Below are positions 1-64,000 of a stretch of DNA of 64,000 bases, piece after piece. The stretch lies in assembly GCF_024125425.1 (NCBI RefSeq), contig NZ_JAMXWN010000010.1:1-64000 (forward strand), in the 5' to 3' direction. The DNA is from Sporolactobacillus kofuensis (GTDB taxonomy: Bacteria; Bacillota; Bacilli; Bacillales; Sporolactobacillaceae). Position 1 is the stretch's first letter, and each line of letters begins with the position of its first letter. Below the pieces are notes generated by a model. The model was not told where the DNA came from, searched no databases, and worked only from the letters and a program-made list of their open reading frames with translations. Both the position numbers and the translations under genes were made by a program.

Positions 1-45
1 ATTTCTGAAAATAAATTTGACAATAAAATGTTTCTATTTTATACT
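1..45 (+). promoter_or_regulatory. Promoter of the PTS gene, with CodY-like box
   Basis: TTGACA at 17-22 and TATACT at 40-45 are separated by 17 bp, a near-consensus sigma-A promoter. The bases at 1-13 (ATTTCTGAAAATA) match most of the CodY consensus AATTTTCWGAAAATT and lie just upstream of the -35, but the left end is cut by the window edge. The leader to the start codon is about 155 nt. I saw no LicT/SacT-type antiterminator sequence in it. Confidence 0.6.
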
Positions 46-165
46 AATTCAGTTCGTTTACTAGGTACATAGTCATCTACGGAGGAAAAAAAACGCGCAT
101 TGCATGGGTTAATAAATAGAAATTTTAATAAGGCTTGTTCACTCGATTTTTTTAGTATCTAGCAC

Positions 166-179
166 ACATGTGCACATGT
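166..179. promoter_or_regulatory. 14-bp perfect palindrome before the PTS ribosome site
   Basis: ACATGTGCACATGT is its own reverse complement. It lies in the transcribed leader, 17 nt before the AGGAGG at 195-200, so it could be an operator (roadblock type) for a sugar-responsive repressor. No regulator gene lies next to it in the window, so the partner is unknown. Confidence 0.35.
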
Positions 180-206
180 TAAAAATGGTTAATAGGAGGG
201 CCTTAT

Positions 207-2198
207 ATGGGTAAAAAGGATTACACTCAACTAGCGGATGATATTGTTGCTAATGTCGGTGGACAAGAAAATGTAAAGTCATTAATTCACTGTGCAACGC
301 GATTACGCTTCATATTGAATGATCAGAGTAAGGCCAATAAAGAAATGTTGGAGGATCTTCCGAAGGTTCTCACTGCGGTGAGTGCGGGAGGTCAGTATCA
401 GGTTGTTATTGGTGATGAAGTAGTCCCTGTCTATGAAGCAATTATGAGTAACTATGGATTTACTGCTGCCGATTCTAATACCGAAGCAGTCGATGCTAAT
501 GAAACATCCGAATCGGTCAAGTCAGATCATTGGTTTGAACGGTTCGTTGCGGTTATTTCGGGCATCTTCACACCATTCATTTCAGTCCTTGCTGGAGCAG
601 GTGTATTGAAGGGTGTAGCTATTCTCATTGCAAGTACACCACTACATCATGTCATCCCCATCTCTTCACCTATTTATATCATCATTAATACGCTGGCAAG
701 CGGTGTGTTCACGCTACTTCCGATCTTCATTGCGATTACAGCAGCAGATAAATTCAACACGAATAAGTTTATAGCCGTTGCTTTGGCAGCCGCAATGGTT
801 TATCCATTGACGGATACCCAAATACCTAATGTAGCACATTTATTTGGATATGGCGTGGACTTTAAAACCTACGGTGGTGCAGTCATTCCAACGATCCTCG
901 CCATTTGGCTTGAAAGTTACATTGAGCGGTGGTTTAAGAAGCGGTTGCCGGCAGTTACTCAACTCGTGTTTGTTCCCTTTTTAACATTAATTGTAGCCGG
1001 CTTGCTGACTTTTTTGGTGATCGGACCACTGGGAACCACACTTGGGACGGGCTTAGCCTACGGGTATAAATTTTTATACGAACTTAGCCCTTTAATCGCT
1101 GGCGGTATCCTGGGCGCAACCTTCCAGATCTTTGTCATTTTCGGGTTGCACTGGGGCATATTACCCATTTCGATGATTAACATTCAGACTTATGGTTATG
1201 ACACATTGCTTGCTGTAATGATGGTTGCTGTTGCCGGACAATTTGGAGCGGTGACCGGTGCAGTGTTTCGAGCAAAGAAAGCAAAAAATAAAGAGATTGC
1301 TTTTTCAGCAGCGATTAGCGGATTTTTTGGAATCACAGAGCCGGCCATTTATGGAATAAATTTAAAGTATAAAAAAGGATTCATTTTTGGACTTGTAGGC
1401 GGTGCAGTTGGTGGAGCATTAATTAGTGCGGCAGGGGTAAAATGCTTTCAATACACGCCAATCATGAACGTATTTGAATTTCCACTCTTTATCGGGAAGA
1501 ATTCAAGTATTGTCTTGGCGATCATTTCCTTTTTCGTTGCATGGCTGACTTCATTTCTGCTTGTACTCATCTTAGGGTTTAATGAAAATAATTCGGAAAA
1601 GCTTTTTGCAAAGGTTACTTCAGGAAAGAAGAGCTTGACAGAGAAAAAGACAGCTAAGCTCGGGTTGGTCGATGAGGATGAAGCGGCAGCTGCGATAGAG
1701 GTCCAAGAGGAACCGGTCGTAGATACATCGAATCTAACGTTGACGGATACAGTATTCAGTCCAATCGAAGGCCACCCAGTGCCGTTGAAGTCGGTGGATG
1801 ATCCAGTGTTCAGCTCGGGAGCTATGGGAAGCGGAGCTGCGGTTGTTCCTTCTGAAGGGACTTGTGTAGCACCTGTAAATGGCGAGATCACAGTCGCGTT
1901 TCCAACTGGACATGCCTATGGGATTAAATCGGAATCAGGCGCAGAAATATTGATTCATATCGGTATTAATACGGTTGAACTTAAAGGACAGTACTTTTAT
2001 CCGAAAGTAGAAAATGGAACGAAAGTAAAAAAAGGTGACATTCTGACACTTTTTGAACCAGATAAGATAAAAGAGGCGGGTTATGACACGACAACAATGG
2101 TCATTGTGACGAATGCCAATGATTATGGAGCCGTTGTTCCAAACTTAAAGGAAGATGCTCGTGCAGAAAAAGCGTTAATTCAAATCTATAATAAATAA
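207..2198 (+). CDS. PTS beta-glucoside-type permease, EIIBCA
   Basis: This 663-residue membrane protein should import and phosphorylate a sugar, probably a beta-glucoside or a related disaccharide, using phosphate from HPr. Domains run EIIB (about 1-80, phosphocysteine in IHCATRLRF, Cys29), EIIC (about 105-460, many hydrophobic helices, the GITEPAIYG motif) and EIIA (about 510-663, active His584 in ILIHIGINTV). The B-C-A order and single-chain build are those of the beta-glucoside (BglP) group; trehalose and many sucrose permeases lack the A domain. AGGAGG precedes the ATG by 6 nt. It appears to be monocistronic: a terminator follows and no phospho-glucosidase lies beside it in the window, so the substrate cannot be fixed. 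Confidence 0.9.
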   Translation: MGKKDYTQLADDIVANVGGQENVKSLIHCATRLRFILNDQSKANKEMLEDLPKVLTAVSAGGQYQVVIGDEVVPVYEAIMSNYGFTAADSNTEAVDANETSESVKSDHWFERFVAVISGIFTPFISVLAGAGVLKGVAILIASTPLHHVIPISSPIYIIINTLASGVFTLLPIFIAITAADKFNTNKFIAVALAAAMVYPLTDTQIPNVAHLFGYGVDFKTYGGAVIPTILAIWLESYIERWFKKRLPAVTQLVFVPFLTLIVAGLLTFLVIGPLGTTLGTGLAYGYKFLYELSPLIAGGILGATFQIFVIFGLHWGILPISMINIQTYGYDTLLAVMMVAVAGQFGAVTGAVFRAKKAKNKEIAFSAAISGFFGITEPAIYGINLKYKKGFIFGLVGGAVGGALISAAGVKCFQYTPIMNVFEFPLFIGKNSSIVLAIISFFVAWLTSFLLVLILGFNENNSEKLFAKVTSGKKSLTEKKTAKLGLVDEDEAAAAIEVQEEPVVDTSNLTLTDTVFSPIEGHPVPLKSVDDPVFSSGAMGSGAAVVPSEGTCVAPVNGEITVAFPTGHAYGIKSESGAEILIHIGINTVELKGQYFYPKVENGTKVKKGDILTLFEPDKIKEAGYDTTTMVIVTNANDYGAVVPNLKEDARAEKALIQIYNK

Positions 2199-2209
2199 TG
2201 TAGATAATA

Positions 2210-2249
2210 AAAAGATGTGTGATGATGCGTTTGTCATCACACATCTTTT
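2210..2249 (+). terminator. Rho-independent terminator after the PTS gene
   Basis: A perfect 16-bp stem (2210-2225 with 2234-2249) closes an 8-nt loop and ends in TTTT. It sits 12 nt past the stop codon. Confidence 0.8.
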
Positions 2250-2375
2250 CGTTCATCAGATTCATTCCCGTTGTTTTCGTCTAAATTTTTCTATGAAGCA
2301 TGCGCACTGTTTAAAATGAATGACTCATCCAAATGGCACGGCTGCAGGCGACCTGAATCACCTTTATGCTTTAAG

Positions 2376-2414
2376 AAAAAGCTCCCGTCCACATTATGTG
2401 AACGGGAGCTTTTT
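2376..2414. terminator. Bidirectional terminator between convergent genes
   Basis: AAAAAGCTCCCGT (2376-2388) pairs perfectly with 2402-2414, and the loop holds an inner CACA/TGTG helix. The A and T runs on both sides allow termination in either direction. It serves the minus-strand BASS transporter gene. Confidence 0.8.
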
Positions 2415-2539
2415 CAAGAACGCATTTGGTGATGAAACGAAACCATCTTACGAAGAGTTGTGTCAATATAATTTTGTATTTTCTGAAATATTTGTTTTTA
2501 TGAGTTGCCGAATTCTTCAATGAAGTGTAGCGGGTACGA

Positions 2540-3523
2540 TCAGTTTGCTGTACTTGCAGCAGCATCAACATCCGTGTTCTTCACATCAGTCTCTTTTTTT
2601 CCTGCCCAGAAAGAGGCGAGAAGAGACCCGGACATGTTGTGCCAGATGCTAAACAGGGTAGCAGGAATAGCGGCAACCGGCGAGAAAAAGGCAATAGCCA
2701 GTGCGACACCGAGCGCTGAGTTCTGCATGCCAACTTCGAATGTAATTGCGCGGCTTTTGAGATGATCCATGCCGAGCAAGCGGCTGAAAAAGAAACCTAA
2801 TGAGTAGCCAAGAAGATTATGCAGGATCACAACAGGTATAATCACTAACGTGCTAGCTGTCAACAAGTCACCATTTTTGTTAGAAGCTGCAACAACACCA
2901 CCGGCGATCAGGATAATAGCGACAGTCGATACGAGTGGCAGTGCAGCGGTCACTTTGTGCACCTTCTTGCCAAAGAAGGTATTAACCAAAACACCAAGAA
3001 CGATTGGCACAATCACAATCTCCACGACACTGACAAAAAGTGAGCTTGTCGGAATCTTTACCCAATGACCCGCTAAGAGCCAAAGCATAAGAGGGAGCAT
3101 TACAGGGGCAATCAGAGTTGAAACAGCGCCAATCGAAACACCGAGTGCAACGTCGCCTTTTGCCAGAAAACACATAACATTGGAAGCCGTACCACTTGGA
3201 CAGCAGCCGACGAGGATGACGCCAACAGCAACGGCCGGAGGAAGATGAAATGCAAAACAAAGGGCGAAAGCAACGAGTGGCATGATGAGATAGTGGGCAC
3301 AAACGCCAATGATGACATCTTTAGGACGCTTGAAAACAGCAGCAAAATCAGATTTTTTCAAGGTCATGCCCATCCCAAACATGATTATGCCGAGGAGATC
3401 GTTGACATAAGGAAGTACCCAAGTGATCAGATTTGGCTGAAAATAGCTGACAGCTGCCGCTGCCAAAACGAAGAGTGCGAAATACTTGCCCAAGAACTGT
3501 CCTGTTGAAACAACAACTTTCAT
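2540..3523 (-). CDS. BASS-family (bile acid:sodium symporter-like) transporter
   Basis: This 327-residue membrane protein has about nine hydrophobic segments and the family signature GCCPSGTASNV in the middle. Bacterial members move organic anions with sodium; one of them, PanS of Salmonella, carries ketopantoate. Because the gene follows ilvD (86-nt gap, same strand), a branched-chain 2-keto acid or ketopantoate is a reasonable guess for the substrate. I start it at the second possible methionine (MKVVVSTGQFLG), which has AAAGGATG 9 nt upstream; a start 25 codons earlier has no ribosome site. A hairpin (3577-3582 with 3598-3603, no U-run) lies between the two genes and may tune the expression ratio. 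Confidence 0.8.
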   Translation of the reverse strand: MKVVVSTGQFLGKYFALFVLAAAAVSYFQPNLITWVLPYVNDLLGIIMFGMGMTLKKSDFAAVFKRPKDVIIGVCAHYLIMPLVAFALCFAFHLPPAVAVGVILVGCCPSGTASNVMCFLAKGDVALGVSIGAVSTLIAPVMLPLMLWLLAGHWVKIPTSSLFVSVVEIVIVPIVLGVLVNTFFGKKVHKVTAALPLVSTVAIILIAGGVVAASNKNGDLLTASTLVIIPVVILHNLLGYSLGFFFSRLLGMDHLKSRAITFEVGMQNSALGVALAIAFFSPVAAIPATLFSIWHNMSGSLLASFWAGKKETDVKNTDVDAAASTAN

Positions 3524-3609
3524 AATGCAACATCCTTTCCATTTTCGTATCTCTTTAAGTTTTTTTATTAAAGCAGGGTGATCTTCTGTTTTTTTCAATC
3601 ACCGCTTTA

Positions 3610-5337
3610 TCACTGGACAGGGTCTGTTTCTTTCTCTGTTTGCTCTGCCTGAGCCCATGCTTCAGGCAGACGCATCACACCACCTGTATGGGCGGAAGTG
3701 ACAAGCGCAGCATAACGCGCGAGATAACCTGAGCGAACCTTTGGCACAAAAGGTTTTAATAATTTGCGTCGTTCCTTAAGTTCGGCATCAGTCACATCGA
3801 GATGTACGGTTCGTGCTAACAGATCAATGGTGATCTGGTCTCCATCCTGAACAAGCGCGATCGGTCCGCCGGCTGCGGCTTCTGGTGATACATGGCCAAC
3901 AGAAAGTCCACGCGTCGCTCCGGAAAAACGTCCATCGGTGATCAGAGCGACATCTTTGCCAAGGCCACGTCCGACAATTGATGAAGTCGGTGCCAGCATT
4001 TCCGGCATACCCGGGCCGCCTTTTGGCCCCTCATAGCGGATGACGACAACATGTCCCTTGTGGACGGTATGATTGTCGATCGCCTCGACTGCTTCATCGT
4101 GAGAATTGAAACAAATGGCTTCGCCTGAAAATGTTTTGACCGAAGGATCAACACCACCAACTTTAATGACCGCTCCTTTTGGCGCAATGTTTCCGAAGAG
4201 AACAGATAACCCACCGGTTTTACTGTAAGCCTCATCCAGTGGATGAATGACTTTTGGGTTTTTGATGTGTGCATCGGCGACATTTTCTCTAAGTGTTTGC
4301 CCGGAAACGGTGATTCGATCCGGGTGAATGACATCGCCTATGTCGGCAAGCGTTTTGATAATTGCGGAAATGCCTCCTGCTTCATGAACATCCTGCATCG
4401 AGAATGAAGAACTTGGAGCTATTTTTGCGAGGTAGGGCACTTTTTCCGCCACTTGATTAATTCGATCGAGATCATAGTCGATGCCGGCTTCGGAAGCCAC
4501 AGCAAGCATGTGCAGCACGGTATTGGTAGATCCGCCCATTGCCATGTCGAGTGCGAATGCATCATCTACTGCTTCGGGGGTGATAATATCCCTTGGACGG
4601 ACATTGTTTTTTACGAGATCCATTAATTTTAAGGCGGATTGCTTGATCAGATCACGCCTTTCTTCGGACACCGCAAGAGCTGTTCCATTTCCGGGGAGGG
4701 CGACACCGAGCATTTCCATTAAGCAGTTCATTGAATTAGCAGTAAACATGCCTGCACAGGAACCACAGGTCGGACAGGCGGAGGCTTCAAGATCCAGAAA
4801 TTGTTCTTTTGTGATTTGCCCTTCTTTAAAAGCTCCTACGCCTTCAAATACGGATGAGAGCGTCAGTGCTTTCCCCTGAGCGGACAGTCCCGCTTTCATT
4901 GGTCCTCCGGAACAGAAGATAGCAGGTACATTCGTTCGAACAGCAGCAAGCAGCATTCCTGGGGTGATTTTATCGCAGTTTGGGATGTAGAATACCCCGT
5001 CGAACCAGTGCGCGTTAATCATCGTCTCAGCTGCATCCGCAATCAGTTCACGGCTTGGTAGAGAATACCGCATGCCAATATGGCCCATAGCGATGCCATC
5101 GTCAACACCGATTGTGTTAAATTCGAACGGAATCCCGCCAGCATCACGAATTGCTTGCTTGGCGACATCTGCCAATTCTCTTAAATGAACATGTCCTGGG
5201 ACAATGTCTACATAGGAGTTGCATACCGCAATAAACGGTTTATGCATATCCTCTTCATTTCGTACAATACCAGTAGCGCGTAACAAGCTTCGTGCCGGTG
5301 CACGATCCACACCTTTCTTAATTTCATCACTTCTCAA
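3610..5337 (-). CDS. ilvD: Dihydroxy-acid dehydratase
   Basis: IlvD dehydrates 2,3-dihydroxy-isovalerate and 2,3-dihydroxy-3-methylvalerate to the 2-keto acids that become valine, leucine, isoleucine and pantothenate. The 575 residues cover the whole family. The cluster-binding cysteines are visible in [12 protein letters not shown] and in [13 protein letters not shown]. The start is TTG, set by GAAAGGATG about 7 nt upstream; no ATG fits. No other ilv or leu gene is present, so ilvD is separated from the rest of the pathway here. Transcription should come from the promoter near 5597 through the attenuator at 5378-5523. Confidence 0.97.
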
Positions 5338-5377
5338 TAGTGCTCATCCTTTCTGTAAAATGAAAATTTGTGGCATT

Positions 5378-5412
5378 AAAAAACTCCCATTTGATATACA
5401 AATGGGAGTTTT
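5378..5412 (-). terminator. Attenuator terminator upstream of ilvD
   Basis: On the minus strand a 14-bp stem with a 5-nt loop (5399-5412 with 5380-5393) is followed by a run of six T. It lies 41 nt before the ilvD start codon, so it must be read through for ilvD to be expressed. Its left arm is also complementary to 5419-5427 (see the leader region). Confidence 0.9.
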
Positions 5413-5523
5413 GTCCGGCTCCCATTTAACGCCAATGAGGACCCGGACAATCGTGTTTAATTTTCAACGATTGCCTAGGCCCTAAATAATAATGACGACT
5501 CGTAAATGGGATTGGAATGACAT
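5413..5523 (-). promoter_or_regulatory. ilvD leader with mutually exclusive hairpins
   Basis: Four complementary blocks can be read on the minus strand. Region 1 (5503-5511, TCCCATTTA) lies inside the leader-peptide codons. Region 2 (5419-5428, TAAATGGGAG) pairs with region 1 or with region 3. Region 3 (5399-5412) pairs with region 2 or with region 4 (5380-5393), the latter giving the terminator. Region 2 is also flanked by GTCCGG/CCGGAC, and a further hairpin CAATCGT/ACGATTG lies between. This is the classic layout of ribosome-mediated attenuation. A ribosome stalled at the Val/Ile codons would cover region 1 and free region 2 for antitermination. Confidence 0.75.
5482..5523 (-). CDS. Leader peptide of the ilvD attenuator (13 residues)
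   Basis: The short frame reads MSFQSHLRVVIII and ends in TAG. Six of its last seven residues are Leu, Val or Ile, with five Val/Ile codons in a row just before the stop, as in known ilv leader peptides. AAGAGG (minus strand, at 5533-5538) is 9 nt before the ATG. The frame lies between a good promoter and the attenuator terminator. It is too short to be a protein by itself; translation past the Val/Ile codons is the likely signal. Confidence 0.75.
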   Translation of the reverse strand: MSFQSHLRVVIII

Positions 5524-5573
5524 AATAATCAGCCTCTTCAAAAAAATTAGAATTGGTTTTTTGCGTGGTCTCA

Positions 5574-5602
5574 AATATAGCACTCGATTTTTTATCCGTC
5601 AA
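5574..5602 (-). promoter_or_regulatory. Promoter of the ilvD leader
   Basis: On the minus strand TTGACG (5597-5602) and TATATT (5574-5579) are 17 bp apart. Transcription should start near 5567, about 45 nt before the leader-peptide ATG. Confidence 0.7.
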
Positions 5603-5603
5603 C

Positions 5604-5984
5604 AGTGGTTTTTAAAAGTTCATTGGGGGAGAGGGGCACTTGTACGGGATTTATGATCCAAAAAAGGGGTAGAGAAATTAATTCTTGACATTCATTGTTT
5701 CAAAGTGTAATTAAATTTATACTTTAAGGACGAGTCTAGTGATGTTCTGGAGGAAATATTAGTGTGCGTATGTTTTATTCGCTAACATCAGGGATAGGAA
5801 TTGATGTTTTGAAATAACCATATCGGCACAGTGATCATGGTTTCCTTTGTGGATATTTTTGTTCAGGCAATAGTTAAATCGTGCTGATTTGACGTCAAAA
5901 CTGTGCACCCTATCGTTCTTGACAGACATATGTTTGAAGGATTTGTAAGTAAAAACGGACAGTTGAATGGAGGAAACGACCATC
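5604..5984 (+). other. Intergenic region upstream of the PHP phosphatase gene
   Basis: A promoter with TTGACA (5685-5690), a 17-bp spacer and TAATTA (5708-5713) points toward the PHP gene, giving a leader of about 265 nt. In it, TGGAGGAAATATTA precedes a 7-codon GTG frame at 5762-5785 that ends in TAA. It may be a tiny upstream frame, but nothing else supports it. A second TTGACA at 5919-5924 lacks a good -10. Confidence 0.45.
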
Positions 5985-6770
5985 ATGCCATTTGATACAC
6001 ACAATCATACGAAATTTTCATTTGATGCGGAAATGACTGTTGACGAGGCATTAAAGAAAGCAGACAAGTACAATCTAAATCTGGTACTTACCGAACACTA
6101 TGATCTAAACGAGCGCCAAGAGAATGGATCTGCAGTTGATTTTGCGATCAACAATTATTTTGACACGTATTCATCCTATCGTGGCGATCGATTATTACTC
6201 GGTATCGAGCTTGGTTTGGATAACCGTAAGGATTATATCGCGCACAATCGGAAAATCATCGAATCGCATCCATTCGATATGGTCATCGGATCGGTACATA
6301 ACTTGCAAGAATTTGATCTATATAGTGATCGTGCGAAGAACTTTCTGTCGAAGCAAGACTTTTTCACGCAGTATTTACTTTATGCGGAGCACACCATTCA
6401 TCAAAATCCATACATTGACACATTTGCTCATATCGACTATCCGTGTCGCTATTTGAACTATAGGGATAATAGTCTTCGCTATGAGGATTTTCCTCTGCTT
6501 ATTGATAACTTGCTCTTTACATTGATTGAAAATGACATATGCTTAGAAATCAATCTTCGACTCATCGATCAGGCACCATTTAGAGAAGGTCTTGAGAGTA
6601 TTGTGCGCCGATACAAAGAATTGGGTGGTCGCTATGTAACCATTGGTGGAGATAATCATACTCCAGACACAATCGGTACGCTGTATCCACTTGGTTTGGC
6701 AATGGCAAAGGAGTACAGTCTCATCCCTGTTTATTTTAAAAATAGGAAGCGGATCATTGATGAGCTGTGA
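5985..6770 (+). CDS. PHP-domain phosphatase, histidinol-phosphatase-like
   Basis: This 261-residue protein belongs to the PHP metal-dependent phosphoesterases closest to HisJ/HisK histidinol-phosphatases. The metal-binding motifs are present: DTHNH (His6, His8), GIELGLD, GSVH, HIDYP and GGDNH. Histidinol-phosphatase would make histidinol in histidine synthesis, but no other his gene is near, so related phosphoesterase activity is also possible. I start at MPFDTHNH: the upstream in-frame ATG overlaps its own ribosome site (TGGAGG). Confidence 0.8.
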   Translation: MPFDTHNHTKFSFDAEMTVDEALKKADKYNLNLVLTEHYDLNERQENGSAVDFAINNYFDTYSSYRGDRLLLGIELGLDNRKDYIAHNRKIIESHPFDMVIGSVHNLQEFDLYSDRAKNFLSKQDFFTQYLLYAEHTIHQNPYIDTFAHIDYPCRYLNYRDNSLRYEDFPLLIDNLLFTLIENDICLEINLRLIDQAPFREGLESIVRRYKELGGRYVTIGGDNHTPDTIGTLYPLGLAMAKEYSLIPVYFKNRKRIIDEL

Positions 6771-6823
6771 AAATCACGCATCGCGCAGAAGTACAGGTAC
6801 ACAGAGCACTACATTGAACCATT

Positions 6824-6849
6824 AAACCGATCAGATCATGCTCGGTTTT
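6824..6849 (+). terminator. Terminator after the PHP gene
   Basis: AAACCGA (6824-6830) pairs with 6842-6848 around an 11-nt loop and ends in TTTTC. The stem is short, so it may be weak. Confidence 0.5.
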
Positions 6850-6874
6850 CAAAATCTATCAAAAAAGCTATAAT
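6846..6874 (+). promoter_or_regulatory. Promoter of the ywfO-like gene
   Basis: TATAAT at 6869-6874 has TTTTCA 17 bp upstream (6846-6851). The -35 is weak and overlaps the preceding terminator. Confidence 0.45.
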
Positions 6875-6937
6875 AGTCGCAGTACCTTGACTTGTCCAAG
6901 TCGGGAATCTGGTCGAACGCAAAAGAGATAGGACGTG

Positions 6938-8236
6938 ATGAACCTGGTGCGATCGTTTGAAAAGCTCAATGAGGAAAAAGTATTCAAAGATCCGGTGCAT
7001 CGCTACGTCCATGTGCGTGATCGGTTGATCTGGGATTTGATCGGAACTTCTGAATTTCAACGATTGAGACGGATTCGACAGTTAGGAACGACATTCTTTA
7101 CCTTTCATGGCGCAGAACACAGTCGCTTTGGACACTCACTAGGTGTTTATGAGATTGCCAGACGTATCATTGAAATTTTTAAATACAGGAATCATTGGGA
7201 TGATTCGGAGACAATGGTGACGCTTTGTGCCGCATTGCTTCATGATGTCGGACACGGGCCATTCTCGCATTCATTCGAAAAGGTATTTGGCACTGATCAT
7301 GAGAAGTACACACAGGAGATTATACTTGGCGATACCGAGATTCATCGACTCCTTGACATGCAGGGCAGTGGCTTTGCAGAAAAAGTTGCCGATGTTATTG
7401 GTAAAACGTACCCTAATCGACTGGTTGTCAGTCTCATTTCGAGTCAAATTGATGCTGATCGTATGGACTATTTGCTCCGGGATGCCTATTTTACAGGTGT
7501 TAGTTATGGGCATTTTGACTTGGAACGTATATGGCGAGTAATGCGCTCTCACGGGGATCAAATTGTTTTCAAATTGTCTGGAATGCATGCGGTTGAAGAT
7601 TATATAATGAGTCGTTATCAAATGTACTGGCAGGTCTATTTCCATCCGGTGACGCGCAGTGCGGAAGTTATTCTCACACAGATTCTGCATCGAGCGAAAA
7701 GGCTTTACCAAGAAGGGTTTCATTTCAAGTATACACCGGTCCCATTGATTAAGATCTTTGAAGGAACGATGGTACTTCGTGATTATCTCAAATTGGATGA
7801 GTCTGTGATTATGTATTTTTTTCAAGCGTGGCAGGAAGAAAACGACGCAATTCTGAGTGACTTATGTCGTCGATTTATGAATCGGCGCCTGTTCAAATAT
7901 GTTGAATTTACTCCGGAGCTTCTCTCAGCAAAGAATGATCTGATCGAAGCATTTAGCGCAGCAGGAATTGATTCGGAGTACTATTTGCAGGTCGATTCAT
8001 CGTCTAATTCGCCGTATGATTTGTATCGACCGGGAAAGGAAGGTGCAAGTCAACCGATAAGGCTGTTAATGCCGGACGGACGCCTTCATGAGTTATCACG
8101 AGAGTCGGATGTTGTCGGCTCTATTACCGGCATGCGTCGAACCGACGTTAAACTCTATTATCCAAAAGATCGAGTAGTTGAGTTACCTGACCATTCATCT
8201 GCAAAAAAGAAAATAAAAGAGATTTTGGGCATCTAA
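6938..8236 (+). CDS. ywfO: HD-domain phosphohydrolase, YwfO type
   Basis: This 432-residue cytoplasmic enzyme belongs to the COG1078 group of HD hydrolases, related to dNTP triphosphohydrolases and SAMHD1. The metal site is seen in EHSRFGHSLGV (His61), LLHDVGHGPFSH (His102, Asp103) and the later IDADRMDYLLRDAYFTG motif. Family members remove triphosphate from dNTPs, which fits a role in nucleotide pool control. ATG at 6938 is chosen over GTG at 6935 because the AGG of the ribosome site is only 2 nt from the GTG. ywgA follows after 71 nt, as in B. subtilis. Confidence 0.9.
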   Translation: MNLVRSFEKLNEEKVFKDPVHRYVHVRDRLIWDLIGTSEFQRLRRIRQLGTTFFTFHGAEHSRFGHSLGVYEIARRIIEIFKYRNHWDDSETMVTLCAALLHDVGHGPFSHSFEKVFGTDHEKYTQEIILGDTEIHRLLDMQGSGFAEKVADVIGKTYPNRLVVSLISSQIDADRMDYLLRDAYFTGVSYGHFDLERIWRVMRSHGDQIVFKLSGMHAVEDYIMSRYQMYWQVYFHPVTRSAEVILTQILHRAKRLYQEGFHFKYTPVPLIKIFEGTMVLRDYLKLDESVIMYFFQAWQEENDAILSDLCRRFMNRRLFKYVEFTPELLSAKNDLIEAFSAAGIDSEYYLQVDSSSNSPYDLYRPGKEGASQPIRLLMPDGRLHELSRESDVVGSITGMRRTDVKLYYPKDRVVELPDHSSAKKKIKEILGI

Positions 8237-8307
8237 GGAAAATGTAAAAAAGATAAGGAAATGCTTTGAAAAAGAGATAATGAGCGATACATGGGGGAAC
8301 AAGATAC

Positions 8308-8826
8308 ATGTTGGAAGATCACGCTAAAATTGCATCTCTAATTCGTCAAGCCGGTGAAATCTCAGGGGGCAAGAAGCTTCAGAGAATCGTCTACATACTT
8401 CAGAAACTGGGCTATCCTTTTAAACAAATCTTTCATTTTCATTTCTCCGGTCCTTACTCAGAAGAACTTTCGGTTCAGCTTGAAGAGTTATGTGATTTCG
8501 GGTTTTTGGTCGAAACGAGAGAAGAAAAAGGCGAAGAGGAACGATTTCGATATCGACTCTCAGAAGCGGGAGAAGGCTTTCTTTCGCATTATAAAAACGT
8601 ATTACCAGACATGAAAAATCTTACGCAAAAGTTGATTGACCAGAACGCTCAGTTTCTTGAATGTGTAGCTTTGTTGCTCTATTTTGATCACTTGCCGCAC
8701 CGTGAAGCAATCGAGAAGATTAAATCGATTGAACAAAAGCCAATAGGTTCAGACCTTGACTGTGCTACGCTGTTTATTGAGGAAATTCGAATCCTTCGAT
8801 CGATTGACTACCCGGTTATTCGATGA
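8308..8826 (+). CDS. ywgA: YwgA family protein
   Basis: This 172-residue soluble protein of unknown role matches B. subtilis YwgA, whose gene is also next to ywfO. The first 80 residues (KLQRIVYILQKLG, then FHFSGPYSEELSVQLEEL) resemble the fold of the Panacea/SocA-like (DUF4065) domain, which often acts as an antitoxin or adaptor. That likeness is my reading, not a search result. No toxin-like gene is beside it. The conserved pairing with the HD hydrolase suggests a shared function. Confidence 0.8.
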   Translation: MLEDHAKIASLIRQAGEISGGKKLQRIVYILQKLGYPFKQIFHFHFSGPYSEELSVQLEELCDFGFLVETREEKGEEERFRYRLSEAGEGFLSHYKNVLPDMKNLTQKLIDQNAQFLECVALLLYFDHLPHREAIEKIKSIEQKPIGSDLDCATLFIEEIRILRSIDYPVIR

Positions 8827-8898
8827 TCTGTTGACTGCTCTGTCCAATCGAACATAGGGTAAGTAGCATTAGATGAATGAATTGATATAGAACGAGAA

Positions 8899-8925
8899 AA
8901 ACGGATGGCGTTTCGCCATCCGTTT
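8899..8925. terminator. Bidirectional terminator between ywgA and the PC4-like gene
   Basis: A perfect 12-bp stem (8899-8910 with 8914-8925) has a 3-nt TTT loop and A/T flanks on both sides. The minus-strand gene ends inside its right arm. Confidence 0.8.
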
Positions 8926-9151
8926 ATTCTAGTTCTTCAAGTTGATTTAATAGTACCTTCAAAGCCTTAAGATCATCAAGGCTGAGCGTGAGCCCTTTTC
9001 CCATTTTTTCACCGTCCGGTGCCCAGTCGCGTAGGTCGTATTTTGGCGCCCGCCCATTCCAACGAATGATGTTCAACTGCTTTGTCCAACCACTTGATGA
9101 TTCTGTCAACGTCCCGATCTTTTTCACTAGCTCAAATTGAATAGTGCTCAT
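8924..9151 (-). CDS. PC4/YdbC-like ssDNA-binding protein
   Basis: The 75-residue protein looks like the bacterial PC4-type proteins (YdbC of Lactococcus): a strand-rich core with GWTKQLNIIRWNG, then KYDLRDWAPDGEKMGKG and a final helix LSLDDLKALKVLLNQL. The family binds single-stranded nucleic acid and is thought to act in transcription or repair. The start is set by GGAAGGTG 6 nt before ATG. A start 16 codons earlier has no ribosome site. Confidence 0.8.
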   Translation of the reverse strand: MSTIQFELVKKIGTLTESSSGWTKQLNIIRWNGRAPKYDLRDWAPDGEKMGKGLTLSLDDLKALKVLLNQLEELE

Positions 9152-9195
9152 TGTATACACCTTCCCTGTTTGAAAGAAAAAATGGAAACGGAGAT

Positions 9196-9426
9196 TCACA
9201 TCAGAATAAAATGTTCATGAAACCAAGAGTCACCGCTAAGAATTTCGCGGTTGTCGGCAATAATATGCGGTTCGCCTTCTTCATCTTGTGTGACGAGGTG
9301 ACCTTCCTTATCCTGTCCTGCTATATAGAAATTGTTCACCTTGAAAAGTAATCGCTCTTCCAATAAGTCAAGAGGCCCTTCGACGGTCTCTCCATATACA
9401 TTTTTAATGCATCTTACCAAGATCAT
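9196..9426 (-). CDS. Conserved small hypothetical protein
   Basis: I do not recognise this 76-residue protein. It is soluble, acidic and without membrane segments, beginning MILVRCIKNVYGE and ending HEHFILM. The ribosome site GGAGG lies 11 nt before the ATG. It sits 44 nt upstream of the PC4-like gene on the same strand and is probably co-transcribed with it. Confidence 0.6.
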   Translation of the reverse strand: MILVRCIKNVYGETVEGPLDLLEERLLFKVNNFYIAGQDKEGHLVTQDEEGEPHIIADNREILSGDSWFHEHFILM

Positions 9427-9478
9427 GCGTCTCAAATCCTCCAAGGGCAGCCTGCATTTGCCCAATATCAAGAAAATG

Positions 9479-9500
9479 GCGCCACAGTATGAACTGGCGC
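9479..9500 (-). terminator. Possible terminator of the gshA-like gene
   Basis: GCGCCA (9479-9484) pairs with TGGCGC (9495-9500). Read on the minus strand it is followed by CATTTTCTT. The stem is only 6 bp. Confidence 0.4.
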
Positions 9501-9604
9501 GAGGCTTTTTCCATTCAATTGGACATTACTCTCCTTAGAATAAGCGTTGTTAGGCCTTTTGGCAATGGTCACAATGGTGCCCAGTTCTAATAGAGTTTGC
9601 TGAA

Positions 9605-10789
9605 CTAGTAGGTAAAATGGCTGGAATTCTCATGGGCATGCTTCATGCGCACCGCCCATTTCATTGCTACATTAGGGTCTGTCTCTAATTGTCTTCGGAT
9701 TTGCTCTGCATAACCTTTGGAAGGGTTTCTCCAGCGCAAAAGAGCTTCATCCAGAGCTTGTGTATAGCAAGCCGGAAATGTCTGCTGTTTCAGGAAACTT
9801 TGCAACGCGTGAAACATCTCATCCATTCTCTTTGAAAAAGAAGGAGAGACATAGAGCATTGTTGCCTCATTGGATAATAGTGTTGCTTCCTTCTGTTTTT
9901 CAAGGGTAAACACTGAATGCTCATTCTGTGCACACCAAAGTAGGTACAAATGCATCAAGTAGAGATCATTTGGATTAATGCCCTCATCAAAAAGCGGATT
10001 AAGATCCGAAATTCGTAATTCTACACGGCTTGCTTCCGGCGCATGCGTGAGGTCTTCATATCCTTTTCCTTTAATGCGGACGAGCTGATAAAGTTCCCGT
10101 GGACTTTCAATCACACCTTGATTGACGTACGTTTGGAGTGAAGCAATGTAGGCTTCAGGACTTGAATAATCCGGATAGACCGGAACTGTATTTTGATAGC
10201 CATGACTACTTAATCTGACAGAGCGGTAGTGAATGCCTTGCACGACTTTAGGACTCGCAGACAGTAAATACATCAGGAAATAACGGTAACGAGACGCATT
10301 AGCAACAAGATTAAGATAAAATAAGTTCCGTTCTTTATTCGATATAAGACCGCTTTTTTCCACTGAAAAATTAAAATGTATGCCACAATAAAGTTGTTTC
10401 GTTCTGCCGTATTTTTTCGATAAATAAATGCGATAGTCTGTCTTCTCTTTTCCTTCTAAACCAAAATCAGCGATTGGAATTTGATCATCAGGAGGAAGTT
10501 GATCAGGTGGACTGCTAAGCGGCCAAAGCAGTTCAGGTTTAATTCCTGAATAAATTACTTTTGTCAGTCGTTTTTCATGTGCCAGCATTTCGTGAATTGA
10601 TGAAGCCACCGGGGTTACAAGTTCCAATTGACTTTCCGAAAAATCGGTTGTTATTTCAGAATTGGTGTGTTTGTTGCCGAATGCCTGAGGATGCGGCGTC
10701 AATGCTAATGTTCCATCGGCATTGATTCTTAAATTTTCCCGTTCCAGACCGAACTTTCCATGTACAGAAAGGGGCTTTTTGCTAAGCAT
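9605..10789 (-). CDS. gshA: Glutamate-cysteine ligase, stand-alone
   Basis: The protein (394 residues) should join glutamate and cysteine to gamma-glutamylcysteine. Family blocks are visible: GKFGLERENLRI near the N-terminus, TTDFSESQLELVTP, the catalytic-core stretch YCGIHFNFSV, and RVELRISDLNPLFDEGI. It resembles the N-terminal half of the bifunctional GshAB (GshF) enzyme of Firmicutes but stops before the ATP-grasp glutathione synthetase half, and no gshB is in the window. The product may therefore stay as gamma-glutamylcysteine, or the second enzyme is elsewhere. GAGGAA 7 nt upstream sets the start; an ATG five codons earlier overlaps it. Confidence 0.85.
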   Translation of the reverse strand: MLSKKPLSVHGKFGLERENLRINADGTLALTPHPQAFGNKHTNSEITTDFSESQLELVTPVASSIHEMLAHEKRLTKVIYSGIKPELLWPLSSPPDQLPPDDQIPIADFGLEGKEKTDYRIYLSKKYGRTKQLYCGIHFNFSVEKSGLISNKERNLFYLNLVANASRYRYFLMYLLSASPKVVQGIHYRSVRLSSHGYQNTVPVYPDYSSPEAYIASLQTYVNQGVIESPRELYQLVRIKGKGYEDLTHAPEASRVELRISDLNPLFDEGINPNDLYLMHLYLLWCAQNEHSVFTLEKQKEATLLSNEATMLYVSPSFSKRMDEMFHALQSFLKQQTFPACYTQALDEALLRWRNPSKGYAEQIRRQLETDPNVAMKWAVRMKHAHENSSHFTY

Positions 10790-11048
10790 AGCGGTTCCTC
10801 GCATTCTTTAAGGACTAAATAGAGGTTCACAATATCATTACCTCTGAGTCTATATGATCATCGGATTTGATTCAATTAATTTAATCTTTAAATGCGCATA
10901 GGCTCAGTTATTCTTGGTAAGGGCGGTATAGAAAGTATGATTAATGGAAAGCTGTCAATGGATCTTCGAAAGGCAAAAGAGCGTGAATGGTTTACGTATG
11001 ATAAAATAGTTACAGTGCGATGAATCACTTGCTGAAAGGGTGAATGCG
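10790..11048 (+). other. Intergenic region between gshA and ywhD
   Basis: Divergent promoters are expected here. On the plus strand TATGATAAAAT (11007-11017) is a -10-like stretch without a clear -35. A 43-codon open frame (10892-11023) has no ribosome site and I do not call it. Confidence 0.35.
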
Positions 11049-11570
11049 TTGGATATTTTTCATCAGGATGGAAAAAAATCAGGATTTAATATAATAAAAG
11101 GGGATTCTACGAAAGGACACGGAGGATTTGGTGCCGGTTTGATTAATTTAGACAACATGTCCCCTGTCATTATTGATGTAGAAGCTGGGACAGCGGAAGT
11201 GGATATGGGTGCACTTCACGCACGAAGCGCTATTGAACGTCGGATTCGTTTTTCCACGGATAAAGCAGATCTTCAGGGTGGCGGCAAGAAATACTGGCTT
11301 GTCTGGGTAAATACGGAAGTAACAAAAGAGGGGCCTCGCTACTCAGGAGCTGCTGCTGCGGAAATGATCATTCATCGCGAAATCAAGCGTGGTTATAAGG
11401 TACTTGCCGATCATGTGAACAAAATGGATAAAGCGTTAAAAGGGCATGTCGTTCTGGATGAAATGGATGCGGGGTCCAAAAAAGTGCTGCGTGATTTTCT
11501 GAAAAGCGTTGCCCCTGGTCAATGGGAAATGGCAAATCCTGAATTAAAGGCACAGTTGGAAATCAATTAA
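11049..11570 (+). CDS. ywhD: YwhD family protein
   Basis: The 173-residue soluble protein matches the YwhD family of unknown function, found across Bacillales next to pbpG as here. Conserved stretches include FNIIKGDSTKGHGGFG, INLDNMSPVIIDV and MGALHARSAIERRI. The likely start is TTG at 11049, 6 nt after GAAAGGGTG. A GTG at 11040 is in frame but abuts the ribosome site. It converges on pbpG with a shared terminator. Confidence 0.85.
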   Translation: MDIFHQDGKKSGFNIIKGDSTKGHGGFGAGLINLDNMSPVIIDVEAGTAEVDMGALHARSAIERRIRFSTDKADLQGGGKKYWLVWVNTEVTKEGPRYSGAAAAEMIIHREIKRGYKVLADHVNKMDKALKGHVVLDEMDAGSKKVLRDFLKSVAPGQWEMANPELKAQLEIN

Positions 11571-11631
11571 TACGTGATTTCATATCCGGAGGTATAGGAT
11601 CTTCTCCATATTGAGATATTGATTTGAATGT

Positions 11632-11678
11632 AAAAAAACGACCGAATTCCTTTATCTGCAAGGGATTCGGTCGTTTTT
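11632..11678. terminator. Bidirectional terminator between ywhD and pbpG
   Basis: ACGACCGAAT (11638-11647) pairs with ATTCGGTCGT (11665-11674), extended by one G-T and two G-C pairs. It is flanked by seven A and five T. Confidence 0.85.
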
Positions 11679-11682
11679 CAAT

Positions 11683-13731
11683 TTATTTCCACCAGTGAAA
11701 GAGACGATTGAACAGTGAATGATGTGTTTTCTTCTCTGTTGAATGATTCAAGGACTTTTTGTTTATTTCTTCGCAATAGACTGTGGGTTCGGTACCTTTG
11801 ACAAAATAGGTTGGTCGTCCAACACAACCTTTACTTGCCAGTAAACCGCTTTTCGGATCAATACGGACACGAACCACTCCGTCCGGAGGATGAAACCGAT
11901 TCTTCGGTGTACCTTTGAGTGCATCTTCGAAAAAGTGACTCCAAATAGTTTTGGCATAGCCGGTATCCGGGGAGGTGTTAATGGTTTCCCCTTTGTCGTA
12001 GCCTACCCAAACTGCAGCAACCAGATCCGGCGTGAATCCTGCCATCCAGCTGTCGGAAGACGTGGAACCGGTTTTGGCAGCTACTTTATGAGAGAGTGTG
12101 CGGGCAACCGGACTGCCGGTGACTTTCGTATAGCCATTTAATCGCTTGTCAAAAATGCCGGTCATCATCTGCGACAAAACGAATGATGTCTGGCGATTGA
12201 GCACTTGCTTTCTTTGAGGGTTCCATTCATAAAGTGTGCGGCCCTTGTCATCTTCTACTCGGGTGATTAATTCTGGTTTAATGCGTGCACCCTCATTTGC
12301 GAACGTGGCATAGCCGCGAGCAAGTTCCAAGACACTCACTGGCTTTGATCCAAGAGCAAGTGATGGGATTGGTGCCAGCGCACTGGTGATTCCGGAACGA
12401 TGTGCGGCGTTCACAAGTTCTTCCATGCCAATGGCCAGATGAGTCTTTACTGCGAATATGTTGTCAGAGAGTGCAAGTGCTTGTTCCATTGTGATTGGCT
12501 TATTTGCATAATATCCACCAAAGTTATGTGGCGAATAATCAGAATGTCCATGGTCAAATGAAAATGAGGTAGGCACGCTTTTGAGTCGGGTTGCTGGCGT
12601 AAATCCGTTGCGCAATGCTGCATAATAGAGAAAGGGTTTGAATGCAGATCCAGGCGCGCGTTTTGCATGAGTCGCACGATTAAAGGGACTGGTTTGATAG
12701 TCTCGCCCCCCGACCATTGCAACAACACCACCATTTTTGGGATCTAAAGCAATAAGCGCAGTTTGTATGTTTGAATAGGCCGGGATCGTATGTTTTACCC
12801 AATACTCCGCCATATTCTGAGTCTCAGAATCAAGGGTTGTATAGACTTTGAGTCCACCAGATGCTAATGCTTTTTGACTAATATGTAGTTTCTCTGTGAG
12901 TTCATGCCGGACTGCATCTTGAAAGTAGGGCGCTTTTTTCACAGTGTTTTTTTCAGGATGTGCCAATTGAAGTGGCGCATTATAGGCGATTTTTGCACGT
13001 TTCTTTGTTAAAAATCCGCTTTTAACCATCGTATTTAGAACAATTTTTTGACGCATTTTCGCTTCGTTATAATGGAGAAAAGGCGAATAGAGACTTGGAC
13101 CATTCGGAATTCCGGCAAGCATGCTGGACTGTGCGAGTGTCAAATCCTTAGCCTTCTCGTTAAAGTACACATGCGCAGCTGATTCGCTTCCATAAGCGCC
13201 ATGTCCGTAATAAATTGTATTCAAATAGCCTTCTAAAATTTCTTTCTTCGATTCATTCATTTCAAGTCGCATGGTATAGAACATTTCAGAAAATTTACGT
13301 AGCCAAGTCTTATCGTTGGATAAAAATAAATTTTTGGCATATTGCATGGTAATTGTACTTGCACCTTGAGCCTTTGTTAAGCTACGCATGTCAATAAATG
13401 CTGATTGAGCAATACGACGAAAATCAAAACCATGGTGCTGAAAGAAGCGACGATCTTCAACGGCAAGTGTCGCGAGTTTGATTGAAGGTGCCATTTTTTC
13501 AATGTCTGTCCATCGTCTGTTTGTCGTGTCCCATTTACCGATGTACTGGTCATGTTGATCATAAAAGATAGCAGGACGGGAAGAAGGAATGTCCATTGGT
13601 CCGGCAATCTTCGCCGAAAGCAACAGGATAACGAGGCCGAGCAGCAACGTTATGGGTAGGCATGCTAAGGATAAAAGTGCCCATCGGATAAAGCGGTTTC
13701 CCCTTTTTCGGATTCTCATGTGACTTAGCAT
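11683..13731 (-). CDS. pbpG: Class A penicillin-binding protein, PbpG (2D) type
   Basis: The 682-residue bifunctional enzyme polymerises glycan strands and cross-links peptides at the outer face of the membrane. It has a short cytoplasmic basic N-terminus, one membrane helix (about 13-40), a GT51 transglycosylase domain with the catalytic Glu in EDRRFFQHHG (about residue 92), and a transpeptidase domain with SxxK in PGSAFKP (Ser362, Lys365), SDN and KTGST. Its place beside ywhD matches B. subtilis pbpG, which acts in spore cortex and germ-cell wall formation. GAGGAGG 9 nt upstream selects this ATG; an upstream start 33 codons earlier is not preceded by a ribosome site. Confidence 0.93.
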   Translation of the reverse strand: MLSHMRIRKRGNRFIRWALLSLACLPITLLLGLVILLLSAKIAGPMDIPSSRPAIFYDQHDQYIGKWDTTNRRWTDIEKMAPSIKLATLAVEDRRFFQHHGFDFRRIAQSAFIDMRSLTKAQGASTITMQYAKNLFLSNDKTWLRKFSEMFYTMRLEMNESKKEILEGYLNTIYYGHGAYGSESAAHVYFNEKAKDLTLAQSSMLAGIPNGPSLYSPFLHYNEAKMRQKIVLNTMVKSGFLTKKRAKIAYNAPLQLAHPEKNTVKKAPYFQDAVRHELTEKLHISQKALASGGLKVYTTLDSETQNMAEYWVKHTIPAYSNIQTALIALDPKNGGVVAMVGGRDYQTSPFNRATHAKRAPGSAFKPFLYYAALRNGFTPATRLKSVPTSFSFDHGHSDYSPHNFGGYYANKPITMEQALALSDNIFAVKTHLAIGMEELVNAAHRSGITSALAPIPSLALGSKPVSVLELARGYATFANEGARIKPELITRVEDDKGRTLYEWNPQRKQVLNRQTSFVLSQMMTGIFDKRLNGYTKVTGSPVARTLSHKVAAKTGSTSSDSWMAGFTPDLVAAVWVGYDKGETINTSPDTGYAKTIWSHFFEDALKGTPKNRFHPPDGVVRVRIDPKSGLLASKGCVGRPTYFVKGTEPTVYCEEINKKSLNHSTEKKTHHSLFNRLFHWWK

Positions 13732-13989
13732 CGATCTGAACCTCCTCGATCCGAAAAAAAGACGAACGGAATTAGAACAATCTGTTTTACTTTTTTGAAA
13801 AACGTAGACAAATTTAGTGGAAAAAAGCATTACAGTTTAGTTTCGGGTGAATAAAAGTTCGTCTCATCAAGTTTTCTTTACCATTATGGATGAAGCGGCT
13901 ATATTTTAAACATGAAGGGGAATAAAGGAAAATTCAGGTATAAATATAAGAAAATAATAGAATCCTAGGAAAAAATACCGATCTTAACC

Positions 13990-14018
13990 TTGCCCAGATA
14001 AAGTCAATATTTTATAGT
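13990..14018 (+). promoter_or_regulatory. Promoter of ywiB-argS
   Basis: TTGCCC (13990-13995) and TATAGT (14013-14018) are 17 bp apart, about 43 nt before the ywiB start codon. Confidence 0.55.
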
Positions 14019-14061
14019 AATATAAGTGTGAATATTTGCGGTCATGAAGGAAGGCGGCTGA

Positions 14062-14496
14062 ATGAAGACGCGTGATGCCGAAATCGTTTTTACAAGTAGG
14101 ATCGACAGCAATGAACAGCAACCGGGACAACTACAAAAAACGACGGCAAGATTAAATGGACGAATTGGCAAGAGCGCATCAAGCCTGTACCTGACTTATA
14201 ATGATCGAATTGCTGAAGGTTATGCCGACTACACCATTAGAATTAGCGGACAAGAAGCATTGATCTTGCGTAAAGGTGCGATGCCGATGAGGCAACCTTT
14301 ACGACTGGGTATATCAATGGATGGAACCTATGAAACGGCGTATGGGGTTTTGAGTACGACGGCAACTGCTGAGAAAATTGAAACGGTATTTGATTCTTCG
14401 ACGCGTGCAGGTTCGGTTCGGCTTGTCTATGCATTGACCATGCAAGGTCAGAGTACGGGCATATGTACACTGGATTATCACTACAGGTTAAAATAA
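14062..14496 (+). CDS. ywiB: YwiB family (DUF1934) beta-barrel protein
   Basis: This 144-residue protein belongs to DUF1934, small calycin-like beta-barrels of unknown function, with the late-protein motif MQGQSTGICTLDYHYRLK. The gene is directly upstream of argS as in other Bacillales, 87 nt apart and on the same strand, and probably in one transcript. GAAGG lies 7 nt before the ATG. Confidence 0.85.
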   Translation: MKTRDAEIVFTSRIDSNEQQPGQLQKTTARLNGRIGKSASSLYLTYNDRIAEGYADYTIRISGQEALILRKGAMPMRQPLRLGISMDGTYETAYGVLSTTATAEKIETVFDSSTRAGSVRLVYALTMQGQSTGICTLDYHYRLK

Positions 14497-14583
14497 AAGG
14501 AACGGATAGGCACCATTTTCGTGGTCTGTGAATAGACGCATAAGAGTGGAACATAAAGCCGCTGATTTTTTGGAGGGTATATT

Positions 14584-16254
14584 ATGACGATTGTTGAACA
14601 GGTCAAGAATCAATTAAAAGAAGAAATAATAAATGCAGTGATCAAAGCAGGACTTGCGGAGGCTGAAGAAGTACCGGATGTTGTCCTTGAAGTGCCGAAG
14701 GATAAAGCACATGGCGATTTTGCCACGAATATGGCCATGCAGCTCGCTCGGATCGCAAGAAAGGCACCGAGAAAAATCGCAGAAGAGTTGACCGGTAATT
14801 TTGATAAAGAGAAAGGGCATATCCGCAAGATCGAAATTGCAGGTCCTGGATTTATTAATTTCTTCCTTGATAACCGCTATTTGACAGACCTCATCCCGGC
14901 AATTATTGAAGCTGGCGATCAGTATGGTGCTTCGAAGAGTGGAGCAGGAAAAAAGGTTCTTGTTGAATTTGTTTCTGCGAATCCGACGGGCAGCTTACAT
15001 TTAGGGCATGGACGCGGTGCGGCGGTTGGCGATGCACTGTGCAAATTGTTGAGCAAAGCGGGTTATCAAGCGGTTCCGGAATACTATATTAATGACGGCG
15101 GGAATCAAATCACGAATTTGGCGGTATCCATTGAAGCCAGGTACTTGCAGGCACTAGGTCAAGATGCCGACATTCCCGAAAATGGTTATCACGGAAAAGA
15201 TATTATTGAACTGGCGAAGCGTTTGGTCGAAGAATACGGAGATGCATTGGCGAAAAAAGCGAAAGAAGAACGGATCCGATTCTTCCGCAACTTTGGTGTG
15301 GAACATCTCATGAGCGGCATTAAGAAAGATTTAGCTGATTTCCGTGTACATTTTGATCAATGGTTTTCAGAACGTTCTTTGTATGAAGAACACAAGGTTG
15401 AGGAAGCTCTTGATTTCTTGAAAAATAAAGGGGAAACCTATGAAAAAGACGGTGCTTTGTGGCTGCAAACCACTAAATATGGTGACGACAAGGACCGTGT
15501 ATTGGTAAAATCCGACGGCAGTTATACTTATTTCATGCCTGATATCGCTTATCACAAAAATAAGCTTGATCGCGGATTTGAACAGCTGATTGATGTATTT
15601 GGTGCGGATCATCATGGCTATGTTCCTCGATTGAAAGCGGCAATCCAATCCTTAGGCTACAATCCGGATCAATTAACTGTCCAGATCATTCAGCTCGTAA
15701 ATCTTTTCAAAAATGGCGAAAAATTTAAGATGAGCAAACGTACCGGGAAAGCCGTGACCATGCGTGAATTGATGGAAGATGTCGGTGTTGATGCTGCACG
15801 CTATTTCTTCGCCATGCGCAGTTCGGATAGTCATCTTGACTTTGATTTGGATCTTGCCCTATCACATTCAAATGAGAACCCGGTTTACTATGTTCAATAT
15901 GCTTATGCGCGCATCAGCAGTATGCTCAAACGTGCAGAACAATTCGAACAAGGGAACGTTGCTGAACTCGATTTAAGCTTACTCTCTGGTGAAAAGGAAA
16001 TTGACCTATTAAAGAAGTTAGGTGATTTTCCAGCTGTTGTTTCCGATAGCGCAGCAAAGTTGGCAATTCAACATATTCCTGCTTACCTGTTCGACTTAGC
16101 GTCATGCCTGCATAGTTTCTATAATGCGGAAAAAGTACTAGACGAGCGTAATCTCGAACTCAGCAAGGCGAGAGTAGCGTTGATGAAAGCTGTGCGTATC
16201 ACATTAAAGAACGGTATGGAGCTTATTGGTGTCCATGCACCGGAGCAGATGTAA
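14584..16254 (+). CDS. argS: Arginyl-tRNA synthetase
   Basis: ArgS charges tRNA-Arg with arginine in the cytoplasm. The 556-residue class I synthetase has the N-terminal Arg-specific domain, the HIGH-type motif in [15 protein letters not shown] (near residue 137), the KMSKR motif in [11 protein letters not shown] (near 380) and the C-terminal anticodon-binding domain ([16 protein letters not shown]). TGGAGGG is 7 nt from the ATG. A terminator follows directly. Confidence 0.98.
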
Positions 16255-16272
16255 AAGGATTAAATAAGAAGT

Positions 16273-16306
16273 AAAAAACAGCCTCCAATTGCGGAGGCTG
16301 TTTTTT
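16273..16306 (+). terminator. Terminator after argS
   Basis: A perfect 14-bp stem (16273-16286 with 16293-16306) with a 6-nt loop ends in six T. Confidence 0.9.
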
Positions 16307-16451
16307 AACGAAAAGAAAGGATAAAACTTTTTGTTTAAAATTGCACCAAGATGTGCGACGTCTTCGGCAATTAATCGATCGAAACGCAATTCATACCCAA
16401 TAAAGATTCAGTGGTATTGCCCAGTTGTCTTACGTGCAGATGCAATTTATC

Positions 16452-17666
16452 TTAAAGGAAGAAGCGAATCCAGCCACTGAAGATCGATTTGATTTTTTCT
16501 ACAGACGAACGCTTCTGAATTTGTTTCAGTGAGACCAGTTTCGAACCGTCACGGATTTCTTTCTCAAGCTGCCGGAGTACGTGATGGACCAACACGGGGT
16601 CTTTGGTGAATCCGGAGAGTTCATCATTCCAAAAAAGACTGCGCTGATCGAAATTCGCGGTACCTAGATAACAGAATTGTCGATCCACAATGAAGAGTTT
16701 CGCATGGTAGAAGCCCTGATAAAAATGGTATAATCGCGCCCCGTTCTCCACGAGCGGTTTGAGATAAAGGTAAGATGCAGGTTGTACCAGACCGTGATCC
16801 TTTTTCATAGGCAAGACAATGGTGAGCGTTACGCCATGCATGAGTTTATCCTGCAGAACCTTCATCAACCTCTCGCTCGGGATAAAGTAAGGTGATCCGA
16901 TAAAAATAGAGGATTGGGCTGCGTTTAATTTTTCCGCAAAGAAGTCTTCGAGCTGCTTGCCATCAGACCCTAATAAGGTGATCTTCGATGGCCCGGGTTC
17001 TACTTCTGGAAAATAGGAAGTGTTATTTTGTAAATCAATTTTGGTGCTACGTTTCCAGTCGATTAAGAATAGACGTTGTAGGTCATGGACACTTTCACCA
17101 ATGATTCTGAGATGATTATCATGCCATGGCCCCATTTCCGGTTTTCTTCCGATGTATTCGCGACTGACATTAAACCCGCCAAAGTAGCCAATTCTTCCGT
17201 CGATAACCATAATTTTACGATGGTTGCGTCGATTTAAATAATAAAAGGTAAATGGAAAGGTTAATTTGCCTGAGAAGGCGAGATGAACCCCTTCTTTTGC
17301 TAAAGCTGCTTTTTGTTTGCGTAAGCGAAATCCGTTCAACGCATCGATGAGGATACGAACTTCTACGCCTTCAACTGCTTTTTGTTTCAATAGATGTAGC
17401 CATTTATTGCCGACTTCGTCAGGAGTGAAGATAAAAAATGAAAGATGGATGTGGTTCTTGGCATTACGGATGCTTTGCTCCATGTCTTCATAAAGTTCAT
17501 GACCGTTGGAAAAATAACGAAAATTGTTGAATCCGGTTTTCGGCTTATATTCGCGGTTAAGGGCGTGCTTCACACGCAATCCAGAGAAGATATCAAGCAG
17601 AATGGCTACAATAAGCAATAGTACAAGAGTGATAAGGATAAATAGTGTATTAATAAATAGGTGCAT
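16452..17666 (-). CDS. Cardiolipin synthase, PLD family (YwjE-like)
   Basis: The 404-residue membrane-bound enzyme joins two phosphatidylglycerols to cardiolipin. It has one N-terminal membrane helix (about 5-25) and two phospholipase D HKD motifs: HRKIMVIDGRIGYFGG and HAKLFIVDRQFCYLGT. The single-helix form and its place beside rpoE-pyrG recall the minor enzyme YwjE of B. subtilis rather than the two-helix ClsA. GGAGG 7 nt before ATG at 17666 sets the start. An open frame extends 46 codons upstream but lacks a ribosome site. Confidence 0.88.
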   Translation of the reverse strand: MHLFINTLFILITLVLLLIVAILLDIFSGLRVKHALNREYKPKTGFNNFRYFSNGHELYEDMEQSIRNAKNHIHLSFFIFTPDEVGNKWLHLLKQKAVEGVEVRILIDALNGFRLRKQKAALAKEGVHLAFSGKLTFPFTFYYLNRRNHRKIMVIDGRIGYFGGFNVSREYIGRKPEMGPWHDNHLRIIGESVHDLQRLFLIDWKRSTKIDLQNNTSYFPEVEPGPSKITLLGSDGKQLEDFFAEKLNAAQSSIFIGSPYFIPSERLMKVLQDKLMHGVTLTIVLPMKKDHGLVQPASYLYLKPLVENGARLYHFYQGFYHAKLFIVDRQFCYLGTANFDQRSLFWNDELSGFTKDPVLVHHVLRQLEKEIRDGSKLVSLKQIQKRSSVEKIKSIFSGWIRFFL

Positions 17667-17832
17667 CACATGACCTCCGATCGAATGACCAACAGTATAT
17701 CCTAGAATTAATATATCCCAATTTGAATAATGTATCTTCATCAAATACCTTTTAATATTTTTAATAGACCTAAAAAATGAACGACGGTAAAGAATGAATG
17801 ACAAATTTATGGTCTAGACTTGATTTTAGTTC

Positions 17833-17862
17833 TTGAACGGATTATTGTATTTATTGTATAAC
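17833..17862 (+). promoter_or_regulatory. Promoter of rpoE
   Basis: TTGAAC (17833-17838) and TATAAC (17857-17862) are 18 bp apart. The leader of about 170 nt holds two hairpins, GTGTGCA/TGCACAC (17938-17963) and CCGGC/GCCGG (17966-17988), without a T-run. Confidence 0.45.
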
Positions 17863-18039
17863 CCTACAATGAGTTTTTGTGTGCAATTTTTCCAAACATG
17901 CGGGATGCAAATCACTAGAGACCATTGTGAACAGAAGGTGTGCAGACTTTTTTGTATGCACACACCCGGCATGGTCAAGCTCCGCCGGATGCACTTAGAT
18001 ATTTGATGAGAGTATTGATATAGGGAAAGGATGTTTCCA

Positions 18040-18504
18040 TTGACAAAACACGTGGTTGAAAAAGCAAAGATTGATCAATTCTATGATATATTGTCCCAGG
18101 GAAAAGAACCGAAAACCTTCTATGAACTGACCGACATGGTTTATAAAGAAGGAGAGATTGAGGCAGATGGTGGTGAATCACTCGCACGTCTTTATACTAC
18201 ACTCAGCCTTGATGGACGCTTTCTAAGTGTTGGACATAATCTTTGGGCTCTGCGCAATTGGTATCCACTGGAACAACGTGAAGACGATATTGCAAAGACA
18301 TTGGGCGATTCTCATCATAAGAAACATAAAGTGGCAGATGATGGTTTCGATGATTATGATGATGTTGATGATGAAGAAGATCTTGATCAAGATAATGAAG
18401 ATGAGACCGATGACAATGATGATATGAATGACGACGATGATTATGAAGATGACGATGTTCAGCGAATTAAGCGCAACGCGATCGTGGATGAGGATGAGGA
18501 ATAA
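18040..18504 (+). CDS. rpoE: RNA polymerase delta subunit
   Basis: Delta is a Gram-positive RNA polymerase subunit that speeds recycling and sharpens promoter choice and response to initiating NTPs. The 154 residues hold an N-terminal HARE-HTH fold (LTDMVYKEGEI through LYTTLSLDGRFLSVGHNLWALRNWYP) and an unstructured acidic tail of Asp/Glu runs (about 95-154). The chain is shorter than the B. subtilis protein (173). I prefer the TTG at 18040 (AAAGGATG 6 nt upstream); an ATG three codons earlier is inside the ribosome site. Its neighbour pyrG is the usual one. Confidence 0.93.
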   Translation: MTKHVVEKAKIDQFYDILSQGKEPKTFYELTDMVYKEGEIEADGGESLARLYTTLSLDGRFLSVGHNLWALRNWYPLEQREDDIAKTLGDSHHKKHKVADDGFDDYDDVDDEEDLDQDNEDETDDNDDMNDDDDYEDDDVQRIKRNAIVDEDEE

Positions 18505-18566
18505 TTCTCCAGCGACAGCTCTCGCGTTGAGCTGAGCATTAAGACGATTTTTCCTTAATCATTCTC

Positions 18567-18605
18567 TTGATTCGACTGTTTAAGTTTGTTAGAATTGCAA
18601 AGGGC
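18567..18605 (+). promoter_or_regulatory. pyrG promoter with GGGC initiation site
   Basis: TTGATT (18567-18572) and TAGAAT (18590-18595) are 17 bp apart. The run GGGC begins at 18602, seven bases past the -10, where transcription should begin. In B. subtilis the pyrG transcript begins with GGGC, and low CTP makes the polymerase stutter, adding G residues. Confidence 0.75.
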
Positions 18606-18627
18606 GATAAATAGAATCGGAATTTGA

Positions 18628-18675
18628 AGCAAAAGCGAGCCCTCCGAAAGGGGAGCGTACCGCTTTTGCTTTTTT
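18628..18675 (+). terminator. pyrG leader attenuator
   Basis: AGCAAAAGCG (18628-18637) pairs with 18661-18670, followed by a T-run to 18675. The upper part holds a GAAA-capped helix. The C/U tract CCCTCC (18640-18645) in the 5' side could pair with extra G residues at the RNA 5' end, which is the antiterminator in B. subtilis. The hairpin lies between the promoter and pyrG. Confidence 0.8.
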
Positions 18676-18723
18676 ACAAAAAAAGGCAGGAAAAATAGGT
18701 CGGATCAAGTCGAAATTTGCTGA

Positions 18724-20412
<1,689 letters not shown>

Positions 20413-20435
20413 TTATAATCCAATCTAAAATTTGA

Positions 20436-20473
20436 AAAACCGGAAGTTGATCAAAAATTCAACTTCCGGTTTT
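20436..20473. terminator. Terminator after pyrG
   Basis: A perfect 15-bp stem (20436-20450 with 20459-20473) has an 8-nt loop and ends in TTTT. Confidence 0.9.
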
Positions 20474-20605
20474 AGTTATACTCGTTAAAAATTTTATGAA
20501 AAGAATAAATTAGAGGAAGCTAATATAACCGTCACTGACTTTTGGCATCACCAAGTTCTCTGTATAGGATAAGAATATACAACCAATTTGCGTAAAAAAT
20601 GTAGG

Positions 20606-20730
20606 GATGATGCGAGATGCCTGCAGAGCGTTCCTGTTGATCACAAGCCATGTGAGGCCCCGTAGAGAGGCGCTGACACCGAGGGAGCGCACGAATGAAC
20701 GTAGCAAGCGAGCAAGCGAAGCATCATCAA
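20606..20730 (+). repeat. Degenerate intergenic repeat, copy B
   Basis: This GC-richer block aligns by eye with 47095-47226: GATGCGAGA, CCTGC, CGTTCC, GTTGAT, AGCCA, GTGAG, CCCG in the first half and GCGAGCA...GAAGCATCATCAA at the end, in the same order and spacing. It lies between the pyrG terminator and the spo0F promoter and carries no good open frame. Confidence 0.65.
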
Positions 20731-20785
20731 TACAAAACATGGGCTGGGCCGTTTTACTCAGTTTTTCTAAAACTAAAACAAAAAA

Positions 20786-20815
20786 GAAGGGAAATGACGC
20801 TAAAAAGTAGAAATT
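20786..20815 (+). promoter_or_regulatory. Candidate sigma-H promoter of spo0F
   Basis: GAAGGGAAA (20786-20794) and GTAGAAATT (20807-20815) each match the sigma-H consensus (RnAGGAwww and RnnGAATww) at all but one fixed base, with a 12-bp gap. spo0F has a sigma-H promoter in B. subtilis. The site also supports the start at 20872, which lies downstream of it. Confidence 0.55.
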
Positions 20816-20871
20816 CTAGGTTGGAAAATACTAAAGTACGTGAGCAAATATCAGTGAAAGAGGGCAATGAT

Positions 20872-21279
20872 ATGGTTGAATATGATGCTACGGATGAAAC
20901 AGGACAAGCCAACGCAATTATGATCGTGGATGACCAGCCAGGCATTCGAATGTTGTTAACGGAAGTATTCAAAAAGGAAGGCTACCACGTGTTCGTTGCG
21001 GCAAATGGTTACCAAGCTTTGACACATCTGAAGCGGAAGCATCCTGCTCTTGTGCTCTTGGATATGAAGTTACCGGATATGAGCGGACTGGAATTATTAG
21101 CTCAATTGAAACAATTGAAACCAAATTTGAAAGTGATTATGATGACAGCTTATGGAGAGGGGGATCTCGTGCAACAAGCACTACGCAGTGGTGCGATCGC
21201 ATATTTCACCAAGCCCTTTGATCTCCAAGAATTAATCAGCGTCGTAGAAAGCCAAACCCACCATATTTCATCAAAATAA
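20872..21279 (+). CDS. spo0F: Sporulation phosphorelay response regulator Spo0F
   Basis: Spo0F receives phosphate from sensor kinases and hands it to Spo0B, on the way to Spo0A. The 135-residue single receiver domain has the acidic pair Asp20-Asp21 (IMIVDDQPGIRMLL), the phosphorylated Asp64 (LVLLDMKLPDMSG), Thr92 (MMTAYGE) and Lys114 (FTKPFD). It has a longer N-terminus (about 12 residues) than B. subtilis Spo0F. AGAGGG 7 nt upstream sets this ATG; longer open frames upstream run into the repeat. fbaA and ywjH, which follow spo0F in B. subtilis, are absent here. Confidence 0.93.
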   Translation: MVEYDATDETGQANAIMIVDDQPGIRMLLTEVFKKEGYHVFVAANGYQALTHLKRKHPALVLLDMKLPDMSGLELLAQLKQLKPNLKVIMMTAYGEGDLVQQALRSGAIAYFTKPFDLQELISVVESQTHHISSK

Positions 21280-21305
21280 TGAAGTTATTCCTCAGCGAGT
21301 CTCCC

Positions 21306-21334
21306 GAGACACCTCCACCTGTTTATGATATAAT
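21306..21334 (+). promoter_or_regulatory. Promoter of murA2
   Basis: An extended -10 TGATATAAT ends at 21334, and GAGACA (21306-21311) lies 17 bp upstream. The leader would be about 165 nt. Confidence 0.45.
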
Positions 21335-21508
21335 GCCAAGAGATTGGATTGAACATTTTGATCGTTAATTTTGAGAGTGAAGGTGTTTATTGCTGGCCCA
21401 AGGCATATATTTGCCAATGTACATATAATGGTTTAGTCTGATTGTTTCTTGAAGGGGTTTATTAAAGAGGCACTTACTAATCGTCAATGAAAAGGAAGTA
21501 TTCTGAAC

Positions 21509-22804
21509 ATGGATAAATTACTGATTGAAGGCGGTACAACATTACATGGTACTGTTCAAATTAGCGGAGCAAAAAATAGTGCTGTCGCATTAATTCCGGC
21601 AACCATTCTTGCTGATTCGCCGGTTACCATTGATCAACTTCCCGATATTTCGGATGTGCGTACGTTGTGCAAATTATTGCGTGAAATTGGTGGAACAGTA
21701 TCCTTTCATGATCATACGTTTATTGTCGACCCAAGAAAGATGGTGGACATGCCGCTTCCTAACGGTTCGGTAAAACGGTTGCGTGCATCTTATTATTTGA
21801 TGGGCGCTATGCTTGGTCGATTCCATAAAGCGGTTATTGGACTGCCCGGGGGATGCAATTTGGGACCCCGTCCGATTGACCAGCATATTAAGGGATTTGA
21901 AGCACTTGGTGCGAAAGTGACCAATGAGCAGGGAGCGATTTACCTGCGCGCCGATTCGCTGCATGGTGCAAGAATCTACCTTGATGTTGTCAGTGTTGGC
22001 GCAACCATTAACATCATGCTTGCGGCTGTGAAGGCAGAGGGTCAAACGATTATTGAGAATGCCGCAAAGGAACCGGAAATTATTGATGTGGCCACGTTGT
22101 TAACAAGTATGGGAGCGAAAATCAAAGGTGCGGGAACCGACGTCATTCGTATTGAAGGCGTTGAGCATCTTCATGGGTGCAGGCATATGATTATTCCTGA
22201 CCGAATTGAAGCCGGAACTTTTATGATTATTGGTGCTGCCATGGGAAACAGCATTTTAATCGATAATGTAATTCCTCAACATGTGGAATCATTGACTGCG
22301 AAACTAAGCGAAATGGGAACCGATGTTCAAGTCGGTGAGGACCAAATTCTTGTATCGCGTAACAGTGGGCAAATGAAGAGTGCAGATGTTAAGACGCTTG
22401 TATATCCTGGATTTCCAACTGATCTTCAACAGCCGCTGACCAGTTTGCTGACCCAGGCGGAAGGAACGAGTATAATTACGGATACTATCTATGGCGCAAG
22501 GTTCAAACATATTGATGAACTGAGGCGGATGGGTGCAAACGTGAAAGTTGAGGGGCGTTCAGCAATTTTGACCGGACCTAATCATCTGGAAGGGGCCAAA
22601 GTACGGGCTACTGACTTGAGAGCGGGCGCCTCACTTGTGATTGCAGGTCTTATGGCGACCGGAACGACAGAAATTGCAGGCGTTGAACATATTGATCGTG
22701 GGTACGACCATATAATGGAGAAACTACAAAAAATTGGTGCCAATATCTGGCGAGAGCCAATGCTTGATGAGGAAGAAAGAGACAGTATCAAAGAGCAGGA
22801 ATAA
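21509..22804 (+). CDS. murA2: UDP-N-acetylglucosamine 1-carboxyvinyltransferase 2
   Basis: MurA adds enolpyruvate to UDP-GlcNAc, the first committed step of peptidoglycan synthesis. The 431 residues form the two-lobed EPSP-like fold. Lys22 and the catalytic Cys116 ([15 protein letters not shown]), target of fosfomycin, are intact. It is the second MurA in the window; its place after spo0F and before rho matches MurZ (MurAB) of B. subtilis, the minor form. AAGGAAG is about 10 nt before ATG. Confidence 0.95.
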
Positions 22805-22813
22805 CTTTTGTGT

Positions 22814-22860
22814 GGATCCGCGTGATGAAAACTTCGTTGCGGATTCATTTTTTTTCTTTT
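22814..22860 (+). terminator. Terminator after murA2
   Basis: GGATCCGC (22814-22821) pairs with GCGGATTC (22839-22846) including one G-T pair, followed by a long T-rich stretch. Confidence 0.7.
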
Positions 22861-22862
22861 GA

Positions 22863-23294
22863 TCGATAGTCATGCATTCTAATAGTTGATAAAAAGGGTA
22901 TAATGTGCTATTAATGGGGTACAAATAAAATTATTTATAACGATAAGAAAAAAATATTGTGCCTCAAGGAAAACCCTTCAAAGGATACTAGTATATGAGA
23001 TAGGCTTTTTGGCCCTGTAAAAGTAATAATACCCCATCTACAGAAGTTTGATCAGATAATTGCCAATAGGTAAGTTTCTATAAACAGATTGTTATTTATT
23101 TAACTGTGCTTTGATTCGTGAAGGATTGAAATCGCTTAGCTTATCGTGCCGCGCTCTTTCAACTAAACTCCTCCCCCCCACTAAATGTACAGTTCTGTGC
23201 AATTGCCTGCTCTCTCTAAATAAATAGAAACGTTGATTTAGCTATGTGTGTGCTTGATACGACGGGTGATAAATTGATAAAGTGTGGTGCGATA
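22863..23294 (+). other. Long leader/intergenic region upstream of rho
   Basis: TATAAT at 22899-22904 is a likely -10 but lacks a clear -35. If it is used, the rho leader is near 390 nt. From about 23153 to 23220 the plus strand is pyrimidine-rich and G-poor (CTCCTCCCCCCC at 23169, then CTGCTCTCTCTAAA), as in Rho-binding sites. B. subtilis rho limits its own expression in its leader, so the same may occur here. Confidence 0.45.
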
Positions 23295-24566
23295 ATGCCG
23301 ATTACATTAGCAGAATTGGAAAATATGAAATTAAAAGAATTATATGAGCATGCCAAGGAATTCAAAATTTCTTATTACAGCAAGCTCAATAAGAGAGAAT
23401 TAATCTTCTCGATTTTGAAAAAACAAGCTGAAAAAGATGGTCTATCATTAATGGAAGGTGTTTTGGAAATAATTCCAACTGAGGGATTCGGTTTTCTGCG
23501 CCCAATTAATTATTCACCGAGCTCAGAGGACATCTATATTTCAGCCTCACAAATCCGGCGTTTTGACTTGCGAAATGGGGACAAGGTTACAGGGAAAGTA
23601 CGGCCGCCTAAGGAAAATGAACGCTATTTTGGCCTCTTAAGGGTTGAAGCTGTCAATGGTGAAAATCCTGATGTGGCAAAGGAACGTGTACATTTTCCTG
23701 CATTGACCCCCCTCTATCCTGACCGACACATGGTTCTCGAAACAACACGTGAACATTTTTCAACACGGATTATTGATATGATCTCTCCAGTTGGATTTGG
23801 GCAAAGAGGGATGATCGTAGCGCCGCCAAAGGCTGGTAAGACAACATTACTGAAAGAGATTGCAAACAGCATCACCGTTAACTATCCAGATGTTGAATTA
23901 ATTGTACTGCTCGTCGATGAGCGTCCGGAAGAAGTCACGGATATTGAGCGTTCAGTTAAGGGGGATGTGGTTAGCTCAACCTTTGATGAGGTGCCGGAAA
24001 ACCACGTCAAGGTATCAGAACTCGTTCTTGAACGCGCAATGCGTCTCGTTGAACACAAACGTGATGTTGTCATCCTGATGGATAGTCTTACTCGTCTTGC
24101 TCGTGCCTATAACTTAGTCATTCCGCCAAGTGGACGAACGCTTTCCGGTGGTATTGATCCCGCCGCTTTTCATAAACCGAAGAAATTTTTTGGCGCCGCG
24201 CGTAATATTGAGGAAGGTGGCAGCCTGACCATCTTAGCTACGGCTTTGGTTGATACTGGTTCACGTATGGATGATGTCATTTATGAAGAATTCAAAGGAA
24301 CCGGTAATATGGAATTGCATCTTGATCGACGCCTCGCTGAACGGCGCATCTTCCCAGCGATTGATATCCGACGTTCCAGTACGCGTAAAGAAGAATTACT
24401 TGTGGATCAAAACCATCTCGATAAGCTTTGGACAATGCGTAAGACGATGGATGAATCACAAGAATTTGTGGAACATTTCTACAAACGAATTAAGGAAACA
24501 AAATCCAATCAGGAATTTTTTGATCTGTTTGATAAAGAAAAAAAAGGCGGATTACAAACAAAATAG
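23295..24566 (+). CDS. rho: Transcription termination factor Rho
   Basis: Rho is a hexameric RNA-dependent ATPase that pulls transcripts from the polymerase. The 423 residues hold the N-terminal helical part ([16 protein letters not shown]), the cold-shock-like RNA-binding fold (GFGFLRP, DIYIS), Walker A ([15 protein letters not shown]), Walker B ([16 protein letters not shown]) and the R-loop [10 protein letters not shown]. The start [10 protein letters not shown] aligns with other Bacilli, but its ribosome site is poor; TTG at 23274 with GGGTGAT is a possible longer start. murA2-rho-rpmE-tdk is the usual order. Confidence 0.96.
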
Positions 24567-24720
24567 GGAACGCGAGAACTTGGGCTCAGAAAGAACGAGT
24601 GGACAAGTAATCGCCTGTAAGAAGATATCTGAACAGAAAGTATGTGTATTACTCGGAGGGATGTGTTAAGAAGGCGTGGTGCGAGACGGTTGCGGCAAGC
24701 GAGCACCGAAGCCTCATTGA
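24567..24720 (+). repeat. Possible highly decayed copy C of the intergenic repeat
   Basis: Only the 3' end (GCAAGCGAGCACCGAAGCCTCATTGA, split by a few mismatches, ending at 24720) clearly resembles the end of copies A and B. The 5' part cannot be aligned with confidence. The block lies between rho and rpmE, is GC-richer than its surroundings, and has no convincing gene. Confidence 0.3.
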
Positions 24721-24843
24721 CACACGTACGAACAGAAACCACTGCTTGCAAACACACGAGCGTCCTGTTATAATACTCGTTGTGCATTATGCTATCAGAC
24801 TCTGGTTTGAAAGAATAATCAGGGCGCAAAGGAGATGAATGAG

Positions 24844-25089
24844 ATGAAAGCAGGCATCCATCCTGACTATCATAAGGTCGTATTTATGGATTCAAGTACT
24901 GGCTTTAAATTTTTGAGCGGTTCAACGAAGAAATCGAATCAAACGGTTCAATGGGAAGACGGAAACGAATATCCATTGATTACAGTCGAAATTAGTTCCG
25001 ATTCGCATCCATTCTATACTGGCCGTCAGAAATTCGCTGATAAAGGCGGACGTGTCGATCGGTTTAAACAGAAATATAATCTTAAATAA
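24844..25089 (+). CDS. rpmE2: 50S ribosomal protein L31, type B (zinc-free)
   Basis: L31 links the two ribosomal subunits. The 81-residue form has the type B insert ([15 protein letters not shown]) and no cysteine, so it does not bind zinc. Most Bacillales carry a Cys-containing type A gene (rpmE) at this rho-tdk position and keep the type B gene elsewhere under Zur control. Here the type B form occupies the housekeeping place. AAAGGAG lies 9 nt before ATG at 24844; an ATG three codons earlier abuts it. Confidence 0.95.
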
Positions 25090-25111
25090 GATTTATTTGA
25101 AGTCCAGACAG

Positions 25112-25169
25112 AAAAACGGCATTTCCGGTGCAGTGCAACAATGGAGCGGAACTAGCCGTTTTTGTTTTG
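25112..25169 (+). terminator. Terminator after rpmE2
   Basis: AAAAACGGC (25112-25120) pairs with GCCGTTTTT (25155-25163), with an inner TTCCG/CGGAA helix. Confidence 0.7.
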
Positions 25170-25185
25170 AAATAGAGGATATAGC

Positions 25186-25212
25186 GCAGGCAGGAAAAAC
25201 TGCCTGCTTTTT
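25186..25212 (+). terminator. Second terminator before tdk
   Basis: GCAGGCAG (25186-25193) pairs with CTGCCTGC (25200-25207), followed by five T. It lies 34 nt before tdk, so it either backs up the first one or acts as a tdk leader. Confidence 0.7.
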
Positions 25213-25245
25213 AACAACCTGAGATTATGAAAGGGCGAACAGGCC

Positions 25246-25818
25246 ATGGCTCAACTATTCTTTAAGTACGGTGCAATGAACAGTGGAAAATCAATTGAAA
25301 TAATAAAAGTTGCACATAACTATGAAGAGCAGGGAAAATCGGTACTTCTCTTTACATCCGGGGTCGATGATCGCGATGAAGTCGGATCCATTTCAAGTAG
25401 AATAGGATTTAAACGACGTGCGATCCCAATCTTTGAGACAACGAATATTTTTGAAAAGGTTAATGACTATCAGCCACGACCTCATTGTGTGCTGATTGAT
25501 GAGGTGCAATTTCTTAGCAAGGCGCATGTCCTTCAATTGGCTGAAATTGTGGATCAATTACATATTCCAGTCATGGGTTTTGGACTAAAGAATGATTTTC
25601 GCAATGAATTGTTTGAAGGAAGTAAGTATTTACTACTTTACGCAGATAAGATTGAAGAAATGAAAACAATTTGCTGGTTTTGTGAGCGAAAAGCGATTAT
25701 GAATCTCCGCATTGATAGTAATGGGAAGCCGGTTTATACCGGAGATCAGATTCAGATTGGTGGCAATGAGAGCTATTATCCCGTTTGCCGGCATTGTTAT
25801 AGCCATCCGCCAATCTGA
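25246..25818 (+). CDS. tdk: Thymidine kinase
   Basis: Tdk phosphorylates thymidine with ATP for salvage. The 190-residue type II enzyme has the P-loop GAMNSGKS (residues 9-16), the DEVQF motif, the lasso region and the zinc knuckle CWFC...CRHC near the C-terminus. AAAGGG lies 10 nt before the ATG. A terminator follows. Confidence 0.95.
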
Positions 25819-25868
25819 TGAACTGCAGCTGCGTGACCCTATAAAAATGACTAGATTATGAGCAACCT

Positions 25869-25906
25869 GGCTTCGCGGATCCTTTTACACAAGCGAAGCC
25901 TTTATT
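25869..25906 (+). terminator. Terminator after tdk
   Basis: GGCTTCGC (25869-25876) pairs with GCGAAGCC (25893-25900), followed by TTTATT. The T-run is broken. Confidence 0.55.
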
Positions 25907-25949
25907 ATACGCATTCAGCCAACTCCTGAATTTTGTGTCGCTATGATAG

Positions 25950-25955
25950 TATAAT
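25950..25955 (+). promoter_or_regulatory. -10 box of a likely prfA promoter
   Basis: A perfect TATAAT lies about 138 nt upstream of prfA and beyond the tdk terminator. No good -35 is visible 17 bp upstream. Confidence 0.35.
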
Positions 25956-26092
25956 AAAAGGTATAGGAGTTGCGGATGAAACAGATATGTTGTTAGACGA
26001 TAAGAACGCATCTAATGTGCGAGGATTATAGTATAAGTACAGCTGAAAAAAGGAGCAGCGCCAAGTCTTCTTTTTTAGATGGGGTGAATAGG

Positions 26093-27166
26093 ATGTTTGA
26101 ACGCTTACAGTCCATGGAAGAACGCTACGAGAAGCTGAATCAGCTCCTCGCAGATCCGAATGTTATCAATGATCCGGGGAAATTGCGTAAGTATTCAAAG
26201 GAACAGTCGGACTTACAAGAAATTGTTGCAGTCTTTCGTAAATATAAACAAGCTGATTCTGAAATGATTGATGCGAAAAGCATGCTTGACGAGTCGTTGG
26301 ACGAGAGCATGAATGCTATGGTGCATGAGGAGATCAACCGGCTTGATCGTGAACTAACAGAACTTAAAGAACAACTTAAGCAGCTACTTATTCCCAAAGA
26401 TCCGAATGATGACCGAAACGTTATTTTGGAAATACGTGGTGCTGCTGGTGGTGATGAAGCGGCACTTTTTGCTGGCGACCTCTTCAGAATGTACTCGCGA
26501 TACGCTGAACAACAGGGTTGGAAGACCGAAGTCATTGATGCCAGCCCAAATGAAATCGGCGGATTTAAGGAAATTGTCTGCATGATTTCTGGAAAAGGAG
26601 CTTTTTCTAAACTCAAATATGAAAATGGTGCACAGCGCGTGCAGCGGGTGCCTGAAACCGAATCAGGTGGGCGCATTCACACGTCGACAGCGACAGTAGC
26701 AGTACTTCCTGAAGCACAGGAAGTTGAAGTTGAATTGAACGAGAAAGATATTCGCGTTGACCGTTTTGCCTCAAGCGGTCCAGGTGGTCAGAGTGTGAAT
26801 ACGACGATGTCGGCAATCCGTTTGACACACATTCCAACCGGTATTGTGGTTTCTTGTCAGGAAGAACGGTCACAGATAAAAAATAAGGAAAAAGCAATGA
26901 AGGTATTGCGTGCCCGCGTCTATGACAAATATCAAAAAGAGGCACAGGATCAATATGATTCAACACGAAAATCAGCGGTTGGAACCGGCGATCGATCAGA
27001 ACGGATTCGTACGTATAACTTTTCACAAAATCGTGTTACCGACCACCGAATTGGACTAACGCTTCATCAGTTGGATCAAGTGTTAAATGGTAAACTTGAT
27101 GACATTATTCACGCCTTGATTTTAAATGAACAGGCGAAAAAAATCGAACAGGCGGATGCCGGGTGA
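26093..27166 (+). CDS. prfA: Peptide chain release factor 1
   Basis: RF1 reads UAA and UAG stop codons and releases the peptide. The 357 residues include the coiled N-terminal domain, the peptide-anticodon region, and the catalytic GGQ at 231-233 in [19 protein letters not shown] lies 5 nt before ATG. The stop overlaps the prmC start by 4 nt, so the enzyme that methylates GGQ is translated with its substrate. Confidence 0.97.
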
Positions 27167-28038
27167 GTGAAAAAAGGTATGAATTGTTAAATTGGGCGTC
27201 TTCGCTATTGAAGGCAAATCATCGTGATGAAAATATTGGTGAAATTCTGCTTTGCGAGCGATTGCATCTGTCAAAAACAGATCTGATTGCTCATCGTGGT
27301 GACGATGTAACCGACCAAGATGCGTTGTGGATACGCACACGTGTGAACGATCATGTGCTGAATGGTACACCTGTGCAATATATGCTGGGTTCAGCTCCTT
27401 TTTATGGACGATTATTTAAAGTGACACCGGATGTATTGATTCCACGGCAAGAAACCGAGGAGCTGGTATGGCGTGTGGGAACGTGGGCGTCACGTTACTT
27501 TTCAGATCAACAGTCACTATCGGTATGCGATATAGGGACAGGCAGTGGAGCAATCGCAGCAACACTCGCATTGGAACACCCGAAATGGAAAGTTTCTGCT
27601 GTAGATATTTCTGAACGTGCATTAAAAATAGCCAAGGAAAACGCTTCAGATCTTGGGGCCCATGTCGATTTTTTTCAAGGGGATTTACTCGAGCCTCTAA
27701 AAGATAACCCTTTTGATGTGTTGGTTTCCAATCCCCCGTACATTTCCGGCAGGGAAATGGATGAACTTGATGATACGGTTGGAAACTTTGAACCGCATTT
27801 GGCGTTATTTGGCGGAGACGACGGTTTAACTTTTTACAGGCAGATTCTAGATAATATTCCTACTGTGATCGGACAATCTCCACATTTTCTCATTGCTTTT
27901 GAGATTGGAGCATACCAGGGTGAGGACGTAGCAAACCTAATTCGTACTGCCTTTCCACGGAGCATTGAAGCGTTATCTGTAGAAAAAGATATTGCGGGCT
28001 ATGATCGCAATGTGATGGCTGTACTTCGAACGCAATAA
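27163..28038 (+). CDS. prmC: Release factor glutamine methyltransferase
   Basis: PrmC methylates the glutamine of the GGQ motif in release factors with S-adenosylmethionine. The 291-residue chain has the helical N-terminal domain ([15 protein letters not shown]), the SAM site ([12 protein letters not shown]) and the catalytic NPPY in [12 protein letters not shown] start, sharing GTGA with the prfA stop. Confidence 0.96.
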
Positions 28039-28103
28039 AAAAGCTGTGCGAGGGTTTAGATCGTTGCTTTCGTGACCACAATGGTGGTATGGAGGCGAGG
28101 ATC

Positions 28104-28799
28104 TTGAAAAAACCTTTGATACTCATGATCTTATTAACTATAAATCTAGCACTTGTATTCTTCTTCTGGCAGTATAGTACAACAAAAGCGGATCAAAAAG
28201 GTCCGATACCTCAGGATGCGATTCGCTTACGCATCCTAGCAAATAGTGACTCACCCGCAGATCAGGTGGTCAAACGTCAAGTTCGGGATGCGGTCAACGC
28301 TGATATCACACGCTGGGTACAGAATTTGAAAACAGCTGATCAAGCGAAGCGGGTTATTCGTTCACATCTACCTGAGATCCGCCAGACGGTAAAACAAACA
28401 CTTCGCCGTGCACGTGCAGACAGTACCTATAAAGTTAAACTCGGTAAAGCTAATTTTCCAACGAAAATGTACGGCAATTATGTCTATCCTGCAGGAGAAT
28501 ATAATGCTTTAGTAATCACATTAGGTGACGGACGTGGTGCGAATTGGTGGTGTGTCCTTTTTCCGCCACTGTGTTTCTTGGATTTTTCAAATAGTGAAGC
28601 CGTTGCCAACCCCAAAGCAGATGTTAACAACGCAAAAGCAGAACAACGCATTGAACAGTCTAATGTTCAAACGGAACAGGACACACGATCAACCAATCAG
28701 GCTGTGCCGCAATCATCTGCCGGTCGTTCGGAAAAAGTGGAGGTACATTCCTTTGTCGGAGACTTTATCTTAAAGGTTTGGCATGCTTTCGCAGGTTAA
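28104..28799 (+). CDS. spoIIR: Stage II sporulation protein R
   Basis: SpoIIR is made in the forespore under sigma-F, is secreted, and triggers SpoIIGA to cleave pro-sigma-E in the mother cell. The protein (231 residues) has an N-terminal signal or membrane segment (about 5-22), the conserved IRLRILANSDSPADQ block, the GNYVYPAGEYNAL block and WWCVLFPPLCFLDF. A Gln/Ser-rich low-complexity stretch (about 165-210) precedes a hydrophobic end. Start TTG at 28104, with GGAGG 8 nt upstream; an ATG five codons earlier overlaps that site. Confidence 0.95.
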   Translation: MKKPLILMILLTINLALVFFFWQYSTTKADQKGPIPQDAIRLRILANSDSPADQVVKRQVRDAVNADITRWVQNLKTADQAKRVIRSHLPEIRQTVKQTLRRARADSTYKVKLGKANFPTKMYGNYVYPAGEYNALVITLGDGRGANWWCVLFPPLCFLDFSNSEAVANPKADVNNAKAEQRIEQSNVQTEQDTRSTNQAVPQSSAGRSEKVEVHSFVGDFILKVWHAFAG

Positions 28800-28916
28800 A
28801 GTCATTGCAAGCTGGCTATGTGAATGGTATGGTTTATACGGAATGAAGTAGGGTCGGTGAAAACCGGCCTTATTCAAATAGAAGATTAATTTAGAAAGAA
28901 AAAGGGGAATTTTGTT

Positions 28917-29960
28917 ATGGTAGAAACACAAGTATGGCGCGTAGATCCTAACGCCCCCGATCTTGAACATACACCTCAAATTATTGCAGCAGCAGAAAAG
29001 TTGGTGCAGGGCGAAATCGTTGCATTTCCTACTGAAACTGTATATGGATTAGGTGGGAATGCTAAATTACAAGATTCAGTTCGGAAAATATATGAGGCAA
29101 AGGGTCGGCCGAGCGATAATCCATTGATTGTCCATGTTGCCACACTGGAACAAGTACGCGATATCTGTACAGAGATCCATCCGATCGCAAAAAAGTTAAT
29201 CGATACTTTCTGGCCGGGACCATTGACTTTGGTGCTCCCATCTCGTGGAGAGGTGTCCAATGCAGTTACAGCTGGTTTGTCAACGGTGGCGGTCCGCATG
29301 CCAAGTCATCCGGTCGCACGCGCGTTAATCTTAGCTTCCAATTTACCTATTGCCGCCCCTTCCGCGAATCTGTCAGGCAGACCGAGCCCAACTCGGGCAG
29401 ATCACGTTTTTTATGACTTAGATGGTCGTATTGCCGGTATTGTTGATGGCGGCGAAACGGGGGTTGGCGTTGAGTCGACGGTAGTAGATTGCACGACTAC
29501 ACCAATAACAATCCTTCGTCCAGGTGGTATTTCGAAGGAACAATTGGTTGAAGTGGTAGGGGCAGTAGCCGATGATCCTGGGCTTACGCGCTCTGATCAG
29601 ATACCAAAGGCACCTGGAATGAAGTATAAGCATTATGCACCGCAAGCAATGATGTATCTCGTCCCTTCAGGCAAAGAAAAGATATGCGAATTGGTTGCTA
29701 CCGAGAAGAACAATGGCAGAAGGATTGGTGTCCTCACGACAGAAGAAAATCGGGATAGTTATCCTGATGCTGATGTTGTGCTTGTTTGCGGGAAACGTAG
29801 TGAACCGGCAACAGTAGCACATAATTTGTTTGATGTCCTTCGCCGTTTTGATCAGAAAAATGTGGATGCAATTTACAGTGAAACGTTTTCCGAAGAGGGA
29901 ATAGGAAAAGCGATTATGAATCGCATGTCAAAAGCAGCCGGCGGCAGAATTATCGAGTGA
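28917..29960 (+). CDS. ywlC: Threonylcarbamoyl-AMP synthase (Sua5/YwlC)
   Basis: The enzyme makes threonylcarbamoyl-AMP from threonine, bicarbonate and ATP for the t6A modification of ANN-decoding tRNAs. The 347 residues contain the YrdC-like fold (ETVYGLGGNA, KGRPSDNPL, PSANLSGRPSPT) and the C-terminal Sua5 domain after PGMKYKHYAPQA. The order spoIIR-ywlC-mntP-ywlG is that of Bacilli. AGAAAAAGGGG lies upstream of ATG. Confidence 0.95.
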   Translation: MVETQVWRVDPNAPDLEHTPQIIAAAEKLVQGEIVAFPTETVYGLGGNAKLQDSVRKIYEAKGRPSDNPLIVHVATLEQVRDICTEIHPIAKKLIDTFWPGPLTLVLPSRGEVSNAVTAGLSTVAVRMPSHPVARALILASNLPIAAPSANLSGRPSPTRADHVFYDLDGRIAGIVDGGETGVGVESTVVDCTTTPITILRPGGISKEQLVEVVGAVADDPGLTRSDQIPKAPGMKYKHYAPQAMMYLVPSGKEKICELVATEKNNGRRIGVLTTEENRDSYPDADVVLVCGKRSEPATVAHNLFDVLRRFDQKNVDAIYSETFSEEGIGKAIMNRMSKAAGGRIIE

Positions 29961-29982
29961 ACAGGCTGTCTTATACTTTATC

Positions 29983-30018
29983 GTAAGAGCGGGAAGAATA
30001 TTTTCTTCCCGCTCTTAC
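29983..30018. terminator. Strong hairpin after ywlC
   Basis: A perfect 16-bp stem (29983-29998 with 30003-30018) with a 4-nt loop. No U-run follows, so it may be a transcript end stabiliser or a Rho-dependent end rather than an intrinsic terminator. Confidence 0.5.
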
Positions 30019-30143
30019 TCTTATAAAAAAAGGATAAAATTTTTAATTCGTTTTCGTGTTATTAAGTGAGTTCAAGAAGTCCTCCTTCTATTCTTTTGCA
30101 GACATGCATAGATTGTCCATAGGGACAAGAGGGAGGAACGGTA

Positions 30144-30713
30144 ATGGCAATACATCTGATCAACCAAGGATTGGCATTATGCGTGATGGCGATTGCTCTT
30201 GGCATGGATGCCTTTTCAGTCTGTGTAGGGATGGGGATGACTACCGTTCGATTAAGAAAGGCAGCTTTGACTGGATTGTGGATTGGGCTGTTTCATATTT
30301 TCATGCCACTATTTGGTATGGCGCTAGGTAACTTGCTCTCCGGCCGATTCGGTGAAATCGCCGAGATGGCCGGAGGCTTGCTGATGCTGTTAATTGGATT
30401 CCAGATGATCCTCTCCATTGCCAAACGTGATCTGAGAAGATCCGAATTTGCATACGCTTCTGATGTCAGTTTGCTTCTTTTTGCGGCAAGTGTTAGCATC
30501 GACAGTTTTTCTGTTGGACTGAGCATGGGACTTTTTGGTGCGAGAATGCTAGCAGCGGTACTCATGTTCGGTTTTACAAGTATGGTGATGGCTTGGTTCG
30601 GCTTTTTTATCGGCAGAAAAACAGGACGATACTTTGGCCGCTATGGAGAAGTTCTCGGTGGAGTAATTTTATTCATTTTAGGTTTGAAATTACTCTTGCA
30701 TTTTCCTATTTAG
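30144..30713 (+). CDS. mntP: Manganese efflux pump MntP
   Basis: The 189-residue membrane protein has six hydrophobic helices and the two MntP repeats, each with a conserved Asp: ALGMDAFSVCVGMG and SVSIDSFSVGLSMG. It exports manganese. GGGAGG is 7 nt before ATG. No yybP-ykoY-type manganese riboswitch is visible in the 125 nt upstream. Confidence 0.93.
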   Translation: MAIHLINQGLALCVMAIALGMDAFSVCVGMGMTTVRLRKAALTGLWIGLFHIFMPLFGMALGNLLSGRFGEIAEMAGGLLMLLIGFQMILSIAKRDLRRSEFAYASDVSLLLFAASVSIDSFSVGLSMGLFGARMLAAVLMFGFTSMVMAWFGFFIGRKTGRYFGRYGEVLGGVILFILGLKLLLHFPI

Positions 30714-30852
30714 TTAGTTGCTATAACAAAGTGTTCGTTCCTTTGTCATGAACAGAACAAATCCCCAACATTTCAACACTATATTTCCCAGGCAATGAAA
30801 TAGTTGCTGTTTTTTGTCGAATAAGAATACTTCGGTGAGAACATGTATAACC

Positions 30853-30861
30853 TGCTATAAT
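30853..30861 (+). promoter_or_regulatory. Extended -10 promoter of ywlG
   Basis: TGCTATAAT (30853-30861) is an extended -10 that can work without a strong -35. It lies 47 nt before the ywlG start. Confidence 0.5.
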
Positions 30862-30908
30862 AATAGTGAAACTGTTAAAAATAAGTCCTTGTAAGGAAGG
30901 ATCAAGGA

Positions 30909-31481
30909 ATGGAAACGTTAGATTTAAAAATTACAGAAGCAGTAAGCAAAGCACTTGCTGATCTTGAACAGACGATGCCTTTTCGTGAACGAACGTTACT
31001 TGTGATCGGTTGTAGTACAAGTGAGGTTGGAGGGGAACGCATTGGCACCTCGGGATCACTGAGTGTTGCAGCATCAATCTTTGCGGCTCTAAAGAAATGT
31101 CATGAGCAAACAGGTGTTAGGTTCGCTTTTCAATGCTGTGAGCACTTAAACCGTGCACTCGTTATTGATCGGAATATTGCAGAGCAACGTAATTATGATG
31201 AAGTGACGGTACGTCCAATCCGTCATGCGGGCGGATCTATGGCTACCTATGCATTTGAACATATGACTGACCCGGTGATGGTTGAATTTATTCAAGCAGA
31301 TGGTGGTCTGGACATTGGTGATACGTTGATTGGCATGCACCTTAAGCATGTAGCAGTACCAGTTAGAAGTGAGATTCACGAAATCGGTCATGCCCATTTA
31401 GTAATGGCGCGGACGCGTCCAAAATTAATTGGTGGAGAACGCGCGGTTTATCCGAGCAATGAAACCGTGCGGCGAGTGTAA
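30909..31481 (+). CDS. ywlG: YwlG family protein (DUF436)
   Basis: The 190-residue protein belongs to TIGR01440/DUF436, conserved in Firmicutes, of unknown function. Blocks include GCSTSEVGGERIGTSGS and FQCCEHLNRALVI. In B. subtilis ywlE and ywlF (rpiB) stand between mntP and ywlG; both are missing here. AAGGAAGG precedes the ATG. Confidence 0.9.
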   Translation: METLDLKITEAVSKALADLEQTMPFRERTLLVIGCSTSEVGGERIGTSGSLSVAASIFAALKKCHEQTGVRFAFQCCEHLNRALVIDRNIAEQRNYDEVTVRPIRHAGGSMATYAFEHMTDPVMVEFIQADGGLDIGDTLIGMHLKHVAVPVRSEIHEIGHAHLVMARTRPKLIGGERAVYPSNETVRRV

Positions 31482-31520
31482 GAAGGGTGCGGTCAGAAAG
31501 TAAAGAGGCAAGAGCCGGTT

Positions 31521-31545
31521 CGGCGCACAGGTTGCGCTGTTTTTT
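31521..31545 (+). terminator. Terminator after ywlG
   Basis: CGGCGCA (31521-31527) pairs with TGCGCTG (31533-31539) with one G-T pair, followed by six T. Confidence 0.7.
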
Positions 31546-31800
31546 AATGTACACTTTTGAATCGAGTTCTCAGTAAATATGGAACCCTATTTATGAGGAA
31601 CCTTCATGCATAAATACTTAGTGAACTGAAAATGATCTAAAGTCAATAAAAGTCATCATAAGCACACAAAAATGGAGAAAAGTGATAATCATTCTGAAAG
31701 ATAATGGAAGAATGCTGTCTTTCCGATTTATTTCACTGTAAATGGATAAAATGTGATAAAATTTATTTGACTTAGACTTGAGAGGAGTTGCACGCATTTC

Positions 31801-33057
31801 ATGAAGGGTATTAAAGCAAATGATCCTGAATTGTATCAAGCCATTGAAAAAGAGTTAGGTAGACAGAGAAATAAAATTGAACTAATTGCATCTGAGAATT
31901 TTGTCAGTACAACTGTGCTTGAAGCCGCGGGTTCAATTCTAACCAATAAATATGCGGAAGGTTATCCGGGGCACCGTTACTATGGCGGCTGCGAATATGT
32001 CGATATTGTCGAAGATCTTGCAAGAGATCGGGCATTAAAATTATTTGGTGCTGATCATGTGAATGTTCAACCTCACTCGGGCGCACAGGCGAACATGGCT
32101 GTTTATGAGACAATTTTAAAGCCTGGCGATACGGTTCTCGGTATGAGACTTGCACATGGCGGGCATCTTACACATGGTAGTCCCGTTAACTTCAGCGGGC
32201 AGCTCTATAATTTCGTAGACTATGGTGTCACAAAAGAAACACAAACCATTGATTATGACGAAGTGGCAAGTCAAGCCTTAAAATACAAACCAAAGCTTAT
32301 CGTTGCCGGTGCAAGTGCGTATCCACGGATTATTGATTTCAAGAAGTTCCGTGAGATTGCTGATCGTGTTGGCGCATACTTAATGGTCGACATGGCACAC
32401 ATTGCCGGACTTGTAGCTGCCGGACTTCATCCAAATCCGGTGCCATATGCTGATTTTGTTACTACGACTACGCATAAGACATTGCGTGGACCACGTGGTG
32501 GAATGATCTTCTGCAAAGAGGAATTTGCAAAAAAATTGGATAAAGCAATTTTTCCAGGAATTCAAGGCGGTCCTCTGATGCACATCATTGCAGCTAAGGC
32601 GGCTGCTTTTGGGGAAGCACTTAAGCCCGAATTCAAAGCATACTCAGCTCAAATTATTGCAAATGCTCATACGTTTGCTGAAACGTTGCAAGAAGAGGGT
32701 CTGAATTTGGTTTCAGGCGGAACTGATAATCACTTAGTACTCGTTGATGTTCGTAATCTTGGCATTACAGGCAAAAAAGCAGAAGCAGTTCTCGATAGCA
32801 TTGGAATTACAACGAACAAAAATGCCATTCCATTTGATCCGGAAAAACCTTTTGTAACAAGCGGTATTCGAATGGGTACACCAGCGGTGACAACAAGAGG
32901 ATTCAAGGAAGAAGATATGAAAGAAGTTGCTTCCATAATTGCCGATGCCTTAAAACAGCCGGATGATGAATCTGTGCTTGAAAAAGCAGCAAATCGCGTG
33001 AAGATACTAACAGAAAAATATCCGCTGTATGCTTTAGGAACAGGCGCTTTTGCTTAA
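31801..33057 (+). CDS. glyA: Serine hydroxymethyltransferase
   Basis: GlyA converts serine and tetrahydrofolate to glycine and methylene-tetrahydrofolate. The 418 residues match the family throughout; the PLP lysine is Lys226 in [14 protein letters not shown]. The upstream 250 nt hold AT-rich promoter-like sequence (GATAAAAT at 31753-31760). The ribosome site GAGAGGAG is 13 nt from ATG, longer than usual, but no other in-frame start exists. Confidence 0.97.
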
Positions 33058-33124
33058 TTCTGAATAAGTTAACATAGGGAGAAACCAATTTCTCCCTTTA
33101 TTTTTTGATTTGGAGGCATGGGAA

Positions 33125-33754
33125 ATGGGTAAGCTGGTCGTATTGGATCACCCGTTGATTCAACACAAATTAACAATGATTAGGGATTATAAAACGGGAA
33201 CAAAAGCGTTTCGTGAATTGGTTGACGAAGTCGCAATGCTGATGGCTTTTGAAATCACACGCGATCTTGCATTACAGGAAGTGGAAGTGCAAACTCCTGT
33301 TGCAAAAGCGAAGGCTTATGAAATTGCTGGAAAGAAACTAGGAATTATTCCTATTCTTCGTGCGGGACTTGGTATGGTCAACGGTGTGTTGAAACTTATC
33401 CCAGCAGCAAAGGTTGGGCATGTTGGCCTCTATCGCGACCCGGAAACATTAAAGCCAGTAGAATATTATGTGAAGCTACCTGCCGATATTTCGGAAAGGG
33501 ATTTAATTATTGTGGATCCAATGCTGGCAACGGGCGGCTCTGCTGCAGCAGCAATCACATCGCTGAAGCAACGCGGTGGCGTAAATATCAAATTAATGTG
33601 TTTGATTGGAGCTCCAGAAGGGGTAAAAGAAGTTCAAAAGGAACATCCTGATGTTGACATTTATTTGGCATCATTAGATGAAAAACTGAATGAACATGGC
33701 TATATTGTACCAGGACTAGGTGATGCCGGCGATCGTCTCTTTGGCACAAAGTAA
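33125..33754 (+). CDS. upp: Uracil phosphoribosyltransferase
   Basis: Upp makes UMP from uracil and PRPP. The 209-residue enzyme has the PRPP loop [11 protein letters not shown] and the uracil-binding end [17 protein letters not shown] 8 nt before ATG sets the start five codons after an earlier ATG. It follows glyA by 67 nt without a terminator and is probably co-transcribed. Confidence 0.97.
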
Positions 33755-33766
33755 GGTATAAATGGG

Positions 33767-33797
33767 AACTTAGAATTTGAAAAATAATTCCAAGTTT
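33767..33797 (+). terminator. Possible terminator after upp
   Basis: AACTTAGAATT (33767-33777) pairs with AATTCCAAGTT (33786-33796) with one mismatch; the following T-run is broken. Confidence 0.4.
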
Positions 33798-33938
33798 CTT
33801 ACATTTTATGTGAGGATTATTTTCATTGTTGGTGATTTGTCACAATTCAGCTGTGCCGATCCAAACAAAAGTGATTAGAATTCTAATTATAAAAGAATAC
33901 CTCATCCAAGCATCTTTAAGGGCTATCAAAAAAAATGC

Positions 33939-33954
33939 AGTGATTTATGTCACA
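33939..33954. promoter_or_regulatory. FNR/CRP-like box upstream of the atp promoter
   Basis: AGTGA-TTTATG-TCACA matches the CRP/FNR consensus TGTGA-N6-TCACA at nine of ten positions. Its centre is about 60 bp before the predicted start site of the atp operon, a usual class I activator position. Whether this organism has an Fnr protein cannot be seen here. Confidence 0.45.
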
Positions 33955-33970
33955 TATTTATAAAAAATCA

Positions 33971-33999
33971 TTGCAATAAGATAGCGCTTTCGCTAAAAT
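33971..33999 (+). promoter_or_regulatory. Promoter of the ATP synthase operon
   Basis: TTGCAA (33971-33976) and TAAAAT (33994-33999) are 17 bp apart. The spacer carries TAGCG-CTTT-CGCTA, an inverted repeat that also loosely resembles a cre site (three mismatches). Confidence 0.6.
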
Positions 34000-34005
34000 G
34001 GAAAA

Positions 34006-34193
34006 GGACTGTGAATTTTTGGACGTAGCTTAACACGCATTCTGTAAGGATTTTATCGGAATTCGAACAGAATAGCATGTGAAAGATTTATGTCCGACTC
34101 TAGTTCCGGACATTCACTTTCGAATGGTTAAATGGTTGGGCTTTTTCTTGCACCGGATCCGGTGAAGACACTTTGCTCTGAGGAGGACTTTCC
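34006..34193 (+). other. Structured leader of the atp operon
   Basis: The 190-nt leader carries two hairpins. ATGTCCG/CGGACAT spans 34090-34113. The perfect palindrome CACCGGATCCGGTG (34151-34164) lies just before the GAGGAGG of atpZ. Neither is followed by a T-run, so a role in mRNA stability or translation is more likely than termination. Confidence 0.4.
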
Positions 34194-34415
34194 ATGAACC
34201 GGAAGAAGGGGCCTAATGCTTTACAAATAGCAGCGACGGTCAGCGCAATGGGTTTCGAAATATTTGCATTCATTATCATCGGAGCACTTGGCGGTAACTA
34301 TATGGATCAACGTTTTGAAACAGGGCATCTTTGGTTGCCGATTTGTGCGGTTGCAGGCTTTTTTCTGGGACTGTTTAGCTGCTACTTTACACTGAAATCA
34401 TTAATGAAGGATTGA
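34194..34415 (+). CDS. atpZ: AtpZ/ATPase gene 1 small membrane protein
   Basis: The 73-residue protein has two membrane helices (about 17-38 and 47-68) and belongs to the AtpZ-like family that precedes atpI in several Bacillales. It is thought to aid c-ring assembly or Mg2+ supply together with AtpI. B. subtilis lacks it. GAGGAGG is about 8 nt before ATG. Confidence 0.85.
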   Translation: MNRKKGPNALQIAATVSAMGFEIFAFIIIGALGGNYMDQRFETGHLWLPICAVAGFFLGLFSCYFTLKSLMKD

Positions 34416-34420
34416 TAGCG

Positions 34421-34873
34421 ATGAAACCAGTCATGGAATGGTTTTCACGCGTTGTACTGATTGTGACGGTGTGTTATGTAGTTGTGTTTGGGTTAATCTG
34501 GTTTTTGAGACCGGCGAGAGCGCTGGCCAGCGGCTTTCTCCTCGGCGGATTAATCAGTTTATATAATGTATTTCATTTATCGTTTCGATTAAGGATAGCC
34601 GGACTTCGAATTCAATCAGGTTCCCGTAAAATGGCGGGTTTACATATGACGGTTCGTGTTCTTGCTATCGTGTTTGGAACACTGATCGTGTATCGCTTTC
34701 CAACCCGCATTGATTACCGATCTTTTGTGCTGTCGTTATTGTTTGGTTATCTGCTTCTTGTGACGGTGATGAGTTATTATTATTTAAAAGGCAATGGCAA
34801 GACTTCTTCAGATGAAGGGGGGGAGATTCATGGATCTGACTCCGAAAGTGAAATTTCTCGGAATGACCTTTGA
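34421..34873 (+). CDS. atpI: ATP synthase protein I
   Basis: AtpI (150 residues, four membrane helices) helps assemble the c-ring. AAGGA is 9 nt before ATG at 34421; a TTG three codons earlier is too close to it. The C-terminal 20 residues are hydrophilic and acidic, and the gene overlaps atpB by 44 nt, which is long for this operon; the tail is probably an artefact of the overlap with the atpB ribosome site. Confidence 0.85.
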   Translation: MKPVMEWFSRVVLIVTVCYVVVFGLIWFLRPARALASGFLLGGLISLYNVFHLSFRLRIAGLRIQSGSRKMAGLHMTVRVLAIVFGTLIVYRFPTRIDYRSFVLSLLFGYLLLVTVMSYYYLKGNGKTSSDEGGEIHGSDSESEISRNDL

Positions 34874-35570
34874 TGTCACGTTGATGATTGGATCAGTGGT
34901 TTCCGCATTGATTGTCCTGTTGCTTGTGTTTTTACTTACACGCAAGCTGTCTGTTCGTCCCGGTGGCCGCCAAAATGTCATGGAATATGTCATTGATTTT
35001 GTCAGCGGTATTACAGGGATGATGCTTGAAAAGAAAGAATCAGCAAGATATCTAAGCTTTGCATTGACAACTTTTCTTTTCATATTAGTAGCTAACTTAC
35101 TTGGCGTTGTTGTCATGGTAACGGCTACAGCACATGGCCCAATCCCATCACTGGGCATAACAGCAGCTGATTTGAAACTCACTGATTCAGTCAGTTGGTT
35201 CAAATCACCAACGTCAGACATTAACGTAACCGTAGCGATGGCAGGTGCGATATTCTTGTATTCACATTTTGCAGGTATTGCTAAAAGCCCGCTTGGTTAT
35301 TTGCAACATTATGTGAAACCGTTCTGGTGGATGCTTCCGATTCACATTATCGATGAAGTGTCAAAACCAGCAACACACGCATTGCGACTTTGGGCGAACA
35401 TATTCGCCGGCGAAGTGTTAATTCTGATTCTTCGTGAAGGCACATTCTATTTTACTGGAATTCCACTTTTTGCCTGGATGGGTTTTTCAGTTTTCGTCGG
35501 ATGTATCCAGGCGTACATTTTCACAGTGCTGGCAATGGTGTATATCGCTCAAAAGGTGGGAGAAGAATGA
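34830..35570 (+). CDS. atpB: ATP synthase F0 subunit a
   Basis: Subunit a (246 residues) forms the proton half-channels next to the c-ring. It has five to six membrane helices and the essential Arg in ATHALRLWANIFAGE. AAGGGGGGAG lies 4 nt before ATG and inside the end of atpI. Confidence 0.96.
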   Translation: MDLTPKVKFLGMTFDVTLMIGSVVSALIVLLLVFLLTRKLSVRPGGRQNVMEYVIDFVSGITGMMLEKKESARYLSFALTTFLFILVANLLGVVVMVTATAHGPIPSLGITAADLKLTDSVSWFKSPTSDINVTVAMAGAIFLYSHFAGIAKSPLGYLQHYVKPFWWMLPIHIIDEVSKPATHALRLWANIFAGEVLILILREGTFYFTGIPLFAWMGFSVFVGCIQAYIFTVLAMVYIAQKVGEE

Positions 35571-35612
35571 TTTAAGTGAGCATTCGAACTTCCCATCCTA
35601 TGCGAAGGATAA

Positions 35613-35867
<255 letters not shown>

Positions 35868-35958
35868 TCCAACAGGCACGACTTAGAACAATTGGTGCCA
35901 CTTTTTTGCGGCCGGAATCAGCAAGAAAATCTGTAGATTGAAAGGAGTGGCAAGAGCT

Positions 35959-36443
35959 GTGCTGTCATTTTCTTTGGGAAATATTCTTTTCCAATTAGTC
36001 GTCATGATTTTGTTGATGATCTTTGTCACGATGATTGGCGTACGACCGATTATTGCGGTTATGGAAAAAAGAAAAAAATATATTAACGGTCAGATTGACG
36101 GAGCGGAAAAAAGCCGACAAGATGCAGAAACTTATCTTGCAGAGCAGAAAGCAGAAGTCGAGCGCATTCGTGAAGAAGCGCATGGCATTCTTGAACAAGC
36201 AAAAAGCCAGGCTAACGCTGAAGCAAAGAGCATTATCGATGCAGCAAAAAGCCGTTCGGATCTGATGATTAAAGATGCGAATGAAGAAATCAGCCTTGAA
36301 AAAGAAAAGGCAATTGCCGCGATCCGCGATGAAGTCGCTGATCTGTCGGTTCTGCTCGCGTCAAAAGTGCTTGAAAAGGAAATCAATCCAAAAGATTATT
36401 CAACAGAGATTGATCAGTTAATAAAGCAGGTGGGGAATCAACG

Positions 36444-36447
<4 letters not shown>
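35959..36447 (+). CDS. atpF: ATP synthase F0 subunit b
   Basis: Subunit b (162 residues) is the stator stalk: one N-terminal membrane helix (about 8-28) then a long charged coiled coil. I choose GTG at 35959, 11 nt after AAAGGAG; a TTG start 7 codons earlier sits on that ribosome site. Its stop overlaps the atpH start (ATGA). Confidence 0.95.
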
Positions 36448-38511
<2,064 letters not shown>

Positions 38512-38654
38512 ACACGTAGGGCTCAGAAAAAATGAAAAAAGAATCCGATATCTTGACATCGGAAGAACGCATATTCTTCTGAAGATTGGCCCACTGATCC
38601 ATGATGGTTTTTCCATGATGATGTTCAAACGGCCTTCAAGGGTGGTGAACGAAC
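38512..38654 (+). other. Long atpA-atpG spacer
   Basis: atpA and atpG are 143 nt apart where related operons leave only a few tens. TCCGAT/ATCGGA (38547-38566) forms a hairpin, and CCATGATG is repeated directly 14 nt apart (38601 and 38615). No open frame with a ribosome site is seen. Confidence 0.5.
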
Positions 38655-39524
38655 ATGCCTTCAATGCGTGATATTAAGGAAAAAATCGCGTCAACGAAAC
38701 AAATGCGCAAAATTACCAAAGCCATGCAAATGGTAGCAGCCGCAAAGCTGAATCGCGCGCAGGCGACGGCCCAAGATTATTCAGCTTATGCAGATAAACT
38801 GCGTGAGGTTGTGGCAAGTATTGCGAGCGCCTCATCGAAGGGGAGCAGCAGCAAGCACCCGATGCTGGCTGCACGACCTGTTAAAAAAACAGCTTATCTG
38901 GTCATCACAGAGAACCGTGGACTTGCCGGTGCTTATGATAGTACGGTATTGAAGTATACTCAGAACCTGATTGCTGAAAAACATCAATCAAGGGATGAGT
39001 ACGTAATCATCGTAACTGGAAAAGTCGGATTGAGCTTCTTTGAAAAACGTGGTTACCCTGTTGTTTTAAGTAAGACAGATATCGCTGATGATTTTACGTT
39101 CGATGATGTGTTAGCTTTTGCCAAGCAGACGATTGCTCTGTTTGATAGCAAAGAAATTGATGAGTTGCATTTGGTCTATAATCATTTTGTTAATGCGATT
39201 TCGCAAACTTTGGTTGATAAACAGTTGCTTCCGCTTAAAGATCTTAAAAGTGAGTCAGCGGCGAAAGTTAATTACGCATATGAGCCTGATGAAGATGAAG
39301 TACTGGAAAGTCTTCTTCCACTCTATGCGGAAGGACAGATTTACGGTGCTTTGCTTGATGCCAAAGCTGCAGAACAAGCTGCTCGAATGACAGCAATGAG
39401 AAGTGCGTCGGATAATGCCAGTGATATTATTGATCACTTGTCTCTCGAATATAACCGGGCACGTCAGGCTGCCATTACACAGGAGATTACAGAGATTGTC
39501 GGCGGTGCCGCCGCTCTCGAATAA
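38655..39524 (+). CDS. atpG: ATP synthase F1 subunit gamma
   Basis: Gamma (289 residues) is the central shaft. The N-terminal helix (MRDIKEKIASTKQMRKITKAMQMVAAAK, with key positions at 4-31) and the C-terminal helix (LEYNRARQAAITQEITEIVGGAAAL) form the coiled rotor axle. GGGTGGTGA is 6 nt before ATG. Confidence 0.97.
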   Translation: MPSMRDIKEKIASTKQMRKITKAMQMVAAAKLNRAQATAQDYSAYADKLREVVASIASASSKGSSSKHPMLAARPVKKTAYLVITENRGLAGAYDSTVLKYTQNLIAEKHQSRDEYVIIVTGKVGLSFFEKRGYPVVLSKTDIADDFTFDDVLAFAKQTIALFDSKEIDELHLVYNHFVNAISQTLVDKQLLPLKDLKSESAAKVNYAYEPDEDEVLESLLPLYAEGQIYGALLDAKAAEQAARMTAMRSASDNASDIIDHLSLEYNRARQAAITQEITEIVGGAAALE

Positions 39525-41189
<1,665 letters not shown>

Positions 41190-41201
41190 TGAGTGGCCTG
41201 A

Positions 41202-41666
<465 letters not shown>

Positions 41667-41670
41667 TAAT

Positions 41671-41715
41671 AACAAAAAGAGCCCCTTCCATGGTTATGGA
41701 GGGGCTCTTTTTGTT
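41671..41715. terminator. Terminator of the atp operon
   Basis: A long stem (41671-41691 with 41696-41715, one bulge) with a GGTT loop is flanked by A and T runs. Confidence 0.92.
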
Positions 41716-41859
41716 ATTAAGAAGTAAACTTTGAAACTCTTAATAAAATGCTAAAAAAAAATATGGCTAATTTATACTATTCGAGCTAAAATATACTAGC
41801 ATTGAATATTAATATTGTGTTAATGTAAGATTACAATTACATGACAAACACGGAGATGA

Positions 41860-42009
41860 ATGCACAGTTTCATATTTTTCAACGAAAGATTATTACATGC
41901 CCTAAATTCATTAGGAACAAAGCGCAATCATTACATAGTGGTTGGATATGCAAGTTCCGGATCATCTTTGCGCCATTGTTCCAAAATAAAAGTACAGGCG
42001 GTGGCTTGA
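41860..42009 (+). CDS. Possible small gene upstream of ywzB
   Basis: A 49-codon frame, beginning MHSFIFFNERLLHAL, ends in TGA directly before the TTG start of ywzB, so translation could be coupled. GGAG lies 4 nt before the ATG, which is close. The product is unrecognised: no membrane helix, two-thirds polar residues. An overlapping ATG frame of 54 codons starts four bases earlier. Either could be chance in this AT-rich 290-nt gap. Confidence 0.3.
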   Translation: MHSFIFFNERLLHALNSLGTKRNHYIVVGYASSGSSLRHCSKIKVQAVA

Positions 42010-42246
42010 TTGATCAGTAATTCTGGCCTTCAGGCAATGATTAACATTTTATTTCATCTTTCTTTTTTGGCGTTGACTTGGTGGGCGTTGCAGAGCTTGA
42101 AATTAGAGAAAGCCTTCCGTCAGCCGAAGAGCAAACAGGCTAGAGTTCTCTATTTGTTGTTGGCCATTGCAATAAGCTACCCAGTTGCAAAGTTCTTTCT
42201 TGACTATGTTTTCTGGTCACTGATGTTGCCTCAAATTTATGAATGA
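42010..42246 (+). CDS. ywzB: YwzB family (DUF1146) membrane protein
   Basis: The 78-residue protein has two membrane helices (about 10-28 and 46-66) and matches DUF1146/YwzB, unknown in function, found just downstream of atpC in Bacilli. The TTG start has GGTGG 5 nt upstream. An ATG at 42037 is possible but has no ribosome site. Confidence 0.8.
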   Translation: MISNSGLQAMINILFHLSFLALTWWALQSLKLEKAFRQPKSKQARVLYLLLAIAISYPVAKFFLDYVFWSLMLPQIYE

Positions 42247-42308
42247 CCCTATTTGAATGGATCTTTAAGTTGAAAGTCAGATTTTGACGAAAAGTTCCAC
42301 GTATGGGT

Positions 42309-42346
42309 CCCTCTCCCTTCAGGAAATAATGAAATTAGGGAGAGGG
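42309..42346 (+). promoter_or_regulatory. Hairpin covering the ywmB ribosome site
   Basis: CCCTCTCCCT (42309-42318) pairs perfectly with AGGGAGAGGG (42337-42346). The right arm is the purine-rich ribosome site of ywmB, so the folded RNA would hide it. The loop is 18 nt. No T-run follows, so termination is unlikely. Confidence 0.5.
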
Positions 42347-42356
42347 GCGGACGTAA

Positions 42357-43124
42357 ATGAAACGTCAAATTGTACTTATGATTGTCATTATTTTTTGTTC
42401 ACCATTATTTACGGAACAATTCCAAGAACATGTAGTAGCGAAACAATCGAACAATGCTTATGCAAATGATCTTGATCGTATTCCAGCATATGTTAAAGCT
42501 TTAGAACAACGACATGCAACTGTGGAGCAATGGATAATCTATGCGCGTGAAAATCAGTCGGCTTTGGTGACTGAACAGCAATTTATCCGTGAGACAGAAC
42601 ATAAAAAATCGCAACTCCATGGGTATAAATGGTTTGTTCTACAGCCCAATAAAGGCGTCATCGGATGGAAAGGCGTTAAAAAACTTTCCAATCATGTCGA
42701 GGTTCGCATTTCATATGTTGCTTATCCGGAAGAAAATAATTACCAGACCGTTACGCTTTACCAAGTTGTAGGCAAATCATTTAATCAAGAAAATTGGCCG
42801 ACTATGCGAAAAAAAATTACTACAGATCTTGAGCAAATTTTCCATAATCAAGAGCACATCTACACTTGTGTAAAGGCTAATCGCAGTGCTAAAATGAAAC
42901 TTGGCTTAATTGAAGAAGGGAACCGGTATATTAAGCTTTTCTCAGGCGCTCCTGTTGAACGACTGCAAGAAAAAACCTTTGTATCGATTTCCGCATATAC
43001 TAAGATATGGAACAACGCCATTTATACTGGAAACAAAAAAATGAACATTCAGGTTGCCTTGAGAAATGATGGAGACCAAACCATCATTGCCCTTGGCTCG
43101 CCAATCATTACTGTGGAATATTAA
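42357..43124 (+). CDS. ywmB: YwmB family protein
   Basis: The 255-residue secreted or lipid-free exported protein has an N-terminal hydrophobic signal (about 4-20) and the YwmB (DUF1779, TATA-box-binding-protein-like fold) domain. Its function is unknown. It lies before murAA as in B. subtilis. The ribosome site GAGAGGGG is 10 nt before ATG and is inside a 10-bp hairpin. Confidence 0.85.
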   Translation: MKRQIVLMIVIIFCSPLFTEQFQEHVVAKQSNNAYANDLDRIPAYVKALEQRHATVEQWIIYARENQSALVTEQQFIRETEHKKSQLHGYKWFVLQPNKGVIGWKGVKKLSNHVEVRISYVAYPEENNYQTVTLYQVVGKSFNQENWPTMRKKITTDLEQIFHNQEHIYTCVKANRSAKMKLGLIEEGNRYIKLFSGAPVERLQEKTFVSISAYTKIWNNAIYTGNKKMNIQVALRNDGDQTIIALGSPIITVEY

Positions 43125-43245
43125 TAATATGGAGAGAATAAGACTCCCTTAGTCCACATGATGACGAATTGATTCAGCAAAATACGCGGCACGGAAGAAT
43201 GTTCCGGATCGAGCGAAGAGATAAATGGACGCGGAGGGGAAAAGT

Positions 43246-44577
43246 TTGGAAAAAATTATCGTTCACGGAGGGAAACGGCTTTCGGGCTCTGTGAAAATTG
43301 AAGGCGCAAAGAATGCTGTTCTTCCTGTCATTGCCGCATCAATGCTTGCCTCTGAAGGAACAAGCAAAATATATAATGTACCGGAATTGGCAGATGTATA
43401 CACGATAAATGAAGTTTTGCGCTATTTAAATACGTCGGTGAACTATGAAAACAAGACAATTATGGTTAATGCAATGGCGGAATTGCTTACAGAGGCGCCA
43501 TTTGAATATGTAAGGAAAATGAGAGCATCCTTTTTGGTTATGGGGCCATTGCTTGCTCGTGTTGGTCGTGCAAAAATTGCGTTACCGGGTGGATGTGCCA
43601 TTGGCTCACGTCCCATTGATCAGCACCTTAAAGGGTTTGAAGCCATGGGCGCTCAAGTAACAATTGGCAATGGGTCGATTGAAGCTCGTGTTAACGGAAA
43701 ACTTAAGGGTACTGTTATATGCCTAGATTTTCCAAGTGTTGGAGCCACGGAAAATATTATCATGGCGGCATCCCTCGCTGAAGGTGAAACTGTTCTTGAA
43801 AATGCGGCTTGTGAGCCGGAAATTGTTAACTTGGCACAATATCTTAACGCCATGGGTGCTCAGGTGAGTGGTGCAGGTTCAAGTAGAATTGTCATTAAGG
43901 GTGTTGAGAAACTGCATTGCGCAGAACACGCCATTCTTCCTGACCGCATCGAAGCAGGTACCTATATGATTGCCGCTGCAATTACAGGCGGAAATGTGTT
44001 AATAGAGGATTCTGATAGTGAAGACCTACGTCCCCTAATTGCGAAATTGAGAGAAATGGGTATTACAATTGAAGAAGAAGAGGACGGCATTCGTGTTATT
44101 GGAAACGATCATATTCAAGCGATCGATGTAAAAACGATGCCTCATCCGGGTTTTCCAACAGACTTACAGGCACAAATGATGGCGTTGCTCTTGAAAGCTA
44201 AAGGCACTTCAGTGATCACAGAAACGGTCTTTGAAAATCGATTTATGCATGTTGAAGAATTCCGTCGAATGAATGCGTCAATAAAAATTGACGGGCGTTC
44301 AGCCGTAATCAGTGGACCATGTGATCTTCAAGGAGCTGATGTTGCAGCAACGGACTTACGTGCAGGGGCGGCACTAGTTATTGCAGGACTTGTTGCCAAA
44401 GGGTATACCAAAGTAAGCAGACTTCACCACATTGATCGTGGTTATGTTGACTTGGCTGGTAAACTCCGTATGCTTGGCGCTGATATTGAACGTGTACAAG
44501 TAAATGAAACAGAACAACCGGCAGCAGAAGCTAAAGAAATACGCACGCCGATTACGATCAATCCCAAGTTTGCTTAA
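43246..44577 (+). CDS. murAA: UDP-N-acetylglucosamine 1-carboxyvinyltransferase 1
   Basis: This is the main MurA; the same reaction as murA2. The 443 residues have Lys22 and the catalytic Cys117 in [18 protein letters not shown] at 43246 has GGAGGGG 6 nt upstream; an ATG seven codons earlier overlaps it. The C-terminus is extended by about 15 polar residues. The order ywmB-murAA-spoIID matches Bacilli. Confidence 0.95.
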
Positions 44578-44601
44578 GGATTCTATAATAAGGCCTAATA
44601 C

Positions 44602-44628
44602 AACCTGACCTAAGCGGGTCGGGTTTTT
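44602..44628 (+). terminator. Terminator after murAA
   Basis: AACCTGACC (44602-44610) pairs with GGTCGGGTT (44617-44625), one G-T pair, followed by a T-rich run. Confidence 0.8.
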
Positions 44629-44828
44629 ATTTTATCTAAGTCGTGATTAATTCTTAATATTCAGAAATCAAATGAAAGCGATTAATCACTCAACCTGAGT
44701 TTATGCTTCATACATAAAAATATGCATTGATGGTTTGTTCTAGTTTCGAGTAAAGAAGCATAATTTGATTGTAGAGTGTTCTCCTCAAGGCAAATGCGCG
44801 AAAGAGTGCACATACAGGAGGGGTATCG

Positions 44829-44918
44829 TTGTGTTTAAATACTTTTTGGAAATTCCCATTTTGTCAAAATGCACAAGGAATTGAACGTCTAAATCAGGGA
44901 TGCCGGAGGCAAAACTAA
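44829..44918 (+). CDS. Possible 29-codon upstream frame of spoIID
   Basis: A TTG frame with AGGAGGGG 5-7 nt upstream reads MCLNTFWKFPFCQNAQ... and its TAA abuts the spoIID ATG (TAAATG). It has three cysteines. A GTG frame two bases later (17 codons) shares the ribosome site. It may couple or restrain spoIID translation, but the frame may also be a by-product of a promoter or leader. Confidence 0.35.
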   Translation: MCLNTFWKFPFCQNAQGIERLNQGCRRQN

Positions 44919-45908
44919 ATGAAGAAGGCGATTGCGCTCCTCTTTATCTTCGTACTCATCATAATTATCATTCCTGCAGTAGTAGTCATTCCCTATACAC
45001 ATCAAGTTGCGCATCAGCAAACCCAAAAGCGCATTACCCAAGATCAGAAAACTATTTCAAAAGCAGCACTGATTTCAGTTTCAGTGTATCGTTCTGCGGA
45101 TAAAAGGGTGGATCAAGTTGCTCTAAACGACTATCTGATTGGTGTCGTTGGTTCTGAGATGCCCGCCAAGTTTCGACTTGAAGCACTCAAGGCACAAGCA
45201 ATTGCTGCACGAACCTATATTATGGCACGAATAATGGAAAATCCTAATAGACAAGTTACAGATACTGTACAAAATCAGGTTTACCATAGTCGCACGGAAC
45301 TAAAGAAGATCTGGGGCAATGATTATCATTGGAAAATAAAAAAAGTAACCCAAGCCGTTGCAGAAACAGATGCTCAAGTAATTACCTATAAAGGAAAGTT
45401 GATTTCACCGGTATTCTTTTCAACAAGCAACGGCCAGACTGAAAACGCAAAAGATTACTGGTCAAATAATGTGCCCTATCTCAAATCCGTGCCAAGTCCG
45501 TGGGACAAACTCTCACCAAAATACCGGATAAAGAAGAAACTCAGAACAGTTGATGTTGAGCGTGCTCTTGATGTTCGTCTTGGAAGTAATGGTGATCTAG
45601 GTAAAGTACTGAAAAAAACAGCAACAAATCATATCGCTCTTTATAGGGTGGATGGAAAAATCTTTACAGGTAGGCAAATCCGCGAAAAGCTGAAGTTAAG
45701 CTCGACTGACTTTCAACTAATAAAGAATGGAAATCAAGTCATTGCACAAACATTAGGCAGCGGTCATGACGTGGGCATGAGTCAGTATGGTGCTGAAGGG
45801 ATGGCACGAGAAGGGAAGAGTGCCAAGCAAATTATTACCTATTTTTATCAAGGGACGCAATTGAGCAAGATGACTGTTAAAGCGCAGCAAGCATTAGCCA
45901 AAAAATAA
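44919..45908 (+). CDS. spoIID: Stage II sporulation protein D
   Basis: SpoIID is a mother-cell lytic transglycosylase that thins septal peptidoglycan during engulfment together with SpoIIP and SpoIIM. The 329-residue protein has an N-terminal anchor (about 5-25), the catalytic Glu80 in GVVGSEMPAKF, the RTYI motif, and the C-terminal GSGHDVGMSQYGAEGMA block. CCGGAGGC is about 8 nt before ATG. I could not find a convincing sigma-E promoter. Confidence 0.96.
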   Translation: MKKAIALLFIFVLIIIIIPAVVVIPYTHQVAHQQTQKRITQDQKTISKAALISVSVYRSADKRVDQVALNDYLIGVVGSEMPAKFRLEALKAQAIAARTYIMARIMENPNRQVTDTVQNQVYHSRTELKKIWGNDYHWKIKKVTQAVAETDAQVITYKGKLISPVFFSTSNGQTENAKDYWSNNVPYLKSVPSPWDKLSPKYRIKKKLRTVDVERALDVRLGSNGDLGKVLKKTATNHIALYRVDGKIFTGRQIREKLKLSSTDFQLIKNGNQVIAQTLGSGHDVGMSQYGAEGMAREGKSAKQIITYFYQGTQLSKMTVKAQQALAKK

Positions 45909-46031
45909 GATTAGAACCACATAGAATGAGAAATGGAAGGTACTGCAAATCTAAAAAAATAGTAAGAAAAGTATTGTCGTAGTGTTAAATTCATAAATTT
46001 TATAAAAAAAACAGCATACTTTCCTATTTTT

Positions 46032-46063
46032 ATGTATAGATCGGCAACATTCTGATCAGAATG
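46032..46063 (+). promoter_or_regulatory. Candidate sigma-F promoter of spoIIQ
   Basis: A TGTATA at 46033-46038 is followed, 15 bp on, by GATCAGAATG at 46054-46063. This fits wGyATA and the GgnrAnAnT pattern with one or two mismatches. spoIIQ is transcribed by sigma-F in B. subtilis. Confidence 0.35.
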
Positions 46064-46067
46064 TTGC
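46044..46067. promoter_or_regulatory. 24-bp perfect palindrome before spoIIQ
   Basis: GCAACATTCT (46044-46053), GATC, AGAATGTTGC (46058-46067) read the same on both strands. It ends 2 nt before the GAGGTGAT ribosome site. It could be an operator or, in the RNA, a hairpin. Confidence 0.65.
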
Positions 46068-46084
46068 TGAGGTGATACAAAAAA

Positions 46085-46960
46085 ATGACAGATAACAAGG
46101 ATCAGAAGAAATTACAGGAAAAAGAGCTGTCCGGTCTGCGAAAACTAGCAAAACGGCGCTGGTTTTATCCCGCTTTATACTTATGCGCCGCATCGCTCAT
46201 CCTCACGGGTGTTCTGCTTTTTCAAATGCATGGCTCAGAACAATCGAGTAAAAATGCTCAGGATCGGTTAGTTTTTAATCAAGACAAACCTACATCCAAT
46301 CCGCTCAGTGCAGGTGATGAAGTGTTTGAATGGCCGGCTGCTCAGGAAGATACTCAGGTGATTCAACCTTTCTATGATGTCAAAGGAACACAGCAGGAAC
46401 AGCAAGCCGCCCTCGTAAACTATAACAATTCATACGTCCAAAATACGGGTATTAATATTGGTGCGAATGATGATAAGTCGTTTACGGTCACAGCGGCAAT
46501 GAGTGGAAAAGTAGTAGAAGCTAAGAAAGACGATGTGCTAGGTTATAAGGTGACTTTAAAACACAAGAATGGCGTGGAGACGTTGTACCAAAGCCTAGCT
46601 TCAGTAGATGTAGCTATGGGTCAGCAAATTGTCCAAGGTGAGAAGATTGGTACAGCCGGCACAGAAGCACTGAACAAGCCGATGGGTGTTCATCTCCACT
46701 TTGAAATTCGCAAAAACGGTTTTCCGGTTAGCCCAGAAAACTATATGAATAAGAGTGCATCGGAAGTCAAAGCAGTTACAGTCGGCGCACAATCAGCAAC
46801 AGCCAATCCATCCGCTTCGGAAAAGCTAAAAAATCAAGAAAGCAAGGAAACACCGAAGCAAGATACTAGTAAGTCGAAAGACCAAAGCAAATCGAACACT
46901 AAAGGATCTGAAAGCGATTCAAGCAAAGGGTCAACAATCGACAAAGGTTCAATGGATTAA
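46085..46960 (+). CDS. spoIIQ: Stage II sporulation protein Q
   Basis: SpoIIQ is the forespore membrane partner of SpoIIIAH in the channel joining the two sporangial cells. The 291-residue protein has one membrane helix (about 29-48) and a LytM/M23 domain (about 115-220). The peptidase site is degraded: the first ligand motif HxGxD reads NTGIN (Asn120, Asn124), while GVHLHFE (His203, His205) remains, so it should not cut peptidoglycan. A Lys/Ser-rich tail (about 230-291) follows. GAGGTGAT is 9 nt before ATG. Confidence 0.93.
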   Translation: MTDNKDQKKLQEKELSGLRKLAKRRWFYPALYLCAASLILTGVLLFQMHGSEQSSKNAQDRLVFNQDKPTSNPLSAGDEVFEWPAAQEDTQVIQPFYDVKGTQQEQQAALVNYNNSYVQNTGINIGANDDKSFTVTAAMSGKVVEAKKDDVLGYKVTLKHKNGVETLYQSLASVDVAMGQQIVQGEKIGTAGTEALNKPMGVHLHFEIRKNGFPVSPENYMNKSASEVKAVTVGAQSATANPSASEKLKNQESKETPKQDTSKSKDQSKSNTKGSESDSSKGSTIDKGSMD

Positions 46961-47007
46961 GGCATTAGTTGATCAAATGAACAACAGGATTAGAGGATAA
47001 CAACCTG

Positions 47008-47039
47008 GCGGTGCACGAACTGTGCATCGCTATTTTTTT
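47008..47039 (+). terminator. Terminator after spoIIQ
   Basis: GCGGTGCAC (47008-47016) pairs with GTGCATCGC (47022-47030), one G-T pair, followed by seven T. Confidence 0.85.
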
Positions 47040-47094
47040 ACACGTAAAGAACGTATATAATTTTGACGAAACAAAGTTAAGTGACCGAATGCGC

Positions 47095-47226
47095 AGATGC
47101 GAGACTCCTGCGGGAACGTTCCAGTTGATGCGAGCCAAGTGAGAACCCGCAGTTACGAGTTGTTTGAGGAGGATCACGGGTCGCCCGCGGCTTCTTAGCC
47201 GATGCGAGCAATCGGAGCATCATCAA
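47095..47226 (+). repeat. Intergenic repeat, copy A
   Basis: This block (AGATGCGAGACTCCTGCGGG at the start, GCGAGCAATCGGAGCATCATC near the end) is GC-richer than its surroundings and aligns with 20606-20730. From memory, a similar GAGACTCCTGCGGGA...GTGAGACCCCGCAG...GCGAGCATC repeat is scattered in Bacillaceae genomes. It contains complementary pieces (CCTGCGGG with CCCGCAG) that would fold into a hairpin. It has no open frame of note. Confidence 0.7.
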
Positions 47227-47246
47227 AATCGGGCATGGCTTAAGGG

Positions 47247-47271
47247 ACGGGGCGCTTTTTGCCCGTTTTTT
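47247..47271 (+). terminator. Terminator-like hairpin after repeat copy A
   Basis: ACGGGGC (47247-47253) pairs with GCCCGT (47261-47266) with one bulge, followed by six T. It may belong to the repeat unit. Confidence 0.5.
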
Positions 47272-47272
47272 C

Positions 47273-47533
47273 TTAGAATAAAGTTATGTTAATTTGAGTG
47301 ACTTTGACAAAATTAAGAACTTAATGAACAAAGCGATGAAAAGAATAAGTAATAAACGAATACACCTACTAATGTTAAGCTTCTCACTATTGGACATATA
47401 CATAAGCACGACCTGAGTATAAAATTATAATCAATTGATAACGTGTAGGTGTATAAATGTTTAGAGAACACACAATCTTAGTGTAAACAAGGAGGAAAGT
47501 TGCTGTTGAATTAAGATAGCAGGGTGGAAATCA
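47273..47533 (+). other. AT-rich region upstream of lrp
   Basis: ATACACCTAC (47360-47369) and its exact complement GTAGGTGTAT (47445-47454) enclose 75 nt. A TTGACA at 47305-47310 lacks a good -10, and TATAAA-like boxes near 47418 and 47452 lack -35 boxes. AAGGAGG at 47491-47497 precedes only a 4-codon frame. Confidence 0.4.
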
Positions 47534-47587
47534 ATGAGTAGAATAGGATCCTTTAACATAACCTCATTTATGCCGGATTGCTTTTAA
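47534..47587 (+). CDS. Possible 17-codon upstream frame of lrp
   Basis: ATG at 47534 has AGGGTGG 6 nt upstream and reads MSRIGSFNITSFMPDCF, ending 13 nt before lrp. The lrp start itself has a poor ribosome site, so its translation may rely on ribosomes ending here. No homologue is known to me. Confidence 0.3.
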   Translation: MSRIGSFNITSFMPDCF

Positions 47588-47600
47588 CAGCGAGTAATGG

Positions 47601-48050
47601 ATGAAACTCGATGATACAGATCGAAAAATACTGGACTGTCTAGCACAGGATGGTCGAATGTCCTACGTTGATATTGGAAAAGTTTTAGGCTTATCACGTG
47701 TGGCTACGCGTGAACGCGTGCAGCAAATGGTGAAAAACGGAATTATTGAAAAGTTTAGCGTTGTTATTAACTCAGAGCTAGCCGGGAAGACTGTTTCTGC
47801 TTTTTATGAAGTTGAGTGTGAGCCATCAGCGCTCTTGTCTGTCGCCCGAAAATTAACAGGTAACCCAAGTGTAGCGAGCTGCTACCAGATGACTGGTCCG
47901 AGCATGTTGCACGTGCATGTATTAGTCGAAGATTTTCATCAATTGGAGAATTTCACGAACAAGGAACTGTATTCAATGAAGGGGATTACAAAAGTAAATA
48001 GCCACATTTTATTACGTAGATTCAAGAGTAGAACGGGATTAAAATTATAA
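47601..48050 (+). CDS. Lrp/AsnC family transcriptional regulator
   Basis: The 149-residue protein has an N-terminal winged HTH (DDTDRKILDCLAQDGRMSYVDIGK, helix-turn-helix about 20-45) and a C-terminal RAM ligand-binding domain (about 62-140). Lrp proteins bind DNA as octamers and sense amino acids. The terminator after it separates it from the gamma-glutamyltransferase-transporter genes, but the position and the tandem repeats at their promoter suggest that it regulates them. Confidence 0.9.
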   Translation: MKLDDTDRKILDCLAQDGRMSYVDIGKVLGLSRVATRERVQQMVKNGIIEKFSVVINSELAGKTVSAFYEVECEPSALLSVARKLTGNPSVASCYQMTGPSMLHVHVLVEDFHQLENFTNKELYSMKGITKVNSHILLRRFKSRTGLKL

Positions 48051-48079
48051 AAATGAATTTTTGATAAATCACGTGAAAG

Positions 48080-48119
48080 CACATAAGGAAACTAATCATT
48101 TTCCTTTATGTGTTTTTTT
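48080..48119 (+). terminator. Terminator after lrp
   Basis: CACATAAGGAAA (48080-48091) pairs with 48100-48112 with one bulge, followed by seven T. Confidence 0.8.
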
Positions 48120-48142
48120 GCGTACAAAAAAAATTCTTCAAT

Positions 48143-48195
48143 TGTGAAAAATATGTGAAAAATATGTTGATTTAAAAAAAACAAAGTTTTATAAT
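48143..48195 (+). promoter_or_regulatory. Promoter of the ggt-dpp operon with 11-bp tandem repeats
   Basis: TTGATT (48167-48172) and TATAAT (48190-48195) are 17 bp apart. Directly upstream TGTGAAAAATA occurs twice in tandem (48143-48153 and 48154-48164), with a third partial TGTTGA running into the -35. The 11-bp step is one DNA turn, typical of cooperative regulator sites. Confidence 0.65.
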
Positions 48196-48336
48196 CATGA
48201 TTAATGATTTAACAAATGTTAATAAAAAAATACAAATTGATTAATTAAAGACATTAAATGAATAAATAAAACTACATATGTTAGTAGAACTGGTCGATTA
48301 ATTAATTTTAATTGAATAATAAGGAGGCAATTCCAG

Positions 48337-49944
48337 GTGTTTGATTTTGAATACCAACCATTTCCTTCCAGAAGGGCATCAGTATTTGGGAAAAAGGGTA
48401 TGGTCGCAACAGCACAACCCCTTGCTGCTCAAGCAGGTCTAGAAATTCTAAAAAAAGGAGGAAATGCAATCGATGCAGCGATCGCAACGGCGGCTTGTCT
48501 CACCGTTGTTGAACCCACATCAAATGGTATAGGCAGTGATGCATTCGCACTGATTTGGACAAAAGGGAAGCTGCATGGTTTAAACGCAAGTGGGGTTGCA
48601 CCGCAATCAATCTCTATTGATGCAGTAAAACAAAGAGGCTATAAAGAGATGCCTGTGCACGGCTTCGAACCTGTAATGGTTCCAGGAGCACCTGCAGCTT
48701 GGGCCGCCTGTTCATCACGATTTGGACGCCTTCCTCTTTCTGAGGTTTTGAAACCGGCAATCGATTATGCAGAAAGTGGATATCCCTTAGCTCCAGGATT
48801 AGCAAAATTCTGGCGGATTGCTTACCGTAAATTTAAGAAGAGTTTCCACGAGCAAATGTTCGAACCCTGGTTTGAAACATTTGCTCCTGAAGGGCGACCA
48901 CCAAGAGCAGGCGAAATGTGGTCATCACCTGACCATGCGAAAACACTTAGACTGATTGCTGATACTCAGGCAGAAGCATTTTATAGAGGAGAAATAGCAG
49001 AAAAAATAGACCGTTTTTCAAAAGAAAATGGCGGATTTATTCGAAAAAGCGATCTAGAAAGTTATCATCCAGAATGGGTTGATCCCGTCTCGATTAACTA
49101 CAAAGGTTACGATGTTTGGGAACTACCACCCAATGGACAGGGAATCGTTGCATTGATCGCACTAAACATTCTGAAAAATCTAGATTTTCCTAATACAGAT
49201 TCTGTTGATACCTACCACAAACAAATTGAAGCACTGAAACTTGCTTTTTCAGATGGGAAAAAATATATAACTGATCCGCGAAGCATGAATGATGAAGTTT
49301 CCAAACTATTATCTGAAGACTATGCGCGTGATCGCAGTAAGCATATTGGTGAATCGGCAATAGAGCCACAACCTGGATCATTGCCAAAAGGTGGGACGGT
49401 CTATCTTGCTACAGCAGATGGCGAGGGAAATATGGTTTCGTTTATTCAAAGTAACTATATGGGGTTTGGTTCAGGGCTTGTTGTTCCGGGGACGGGCATC
49501 GCACTTCAAAATCGTGGTCATACGTTTTCTCTCGATACCAAGGATGCAAATGCACTTGCTCCTGGGAAAAAGACCTATCACACGATTATCCCTGGCTTTT
49601 TATCAAAGGATGGACAACCTGTAGGACCGTTTGGCGTAATGGGCGGATATATGCAACCCCAAGGTCATCTGCAGGTGATCACGAACACAATTGATTTTCA
49701 GTTGAATCCCCAGGCGGCAATTGATGCGCCTAGGTGGCAATGGATGAGCGGAAAAACGATTAAAGTTGAATCAACATTTCCAAATCATATTGCTCAGGCA
49801 CTAGAACGACGCGGACATGACATTGAGGTTGCTTTGGATTCAGGTTCATTTGGACGCGGCCAAATTATTTGGAGAAATTCCGAAACGGGTGTACTCGTGG
49901 GCGGAACGGAATCGAGAGCGGATGGGGTGGTTGCCGCCTGGTAA
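48337..49944 (+). CDS. Gamma-glutamyltransferase-like protein (YwrD-like)
   Basis: The 535-residue Ntn-hydrolase precursor should self-cleave and transfer or hydrolyse gamma-glutamyl groups. The nucleophile is probably Thr354 in LPKGGTVYLATADGEGN; other family blocks are GGNAIDAAIATA, SNGIGSDAFALI, MVPGAPAAW and GVMGGYMQPQGHLQ. No signal peptide is present, unlike Ggt, so it resembles cytoplasmic YwrD-type members. GTG start with AGGAGG 9 nt upstream. It heads a transporter operon. Confidence 0.88.
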   Translation: MFDFEYQPFPSRRASVFGKKGMVATAQPLAAQAGLEILKKGGNAIDAAIATAACLTVVEPTSNGIGSDAFALIWTKGKLHGLNASGVAPQSISIDAVKQRGYKEMPVHGFEPVMVPGAPAAWAACSSRFGRLPLSEVLKPAIDYAESGYPLAPGLAKFWRIAYRKFKKSFHEQMFEPWFETFAPEGRPPRAGEMWSSPDHAKTLRLIADTQAEAFYRGEIAEKIDRFSKENGGFIRKSDLESYHPEWVDPVSINYKGYDVWELPPNGQGIVALIALNILKNLDFPNTDSVDTYHKQIEALKLAFSDGKKYITDPRSMNDEVSKLLSEDYARDRSKHIGESAIEPQPGSLPKGGTVYLATADGEGNMVSFIQSNYMGFGSGLVVPGTGIALQNRGHTFSLDTKDANALAPGKKTYHTIIPGFLSKDGQPVGPFGVMGGYMQPQGHLQVITNTIDFQLNPQAAIDAPRWQWMSGKTIKVESTFPNHIAQALERRGHDIEVALDSGSFGRGQIIWRNSETGVLVGGTESRADGVVAAW

Positions 49945-50016
49945 TGTATGGCATGCAGGGTTACTAGCCGTGATTGATCATAAACTAAGATTTTATACAT
50001 GAGGAGGATTTTATCA

Positions 50017-51561
50017 ATGAAAGCAAGATTAAAAGGCTTTATGTTTTTGGGAGTAATCCTTTTGCTTGTTATCGCATCTGGGTGTGGAGGCAACAAGGGC
50101 AATACGAGTTCATCAACGACTACAAATCAGTCAACAAATCAACTTGTAATCGGATTGGACAACGATCCGCCGCAACTTGATCCTCAGAAATCATCGGCAG
50201 CTGTGGACAGACAAGTTTTTCAAAGTATTTATAATACATTGGTAGATATAGATGTAAATGGAAAAATCGTACCTGAACTGGCGACGAGCTGGAAAATTAC
50301 GAATGGCGGGAAAGTGTACACATTTAATCTAAGAAAAGATGTTAAATTTCAGGATGGCACCCCTTTTAATGCAAAAGCAGTGAAATTTAACTTTGATCGG
50401 GAGTTAGATCCTAAATCGGCTTCTCCTAGACTTTCAGAAATTGGGTCGATTAGCAAAGTTACTGTACTTAGCCCTTACCAAGTACAGGTGACATTGAAGC
50501 AACCTTTTTCTCCTCTCTTATCGATTCTAACTGACCGAGCAGGAATGATGCTCTCACCGACAGCCGTGAAGAAAGAAGGAGCAAACTTCTCTAACCATCC
50601 AGTTGGAACGGGACCGTATAAATTTGTTGAGCGTGTCAAACAAGATCATATTACAGTCAAAGCATTTAAAGGCTATTGGGGTAAAAAACCTAAGATTCAA
50701 ACGATCGTTTATCATCCTTATGCTGATGGTAATGTGAGATTAACCAATTTAACATCAGGCAATGTAGATCTTGTAAATACAATTGACTACAAAGACATCG
50801 ATCGAGTAAAAAAGAATCCAAATCTTAAAGTAGATGAAAAAGATGCCATTGGATTCCAGGGAATCGTTTTGAATGTGCATCAGGCGCCTCTTAATAATGT
50901 GAAAATTCGTCAGGCAATTAATTTGGCTATTGATCGTGAATCGATCGCTAAAGTCATTTTCCATAATTATGTGACACCGGCAACGAGTCCGCTTCCAGTG
51001 TCGAGTTGGGCACATGATTCAAGCTTGAAACAAACAACTGCTGATACAGCTGCCGCAAAGAAGCTTGTTCAGGAATCAGGACTGAAGAATGTTCACTTTA
51101 CTTTGAAAATTCCTGCTGGTAGCGCACAGAATCAGCAGTTAGGACAAATGGTTCAATCGATGCTTAAAAAAGTTGGCATTAATGTCAAACTTGAAATGGT
51201 AGAGTTTGGCACGATGATTCAGCAAGGAACGGAGCATAACTTTGATGCCATTAATCTTGGATGGAGCGGCCGAATGGATCCGGATGGAACGATATATTCC
51301 TGGTTTATCACTAAAGGCGGAAATAATGATATGGGTTACTCAAATGCAAATGTTGATAAATGGTTGAATCAAGCACGTACAGTATCATCGAAGCAAGAAC
51401 GTACACAACTGTACCATAAGATTTCACAGCAGTTGTGGAAGGATGCGCCATATATCTCAATCTATTATCCAAACGATTACAAGGCAATGAAGAAAAGTGT
51501 GCAAGGATTCCAGCATTACCCAGATACGATGATTCGCCCTGAGACGATCTCTCTAAAATAA
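50017..51561 (+). CDS. Peptide ABC transporter substrate-binding lipoprotein
   Basis: The 514-residue protein is of the SBP_bac_5 (DppA/GsiB/OppA) type. A lipobox IASGC gives Cys23 as the acyl-modified residue. Later motifs LVIGLDNDPPQLDPQ, AVKFNFDRE and VGTGPYKF are the family ones. GAGGAGG is 9 nt before ATG; an earlier in-frame ATG abuts it. Gamma-glutamyl peptides (glutathione) are a likely but unproven cargo, judged from the preceding gene. Confidence 0.9.
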   Translation: MKARLKGFMFLGVILLLVIASGCGGNKGNTSSSTTTNQSTNQLVIGLDNDPPQLDPQKSSAAVDRQVFQSIYNTLVDIDVNGKIVPELATSWKITNGGKVYTFNLRKDVKFQDGTPFNAKAVKFNFDRELDPKSASPRLSEIGSISKVTVLSPYQVQVTLKQPFSPLLSILTDRAGMMLSPTAVKKEGANFSNHPVGTGPYKFVERVKQDHITVKAFKGYWGKKPKIQTIVYHPYADGNVRLTNLTSGNVDLVNTIDYKDIDRVKKNPNLKVDEKDAIGFQGIVLNVHQAPLNNVKIRQAINLAIDRESIAKVIFHNYVTPATSPLPVSSWAHDSSLKQTTADTAAAKKLVQESGLKNVHFTLKIPAGSAQNQQLGQMVQSMLKKVGINVKLEMVEFGTMIQQGTEHNFDAINLGWSGRMDPDGTIYSWFITKGGNNDMGYSNANVDKWLNQARTVSSKQERTQLYHKISQQLWKDAPYISIYYPNDYKAMKKSVQGFQHYPDTMIRPETISLK

Positions 51562-51578
51562 ATACAGGGAGGATAACT

Positions 51579-52535
51579 ATGTTACTTTACATTGCACGCC
51601 GTTTTTTCTTGATGATTGTCATCTTGTTTTTAGTAAGCATTATGGTTTTTGGGTTGATAAATATCATTCCTGGTGATCCGGCATCGCTCATGCTTGGTCA
51701 GGAAGCGACACCACAAGCGCTCGCCTCATTAAGGCAAAATCTTGGACTGAACGACCCACTCTACCTGCAGTATATACATTGGGTGGGTGGTGTTCTGCAA
51801 GGAAATTTGGGCTATTCACTTTCAGACCACACACCAGTATTAAACATTTTGTTAAGTAAAATACCGGTAACGCTTGAATTAACGATCTTTGCGTTTCTAT
51901 TGGCGGTATTGATTGCGGTACCAGCTGGAATTATTAGTGCCGTTCACAAAGGCTCAGTTTGGGATTATGTAACGACAGTTTTTGCTTTATCTGGTGTCTC
52001 CATCCCTGCTTTTTGGCTTGGTATACTACTTATTTATCTCTTGTCATTAACGCTAGGATGGTTACCTCCTTCAGGATATGTTGCATTTGCTCAAAATCCG
52101 GTACGAAATATCATTCTAATGATCATGCCATCGATCGCACTCGGTATTCGATTGTCGGCACAATTGACAAGAATGTTACGATCAAGTCTGCTTGAAGTGA
52201 TGCAGTCTGATTACATCCGAACAGGTTATGCAAAAGGTTTACTGGAAAAGGCAGTTGTCTTTAAACATGCTTTAAGGAACGCGATGCTGCCGGTTCTGAC
52301 CGTTGCAGGTTTGGAATTGTCTTCTTTCCTCGGTGGAGCAGTGATCACTGAAACAATATTCGCGGTACCTGGACTCGGTCAGTTAATCGTAAATGCTATA
52401 TTAACGAGAGACTTTCCAGTAGTTCAAGGAGCTATTCTGTTCATGGCTTTTGCAGTTGTCATTGTAAATTTCTTAGTAGACATCGCCTACTCGCTCCTAG
52501 ATCCGAGGATAAGTTTGGGAGGTGCATCAAAATAA
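51579..52535 (+). CDS. Peptide ABC transporter permease, DppB/GsiC type
   Basis: The 318-residue protein has six membrane helices and the EAA loop region (DYIRTGYAKGLLEKAVVFKHALRNAMLPV, split over 205-240). It pairs with the next gene to form the channel. GGGAGG is 6 nt before ATG; the stop overlaps the following start (TAATG). Confidence 0.93.
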   Translation: MLLYIARRFFLMIVILFLVSIMVFGLINIIPGDPASLMLGQEATPQALASLRQNLGLNDPLYLQYIHWVGGVLQGNLGYSLSDHTPVLNILLSKIPVTLELTIFAFLLAVLIAVPAGIISAVHKGSVWDYVTTVFALSGVSIPAFWLGILLIYLLSLTLGWLPPSGYVAFAQNPVRNIILMIMPSIALGIRLSAQLTRMLRSSLLEVMQSDYIRTGYAKGLLEKAVVFKHALRNAMLPVLTVAGLELSSFLGGAVITETIFAVPGLGQLIVNAILTRDFPVVQGAILFMAFAVVIVNFLVDIAYSLLDPRISLGGASK

Positions 52536-53431
52536 TGGGTGAGCCTCAATTACAATCCGAAACTGTTAATCGCGTACAAATAAATCCATTACGTAAAAAA
52601 CGTAATAAATCTTATTCAAAATTGATGAAAAATAAACTTGCGGTATGTGGTGGTATTTTTGTTGTATTGCTTGTTGTTCTTGCCGTTTTCGCACCATTAC
52701 TTGCACCGTTCGATCCAACGAAGCAAAACTATGGTCAAATACTGAAACCACCATCTGCAACACATTGGTTTGGGACAGATACCCTTGGAAGAGACCTATT
52801 GTCAAGAATCATTTTTGGTGCTCAAGTTTCATTGAAAGCAGGACTTATTTCAGTGGGTATCGCGTTGACAATTGGCATACCATTGGGCATGATTTCAGGT
52901 TATTTCAGAGGATTCTGGGATGAATTCATTATCATGCGGGTTACAGATGCAATGCTCGCTTTTCCATCATTAGTTCTCGCTCTGACTTTGGCGGCAGTAC
53001 TTGGACCTAGCCTTAATCATGCAATGATTGCGATCGGCCTTGTATTCACACCATATTTTATAAGGCTGGCACGTGGAGAAGTTCTTGCGCAGAGAGAAAG
53101 AGAATATGTGTCTGCAGCTCGGGCATCAGGACTTCGAAACTTCTCAATCATGATGAGGCATGTTTTTCCCAATATACTTGGACCACTTATTGTACAGGCC
53201 ACTTTAAATGTTGCTTCAGCAATCATTGCCGAGGCATCACTAAGTTATTTGGGACTTGGCACGCAGCCTCCGACGCCAAGTTGGGGGGCCATGCTTGCTG
53301 AAGGGCAGGGTTATATTTCTCAGGCACCATGGATCTCCATCTTTCCAGGATTATTTATCTTTTTAGCGGTGATCTCAATTAACGTATTTGGTGATGGAAT
53401 CCATGACTGGCTTGATCCAAAGCTAAAGTAA
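52535..53431 (+). CDS. Peptide ABC transporter permease, DppC/GsiD type
   Basis: The 298-residue permease has a cytoplasmic N-terminal OppC_N segment, six helices and the motif HWFGTDTLGRDLLSRIIFGAQ, then the EAA loop (REYVSAARASGLRNFSIMMRHVFPN). It follows the DppB-type gene by one-base overlap. Confidence 0.93.
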   Translation: MGEPQLQSETVNRVQINPLRKKRNKSYSKLMKNKLAVCGGIFVVLLVVLAVFAPLLAPFDPTKQNYGQILKPPSATHWFGTDTLGRDLLSRIIFGAQVSLKAGLISVGIALTIGIPLGMISGYFRGFWDEFIIMRVTDAMLAFPSLVLALTLAAVLGPSLNHAMIAIGLVFTPYFIRLARGEVLAQREREYVSAARASGLRNFSIMMRHVFPNILGPLIVQATLNVASAIIAEASLSYLGLGTQPPTPSWGAMLAEGQGYISQAPWISIFPGLFIFLAVISINVFGDGIHDWLDPKLK

Positions 53432-53444
53432 TCGAGGTGCGGAC

Positions 53445-54443
53445 ATGAATGACATTTTATCTGTGAATCACTTAAGTATTGGCTTTGATCACAGTTATGG
53501 CCATACTTCGGTCATTGATGATATTAGTTTTAACATTGAAAAAGGGCAGACATTATGCATTGTTGGTGAATCTGGATGTGGAAAAAGCTTGACATCGTTA
53601 GCTGTTATGGGCTTACTTCCTAGTGGAGGTAGGATTCATGATGGACAAATCGTTTATAAAGGTCAAGATATTAGTCGTAAGAGTCAAAAGGAATTAAGCG
53701 AAATTCGGGGAAAAGAAATTTCCATGATTTTTCAGGAACCGATGACAGCACTGAATCCTCTGCATTCAATTGGTTATCAAGTTTCCGAAGTTTTGCGCGT
53801 TCATCAGAAAGTGAGCAAACATGAGGCGAAAGAGAAAGCAATCGAGATGCTAAGACTGGTTGGTATCCCTTCACCGGAAAAAAGATTTGCACAATATCCC
53901 CACGAGTTGAGTGGTGGGATGAGACAACGAGTGATGATTGCGATGGCGCTAATTTGCCATCCGGGTTTATTAGTAGCTGATGAACCCACGACTGCTTTGG
54001 ACGTGACCATACAAGCTCAAATTCTCGAATTAATACAAAACTTAAAAAGCCAATTTGATATGGCGTTGTTATTAATCACTCATGACTTGGGTGTAGTTTC
54101 AGAAACAGCTGACAAAGTGGTCGTCATGTACGCGGGTCAGGTGGTGGAGTATGGGGATACAAAGGAACTGTTCACTGAGCCAAAGCATCCGTACACGAAG
54201 GGCTTGATCAACTCCATTCCAAAAATGGATGAGGATACAGAAGTACTCCCGACAATTAAAGGTTCTGTTCCAAGTCCGGATGAGATGCCAATGGGATGCA
54301 GATTTGTCACGCGCTGCCCATTTGCCATGGAGATCTGCAGCAAGATTAAGCCACCGAAGATAACGGACGGTCATGAAGTACATTGTTGGTTATATTCATC
54401 AGAAGATGTGAAGGGAGAGAATCCCAGTGTTGATAAAGTCTGA
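53445..54443 (+). CDS. Peptide ABC transporter ATPase, DppD type
   Basis: The 332-residue ATPase has Walker [10 protein letters not shown], the signature LSGGMRQRVMIAMAL, Walker B LLVADEPTTALD and the C-terminal oligopeptide-transporter domain with the cysteine cluster CRFVTRCPFAMEIC, known in the family to bind an iron-sulfur cluster. GAGGTG is 5 nt before ATG. Confidence 0.94.
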   Translation: MNDILSVNHLSIGFDHSYGHTSVIDDISFNIEKGQTLCIVGESGCGKSLTSLAVMGLLPSGGRIHDGQIVYKGQDISRKSQKELSEIRGKEISMIFQEPMTALNPLHSIGYQVSEVLRVHQKVSKHEAKEKAIEMLRLVGIPSPEKRFAQYPHELSGGMRQRVMIAMALICHPGLLVADEPTTALDVTIQAQILELIQNLKSQFDMALLLITHDLGVVSETADKVVVMYAGQVVEYGDTKELFTEPKHPYTKGLINSIPKMDEDTEVLPTIKGSVPSPDEMPMGCRFVTRCPFAMEICSKIKPPKITDGHEVHCWLYSSEDVKGENPSVDKV

Positions 54444-55413
54444 AACACCTGAACCTGAAAAAATTTTGGAAGTAAAGGATCTAAAGAAATTCTTCGATAT
54501 CAAACAGGGTTTTGTAGGTTTGGGCCATCAAACTGTAAGAGCTGTAGATGACGTAAGCTTCTTTGTTAATAAAGGAGAAACACTTGGAATTGTCGGTGAA
54601 TCCGGTTGTGGAAAGTCGACTATGGGACGATCTATTCTCCAACTTCAGAAACCAACGGATGGATCGGTGCTTTTCGAGGGTATTGAATTAACAAAGTTAA
54701 AGAACGGTCAAATACGCAAATTAAGGAAAGACATTCAGATGGTCTTTCAAGATCCATTTGGTTCATTGAACCCACGCATCACGATTGGAACGATGCTAAG
54801 GGAAATAGTAAATACACATCATGTGGTCAATAAAACGGAAAGTAAAAGCTATGTCGAAGAACTTTTGGAACAAGTGGGACTAAAAAAAAGCTACTATGAC
54901 CGATATGCACATGAATTTAGTGGTGGGCAAAGGCAAAGAATTAGTATTGCTCGAGCGTTGGCGGTTAGACCTAAATTAATTGTCTGTGATGAAGCAGTAT
55001 CGGCACTGGATGTTTCCGTACAAGCTCAAATATTGAATCTTTTGCAGAAACTCAAGAAAGACTATGAACTCACATACCTTTTTATTTCACATGATTTATC
55101 AGTGATTAAGCATGTAAGTGATCGGGTCGCAGTGATGTACCTTGGACAAATTGTTGAACTTGCGAGTAAAGAAGAAATTTTTGAGCATCCACTTCATCCA
55201 TATCTGAGGGCTTTACTATCAGCAATCCCATTAGTAAATCAACCAAAAAGAGAGCGAATTATTCTTAGCGGAGAGGTGCCAAGTCCCATTAATATACCTG
55301 AGGGTTGCCGGTTCCATACACGCTGCCCATTTGCAAAAGACCTCTGCAAACAAAAGGTGCCTGCATTTGAACAAAAAAAAGATGGACACTGGGCTGCATG
55401 CCATTTTGCATAA
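54427..55413 (+). CDS. Peptide ABC transporter ATPase, DppF type
   Basis: The 328-residue second ATPase has Walker [10 protein letters not shown], signature [15 protein letters not shown], Walker [13 protein letters not shown] and [14 protein letters not shown] at the end. GTG start, overlapping the previous gene by 17 nt; a TTG codon next to it is an alternative. Last gene of the operon; a 7-bp hairpin (55419-55440) without a T-run follows. Confidence 0.93.
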
Positions 55414-55493
55414 TCGTTATTAGGCTTACTGTTGCCTAATGCAGTGCCCTATATGTGTTGTTGGAATGGATTGTAGAAGAAAGGTTTGGTTTC

Positions 55494-56111
55494 ATGTCAG
55501 AGTTAGAAACAAAATTTCAGCCAAGACCATTAAAGAAATTTCGCTCGGTGTTCGTTCTTTATCGGGATCTATTCATTGCTTTCTTCCGTTCAGGTATTTT
55601 AAGCTTCGGCGGGGGTCCTTCCGGAATTCCATTAATCGAGGCGGAAGTGGTCAAGAAATATAAATGGATGTCGATCGAAGAGTTTGGCAATATGGTGGCA
55701 ATTGCAAATGCGTTACCTGGGCCAATAAACACGAAACTCGCGGGGTATGTTGGGTGGAAGATCAAAGGATGGGCAGGAATGCTGATTGCACTCATCGCGG
55801 TAATTCTTCCAACAGTAGTTTTGATGGTGGTCTTGCTTGGCTTTCTTGCAGCTTTTCAGAACCAAAGGTGGGTACGCGGCATGACCCAGGCTGTGCTTCC
55901 GGTCGTCGGTATTCTTATGGCGCAACTGACATGGAGCTTTATGTCGAGCGCCCAAAAAGGGCTCGGTTGGATCGTTAGTCTAATTCTTGTTGTGATGAGC
56001 TTTATCCTCATGGAAGTGATTCATATTCACCCAGCGCTCTTGATTGCTTTGACATTATTGTATGTGCTGGTCAAACCTGTAAAAAAAGTGCAAGAAGGTG
56101 GGCGAAAATGA
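55494..56111 (+). CDS. Chromate transporter-type protein, first half
   Basis: The 205-residue membrane protein of the CHR family (ChrA) has six or so helices and the repeats FGGGPSGIPLIEAEVV and NALPGPINTKLAGYVGW. Short CHR proteins occur as adjacent pairs that together equal one long ChrA. The substrate may be chromate or another anion. AGAAAGG is 9 nt before ATG at 55494. Overlaps the next gene by 4 nt. Confidence 0.88.
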   Translation: MSELETKFQPRPLKKFRSVFVLYRDLFIAFFRSGILSFGGGPSGIPLIEAEVVKKYKWMSIEEFGNMVAIANALPGPINTKLAGYVGWKIKGWAGMLIALIAVILPTVVLMVVLLGFLAAFQNQRWVRGMTQAVLPVVGILMAQLTWSFMSSAQKGLGWIVSLILVVMSFILMEVIHIHPALLIALTLLYVLVKPVKKVQEGGRK

Positions 56112-56641
56112 TCCTTTTATGGCAACTGTTCCTTGCTTTTTTTATCCCGGGTATTCTAGGGTATGGTGGAGGTCCGGCATCAATTCCACTCATTGAAAAT
56201 GAAGTAGTTGGTCATTACCATTGGATGTCCGTACCGCACTTTAGTAATGTACTTGCCTTTGGAAATGCGTTACCAGGCCCCATTGCGACAAAAATGGCCG
56301 GCTATATTGGATATGATGTGGCGGGAATTCTAGGATCCTTTGTTGCGTTAGTTGCTACAGTAGCCCCATCACTGATTCTGTTGATTGTGTTGCTTGGTCT
56401 ACTTGAACGCTTCAAAGATTCACCGAAGATTAAGCGTTTGACCTTATTCATTCGTCCCATTATTGTCGTGATGCTTGGAATGATGGCATGGAATTTTTTT
56501 GTCGCATCGGAACAGGAATCAGGATGGATCCCGATGATCTTTATTGGTGTCGCGAGTTTCGTACTGATGCAGCGTTTTCGTGTTCATCCTGCGTTTGTGG
56601 TTGGTGGAGCATTACTAATCGGTGCTGTGTTTTTAGGCTGA
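56108..56641 (+). CDS. Chromate transporter-type protein, second half
   Basis: The 177-residue partner has the same motifs in a different copy, GYGGGPASIPLIENEVV and NALPGPIATKMAGYIGY, and about six helices. ATGA overlaps the previous stop. The two halves are about 40 percent alike by eye and probably work as one complex. Confidence 0.88.
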   Translation: MILLWQLFLAFFIPGILGYGGGPASIPLIENEVVGHYHWMSVPHFSNVLAFGNALPGPIATKMAGYIGYDVAGILGSFVALVATVAPSLILLIVLLGLLERFKDSPKIKRLTLFIRPIIVVMLGMMAWNFFVASEQESGWIPMIFIGVASFVLMQRFRVHPAFVVGGALLIGAVFLG

Positions 56642-56753
56642 TTTCTATTCAATTACTATGTCATGGTGATTATGACCGATGATAGACTTATGAACAGAAT
56701 AGAGAAGGTATAAAAATAATAAGTTCTTCCTGTCCATAGAACGGATGATGATT

Positions 56754-56787
56754 AAACATTGGCGCTCCTGTTGCCAATGTTTTTTTT
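56754..56787 (+). terminator. Terminator after the chromate transporter pair
   Basis: AAACATTGGC (56754-56763) pairs with GCCAATGTTT (56773-56782), with a T-run to 56787. Confidence 0.85.
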
Positions 56788-56889
56788 AAAAGATAAGGAA
56801 GTACAAAGTTTTTTACTTAGAATCGTAGTGACGATGCGAAACAGTAAGCTTCCGATTAATGTTCTTCACAGGCACTTAAATAGAAAAAT

Positions 56890-56922
56890 GCCCCTCGGAT
56901 TTTTTCCGAAGGGCTTTTTTTT
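56890..56922. terminator. Terminator of niaP
   Basis: GCCCCTCGGA (56890-56899) pairs with TCCGAAGGGC (56905-56914) with one mismatch and is flanked by A and T runs, so it ends transcription from both sides. Confidence 0.8.
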
Positions 56923-56932
56923 ATTGATGACT

Positions 56933-58138
56933 TTAAGCAAGTTCTTTGTTTTTGGTTTCATTCCCAAGAAGTAGGACAGCGAGGACACCAACAATAATAG
57001 AGATACAGAATATAGTGAATATAGAAGTTATGGACACGTGCCGTACAATCAAATAGCCGACGAGTAATGGACCAAAGATTCCGCCAATTCGTCCAAACGC
57101 AGCAGCCATTCCTGTGCCTGTTCCACGAATGACGGTCGGGTACTGCTCAGGTGAGTAAGCATAAAGGGCACCCCAAGCGCCCAGGTTAAAGAAGGAGAGC
57201 AGGATTCCAAATGTAAGGAGCAGTGGCAATGTGGTTGCCGTTCCGAAGAAGTAAGCACAGATAGCTGTTCCAAGCAGATAGACAACAAGTACTGACTTTC
57301 TACCCCATTTTTCAATCAGCCAAGCTGCGGTGAAATAACCTGGGAGCTGGGCAAGCGTCATAATCAGTACATATTGGAAGCTCCTGATTAGGCTAAATCC
57401 TTTAAGTACAACGACGCTTGGAAGCCAAAGAAACATACCATAATAAGAGAAGACGACACAGAACCAAAGCACCCAAAGCATAACGGTTTGACGGACATAT
57501 TTTTTTGACCAGATTTTCGTGATGTTTTGCCATAAACTTGGCTTAACTTCTTTTGTTTTCGCGATGAATTTTGATGAATCGTGAATATTCCATCTCAGAT
57601 AAATAGCATAGAATGCTGGAAGTGCACCGATAACCAGAGCGATCCGCCAACCGTATTGGGGAATGATAAAGTAAGAAATGAGAGCGGCAACAATCCATCC
57701 ACCTGCCCAGAAACTTTCAAGCAGAACGACAATCCGGCCGCGTTTATCTGCAGATACACTTTCTGAAACAAGTGTTGATGCGACAGGTAATTCACCGCCA
57801 AGCCCCATACCAATAAAGAAACGCAGCACAAGAAAAATGGAAAGACCAGTGGTCAGAGCAGAGAGGCCACCGCCAATCGAGAACAGCAGTAGGGTAAGAA
57901 TCAAAACATTTTTCCGACCAATTCGGTCAGCCATCATGCCGAAAATCAATGCGCCGACAGCCATACCAATTGAACTCACACTTCCAATCCAACCCATTTG
58001 GATTTCATTCAAGTCCCACTCTGTTTTCAATGCGGCAATGATGAACGACAGCATGCCAACATCCATCGCATCAAACAACCAAGCGAGTCCAGCGACACCA
58101 AGTAACTTTCTTTCCGATCGGTGATTAATTAATGACAT
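56933..58138 (-). CDS. niaP: Niacin transporter, MFS family
   Basis: The 401-residue, 12-helix MFS protein matches NiaP (YceI) of B. subtilis closely: RKLLGVAGLAWLFDAMDVG at the start, MGLGGELPVASTLVSE, VVFSYYGMFLWLPS and NLGAWGALYAYSPEQYP. It imports nicotinic acid for NAD salvage. CAGGAGG is 5 nt before ATG. It lies alone on the minus strand behind an operator-like palindrome. Confidence 0.92.
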   Translation of the reverse strand: MSLINHRSERKLLGVAGLAWLFDAMDVGMLSFIIAALKTEWDLNEIQMGWIGSVSSIGMAVGALIFGMMADRIGRKNVLILTLLLFSIGGGLSALTTGLSIFLVLRFFIGMGLGGELPVASTLVSESVSADKRGRIVVLLESFWAGGWIVAALISYFIIPQYGWRIALVIGALPAFYAIYLRWNIHDSSKFIAKTKEVKPSLWQNITKIWSKKYVRQTVMLWVLWFCVVFSYYGMFLWLPSVVVLKGFSLIRSFQYVLIMTLAQLPGYFTAAWLIEKWGRKSVLVVYLLGTAICAYFFGTATTLPLLLTFGILLSFFNLGAWGALYAYSPEQYPTVIRGTGTGMAAAFGRIGGIFGPLLVGYLIVRHVSITSIFTIFCISIIVGVLAVLLLGNETKNKELA

Positions 58139-58229
58139 AATATCCTCCTGATTAATGAGTACGGTATCTTTAGATCAATTTTTCATGCGATCACACGTCT
58201 TCATATAATGTGTAATCAAGCATGTCCCT

Positions 58230-58267
58230 ATTATAAGTACATAATTTACAGGTGTAAAGACACTTGT
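58230..58267 (-). promoter_or_regulatory. niaP promoter with NiaR-like operator
   Basis: On the minus strand TTTACA (58253-58258) and TATAAT (58230-58235) are 17 bp apart. The inverted repeat ACAGGTGT-AAAG-ACACTTGT (58248-58267, one mismatch) covers the -35. NiaR (YrxA) represses NAD and niacin genes in Firmicutes through boxes of this kind, as I recall them; the niaR gene is not in the window. Confidence 0.65.
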
Positions 58268-58379
58268 AGAAAATGTTTGCTTTGCAGTACCAATGGTATG
58301 GGCTTGCACATGTTTTTACTTCTATTATTATGCATGTGTTACACTAGAAAAAATCTAACAGCTATTTGGAGGGATTTTT

Positions 58380-58715
58380 TTGGAATTAAATGATGTGCAG
58401 GATTGGGAAAATAGATTTTATGAAAAACAGGGATGGAGGGATTTGCCACCTTATATTCGTGTTGGGTTTCTAATGGAGGAAGCGGGTGAGGTGTCCCGAG
58501 CCGTGCGTACATATGAAATAGGGCGTGACCATCATCCTGAAGAAGGAAAGAAAACACAGGAAGAAATGAGGCAAAATCTTTCAGAAGAAATTGGGGATGT
58601 ACTTTCTAACCTTGCAATTCTAGCTAATTTGTACAATCTTAAATTGGAAGAAGTTGTGAAGGTTCACCGTCGGAAATTATGCGATCGTTTCAACTGTAGC
58701 GAAGAAGAAGTGTGA
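58380..58715 (+). CDS. MazG-like nucleotide pyrophosphohydrolase
   Basis: The 111-residue all-alpha protein has the MazG-type metal site: FLMEEAGEVSRAV and the later SEEIGDVLSNLAILAN. Such enzymes split NTPs or dNTPs to NMPs and pyrophosphate. TTG start with GGAGG 8 nt upstream. It is divergent from niaP. Confidence 0.85.
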   Translation: MELNDVQDWENRFYEKQGWRDLPPYIRVGFLMEEAGEVSRAVRTYEIGRDHHPEEGKKTQEEMRQNLSEEIGDVLSNLAILANLYNLKLEEVVKVHRRKLCDRFNCSEEEV

Positions 58716-58848
58716 CTGAGCACAGATGAAAAAAAGGTGCAGGTTAGTTAAAACTGGTTAATAAAGCTACTCAAAGGCGAATGTGTGAGACGTCACAGAT
58801 CTAGGTGTGTAAAAAGAAACAGCGGTTTTAACAAAACCAAAAACAAAA

Positions 58849-58890
58849 AAAGAGAGTCGGGTACAGTTATACTCTGTACGTACTCTCTTT
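58849..58890. terminator. Terminator between the MazG-like and Lin0512 genes
   Basis: AAAGAGAGT and GTACAG (58849-58866) pair with CTGTAC and ACTCTCTTT (58874-58890) around a small internal loop. The A-run before it gives a U-run for the minus-strand gene. Confidence 0.75.
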
Positions 58891-58977
58891 GGCACAGGTA
58901 AGAAAGAATTAGAATCTAATTGAATTTAACGAGCCGGGAATAGCCTGTGGCGCGGCTTTGACGCTACCAGGCTTTCT

Positions 58978-59337
58978 TTAATATCCGACTTCAACGGAAG
59001 CGTTCACGATATACATTAAATCGTTTTTATCATTTTTTTCTTTTAAGACAATGCCGCTTGGTGTAACCATTCCACCATCCATAACCTTAATGACGACCGT
59101 TCCATAAGGAATCTCTGCTCGAATTTTGTCGAAATCCAGTAATTCTTTATCCATTGGAACCGCAAGGCGAATCGTTACCTTCATATTATTTAGGTCATTT
59201 TCGGGCAGGAGTCCGGCAATTCCCGGCATTGAGTTTCTGTGAATAGCATCCATGACGGCACGTACTGCTGCAGTTGTGACATCCTGTCCATGAACATCTA
59301 TACCAAATCCTGTTTCTATAAACAAAAGCTGATCCAT
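58978..59337 (-). CDS. Lin0512 family protein
   Basis: The 119-residue protein matches the Lin0512/TIGR02058 family of unknown function, with FIETGFGIDVHGQDVTTAA at the start and PYGTVVIKVMDGGMVTPSG in the middle. It is soluble. AGGAGG precedes the ATG by 8 nt. Confidence 0.8.
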   Translation of the reverse strand: MDQLLFIETGFGIDVHGQDVTTAAVRAVMDAIHRNSMPGIAGLLPENDLNNMKVTIRLAVPMDKELLDFDKIRAEIPYGTVVIKVMDGGMVTPSGIVLKEKNDKNDLMYIVNASVEVGY

Positions 59338-59420
59338 AATACGGACCTCCTTAATATGTGATCTATTTTATTATAGCAAAAGTGAGAGCATCTCCGAGAA
59401 AACGGTAGCTTTCGAAATAT

Positions 59421-59508
59421 CTTTGTCAGAAAATCCAACAAAAAGAACCAATATTTTCCTCAATAGAAATAAAATAAATAAGAAATAATAGATGAATGTC
59501 AGAAAACC
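59421..59508 (+). promoter_or_regulatory. Two CodY-like boxes upstream of nupN
   Basis: CTTTGTCAGAAAATC (59421-59435) and GAATGTCAGAAAACC (59494-59508) match the CodY consensus at 11 and 10 of 15 positions and share TGTCAGAAAA. The B. subtilis nupNOPQ operon is repressed by CodY. A likely -10 TATAGT lies at 59626-59631. Confidence 0.4.
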
Positions 59509-59675
59509 CGAATTCAGGGTTTAGCGGAGATGTAAAAAGATAGTAAAGACGAACAATTATTACATTGTTCTACTAAATTTTCGTTTTTTACTTATTTTCT
59601 GTTCCCTTTTCGCTTAATATAAGCTATAGTAAAGCTTGTGAGTTGAAATATATAAGATTAACGGGGGGTTTTTAA

Positions 59676-60764
59676 GTGTTGAAAAAGAGAATAGCAGTGC
59701 TTGTAGCCTTCGTTGTTGTTCTTGCATCTGTTCTTGCAGGATGCGGCAATAGCAGCAAATCCGGTAACAGCAGCACAACAACTAAGAGTACATTTAAAGC
59801 AGGTATGGTTACGGACACGGGCGGCGTTGACGATAAATCTTTTAACCAGTCTTCTTGGGAAGGATTAAAGACCTACGCAAAGGATAACAACCTTAAAGTA
59901 GGTACAGGCGTTAAATATCTGCAATCCACTCAAGCTTCTGATTATTCACCGAATTTAAATACGTTGGTTCATCAGAATTTCAATGTCGTTTATGGTATTG
60001 GTTTCTTGATGCAAAGTGATATTCAGAAGATTGCTCAACAAAATCCGAAAGCCCACCTGGGTATTGTTGATGCAGTTGCTGTTGATAAGAACAACAAACC
60101 ACTGAAAAATGTTGCAAATATTACATTTAAAGAAGAACAAGGCTCATTCCTCGTTGGTGTTGTTGCCGGACTGACAACAAAGACCAATAAGATTGGTTTT
60201 GTTGGTGGTATTAACTCCGCGTTGATCAAGAAATTCGAAAATGGTTTTAAAGCCGGTGTCAAAGCGGTTAACCCTAAAGCAGATGTATATGTACAGTATG
60301 CGGGTGCTTTCAATGCACCGGACAAGGGTCGTGCCATTGCTCAGACATTCTACACAAAGGGTGCTGACATTATCTATGCTGCTGCTGGCGACACTGGAAA
60401 CGGCGTCTTCACTGAAGCAAAGAACCGTACAAAGGACGGAAAGAAAGTTTGGGTTATCGGTGTTGATAGAGACCAACACGATCAAGGACTTCCTGAAAAC
60501 GTAACACTGACTTCTATGGTAAAACGTGTTGACAAAGCAATTTATGATGTAACGAAAATGACAAAAGAAGGTAAATTCCCAGGCGGTAAAGTTCTTCAAT
60601 TCGGACTTGATCAGAATGGTGTAGGTATTGCACCGACAACTGAAAATGTATCGAAAAAAGCACTTGATGCTGTAAATACTTACAAAAAGAAAATTGTTGA
60701 CGGTTCAATCAAAGTTCCGACAACGGACAAAGAATACAAGGCATATCTTGCTAATTTGAAGTAA
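59676..60764 (+). CDS. nupN: Nucleoside-binding BMP family lipoprotein
   Basis: The 362-residue lipoprotein of the BMP/Med family binds nucleosides (guanosine in B. subtilis NupN) and passes them to the permease. The lipobox VLAGC gives Cys23. Family blocks: GGVDDKSFNQSSWEGL, GIGFLMQSDI, GFVGGINSALIKKFENGF, AAAGDTGNGVF. GTG start with GGGGGG 7 nt upstream. Confidence 0.92.
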   Translation: MLKKRIAVLVAFVVVLASVLAGCGNSSKSGNSSTTTKSTFKAGMVTDTGGVDDKSFNQSSWEGLKTYAKDNNLKVGTGVKYLQSTQASDYSPNLNTLVHQNFNVVYGIGFLMQSDIQKIAQQNPKAHLGIVDAVAVDKNNKPLKNVANITFKEEQGSFLVGVVAGLTTKTNKIGFVGGINSALIKKFENGFKAGVKAVNPKADVYVQYAGAFNAPDKGRAIAQTFYTKGADIIYAAAGDTGNGVFTEAKNRTKDGKKVWVIGVDRDQHDQGLPENVTLTSMVKRVDKAIYDVTKMTKEGKFPGGKVLQFGLDQNGVGIAPTTENVSKKALDAVNTYKKKIVDGSIKVPTTDKEYKAYLANLK

Positions 60765-60776
60765 TTATCTTTTTGC

Positions 60777-60810
60777 TGATGGATGAGGCACTAGACTGCC
60801 TCATCCATCA
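60777..60810. other. Stable hairpin between nupN and nupO
   Basis: A perfect 14-bp stem (60777-60790 with 60797-60810) with a 6-nt loop and a weak T-rich tail. It probably protects or partly ends the nupN message so that the binding protein is made in excess over the permease. Confidence 0.7.
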
Positions 60811-60905
60811 ATTTATTATTAAGACTAATGACTAACTTGGACACTTGAAGGCCTGTTTTTATGAACAAGCTTTTTTTACATATTCAGAGATGGGAGACTG
60901 AAGGC

Positions 60906-62429
60906 ATGTCCTATGCAATTGAAATGAGACATATCAGGAAAGAATTTCCCGGTATTGTGGCCAATGATGATATTACTCTTCAAGTGGAAGAAGGGGAAAT
61001 TCATGCACTCTTCGGTGAAAACGGAGCCGGGAAATCGACACTGATGAATGTTTTATTTGGCCTTTATCAACCAGATAAGGGAGAAATTTACGTTCATGGG
61101 GAAAAGGCGGTCATTAATGATCCAAACGACGCAACTCGGCTCGGCATAGGCATGGTGCATCAGCATTTTATGTTGATCGACAAGTTCACCGTTGCTGAAA
61201 ACATTATTTTGGGAAGAGAACCAAAGAAGCATGGCATGCTCGATATGGCCAAGGCTGTTAAAATAGTTAAAGAACTCTCTGAGAAGTATGGACTAGATGT
61301 TGATCCGAACCAAAAAATTGAAGATATAACCGTTGGTATGCAGCAACGTGTTGAAATTTTAAAGACACTCTATCGTGGTTCGGATATTCTGATCTTTGAT
61401 GAACCGACGGCTGTTTTGACCCCAATTGAGATTCAAGAATTGATTGCGATTATGAAGCGCCTTGTTAAAGAGGGTAAATCAATTATCTTGATTACACATA
61501 AGCTAAAAGAAATTTTTGAATGCTGTGATCGTTGTACGGTCATCCGAAGAGGAAAGAATATTGATTCAATGGCCATTTCGGAGACGAATCCAACTGACTT
61601 GGCGAGTATGATGGTCGGACGCAAAGTTCATGTTCAGATAAATGACGCACCTTATGAGCCGAAAGAGAAGGTCTTGGAAGTCAGTCACTTATCGGTCCTT
61701 GACCAACGTAAAGTAAGCGTCGTAAATGATCTCAATCTGACTGTTCATGGCGGCGAAATTCTCGGCATTGCGGGTGTAGATGGTAATGGTCAAACAGAAC
61801 TTATCGAGGCAATTGCAGGGCTCAGAAAAGTAAAAGATGGTAGCATCAAGGTCGACGGTCAGGATCTAACCAATCAGAGAACAAGAAAAATTATTGAAGC
61901 AGGTCTCGGGTACATTCCAGAAGACCGCCAGAAACATGGCCTTGTTCTTGATTTCTCAGTAGGCGAAAATATGGTTCTCCAAACCTACTATAAAAAGCCA
62001 TATGCTCAATCAGGTTTTTTAAAGAACAAGGTTATCACAAAGAAAGCAAAACAATTGATTCAAGAATTTGATGTGCGCACGCCAAGCGAAAAAACACTCG
62101 CGCGCTCACTATCCGGAGGAAACCAACAAAAGGTTATCGTTGCTCGTGAAGTAGATCGAAGCCCAAAACTCTTGATTGCTGCACAACCAACGCGCGGTCT
62201 GGATATCGGTGCGATTGAATTTATTCATGGCAAATTGATCGAGGAAAAGAAAAAAGGAAAAGCTGTGCTTCTCATTTCCTTTGAATTAGATGAAATTCTA
62301 CATTTAAGTGATCGAATTGCCGTGATCTATGAAGGGCGAATTATTGATATTGTCAATCCAAAGGAAACAAATGAAAATGAACTTGGCTTGCTCATGGCCG
62401 GTCGTAGGAAAGGGGGAGCTGAGGCGTGA
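60906..62429 (+). CDS. nupO: Nucleoside ABC transporter ATPase (two modules)
   Basis: The 507-residue double ATPase has a full first module (Walker A GENGAGKST, signature VGMQQRVEI, Walker B LIFDEPTAVL) and a degenerate second (GVDGNGQTE, signature LSGGNQQKVIVARE, IAAQPTRGLD). GGGAG is about 9 nt before ATG at 60906; a start 15 codons earlier is less likely. Confidence 0.93.
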   Translation: MSYAIEMRHIRKEFPGIVANDDITLQVEEGEIHALFGENGAGKSTLMNVLFGLYQPDKGEIYVHGEKAVINDPNDATRLGIGMVHQHFMLIDKFTVAENIILGREPKKHGMLDMAKAVKIVKELSEKYGLDVDPNQKIEDITVGMQQRVEILKTLYRGSDILIFDEPTAVLTPIEIQELIAIMKRLVKEGKSIILITHKLKEIFECCDRCTVIRRGKNIDSMAISETNPTDLASMMVGRKVHVQINDAPYEPKEKVLEVSHLSVLDQRKVSVVNDLNLTVHGGEILGIAGVDGNGQTELIEAIAGLRKVKDGSIKVDGQDLTNQRTRKIIEAGLGYIPEDRQKHGLVLDFSVGENMVLQTYYKKPYAQSGFLKNKVITKKAKQLIQEFDVRTPSEKTLARSLSGGNQQKVIVAREVDRSPKLLIAAQPTRGLDIGAIEFIHGKLIEEKKKGKAVLLISFELDEILHLSDRIAVIYEGRIIDIVNPKETNENELGLLMAGRRKGGAEA

Positions 62430-63490
62430 TCAAATTAGTGAAAAAGATCAATTGGATGACATTGCTTGTCCCTGTTATTTCCGTTATTCTTGGACTTTTA
62501 TGCGGAGCAGTGATCATGCTGGTGATCGGCTATAATCCGATTTTGGCATATCAATCCATTGTAGAATCCATTTTTCTACAGCCGTATTATACTGGCGAAA
62601 CGATTCGAGCAATGATTCCTCTTGTGCTTGCAGGATTAGCGGTTGCTTTTGCTTTTCGCACCGGCCTTTTCAATATTGGTGTAGAAGGACAATTGATGGC
62701 CGGTTGGTTAGCATCTGTAGCCTGTGCGATCGTTTTTGGACATCTTCCAAGAGTTATTTTACTTCCGCTCTCCGTTCTTGCTGGAGGGGCGGCAGGTGCA
62801 CTCTGGGGTTATATTCCCGGACTGCTGAAGGCTAAGTTTAAAGTACATGAAGTCATTTCAACCATTATGATGAATTACATTGCTTTGTACACAACAGCCT
62901 ATATTATAAAGAATTTCTTATATACTGAAGGTGAACGCACACCAACGATTCCCGCTGCTGCATCGCTGGCATCACCTTTTCTTGCCAATTTGACGCAGGG
63001 CTCACGGCTTCATTGGGGCTTTATTGTTGCCATCATTGCTGTAGTCGCTATGTGGTTCATCCTGTGGAAAACGACTAAGGGGTATGAACTGCGTGCCGTT
63101 GGATTCAGCCCGGATGCTTCACAATATGCAGGCATGAATGTGAGTCGAAACATCATTTTGTCTTTGACGATTTCAGGAATTTTTGCCGGACTTGGTGGAG
63201 CAATGGAGGGTCTCGGTACTTATCAATATATGACTATTAATTCTACATTTACTGGAATTGGGTTTAACGGGATTGCTGTTGCTTTGCTTGGCCTGAACAC
63301 ACCTATTGGTGTTGTGCTTTCTGGTGCATTGTTTGCCGGATTGCAGACTGGAGGATTGACAATGCAGTCAAATGCAGGAGTTCCGGTTGAACTGATTCAA
63401 ATTATTATTGCTCTGATTATATTCTTTGTCGGTTCAGGTTATGTGATTAAATGGGCGATGGGCCGTCTAACGAGAAAGGGGCACAAATAA
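62426..63490 (+). CDS. nupP: Nucleoside ABC transporter permease
   Basis: The 354-residue permease (BPD_transp_2 type, about ten helices) has FNIGVEGQLMAGWLAS and VHEVISTIMMNYIALY. GTG start sharing GTGA with the nupO stop; the stop overlaps the next start. Confidence 0.92.
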   Translation: MIKLVKKINWMTLLVPVISVILGLLCGAVIMLVIGYNPILAYQSIVESIFLQPYYTGETIRAMIPLVLAGLAVAFAFRTGLFNIGVEGQLMAGWLASVACAIVFGHLPRVILLPLSVLAGGAAGALWGYIPGLLKAKFKVHEVISTIMMNYIALYTTAYIIKNFLYTEGERTPTIPAAASLASPFLANLTQGSRLHWGFIVAIIAVVAMWFILWKTTKGYELRAVGFSPDASQYAGMNVSRNIILSLTISGIFAGLGGAMEGLGTYQYMTINSTFTGIGFNGIAVALLGLNTPIGVVLSGALFAGLQTGGLTMQSNAGVPVELIQIIIALIIFFVGSGYVIKWAMGRLTRKGHK

Positions 63491-64000
63491 TGAGCTTATT
63501 TGAAGTCTTAACGATTATTGTTCCTTCGACTTTGCTTACCGCTGCTCCTTTGATCTTTACCTCATTGGGGGGCGTGTTTACAGAACGATCCGGTGTTGTC
63601 AACATTGGATTGGAAGGTTTAATGGGTGTTGGTGCCTTTACTGCTGCCGTTTCAACATTAGGATTAGAACATGCTGGATTAGGCGACGCATCCCCTTGGA
63701 TTGCCATTTTATTCGCTGCAATTGCCGGTGGGATCTTTGCTTTGATTCATGCGGTTGTTTCCATTACCTTTCGGGCAGATCAAACGGTCAGTGGTGTAGC
63801 ACTGAACTTTTTGGCAGCAGGCTTAACGATTTTTCTTGTCAAAATGATTTATGAGGGAAAAGGCCAAACGCCTTATATTACGCATAATATTGATAAAATT
63901 AATATTCCGTTACTGAGCAAGATTCCGGTTATTGGACCAATCTTTTTCCAACAAGTGACATATACATCATACCTAGCGATCTTTGTTTCGATCCTTGTAT
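63490..64000 (+). CDS. nupQ: Nucleoside ABC transporter permease, partial
   Basis: ATG at 63490 overlaps the nupP stop (TAATG), and the frame stays open to the window edge (170 codons). It begins MSLFEVLTIIVPSTLL and contains the family motif RSGVVNIGLEGLMGVGAF, matching the second permease of the nup importer. The C-terminal part is outside the window. Confidence 0.9.
   Translation, partial: MSLFEVLTIIVPSTLLTAAPLIFTSLGGVFTERSGVVNIGLEGLMGVGAFTAAVSTLGLEHAGLGDASPWIAILFAAIAGGIFALIHAVVSITFRADQTVSGVALNFLAAGLTIFLVKMIYEGKGQTPYITHNIDKINIPLLSKIPVIGPIFFQQVTYTSYLAIFVSILV

Follow-up and report, generated by a model that had tools for sequence, protein, structure and literature searches.

A probable leader-peptide attenuator upstream of ilvD in Sporolactobacillus kofuensis, with relatives in other Bacilli and copies before other genes of the genus

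The ilv and leu attenuators of enterobacteria and of Corynebacterium follow the same logic of control codons, stalled ribosome and alternative hairpins that is proposed here for a leader of Sporolactobacillus.

Attenuators of this kind are already known within Bacillales, and the excerpts of the literature used here describe two. In Listeria monocytogenes, Rli60 is a ribosome-mediated attenuator of ilv-leu, as judged from mutants of the ribosome binding site, the ATG and the terminator, together with reporters (PMC5864092). In Staphylococcus aureus, an attenuator at ilvD has suppressor and reporter evidence behind it (PMC5794164), and an excerpt of a 2025 paper equates Rli60 with that S. aureus leader (PMC12333996). 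Leader peptides were predicted in bacilli as early as 2010, including a his leader common to hisS* and hisZ (PMC2965389, in excerpt). The available sections of a paper on small open reading frames in S. aureus contain no ilvD (PMC13009471). Searches of the open-licence literature turned up nothing on the Sporolactobacillus leader or its copies, and nothing on attenuation in connection with Sporolactobacillus or with ketopantoate reductase.

The window analyzed here is a stretch of 64,000 nucleotides of S. kofuensis DNA. Reading its sequence places the following elements on the minus strand.

5574 to 5602, minus strand: promoter, with the -35 hexamer TTGACG at 5602-5597, a spacer of 17 bases, TATATT at 5579-5574, and TG ahead of the second hexamer
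5533 to 5538, minus strand: ribosome binding site of the leader peptide, AAGAGG
5482 to 5523, minus strand: leader open reading frame, MSFQSHLRVVIII-stop, with ATG at 5523-5521, 13 codons, and TAG at 5484-5482
5501 to 5511, minus strand: block 1, TCCCATTTACG, within leader codons 5-8; its partner is block 2
5438 to 5483, minus strand: central hairpin, 5' arm 5483-5468 and 3' arm 5453-5438, from folds and a swap test
5419 to 5431, minus strand: block 2, CGTTAAATGGGAG, for which blocks 1 and 3 and the 3' arm of the central hairpin compete
5399 to 5412, minus strand: block 3, 5' arm of the terminator and antiterminator partner of block 2
5378 to 5393, minus strand: block 4 (5393-5380) and T run (5383-5378), completing the terminator, from folds
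3610 to 5337, minus strand: ilvD, dihydroxy-acid dehydratase, TIGR00110 at 786.4 bits (cut-off 618.15)
2540 to 3598, minus strand: gene for a BASS-family transporter; the nearest NCBIfam model is PanS, at 292 bits, under its cut-off of 400

The two promoter hexamers match the consensus at 10 of 12 positions. Four promoter-like sites are observed in the leader region against 2.3 expected from shuffles, so the promoter call is weak on its own; promoter-like sequences are also seen by eye at the equivalent place in the relatives compared. In the alignment columns that hold the ribosome binding site, six other rows carry GAGG or AAGG, and the remaining six rows start later. The leader peptide has the residues M S F Q S H L R V V I I I, with candidate control codons GTC GTC ATT ATT ATT at 5499-5485 of the minus strand. 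Between blocks 1 and 2 sits the central hairpin, the 5' arm of which starts inside the leader stop codon, and the 3' arm of which would pair with 5424-5412.

Blocks 3 and 4 make a hairpin of 14 pairs with the T run, and the fold of 5378-5540 reaches -58.8 kcal/mol (z -5.8), equally good folds being found in none of 200 shuffles. A pattern scan for terminators returned none at the leader, against 0.3 expected, perhaps because the T run is mostly paired within the stem. What is found, then, is a short predicted reading frame, rich in codons for the end products, that lies beside or overlaps alternative hairpins, which is the mark of an attenuator. The original prediction had these parts right. 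Its promoter, ribosome binding site and 13-codon peptide are found within the coordinates that it gave; block 1, which it set inside the leader codons at 5503-5511, is drawn here as 5501-5511; and the last two of its four pairing blocks do form the terminator.

The gene under the attenuator is ilvD, an intact frame of 575 codons with 95% identity to the ilvD of S. laevolacticus. The BASS gene behind it likely shares the ilvD transcript, and attenuator control probably extends to it. A BASS-like reading frame follows ilvD, by eye, in 10 of 12 loci of the genus; loci L010 and L011 end shortly past ilvD. Elsewhere in the window, at 39571-39636 of the plus strand, there is a match to the Rfam Bacillaceae-1 RNA (46.5 bits). 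A weak match to one of our models, R3, at 16267-16374 of the minus strand (23.8 bits, E 0.026), directly behind a reading frame that ends at 16254, is perhaps just a terminator.

To place this leader among its relatives, 80 ilvD loci were compared, with upstream regions of up to 600 bases (less for L015, L055, L059 and L074). A leader was recognized in 38 of them: 12 from Sporolactobacillus, 12 from Staphylococcus or Mammaliicoccus, and 14 others, nine of these from Enterococcus. No such leader was recognized in the other 42, which include loci from Bacillus, Lysinibacillus and Oceanobacillus. The set was built from 11 of the 12 Sporolactobacillus loci flagged by script (L003 had been filtered out though its leader is present) and 23 others so flagged and kept, with L017, L021 and L038 added upon reading the sequences. 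Seven further loci (L037, L039, L050, L063, L066, L073 and L077) were flagged and are not counted, no matching arrangement being seen by eye; the two of them that were given to a model, L037 and L039, had no match. In the alignments, A2 and A4 leave out L036, and A3 leaves out L006, L007, L120, L155, L156, L163 and the Leu-rich class described below.

Models built on either side of the genus boundary find the leaders on the other side. A model from 25 leaders outside the genus recovers all 13 Sporolactobacillus ilvD leaders, with E from 1.6e-9 to 0.007; the leader of the window is its top match within the window (46.8 bits, E 3e-7), and it also finds, at E 3e-5, a second leader of S. kofuensis, ahead of a panE-family gene. 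Conversely, a model from Sporolactobacillus alone detects every one of the 26 leaders from outside it (E no higher than 2e-4), and at E < 0.05 finds none among the 14 leaderless ilvD loci, of the 42, that were given to it. A pooled model, used at E 0.001, has matches in 60 of 398 sampled genomes of the class, belonging to 16 of 145 genera; at E 0.01 it has matches in 17 of the 26 genomes of the family, of which 15 are Sporolactobacillus itself.

The connection to Listeria runs through Rfam. Two staphylococcal leaders match rli60 (RF02414) at 143.7 and 136 bits, while six other loci searched alongside have no RF02414 match. The leader of the window aligns to RF02414 end to end and in the right place, at 21.7 bits and E 1.3. 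This is under the gathering score of 60, which makes it a divergent homologue, and not a member of rli60 by Rfam's rule. That low-threshold search, over 331 bases, gave 14 matches up to E 5 on both strands; the 13 others, PyrR and Termite-leu among them, are regarded as chance, and rli60 was singled out as a leader of ilvD in Listeria that its staphylococcal relatives match strongly. Within the genus, rli60 has matches at 27.9 to 39 bits in four of 15 genomes, S. kofuensis not among them (two are ilvD leaders, two are leaders without a gene), in a search in which two control genomes matched as well, with E up to 1. In 299 genomes of the order no rli60 match was found at E 0.001, and no control was matched either, so this is no proof of absence.

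Like Rli60 as described in the excerpt (PMC5864092), the leader of S. kofuensis lies upstream of ilvD, has a predicted 13-residue peptide rich in BCAA, and has four segments with a terminator and a proposed antiterminator. It differs in that Sporolactobacillus has copies before other genes; the likeness is drawn through the Rfam model. With the S. aureus leader, for which other staphylococci stood in, it shares homology by the reciprocal models, together with the peptide, the central hairpin, a block 2 with GGGA, and the terminator. However, the S. aureus peptide has 26 residues, with Ile and then Leu, and the best staphylococcal candidates for block 1 precede the start codon and thus lie outside the codons. 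The suppressor mutations of S. aureus (PMC5794164, in excerpt) were mapped onto two relatives; two registers fit, and no placement is claimed.

Within Sporolactobacillus, a model search finds the leader upstream of ilvD in all 15 whole genomes, S. kofuensis included, and each has a homologous leader peptide ahead of the gene. The 12 loci gathered by ilvD similarity likewise all have the same leader parts. Peptide length varies across the genus from 13 to 22 residues, and runs of Val, Leu and Ile come at the end or close to it.

The pairings were examined by swap tests, in which native duplexes are set against duplexes whose arms are swapped between species. For 1:2, the native mean is -23.5 kcal/mol against -17.3 kcal/mol for the swapped duplexes (0 of 20000 permutations, and again 0 of 20000 with other block bounds); the window's native 1:2 energy is the fourth in its row of swaps, and that of THM19-2 the sixth. 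Along the 1:2 helix, two-sided changes occur at every position from -10 to -1, counted back from the GGG of block 2, in a pair-by-pair listing where the pairs were picked by energy and the swap test serves as the control. In a plain alignment, nine of 37 predicted pairs still pair through two-sided changes. The 3:4 terminator also gives 0 of 20000, and the central hairpin covaries moderately (47 of 20000). No covariation within the genus is seen by this test for the 2:3 antiterminator (12628 of 20000) or for capture of block 2 by the 3' arm of the central hairpin (2415 of 20000).

Outside the genus, the Enterococcus group gives 8, 2 and 184 of 20000 for 1:2, the central hairpin and capture, with no covariation in 2:3 (3928 of 20000). 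Staphylococcus gives 181 of 20000 for 1:2 and 1026 for the central hairpin; here, capture (20000 of 20000) and 2:3 (7698 of 20000) lack covariation. When 39 leaders are pooled over three bacterial groups in a test that is blind to kinship, 2:3 reaches 1 of 20000 (37 distinct pairs), and capture reaches 0 of 20000 (36 distinct pairs). As a rule, these pooled signals come from the base that follows GGGA, which varies between groups together with its partner. The 2:3 pairing can form in the compared leaders, with covariation seen only in the pooled, kinship-blind test, and the terminator is present, with 3:4 covarying. The antiterminator published for S. aureus pairs GAAUGG with the U tract of the terminator (PMC5794164, in excerpt); the pooled comparison favors, instead, pairing between block 2 and the terminator's 5' arm.

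In two near-identical species (genomes G009, with leaders L105 and L191, and G010, with L108 and L192), the TAG of the leader reads CAG, both before ilvD and before the reductase gene of the panE family. Both peptides therefore extend into the central hairpin and end later. This is a parallel change in the two leaders.

What a ribosome would do to these pairings was modeled by folding the RNA as far as block 3 with the ribosome's footprint masked, in a static model that ignores the speed of transcription. In the window, at the stage when block 4 is still to be made, 9.4-9.6 pairs of 2:3 are expected with V9, V10 or I11 in the A site. The number falls to 1.1 at I12, to 0.3 at I13 and to 0.0 at the stop codon, and it is 1.3 in ribosome-free RNA, where 15.5 pairs of 1:2 are expected. 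In 12 of 13 species, the expected 2:3 pairs number at least 7.6 at one or another codon for Val, Leu or Ile, and at most 3.1 at the stop codon. THM19-2 misfits the model, with 2:3 favored both ribosome-free (10.7) and at the stop codon (9.3), and putidus is leaky in the absence of a ribosome (4.7 expected 2:3 pairs). With the ribosome at the stop codon, the central 3' arm holds block 2 by at least 5 expected pairs in 10 of 13 species (9.0 in the window), and 1:2 forms in six of 13 (0.0 in the window). Ribosome positions upstream of the control codons likewise yield high 2:3. The model does poorly on leaders from outside the genus: among six, the contrast between stall and stop is clear in L013 and L020, weak in L016, and absent or reversed in L029, L035 and L044; ribosome-free RNA favors 2:3 in five of the six.

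We consider it very probable, from all this, that the ilvD leader is a ribosome-mediated transcription attenuator, homologous to the leaders of Staphylococcus and Enterococcus and, via the rli60 model, to that of Listeria. Three elements would vie for block 2 here: blocks 1 and 3 and the 3' arm of the central hairpin. In RNA that is free of ribosomes, or after release, block 1 would pair with block 2, the 3:4 hairpin would form, and transcription would stop. With amino acids sufficient, the ribosome would get as far as the stop codon and there open the central hairpin on its 5' side; the 3' arm, set free, would capture block 2, and transcription would again terminate. Under a shortage of charged Val- or Ile-tRNA, the ribosome would stall at V9, V10 or I11 and cover block 1, leaving the central hairpin closed, so that block 2 would pair with block 3 and transcription would read through into ilvD. 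Two brakes, 1:2 in ribosome-free RNA and capture at the stop codon, would therefore, by the folding, hold block 2 unless a ribosome stalls on the first control codons. That 2:3 forms, that the central hairpin captures block 2, and that these particular codons are the critical ones, are suggested by the folding and the pooled comparison; that the leader responds to the supply of amino acids is expected by analogy with the papers on its relatives.

A different weighting of the same parts has the ribosome acting mainly via the central hairpin near the stop codon, block 1 merely restraining RNA that carries no ribosome. The 0.0 against 9.0 expected pairs in the window at the stop codon would suit it, as would the position of the best block-1 duplex in other groups: before the start codon in Staphylococcus and around it in most leaders of the Enterococcus group (L015 and L038 being exceptions), away from the control codons. 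We regard it as unlikely, however, given that block 1 in Sporolactobacillus directly precedes the control codons, within reach of the cover of a stalled ribosome, that it is kept by compensatory change, and that the folding has 1:2 forming at the stop codon in those six of 13 species.

The original prediction, which proposed a Val/Ile leader-peptide attenuator on ilvD, with a 1:2, 2:3 and 3:4 logic, thus stands in its main picture. The check that it had named, covariation among related ilvD leaders, finds the peptide and the blocks kept, with compensatory changes in 1:2. It had missed the central hairpin between blocks 1 and 2, the second competitor for block 2, as well as the copies elsewhere, and its view that the system was undescribed and unusual in Bacillales fails, since Rli60 and the S. 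aureus attenuator were known and the reciprocal models tie the leader by homology to those of ilvD in Staphylococcus and Enterococcus.

What is new are the copies: leaders before a panE-family gene in every genome of the genus, before a second BASS gene, and at orphan sites. A homologous leader precedes a gene of the panE/apbA family in 15 of 15 Sporolactobacillus genomes. In S. kofuensis its peptide is MFRPRTNELIVILIS (G000:C23:126214-126345, minus strand; locus L149), and the gene matches TIGR00745 at 232.2 bits (cut-off 141.35); in the other 14 genomes the gene was recognized by eye from its first residues. Swap tests on 13 of these leaders give 0 of 20000 for 1:2 and for 3:4 and 6 of 20000 for the central hairpin, with no covariation for 2:3 (2766 of 20000) or capture (2609 of 20000), and folding of the S. 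kofuensis panE-family leader gives the same contrast between stall and stop as the ilvD leader. In these tests on copy classes, the block bounds set by script are off in L153, L117, L157 and L161, and a mixed group of five was not used. The genes behind the panE-family gene at L149 look, by eye, like genes of deoxynucleoside catabolism.

A copy before a second BASS gene is found in two genomes, and a degenerate one in a third. The window holds a decayed example.

2290 to 2475, minus strand: decayed second attenuator, model R2 at 29.8 bits, E 0.0013

Its -35 side and terminator remain, the leader reading frame and central hairpin are gone, and no second BASS gene stands behind it. Compared by blastn with L151/L001 of S. 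laevolacticus, it has a gap of 127 bases.

Ten of the 15 genomes also have leaders with no clear gene behind them. The three that could be read far enough (L116, L117 and L119) stand opposite an ilvB-type frame, L117 lying ahead of a broken ilvD-like frame. In these ten genomes ilvC is about 3 kb from the orphan leader, on the other strand, and in G006, G007 and G014 the ilvD leader itself stands at this same distance from ilvC. The orphan leaders therefore probably mark the place where ilvD once stood. Those near ilvBC (L116, L117, L118-L120, L150, L152 and L154-L156) have a well-kept peptide (MNRPLQRMVKAIIIIS and alike); their role could be that of small RNAs, or they could be remnants. Their class, D in our numbering, has no covariation in 1:2 (6170 of 20000, from seven distinct leaders with little variation).

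At nine loci (L166, L170, L172, L174-L177, L180 and L182), a Leu-rich leader reading frame (RRLQNLL and alike), a hairpin and a terminator precede genes for MFS transporters or prpB-like genes. Their match to the models is weak, about 28 to 41 bits, and their terminator covaries (0 of 20000). These are not claimed as working attenuators, because 1:2 (15363 of 20000), 2:3 (19800) and the central hairpin (18719) lack covariation. Loci L178, L179 and L181, which lack a leader, were dropped, and L163 is degenerate.

The setting of ilvD in S. kofuensis puts the purpose of the switch in doubt. Its genome, 99.75% complete, has no match to PF01450, the ilvC family, which is present in 13 of the 15 genomes of the genus, and no acetolactate synthase ilvB over the cut-off of the anabolic family (best 372.2 against 538.35 bits). 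Thus, ilvD stands without its usual pathway, and S. kofuensis is likely a BCAA auxotroph that has kept ilvD. One might then suppose that the attenuator no longer works or matters here, and survives just because the loss is recent. This is quite improbable. These absences would fit it, as would the rank of the window's 1:2 energy, only fourth in its row of swaps, but the ilvD leader is intact and folds like those of relatives, in contrast to the decay of the second BASS leader elsewhere in the window, and the 575-codon frame of ilvD is intact and scores above its family cut-off.

What a working switch might serve can be asked of the genes around it. In S. kofuensis, a PanS-like transporter follows ilvD, and a panE-family gene stands under the sister leader; from this one may guess at a role in the metabolism of 2-ketoacids or pantothenate. 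We would give about even chances to the view that duplicates of an ancestral attenuator of ilvD were put to new use ahead of unrelated genes, making a small regulon of ilvD, a panE-family ketopantoate or 2-ketoacid reductase, the second BASS gene, and the leaders left beside ilvBNC, which in S. kofuensis would couple the charging of BCAA-tRNAs to 2-ketoacid or pantothenate-related metabolism and no longer guard BCAA synthesis. The his leaders of bacilli also occur as leader-peptide attenuators twice per genome with highly similar 5' regions (PMC2965389, in excerpt); there the two genes are paralogues, whereas in Sporolactobacillus the homologous leaders stand before unrelated genes. This precedent for paralogous genes slightly lowers the odds that we give to a redeployed regulon.

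That the leader is, instead, a T-box or another leader that binds a tRNA or metabolite, with no translated peptide, is scarcely credible: B. subtilis ilv-leu does have a Leu T-box (PMC5794164, in excerpt), and T-box matches number 15 in the S. kofuensis genome, with 12 above the cut-off, but none of the 15 is at ilvD, no Rfam family, T-box RF00230 included, matches the ilvD leader at gathering level, a simple pattern finds no T-box motif in up to 600 bases upstream of any of the 80 ilvD genes, and the peptide is kept in all 15 genomes of the genus.

The leader is thus real and conserved, and its mechanism is clear, though partly inferred; the copies and the orphan ilvD are most worth following. 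Bacillales have been held to leave their ilv genes to T-boxes and CodY, an idea that this leader corrects. The leaders of Staphylococcus, Enterococcus and Sporolactobacillus and, via the Rfam model, Listeria make up a single RNA family in which three partners would compete for block 2, as can be tested, and for which the antiterminator is suggested to differ from the one published for S. aureus. In Sporolactobacillus, this is a peptide attenuator that has been copied before other genes, and that is kept in a species without the pathway.
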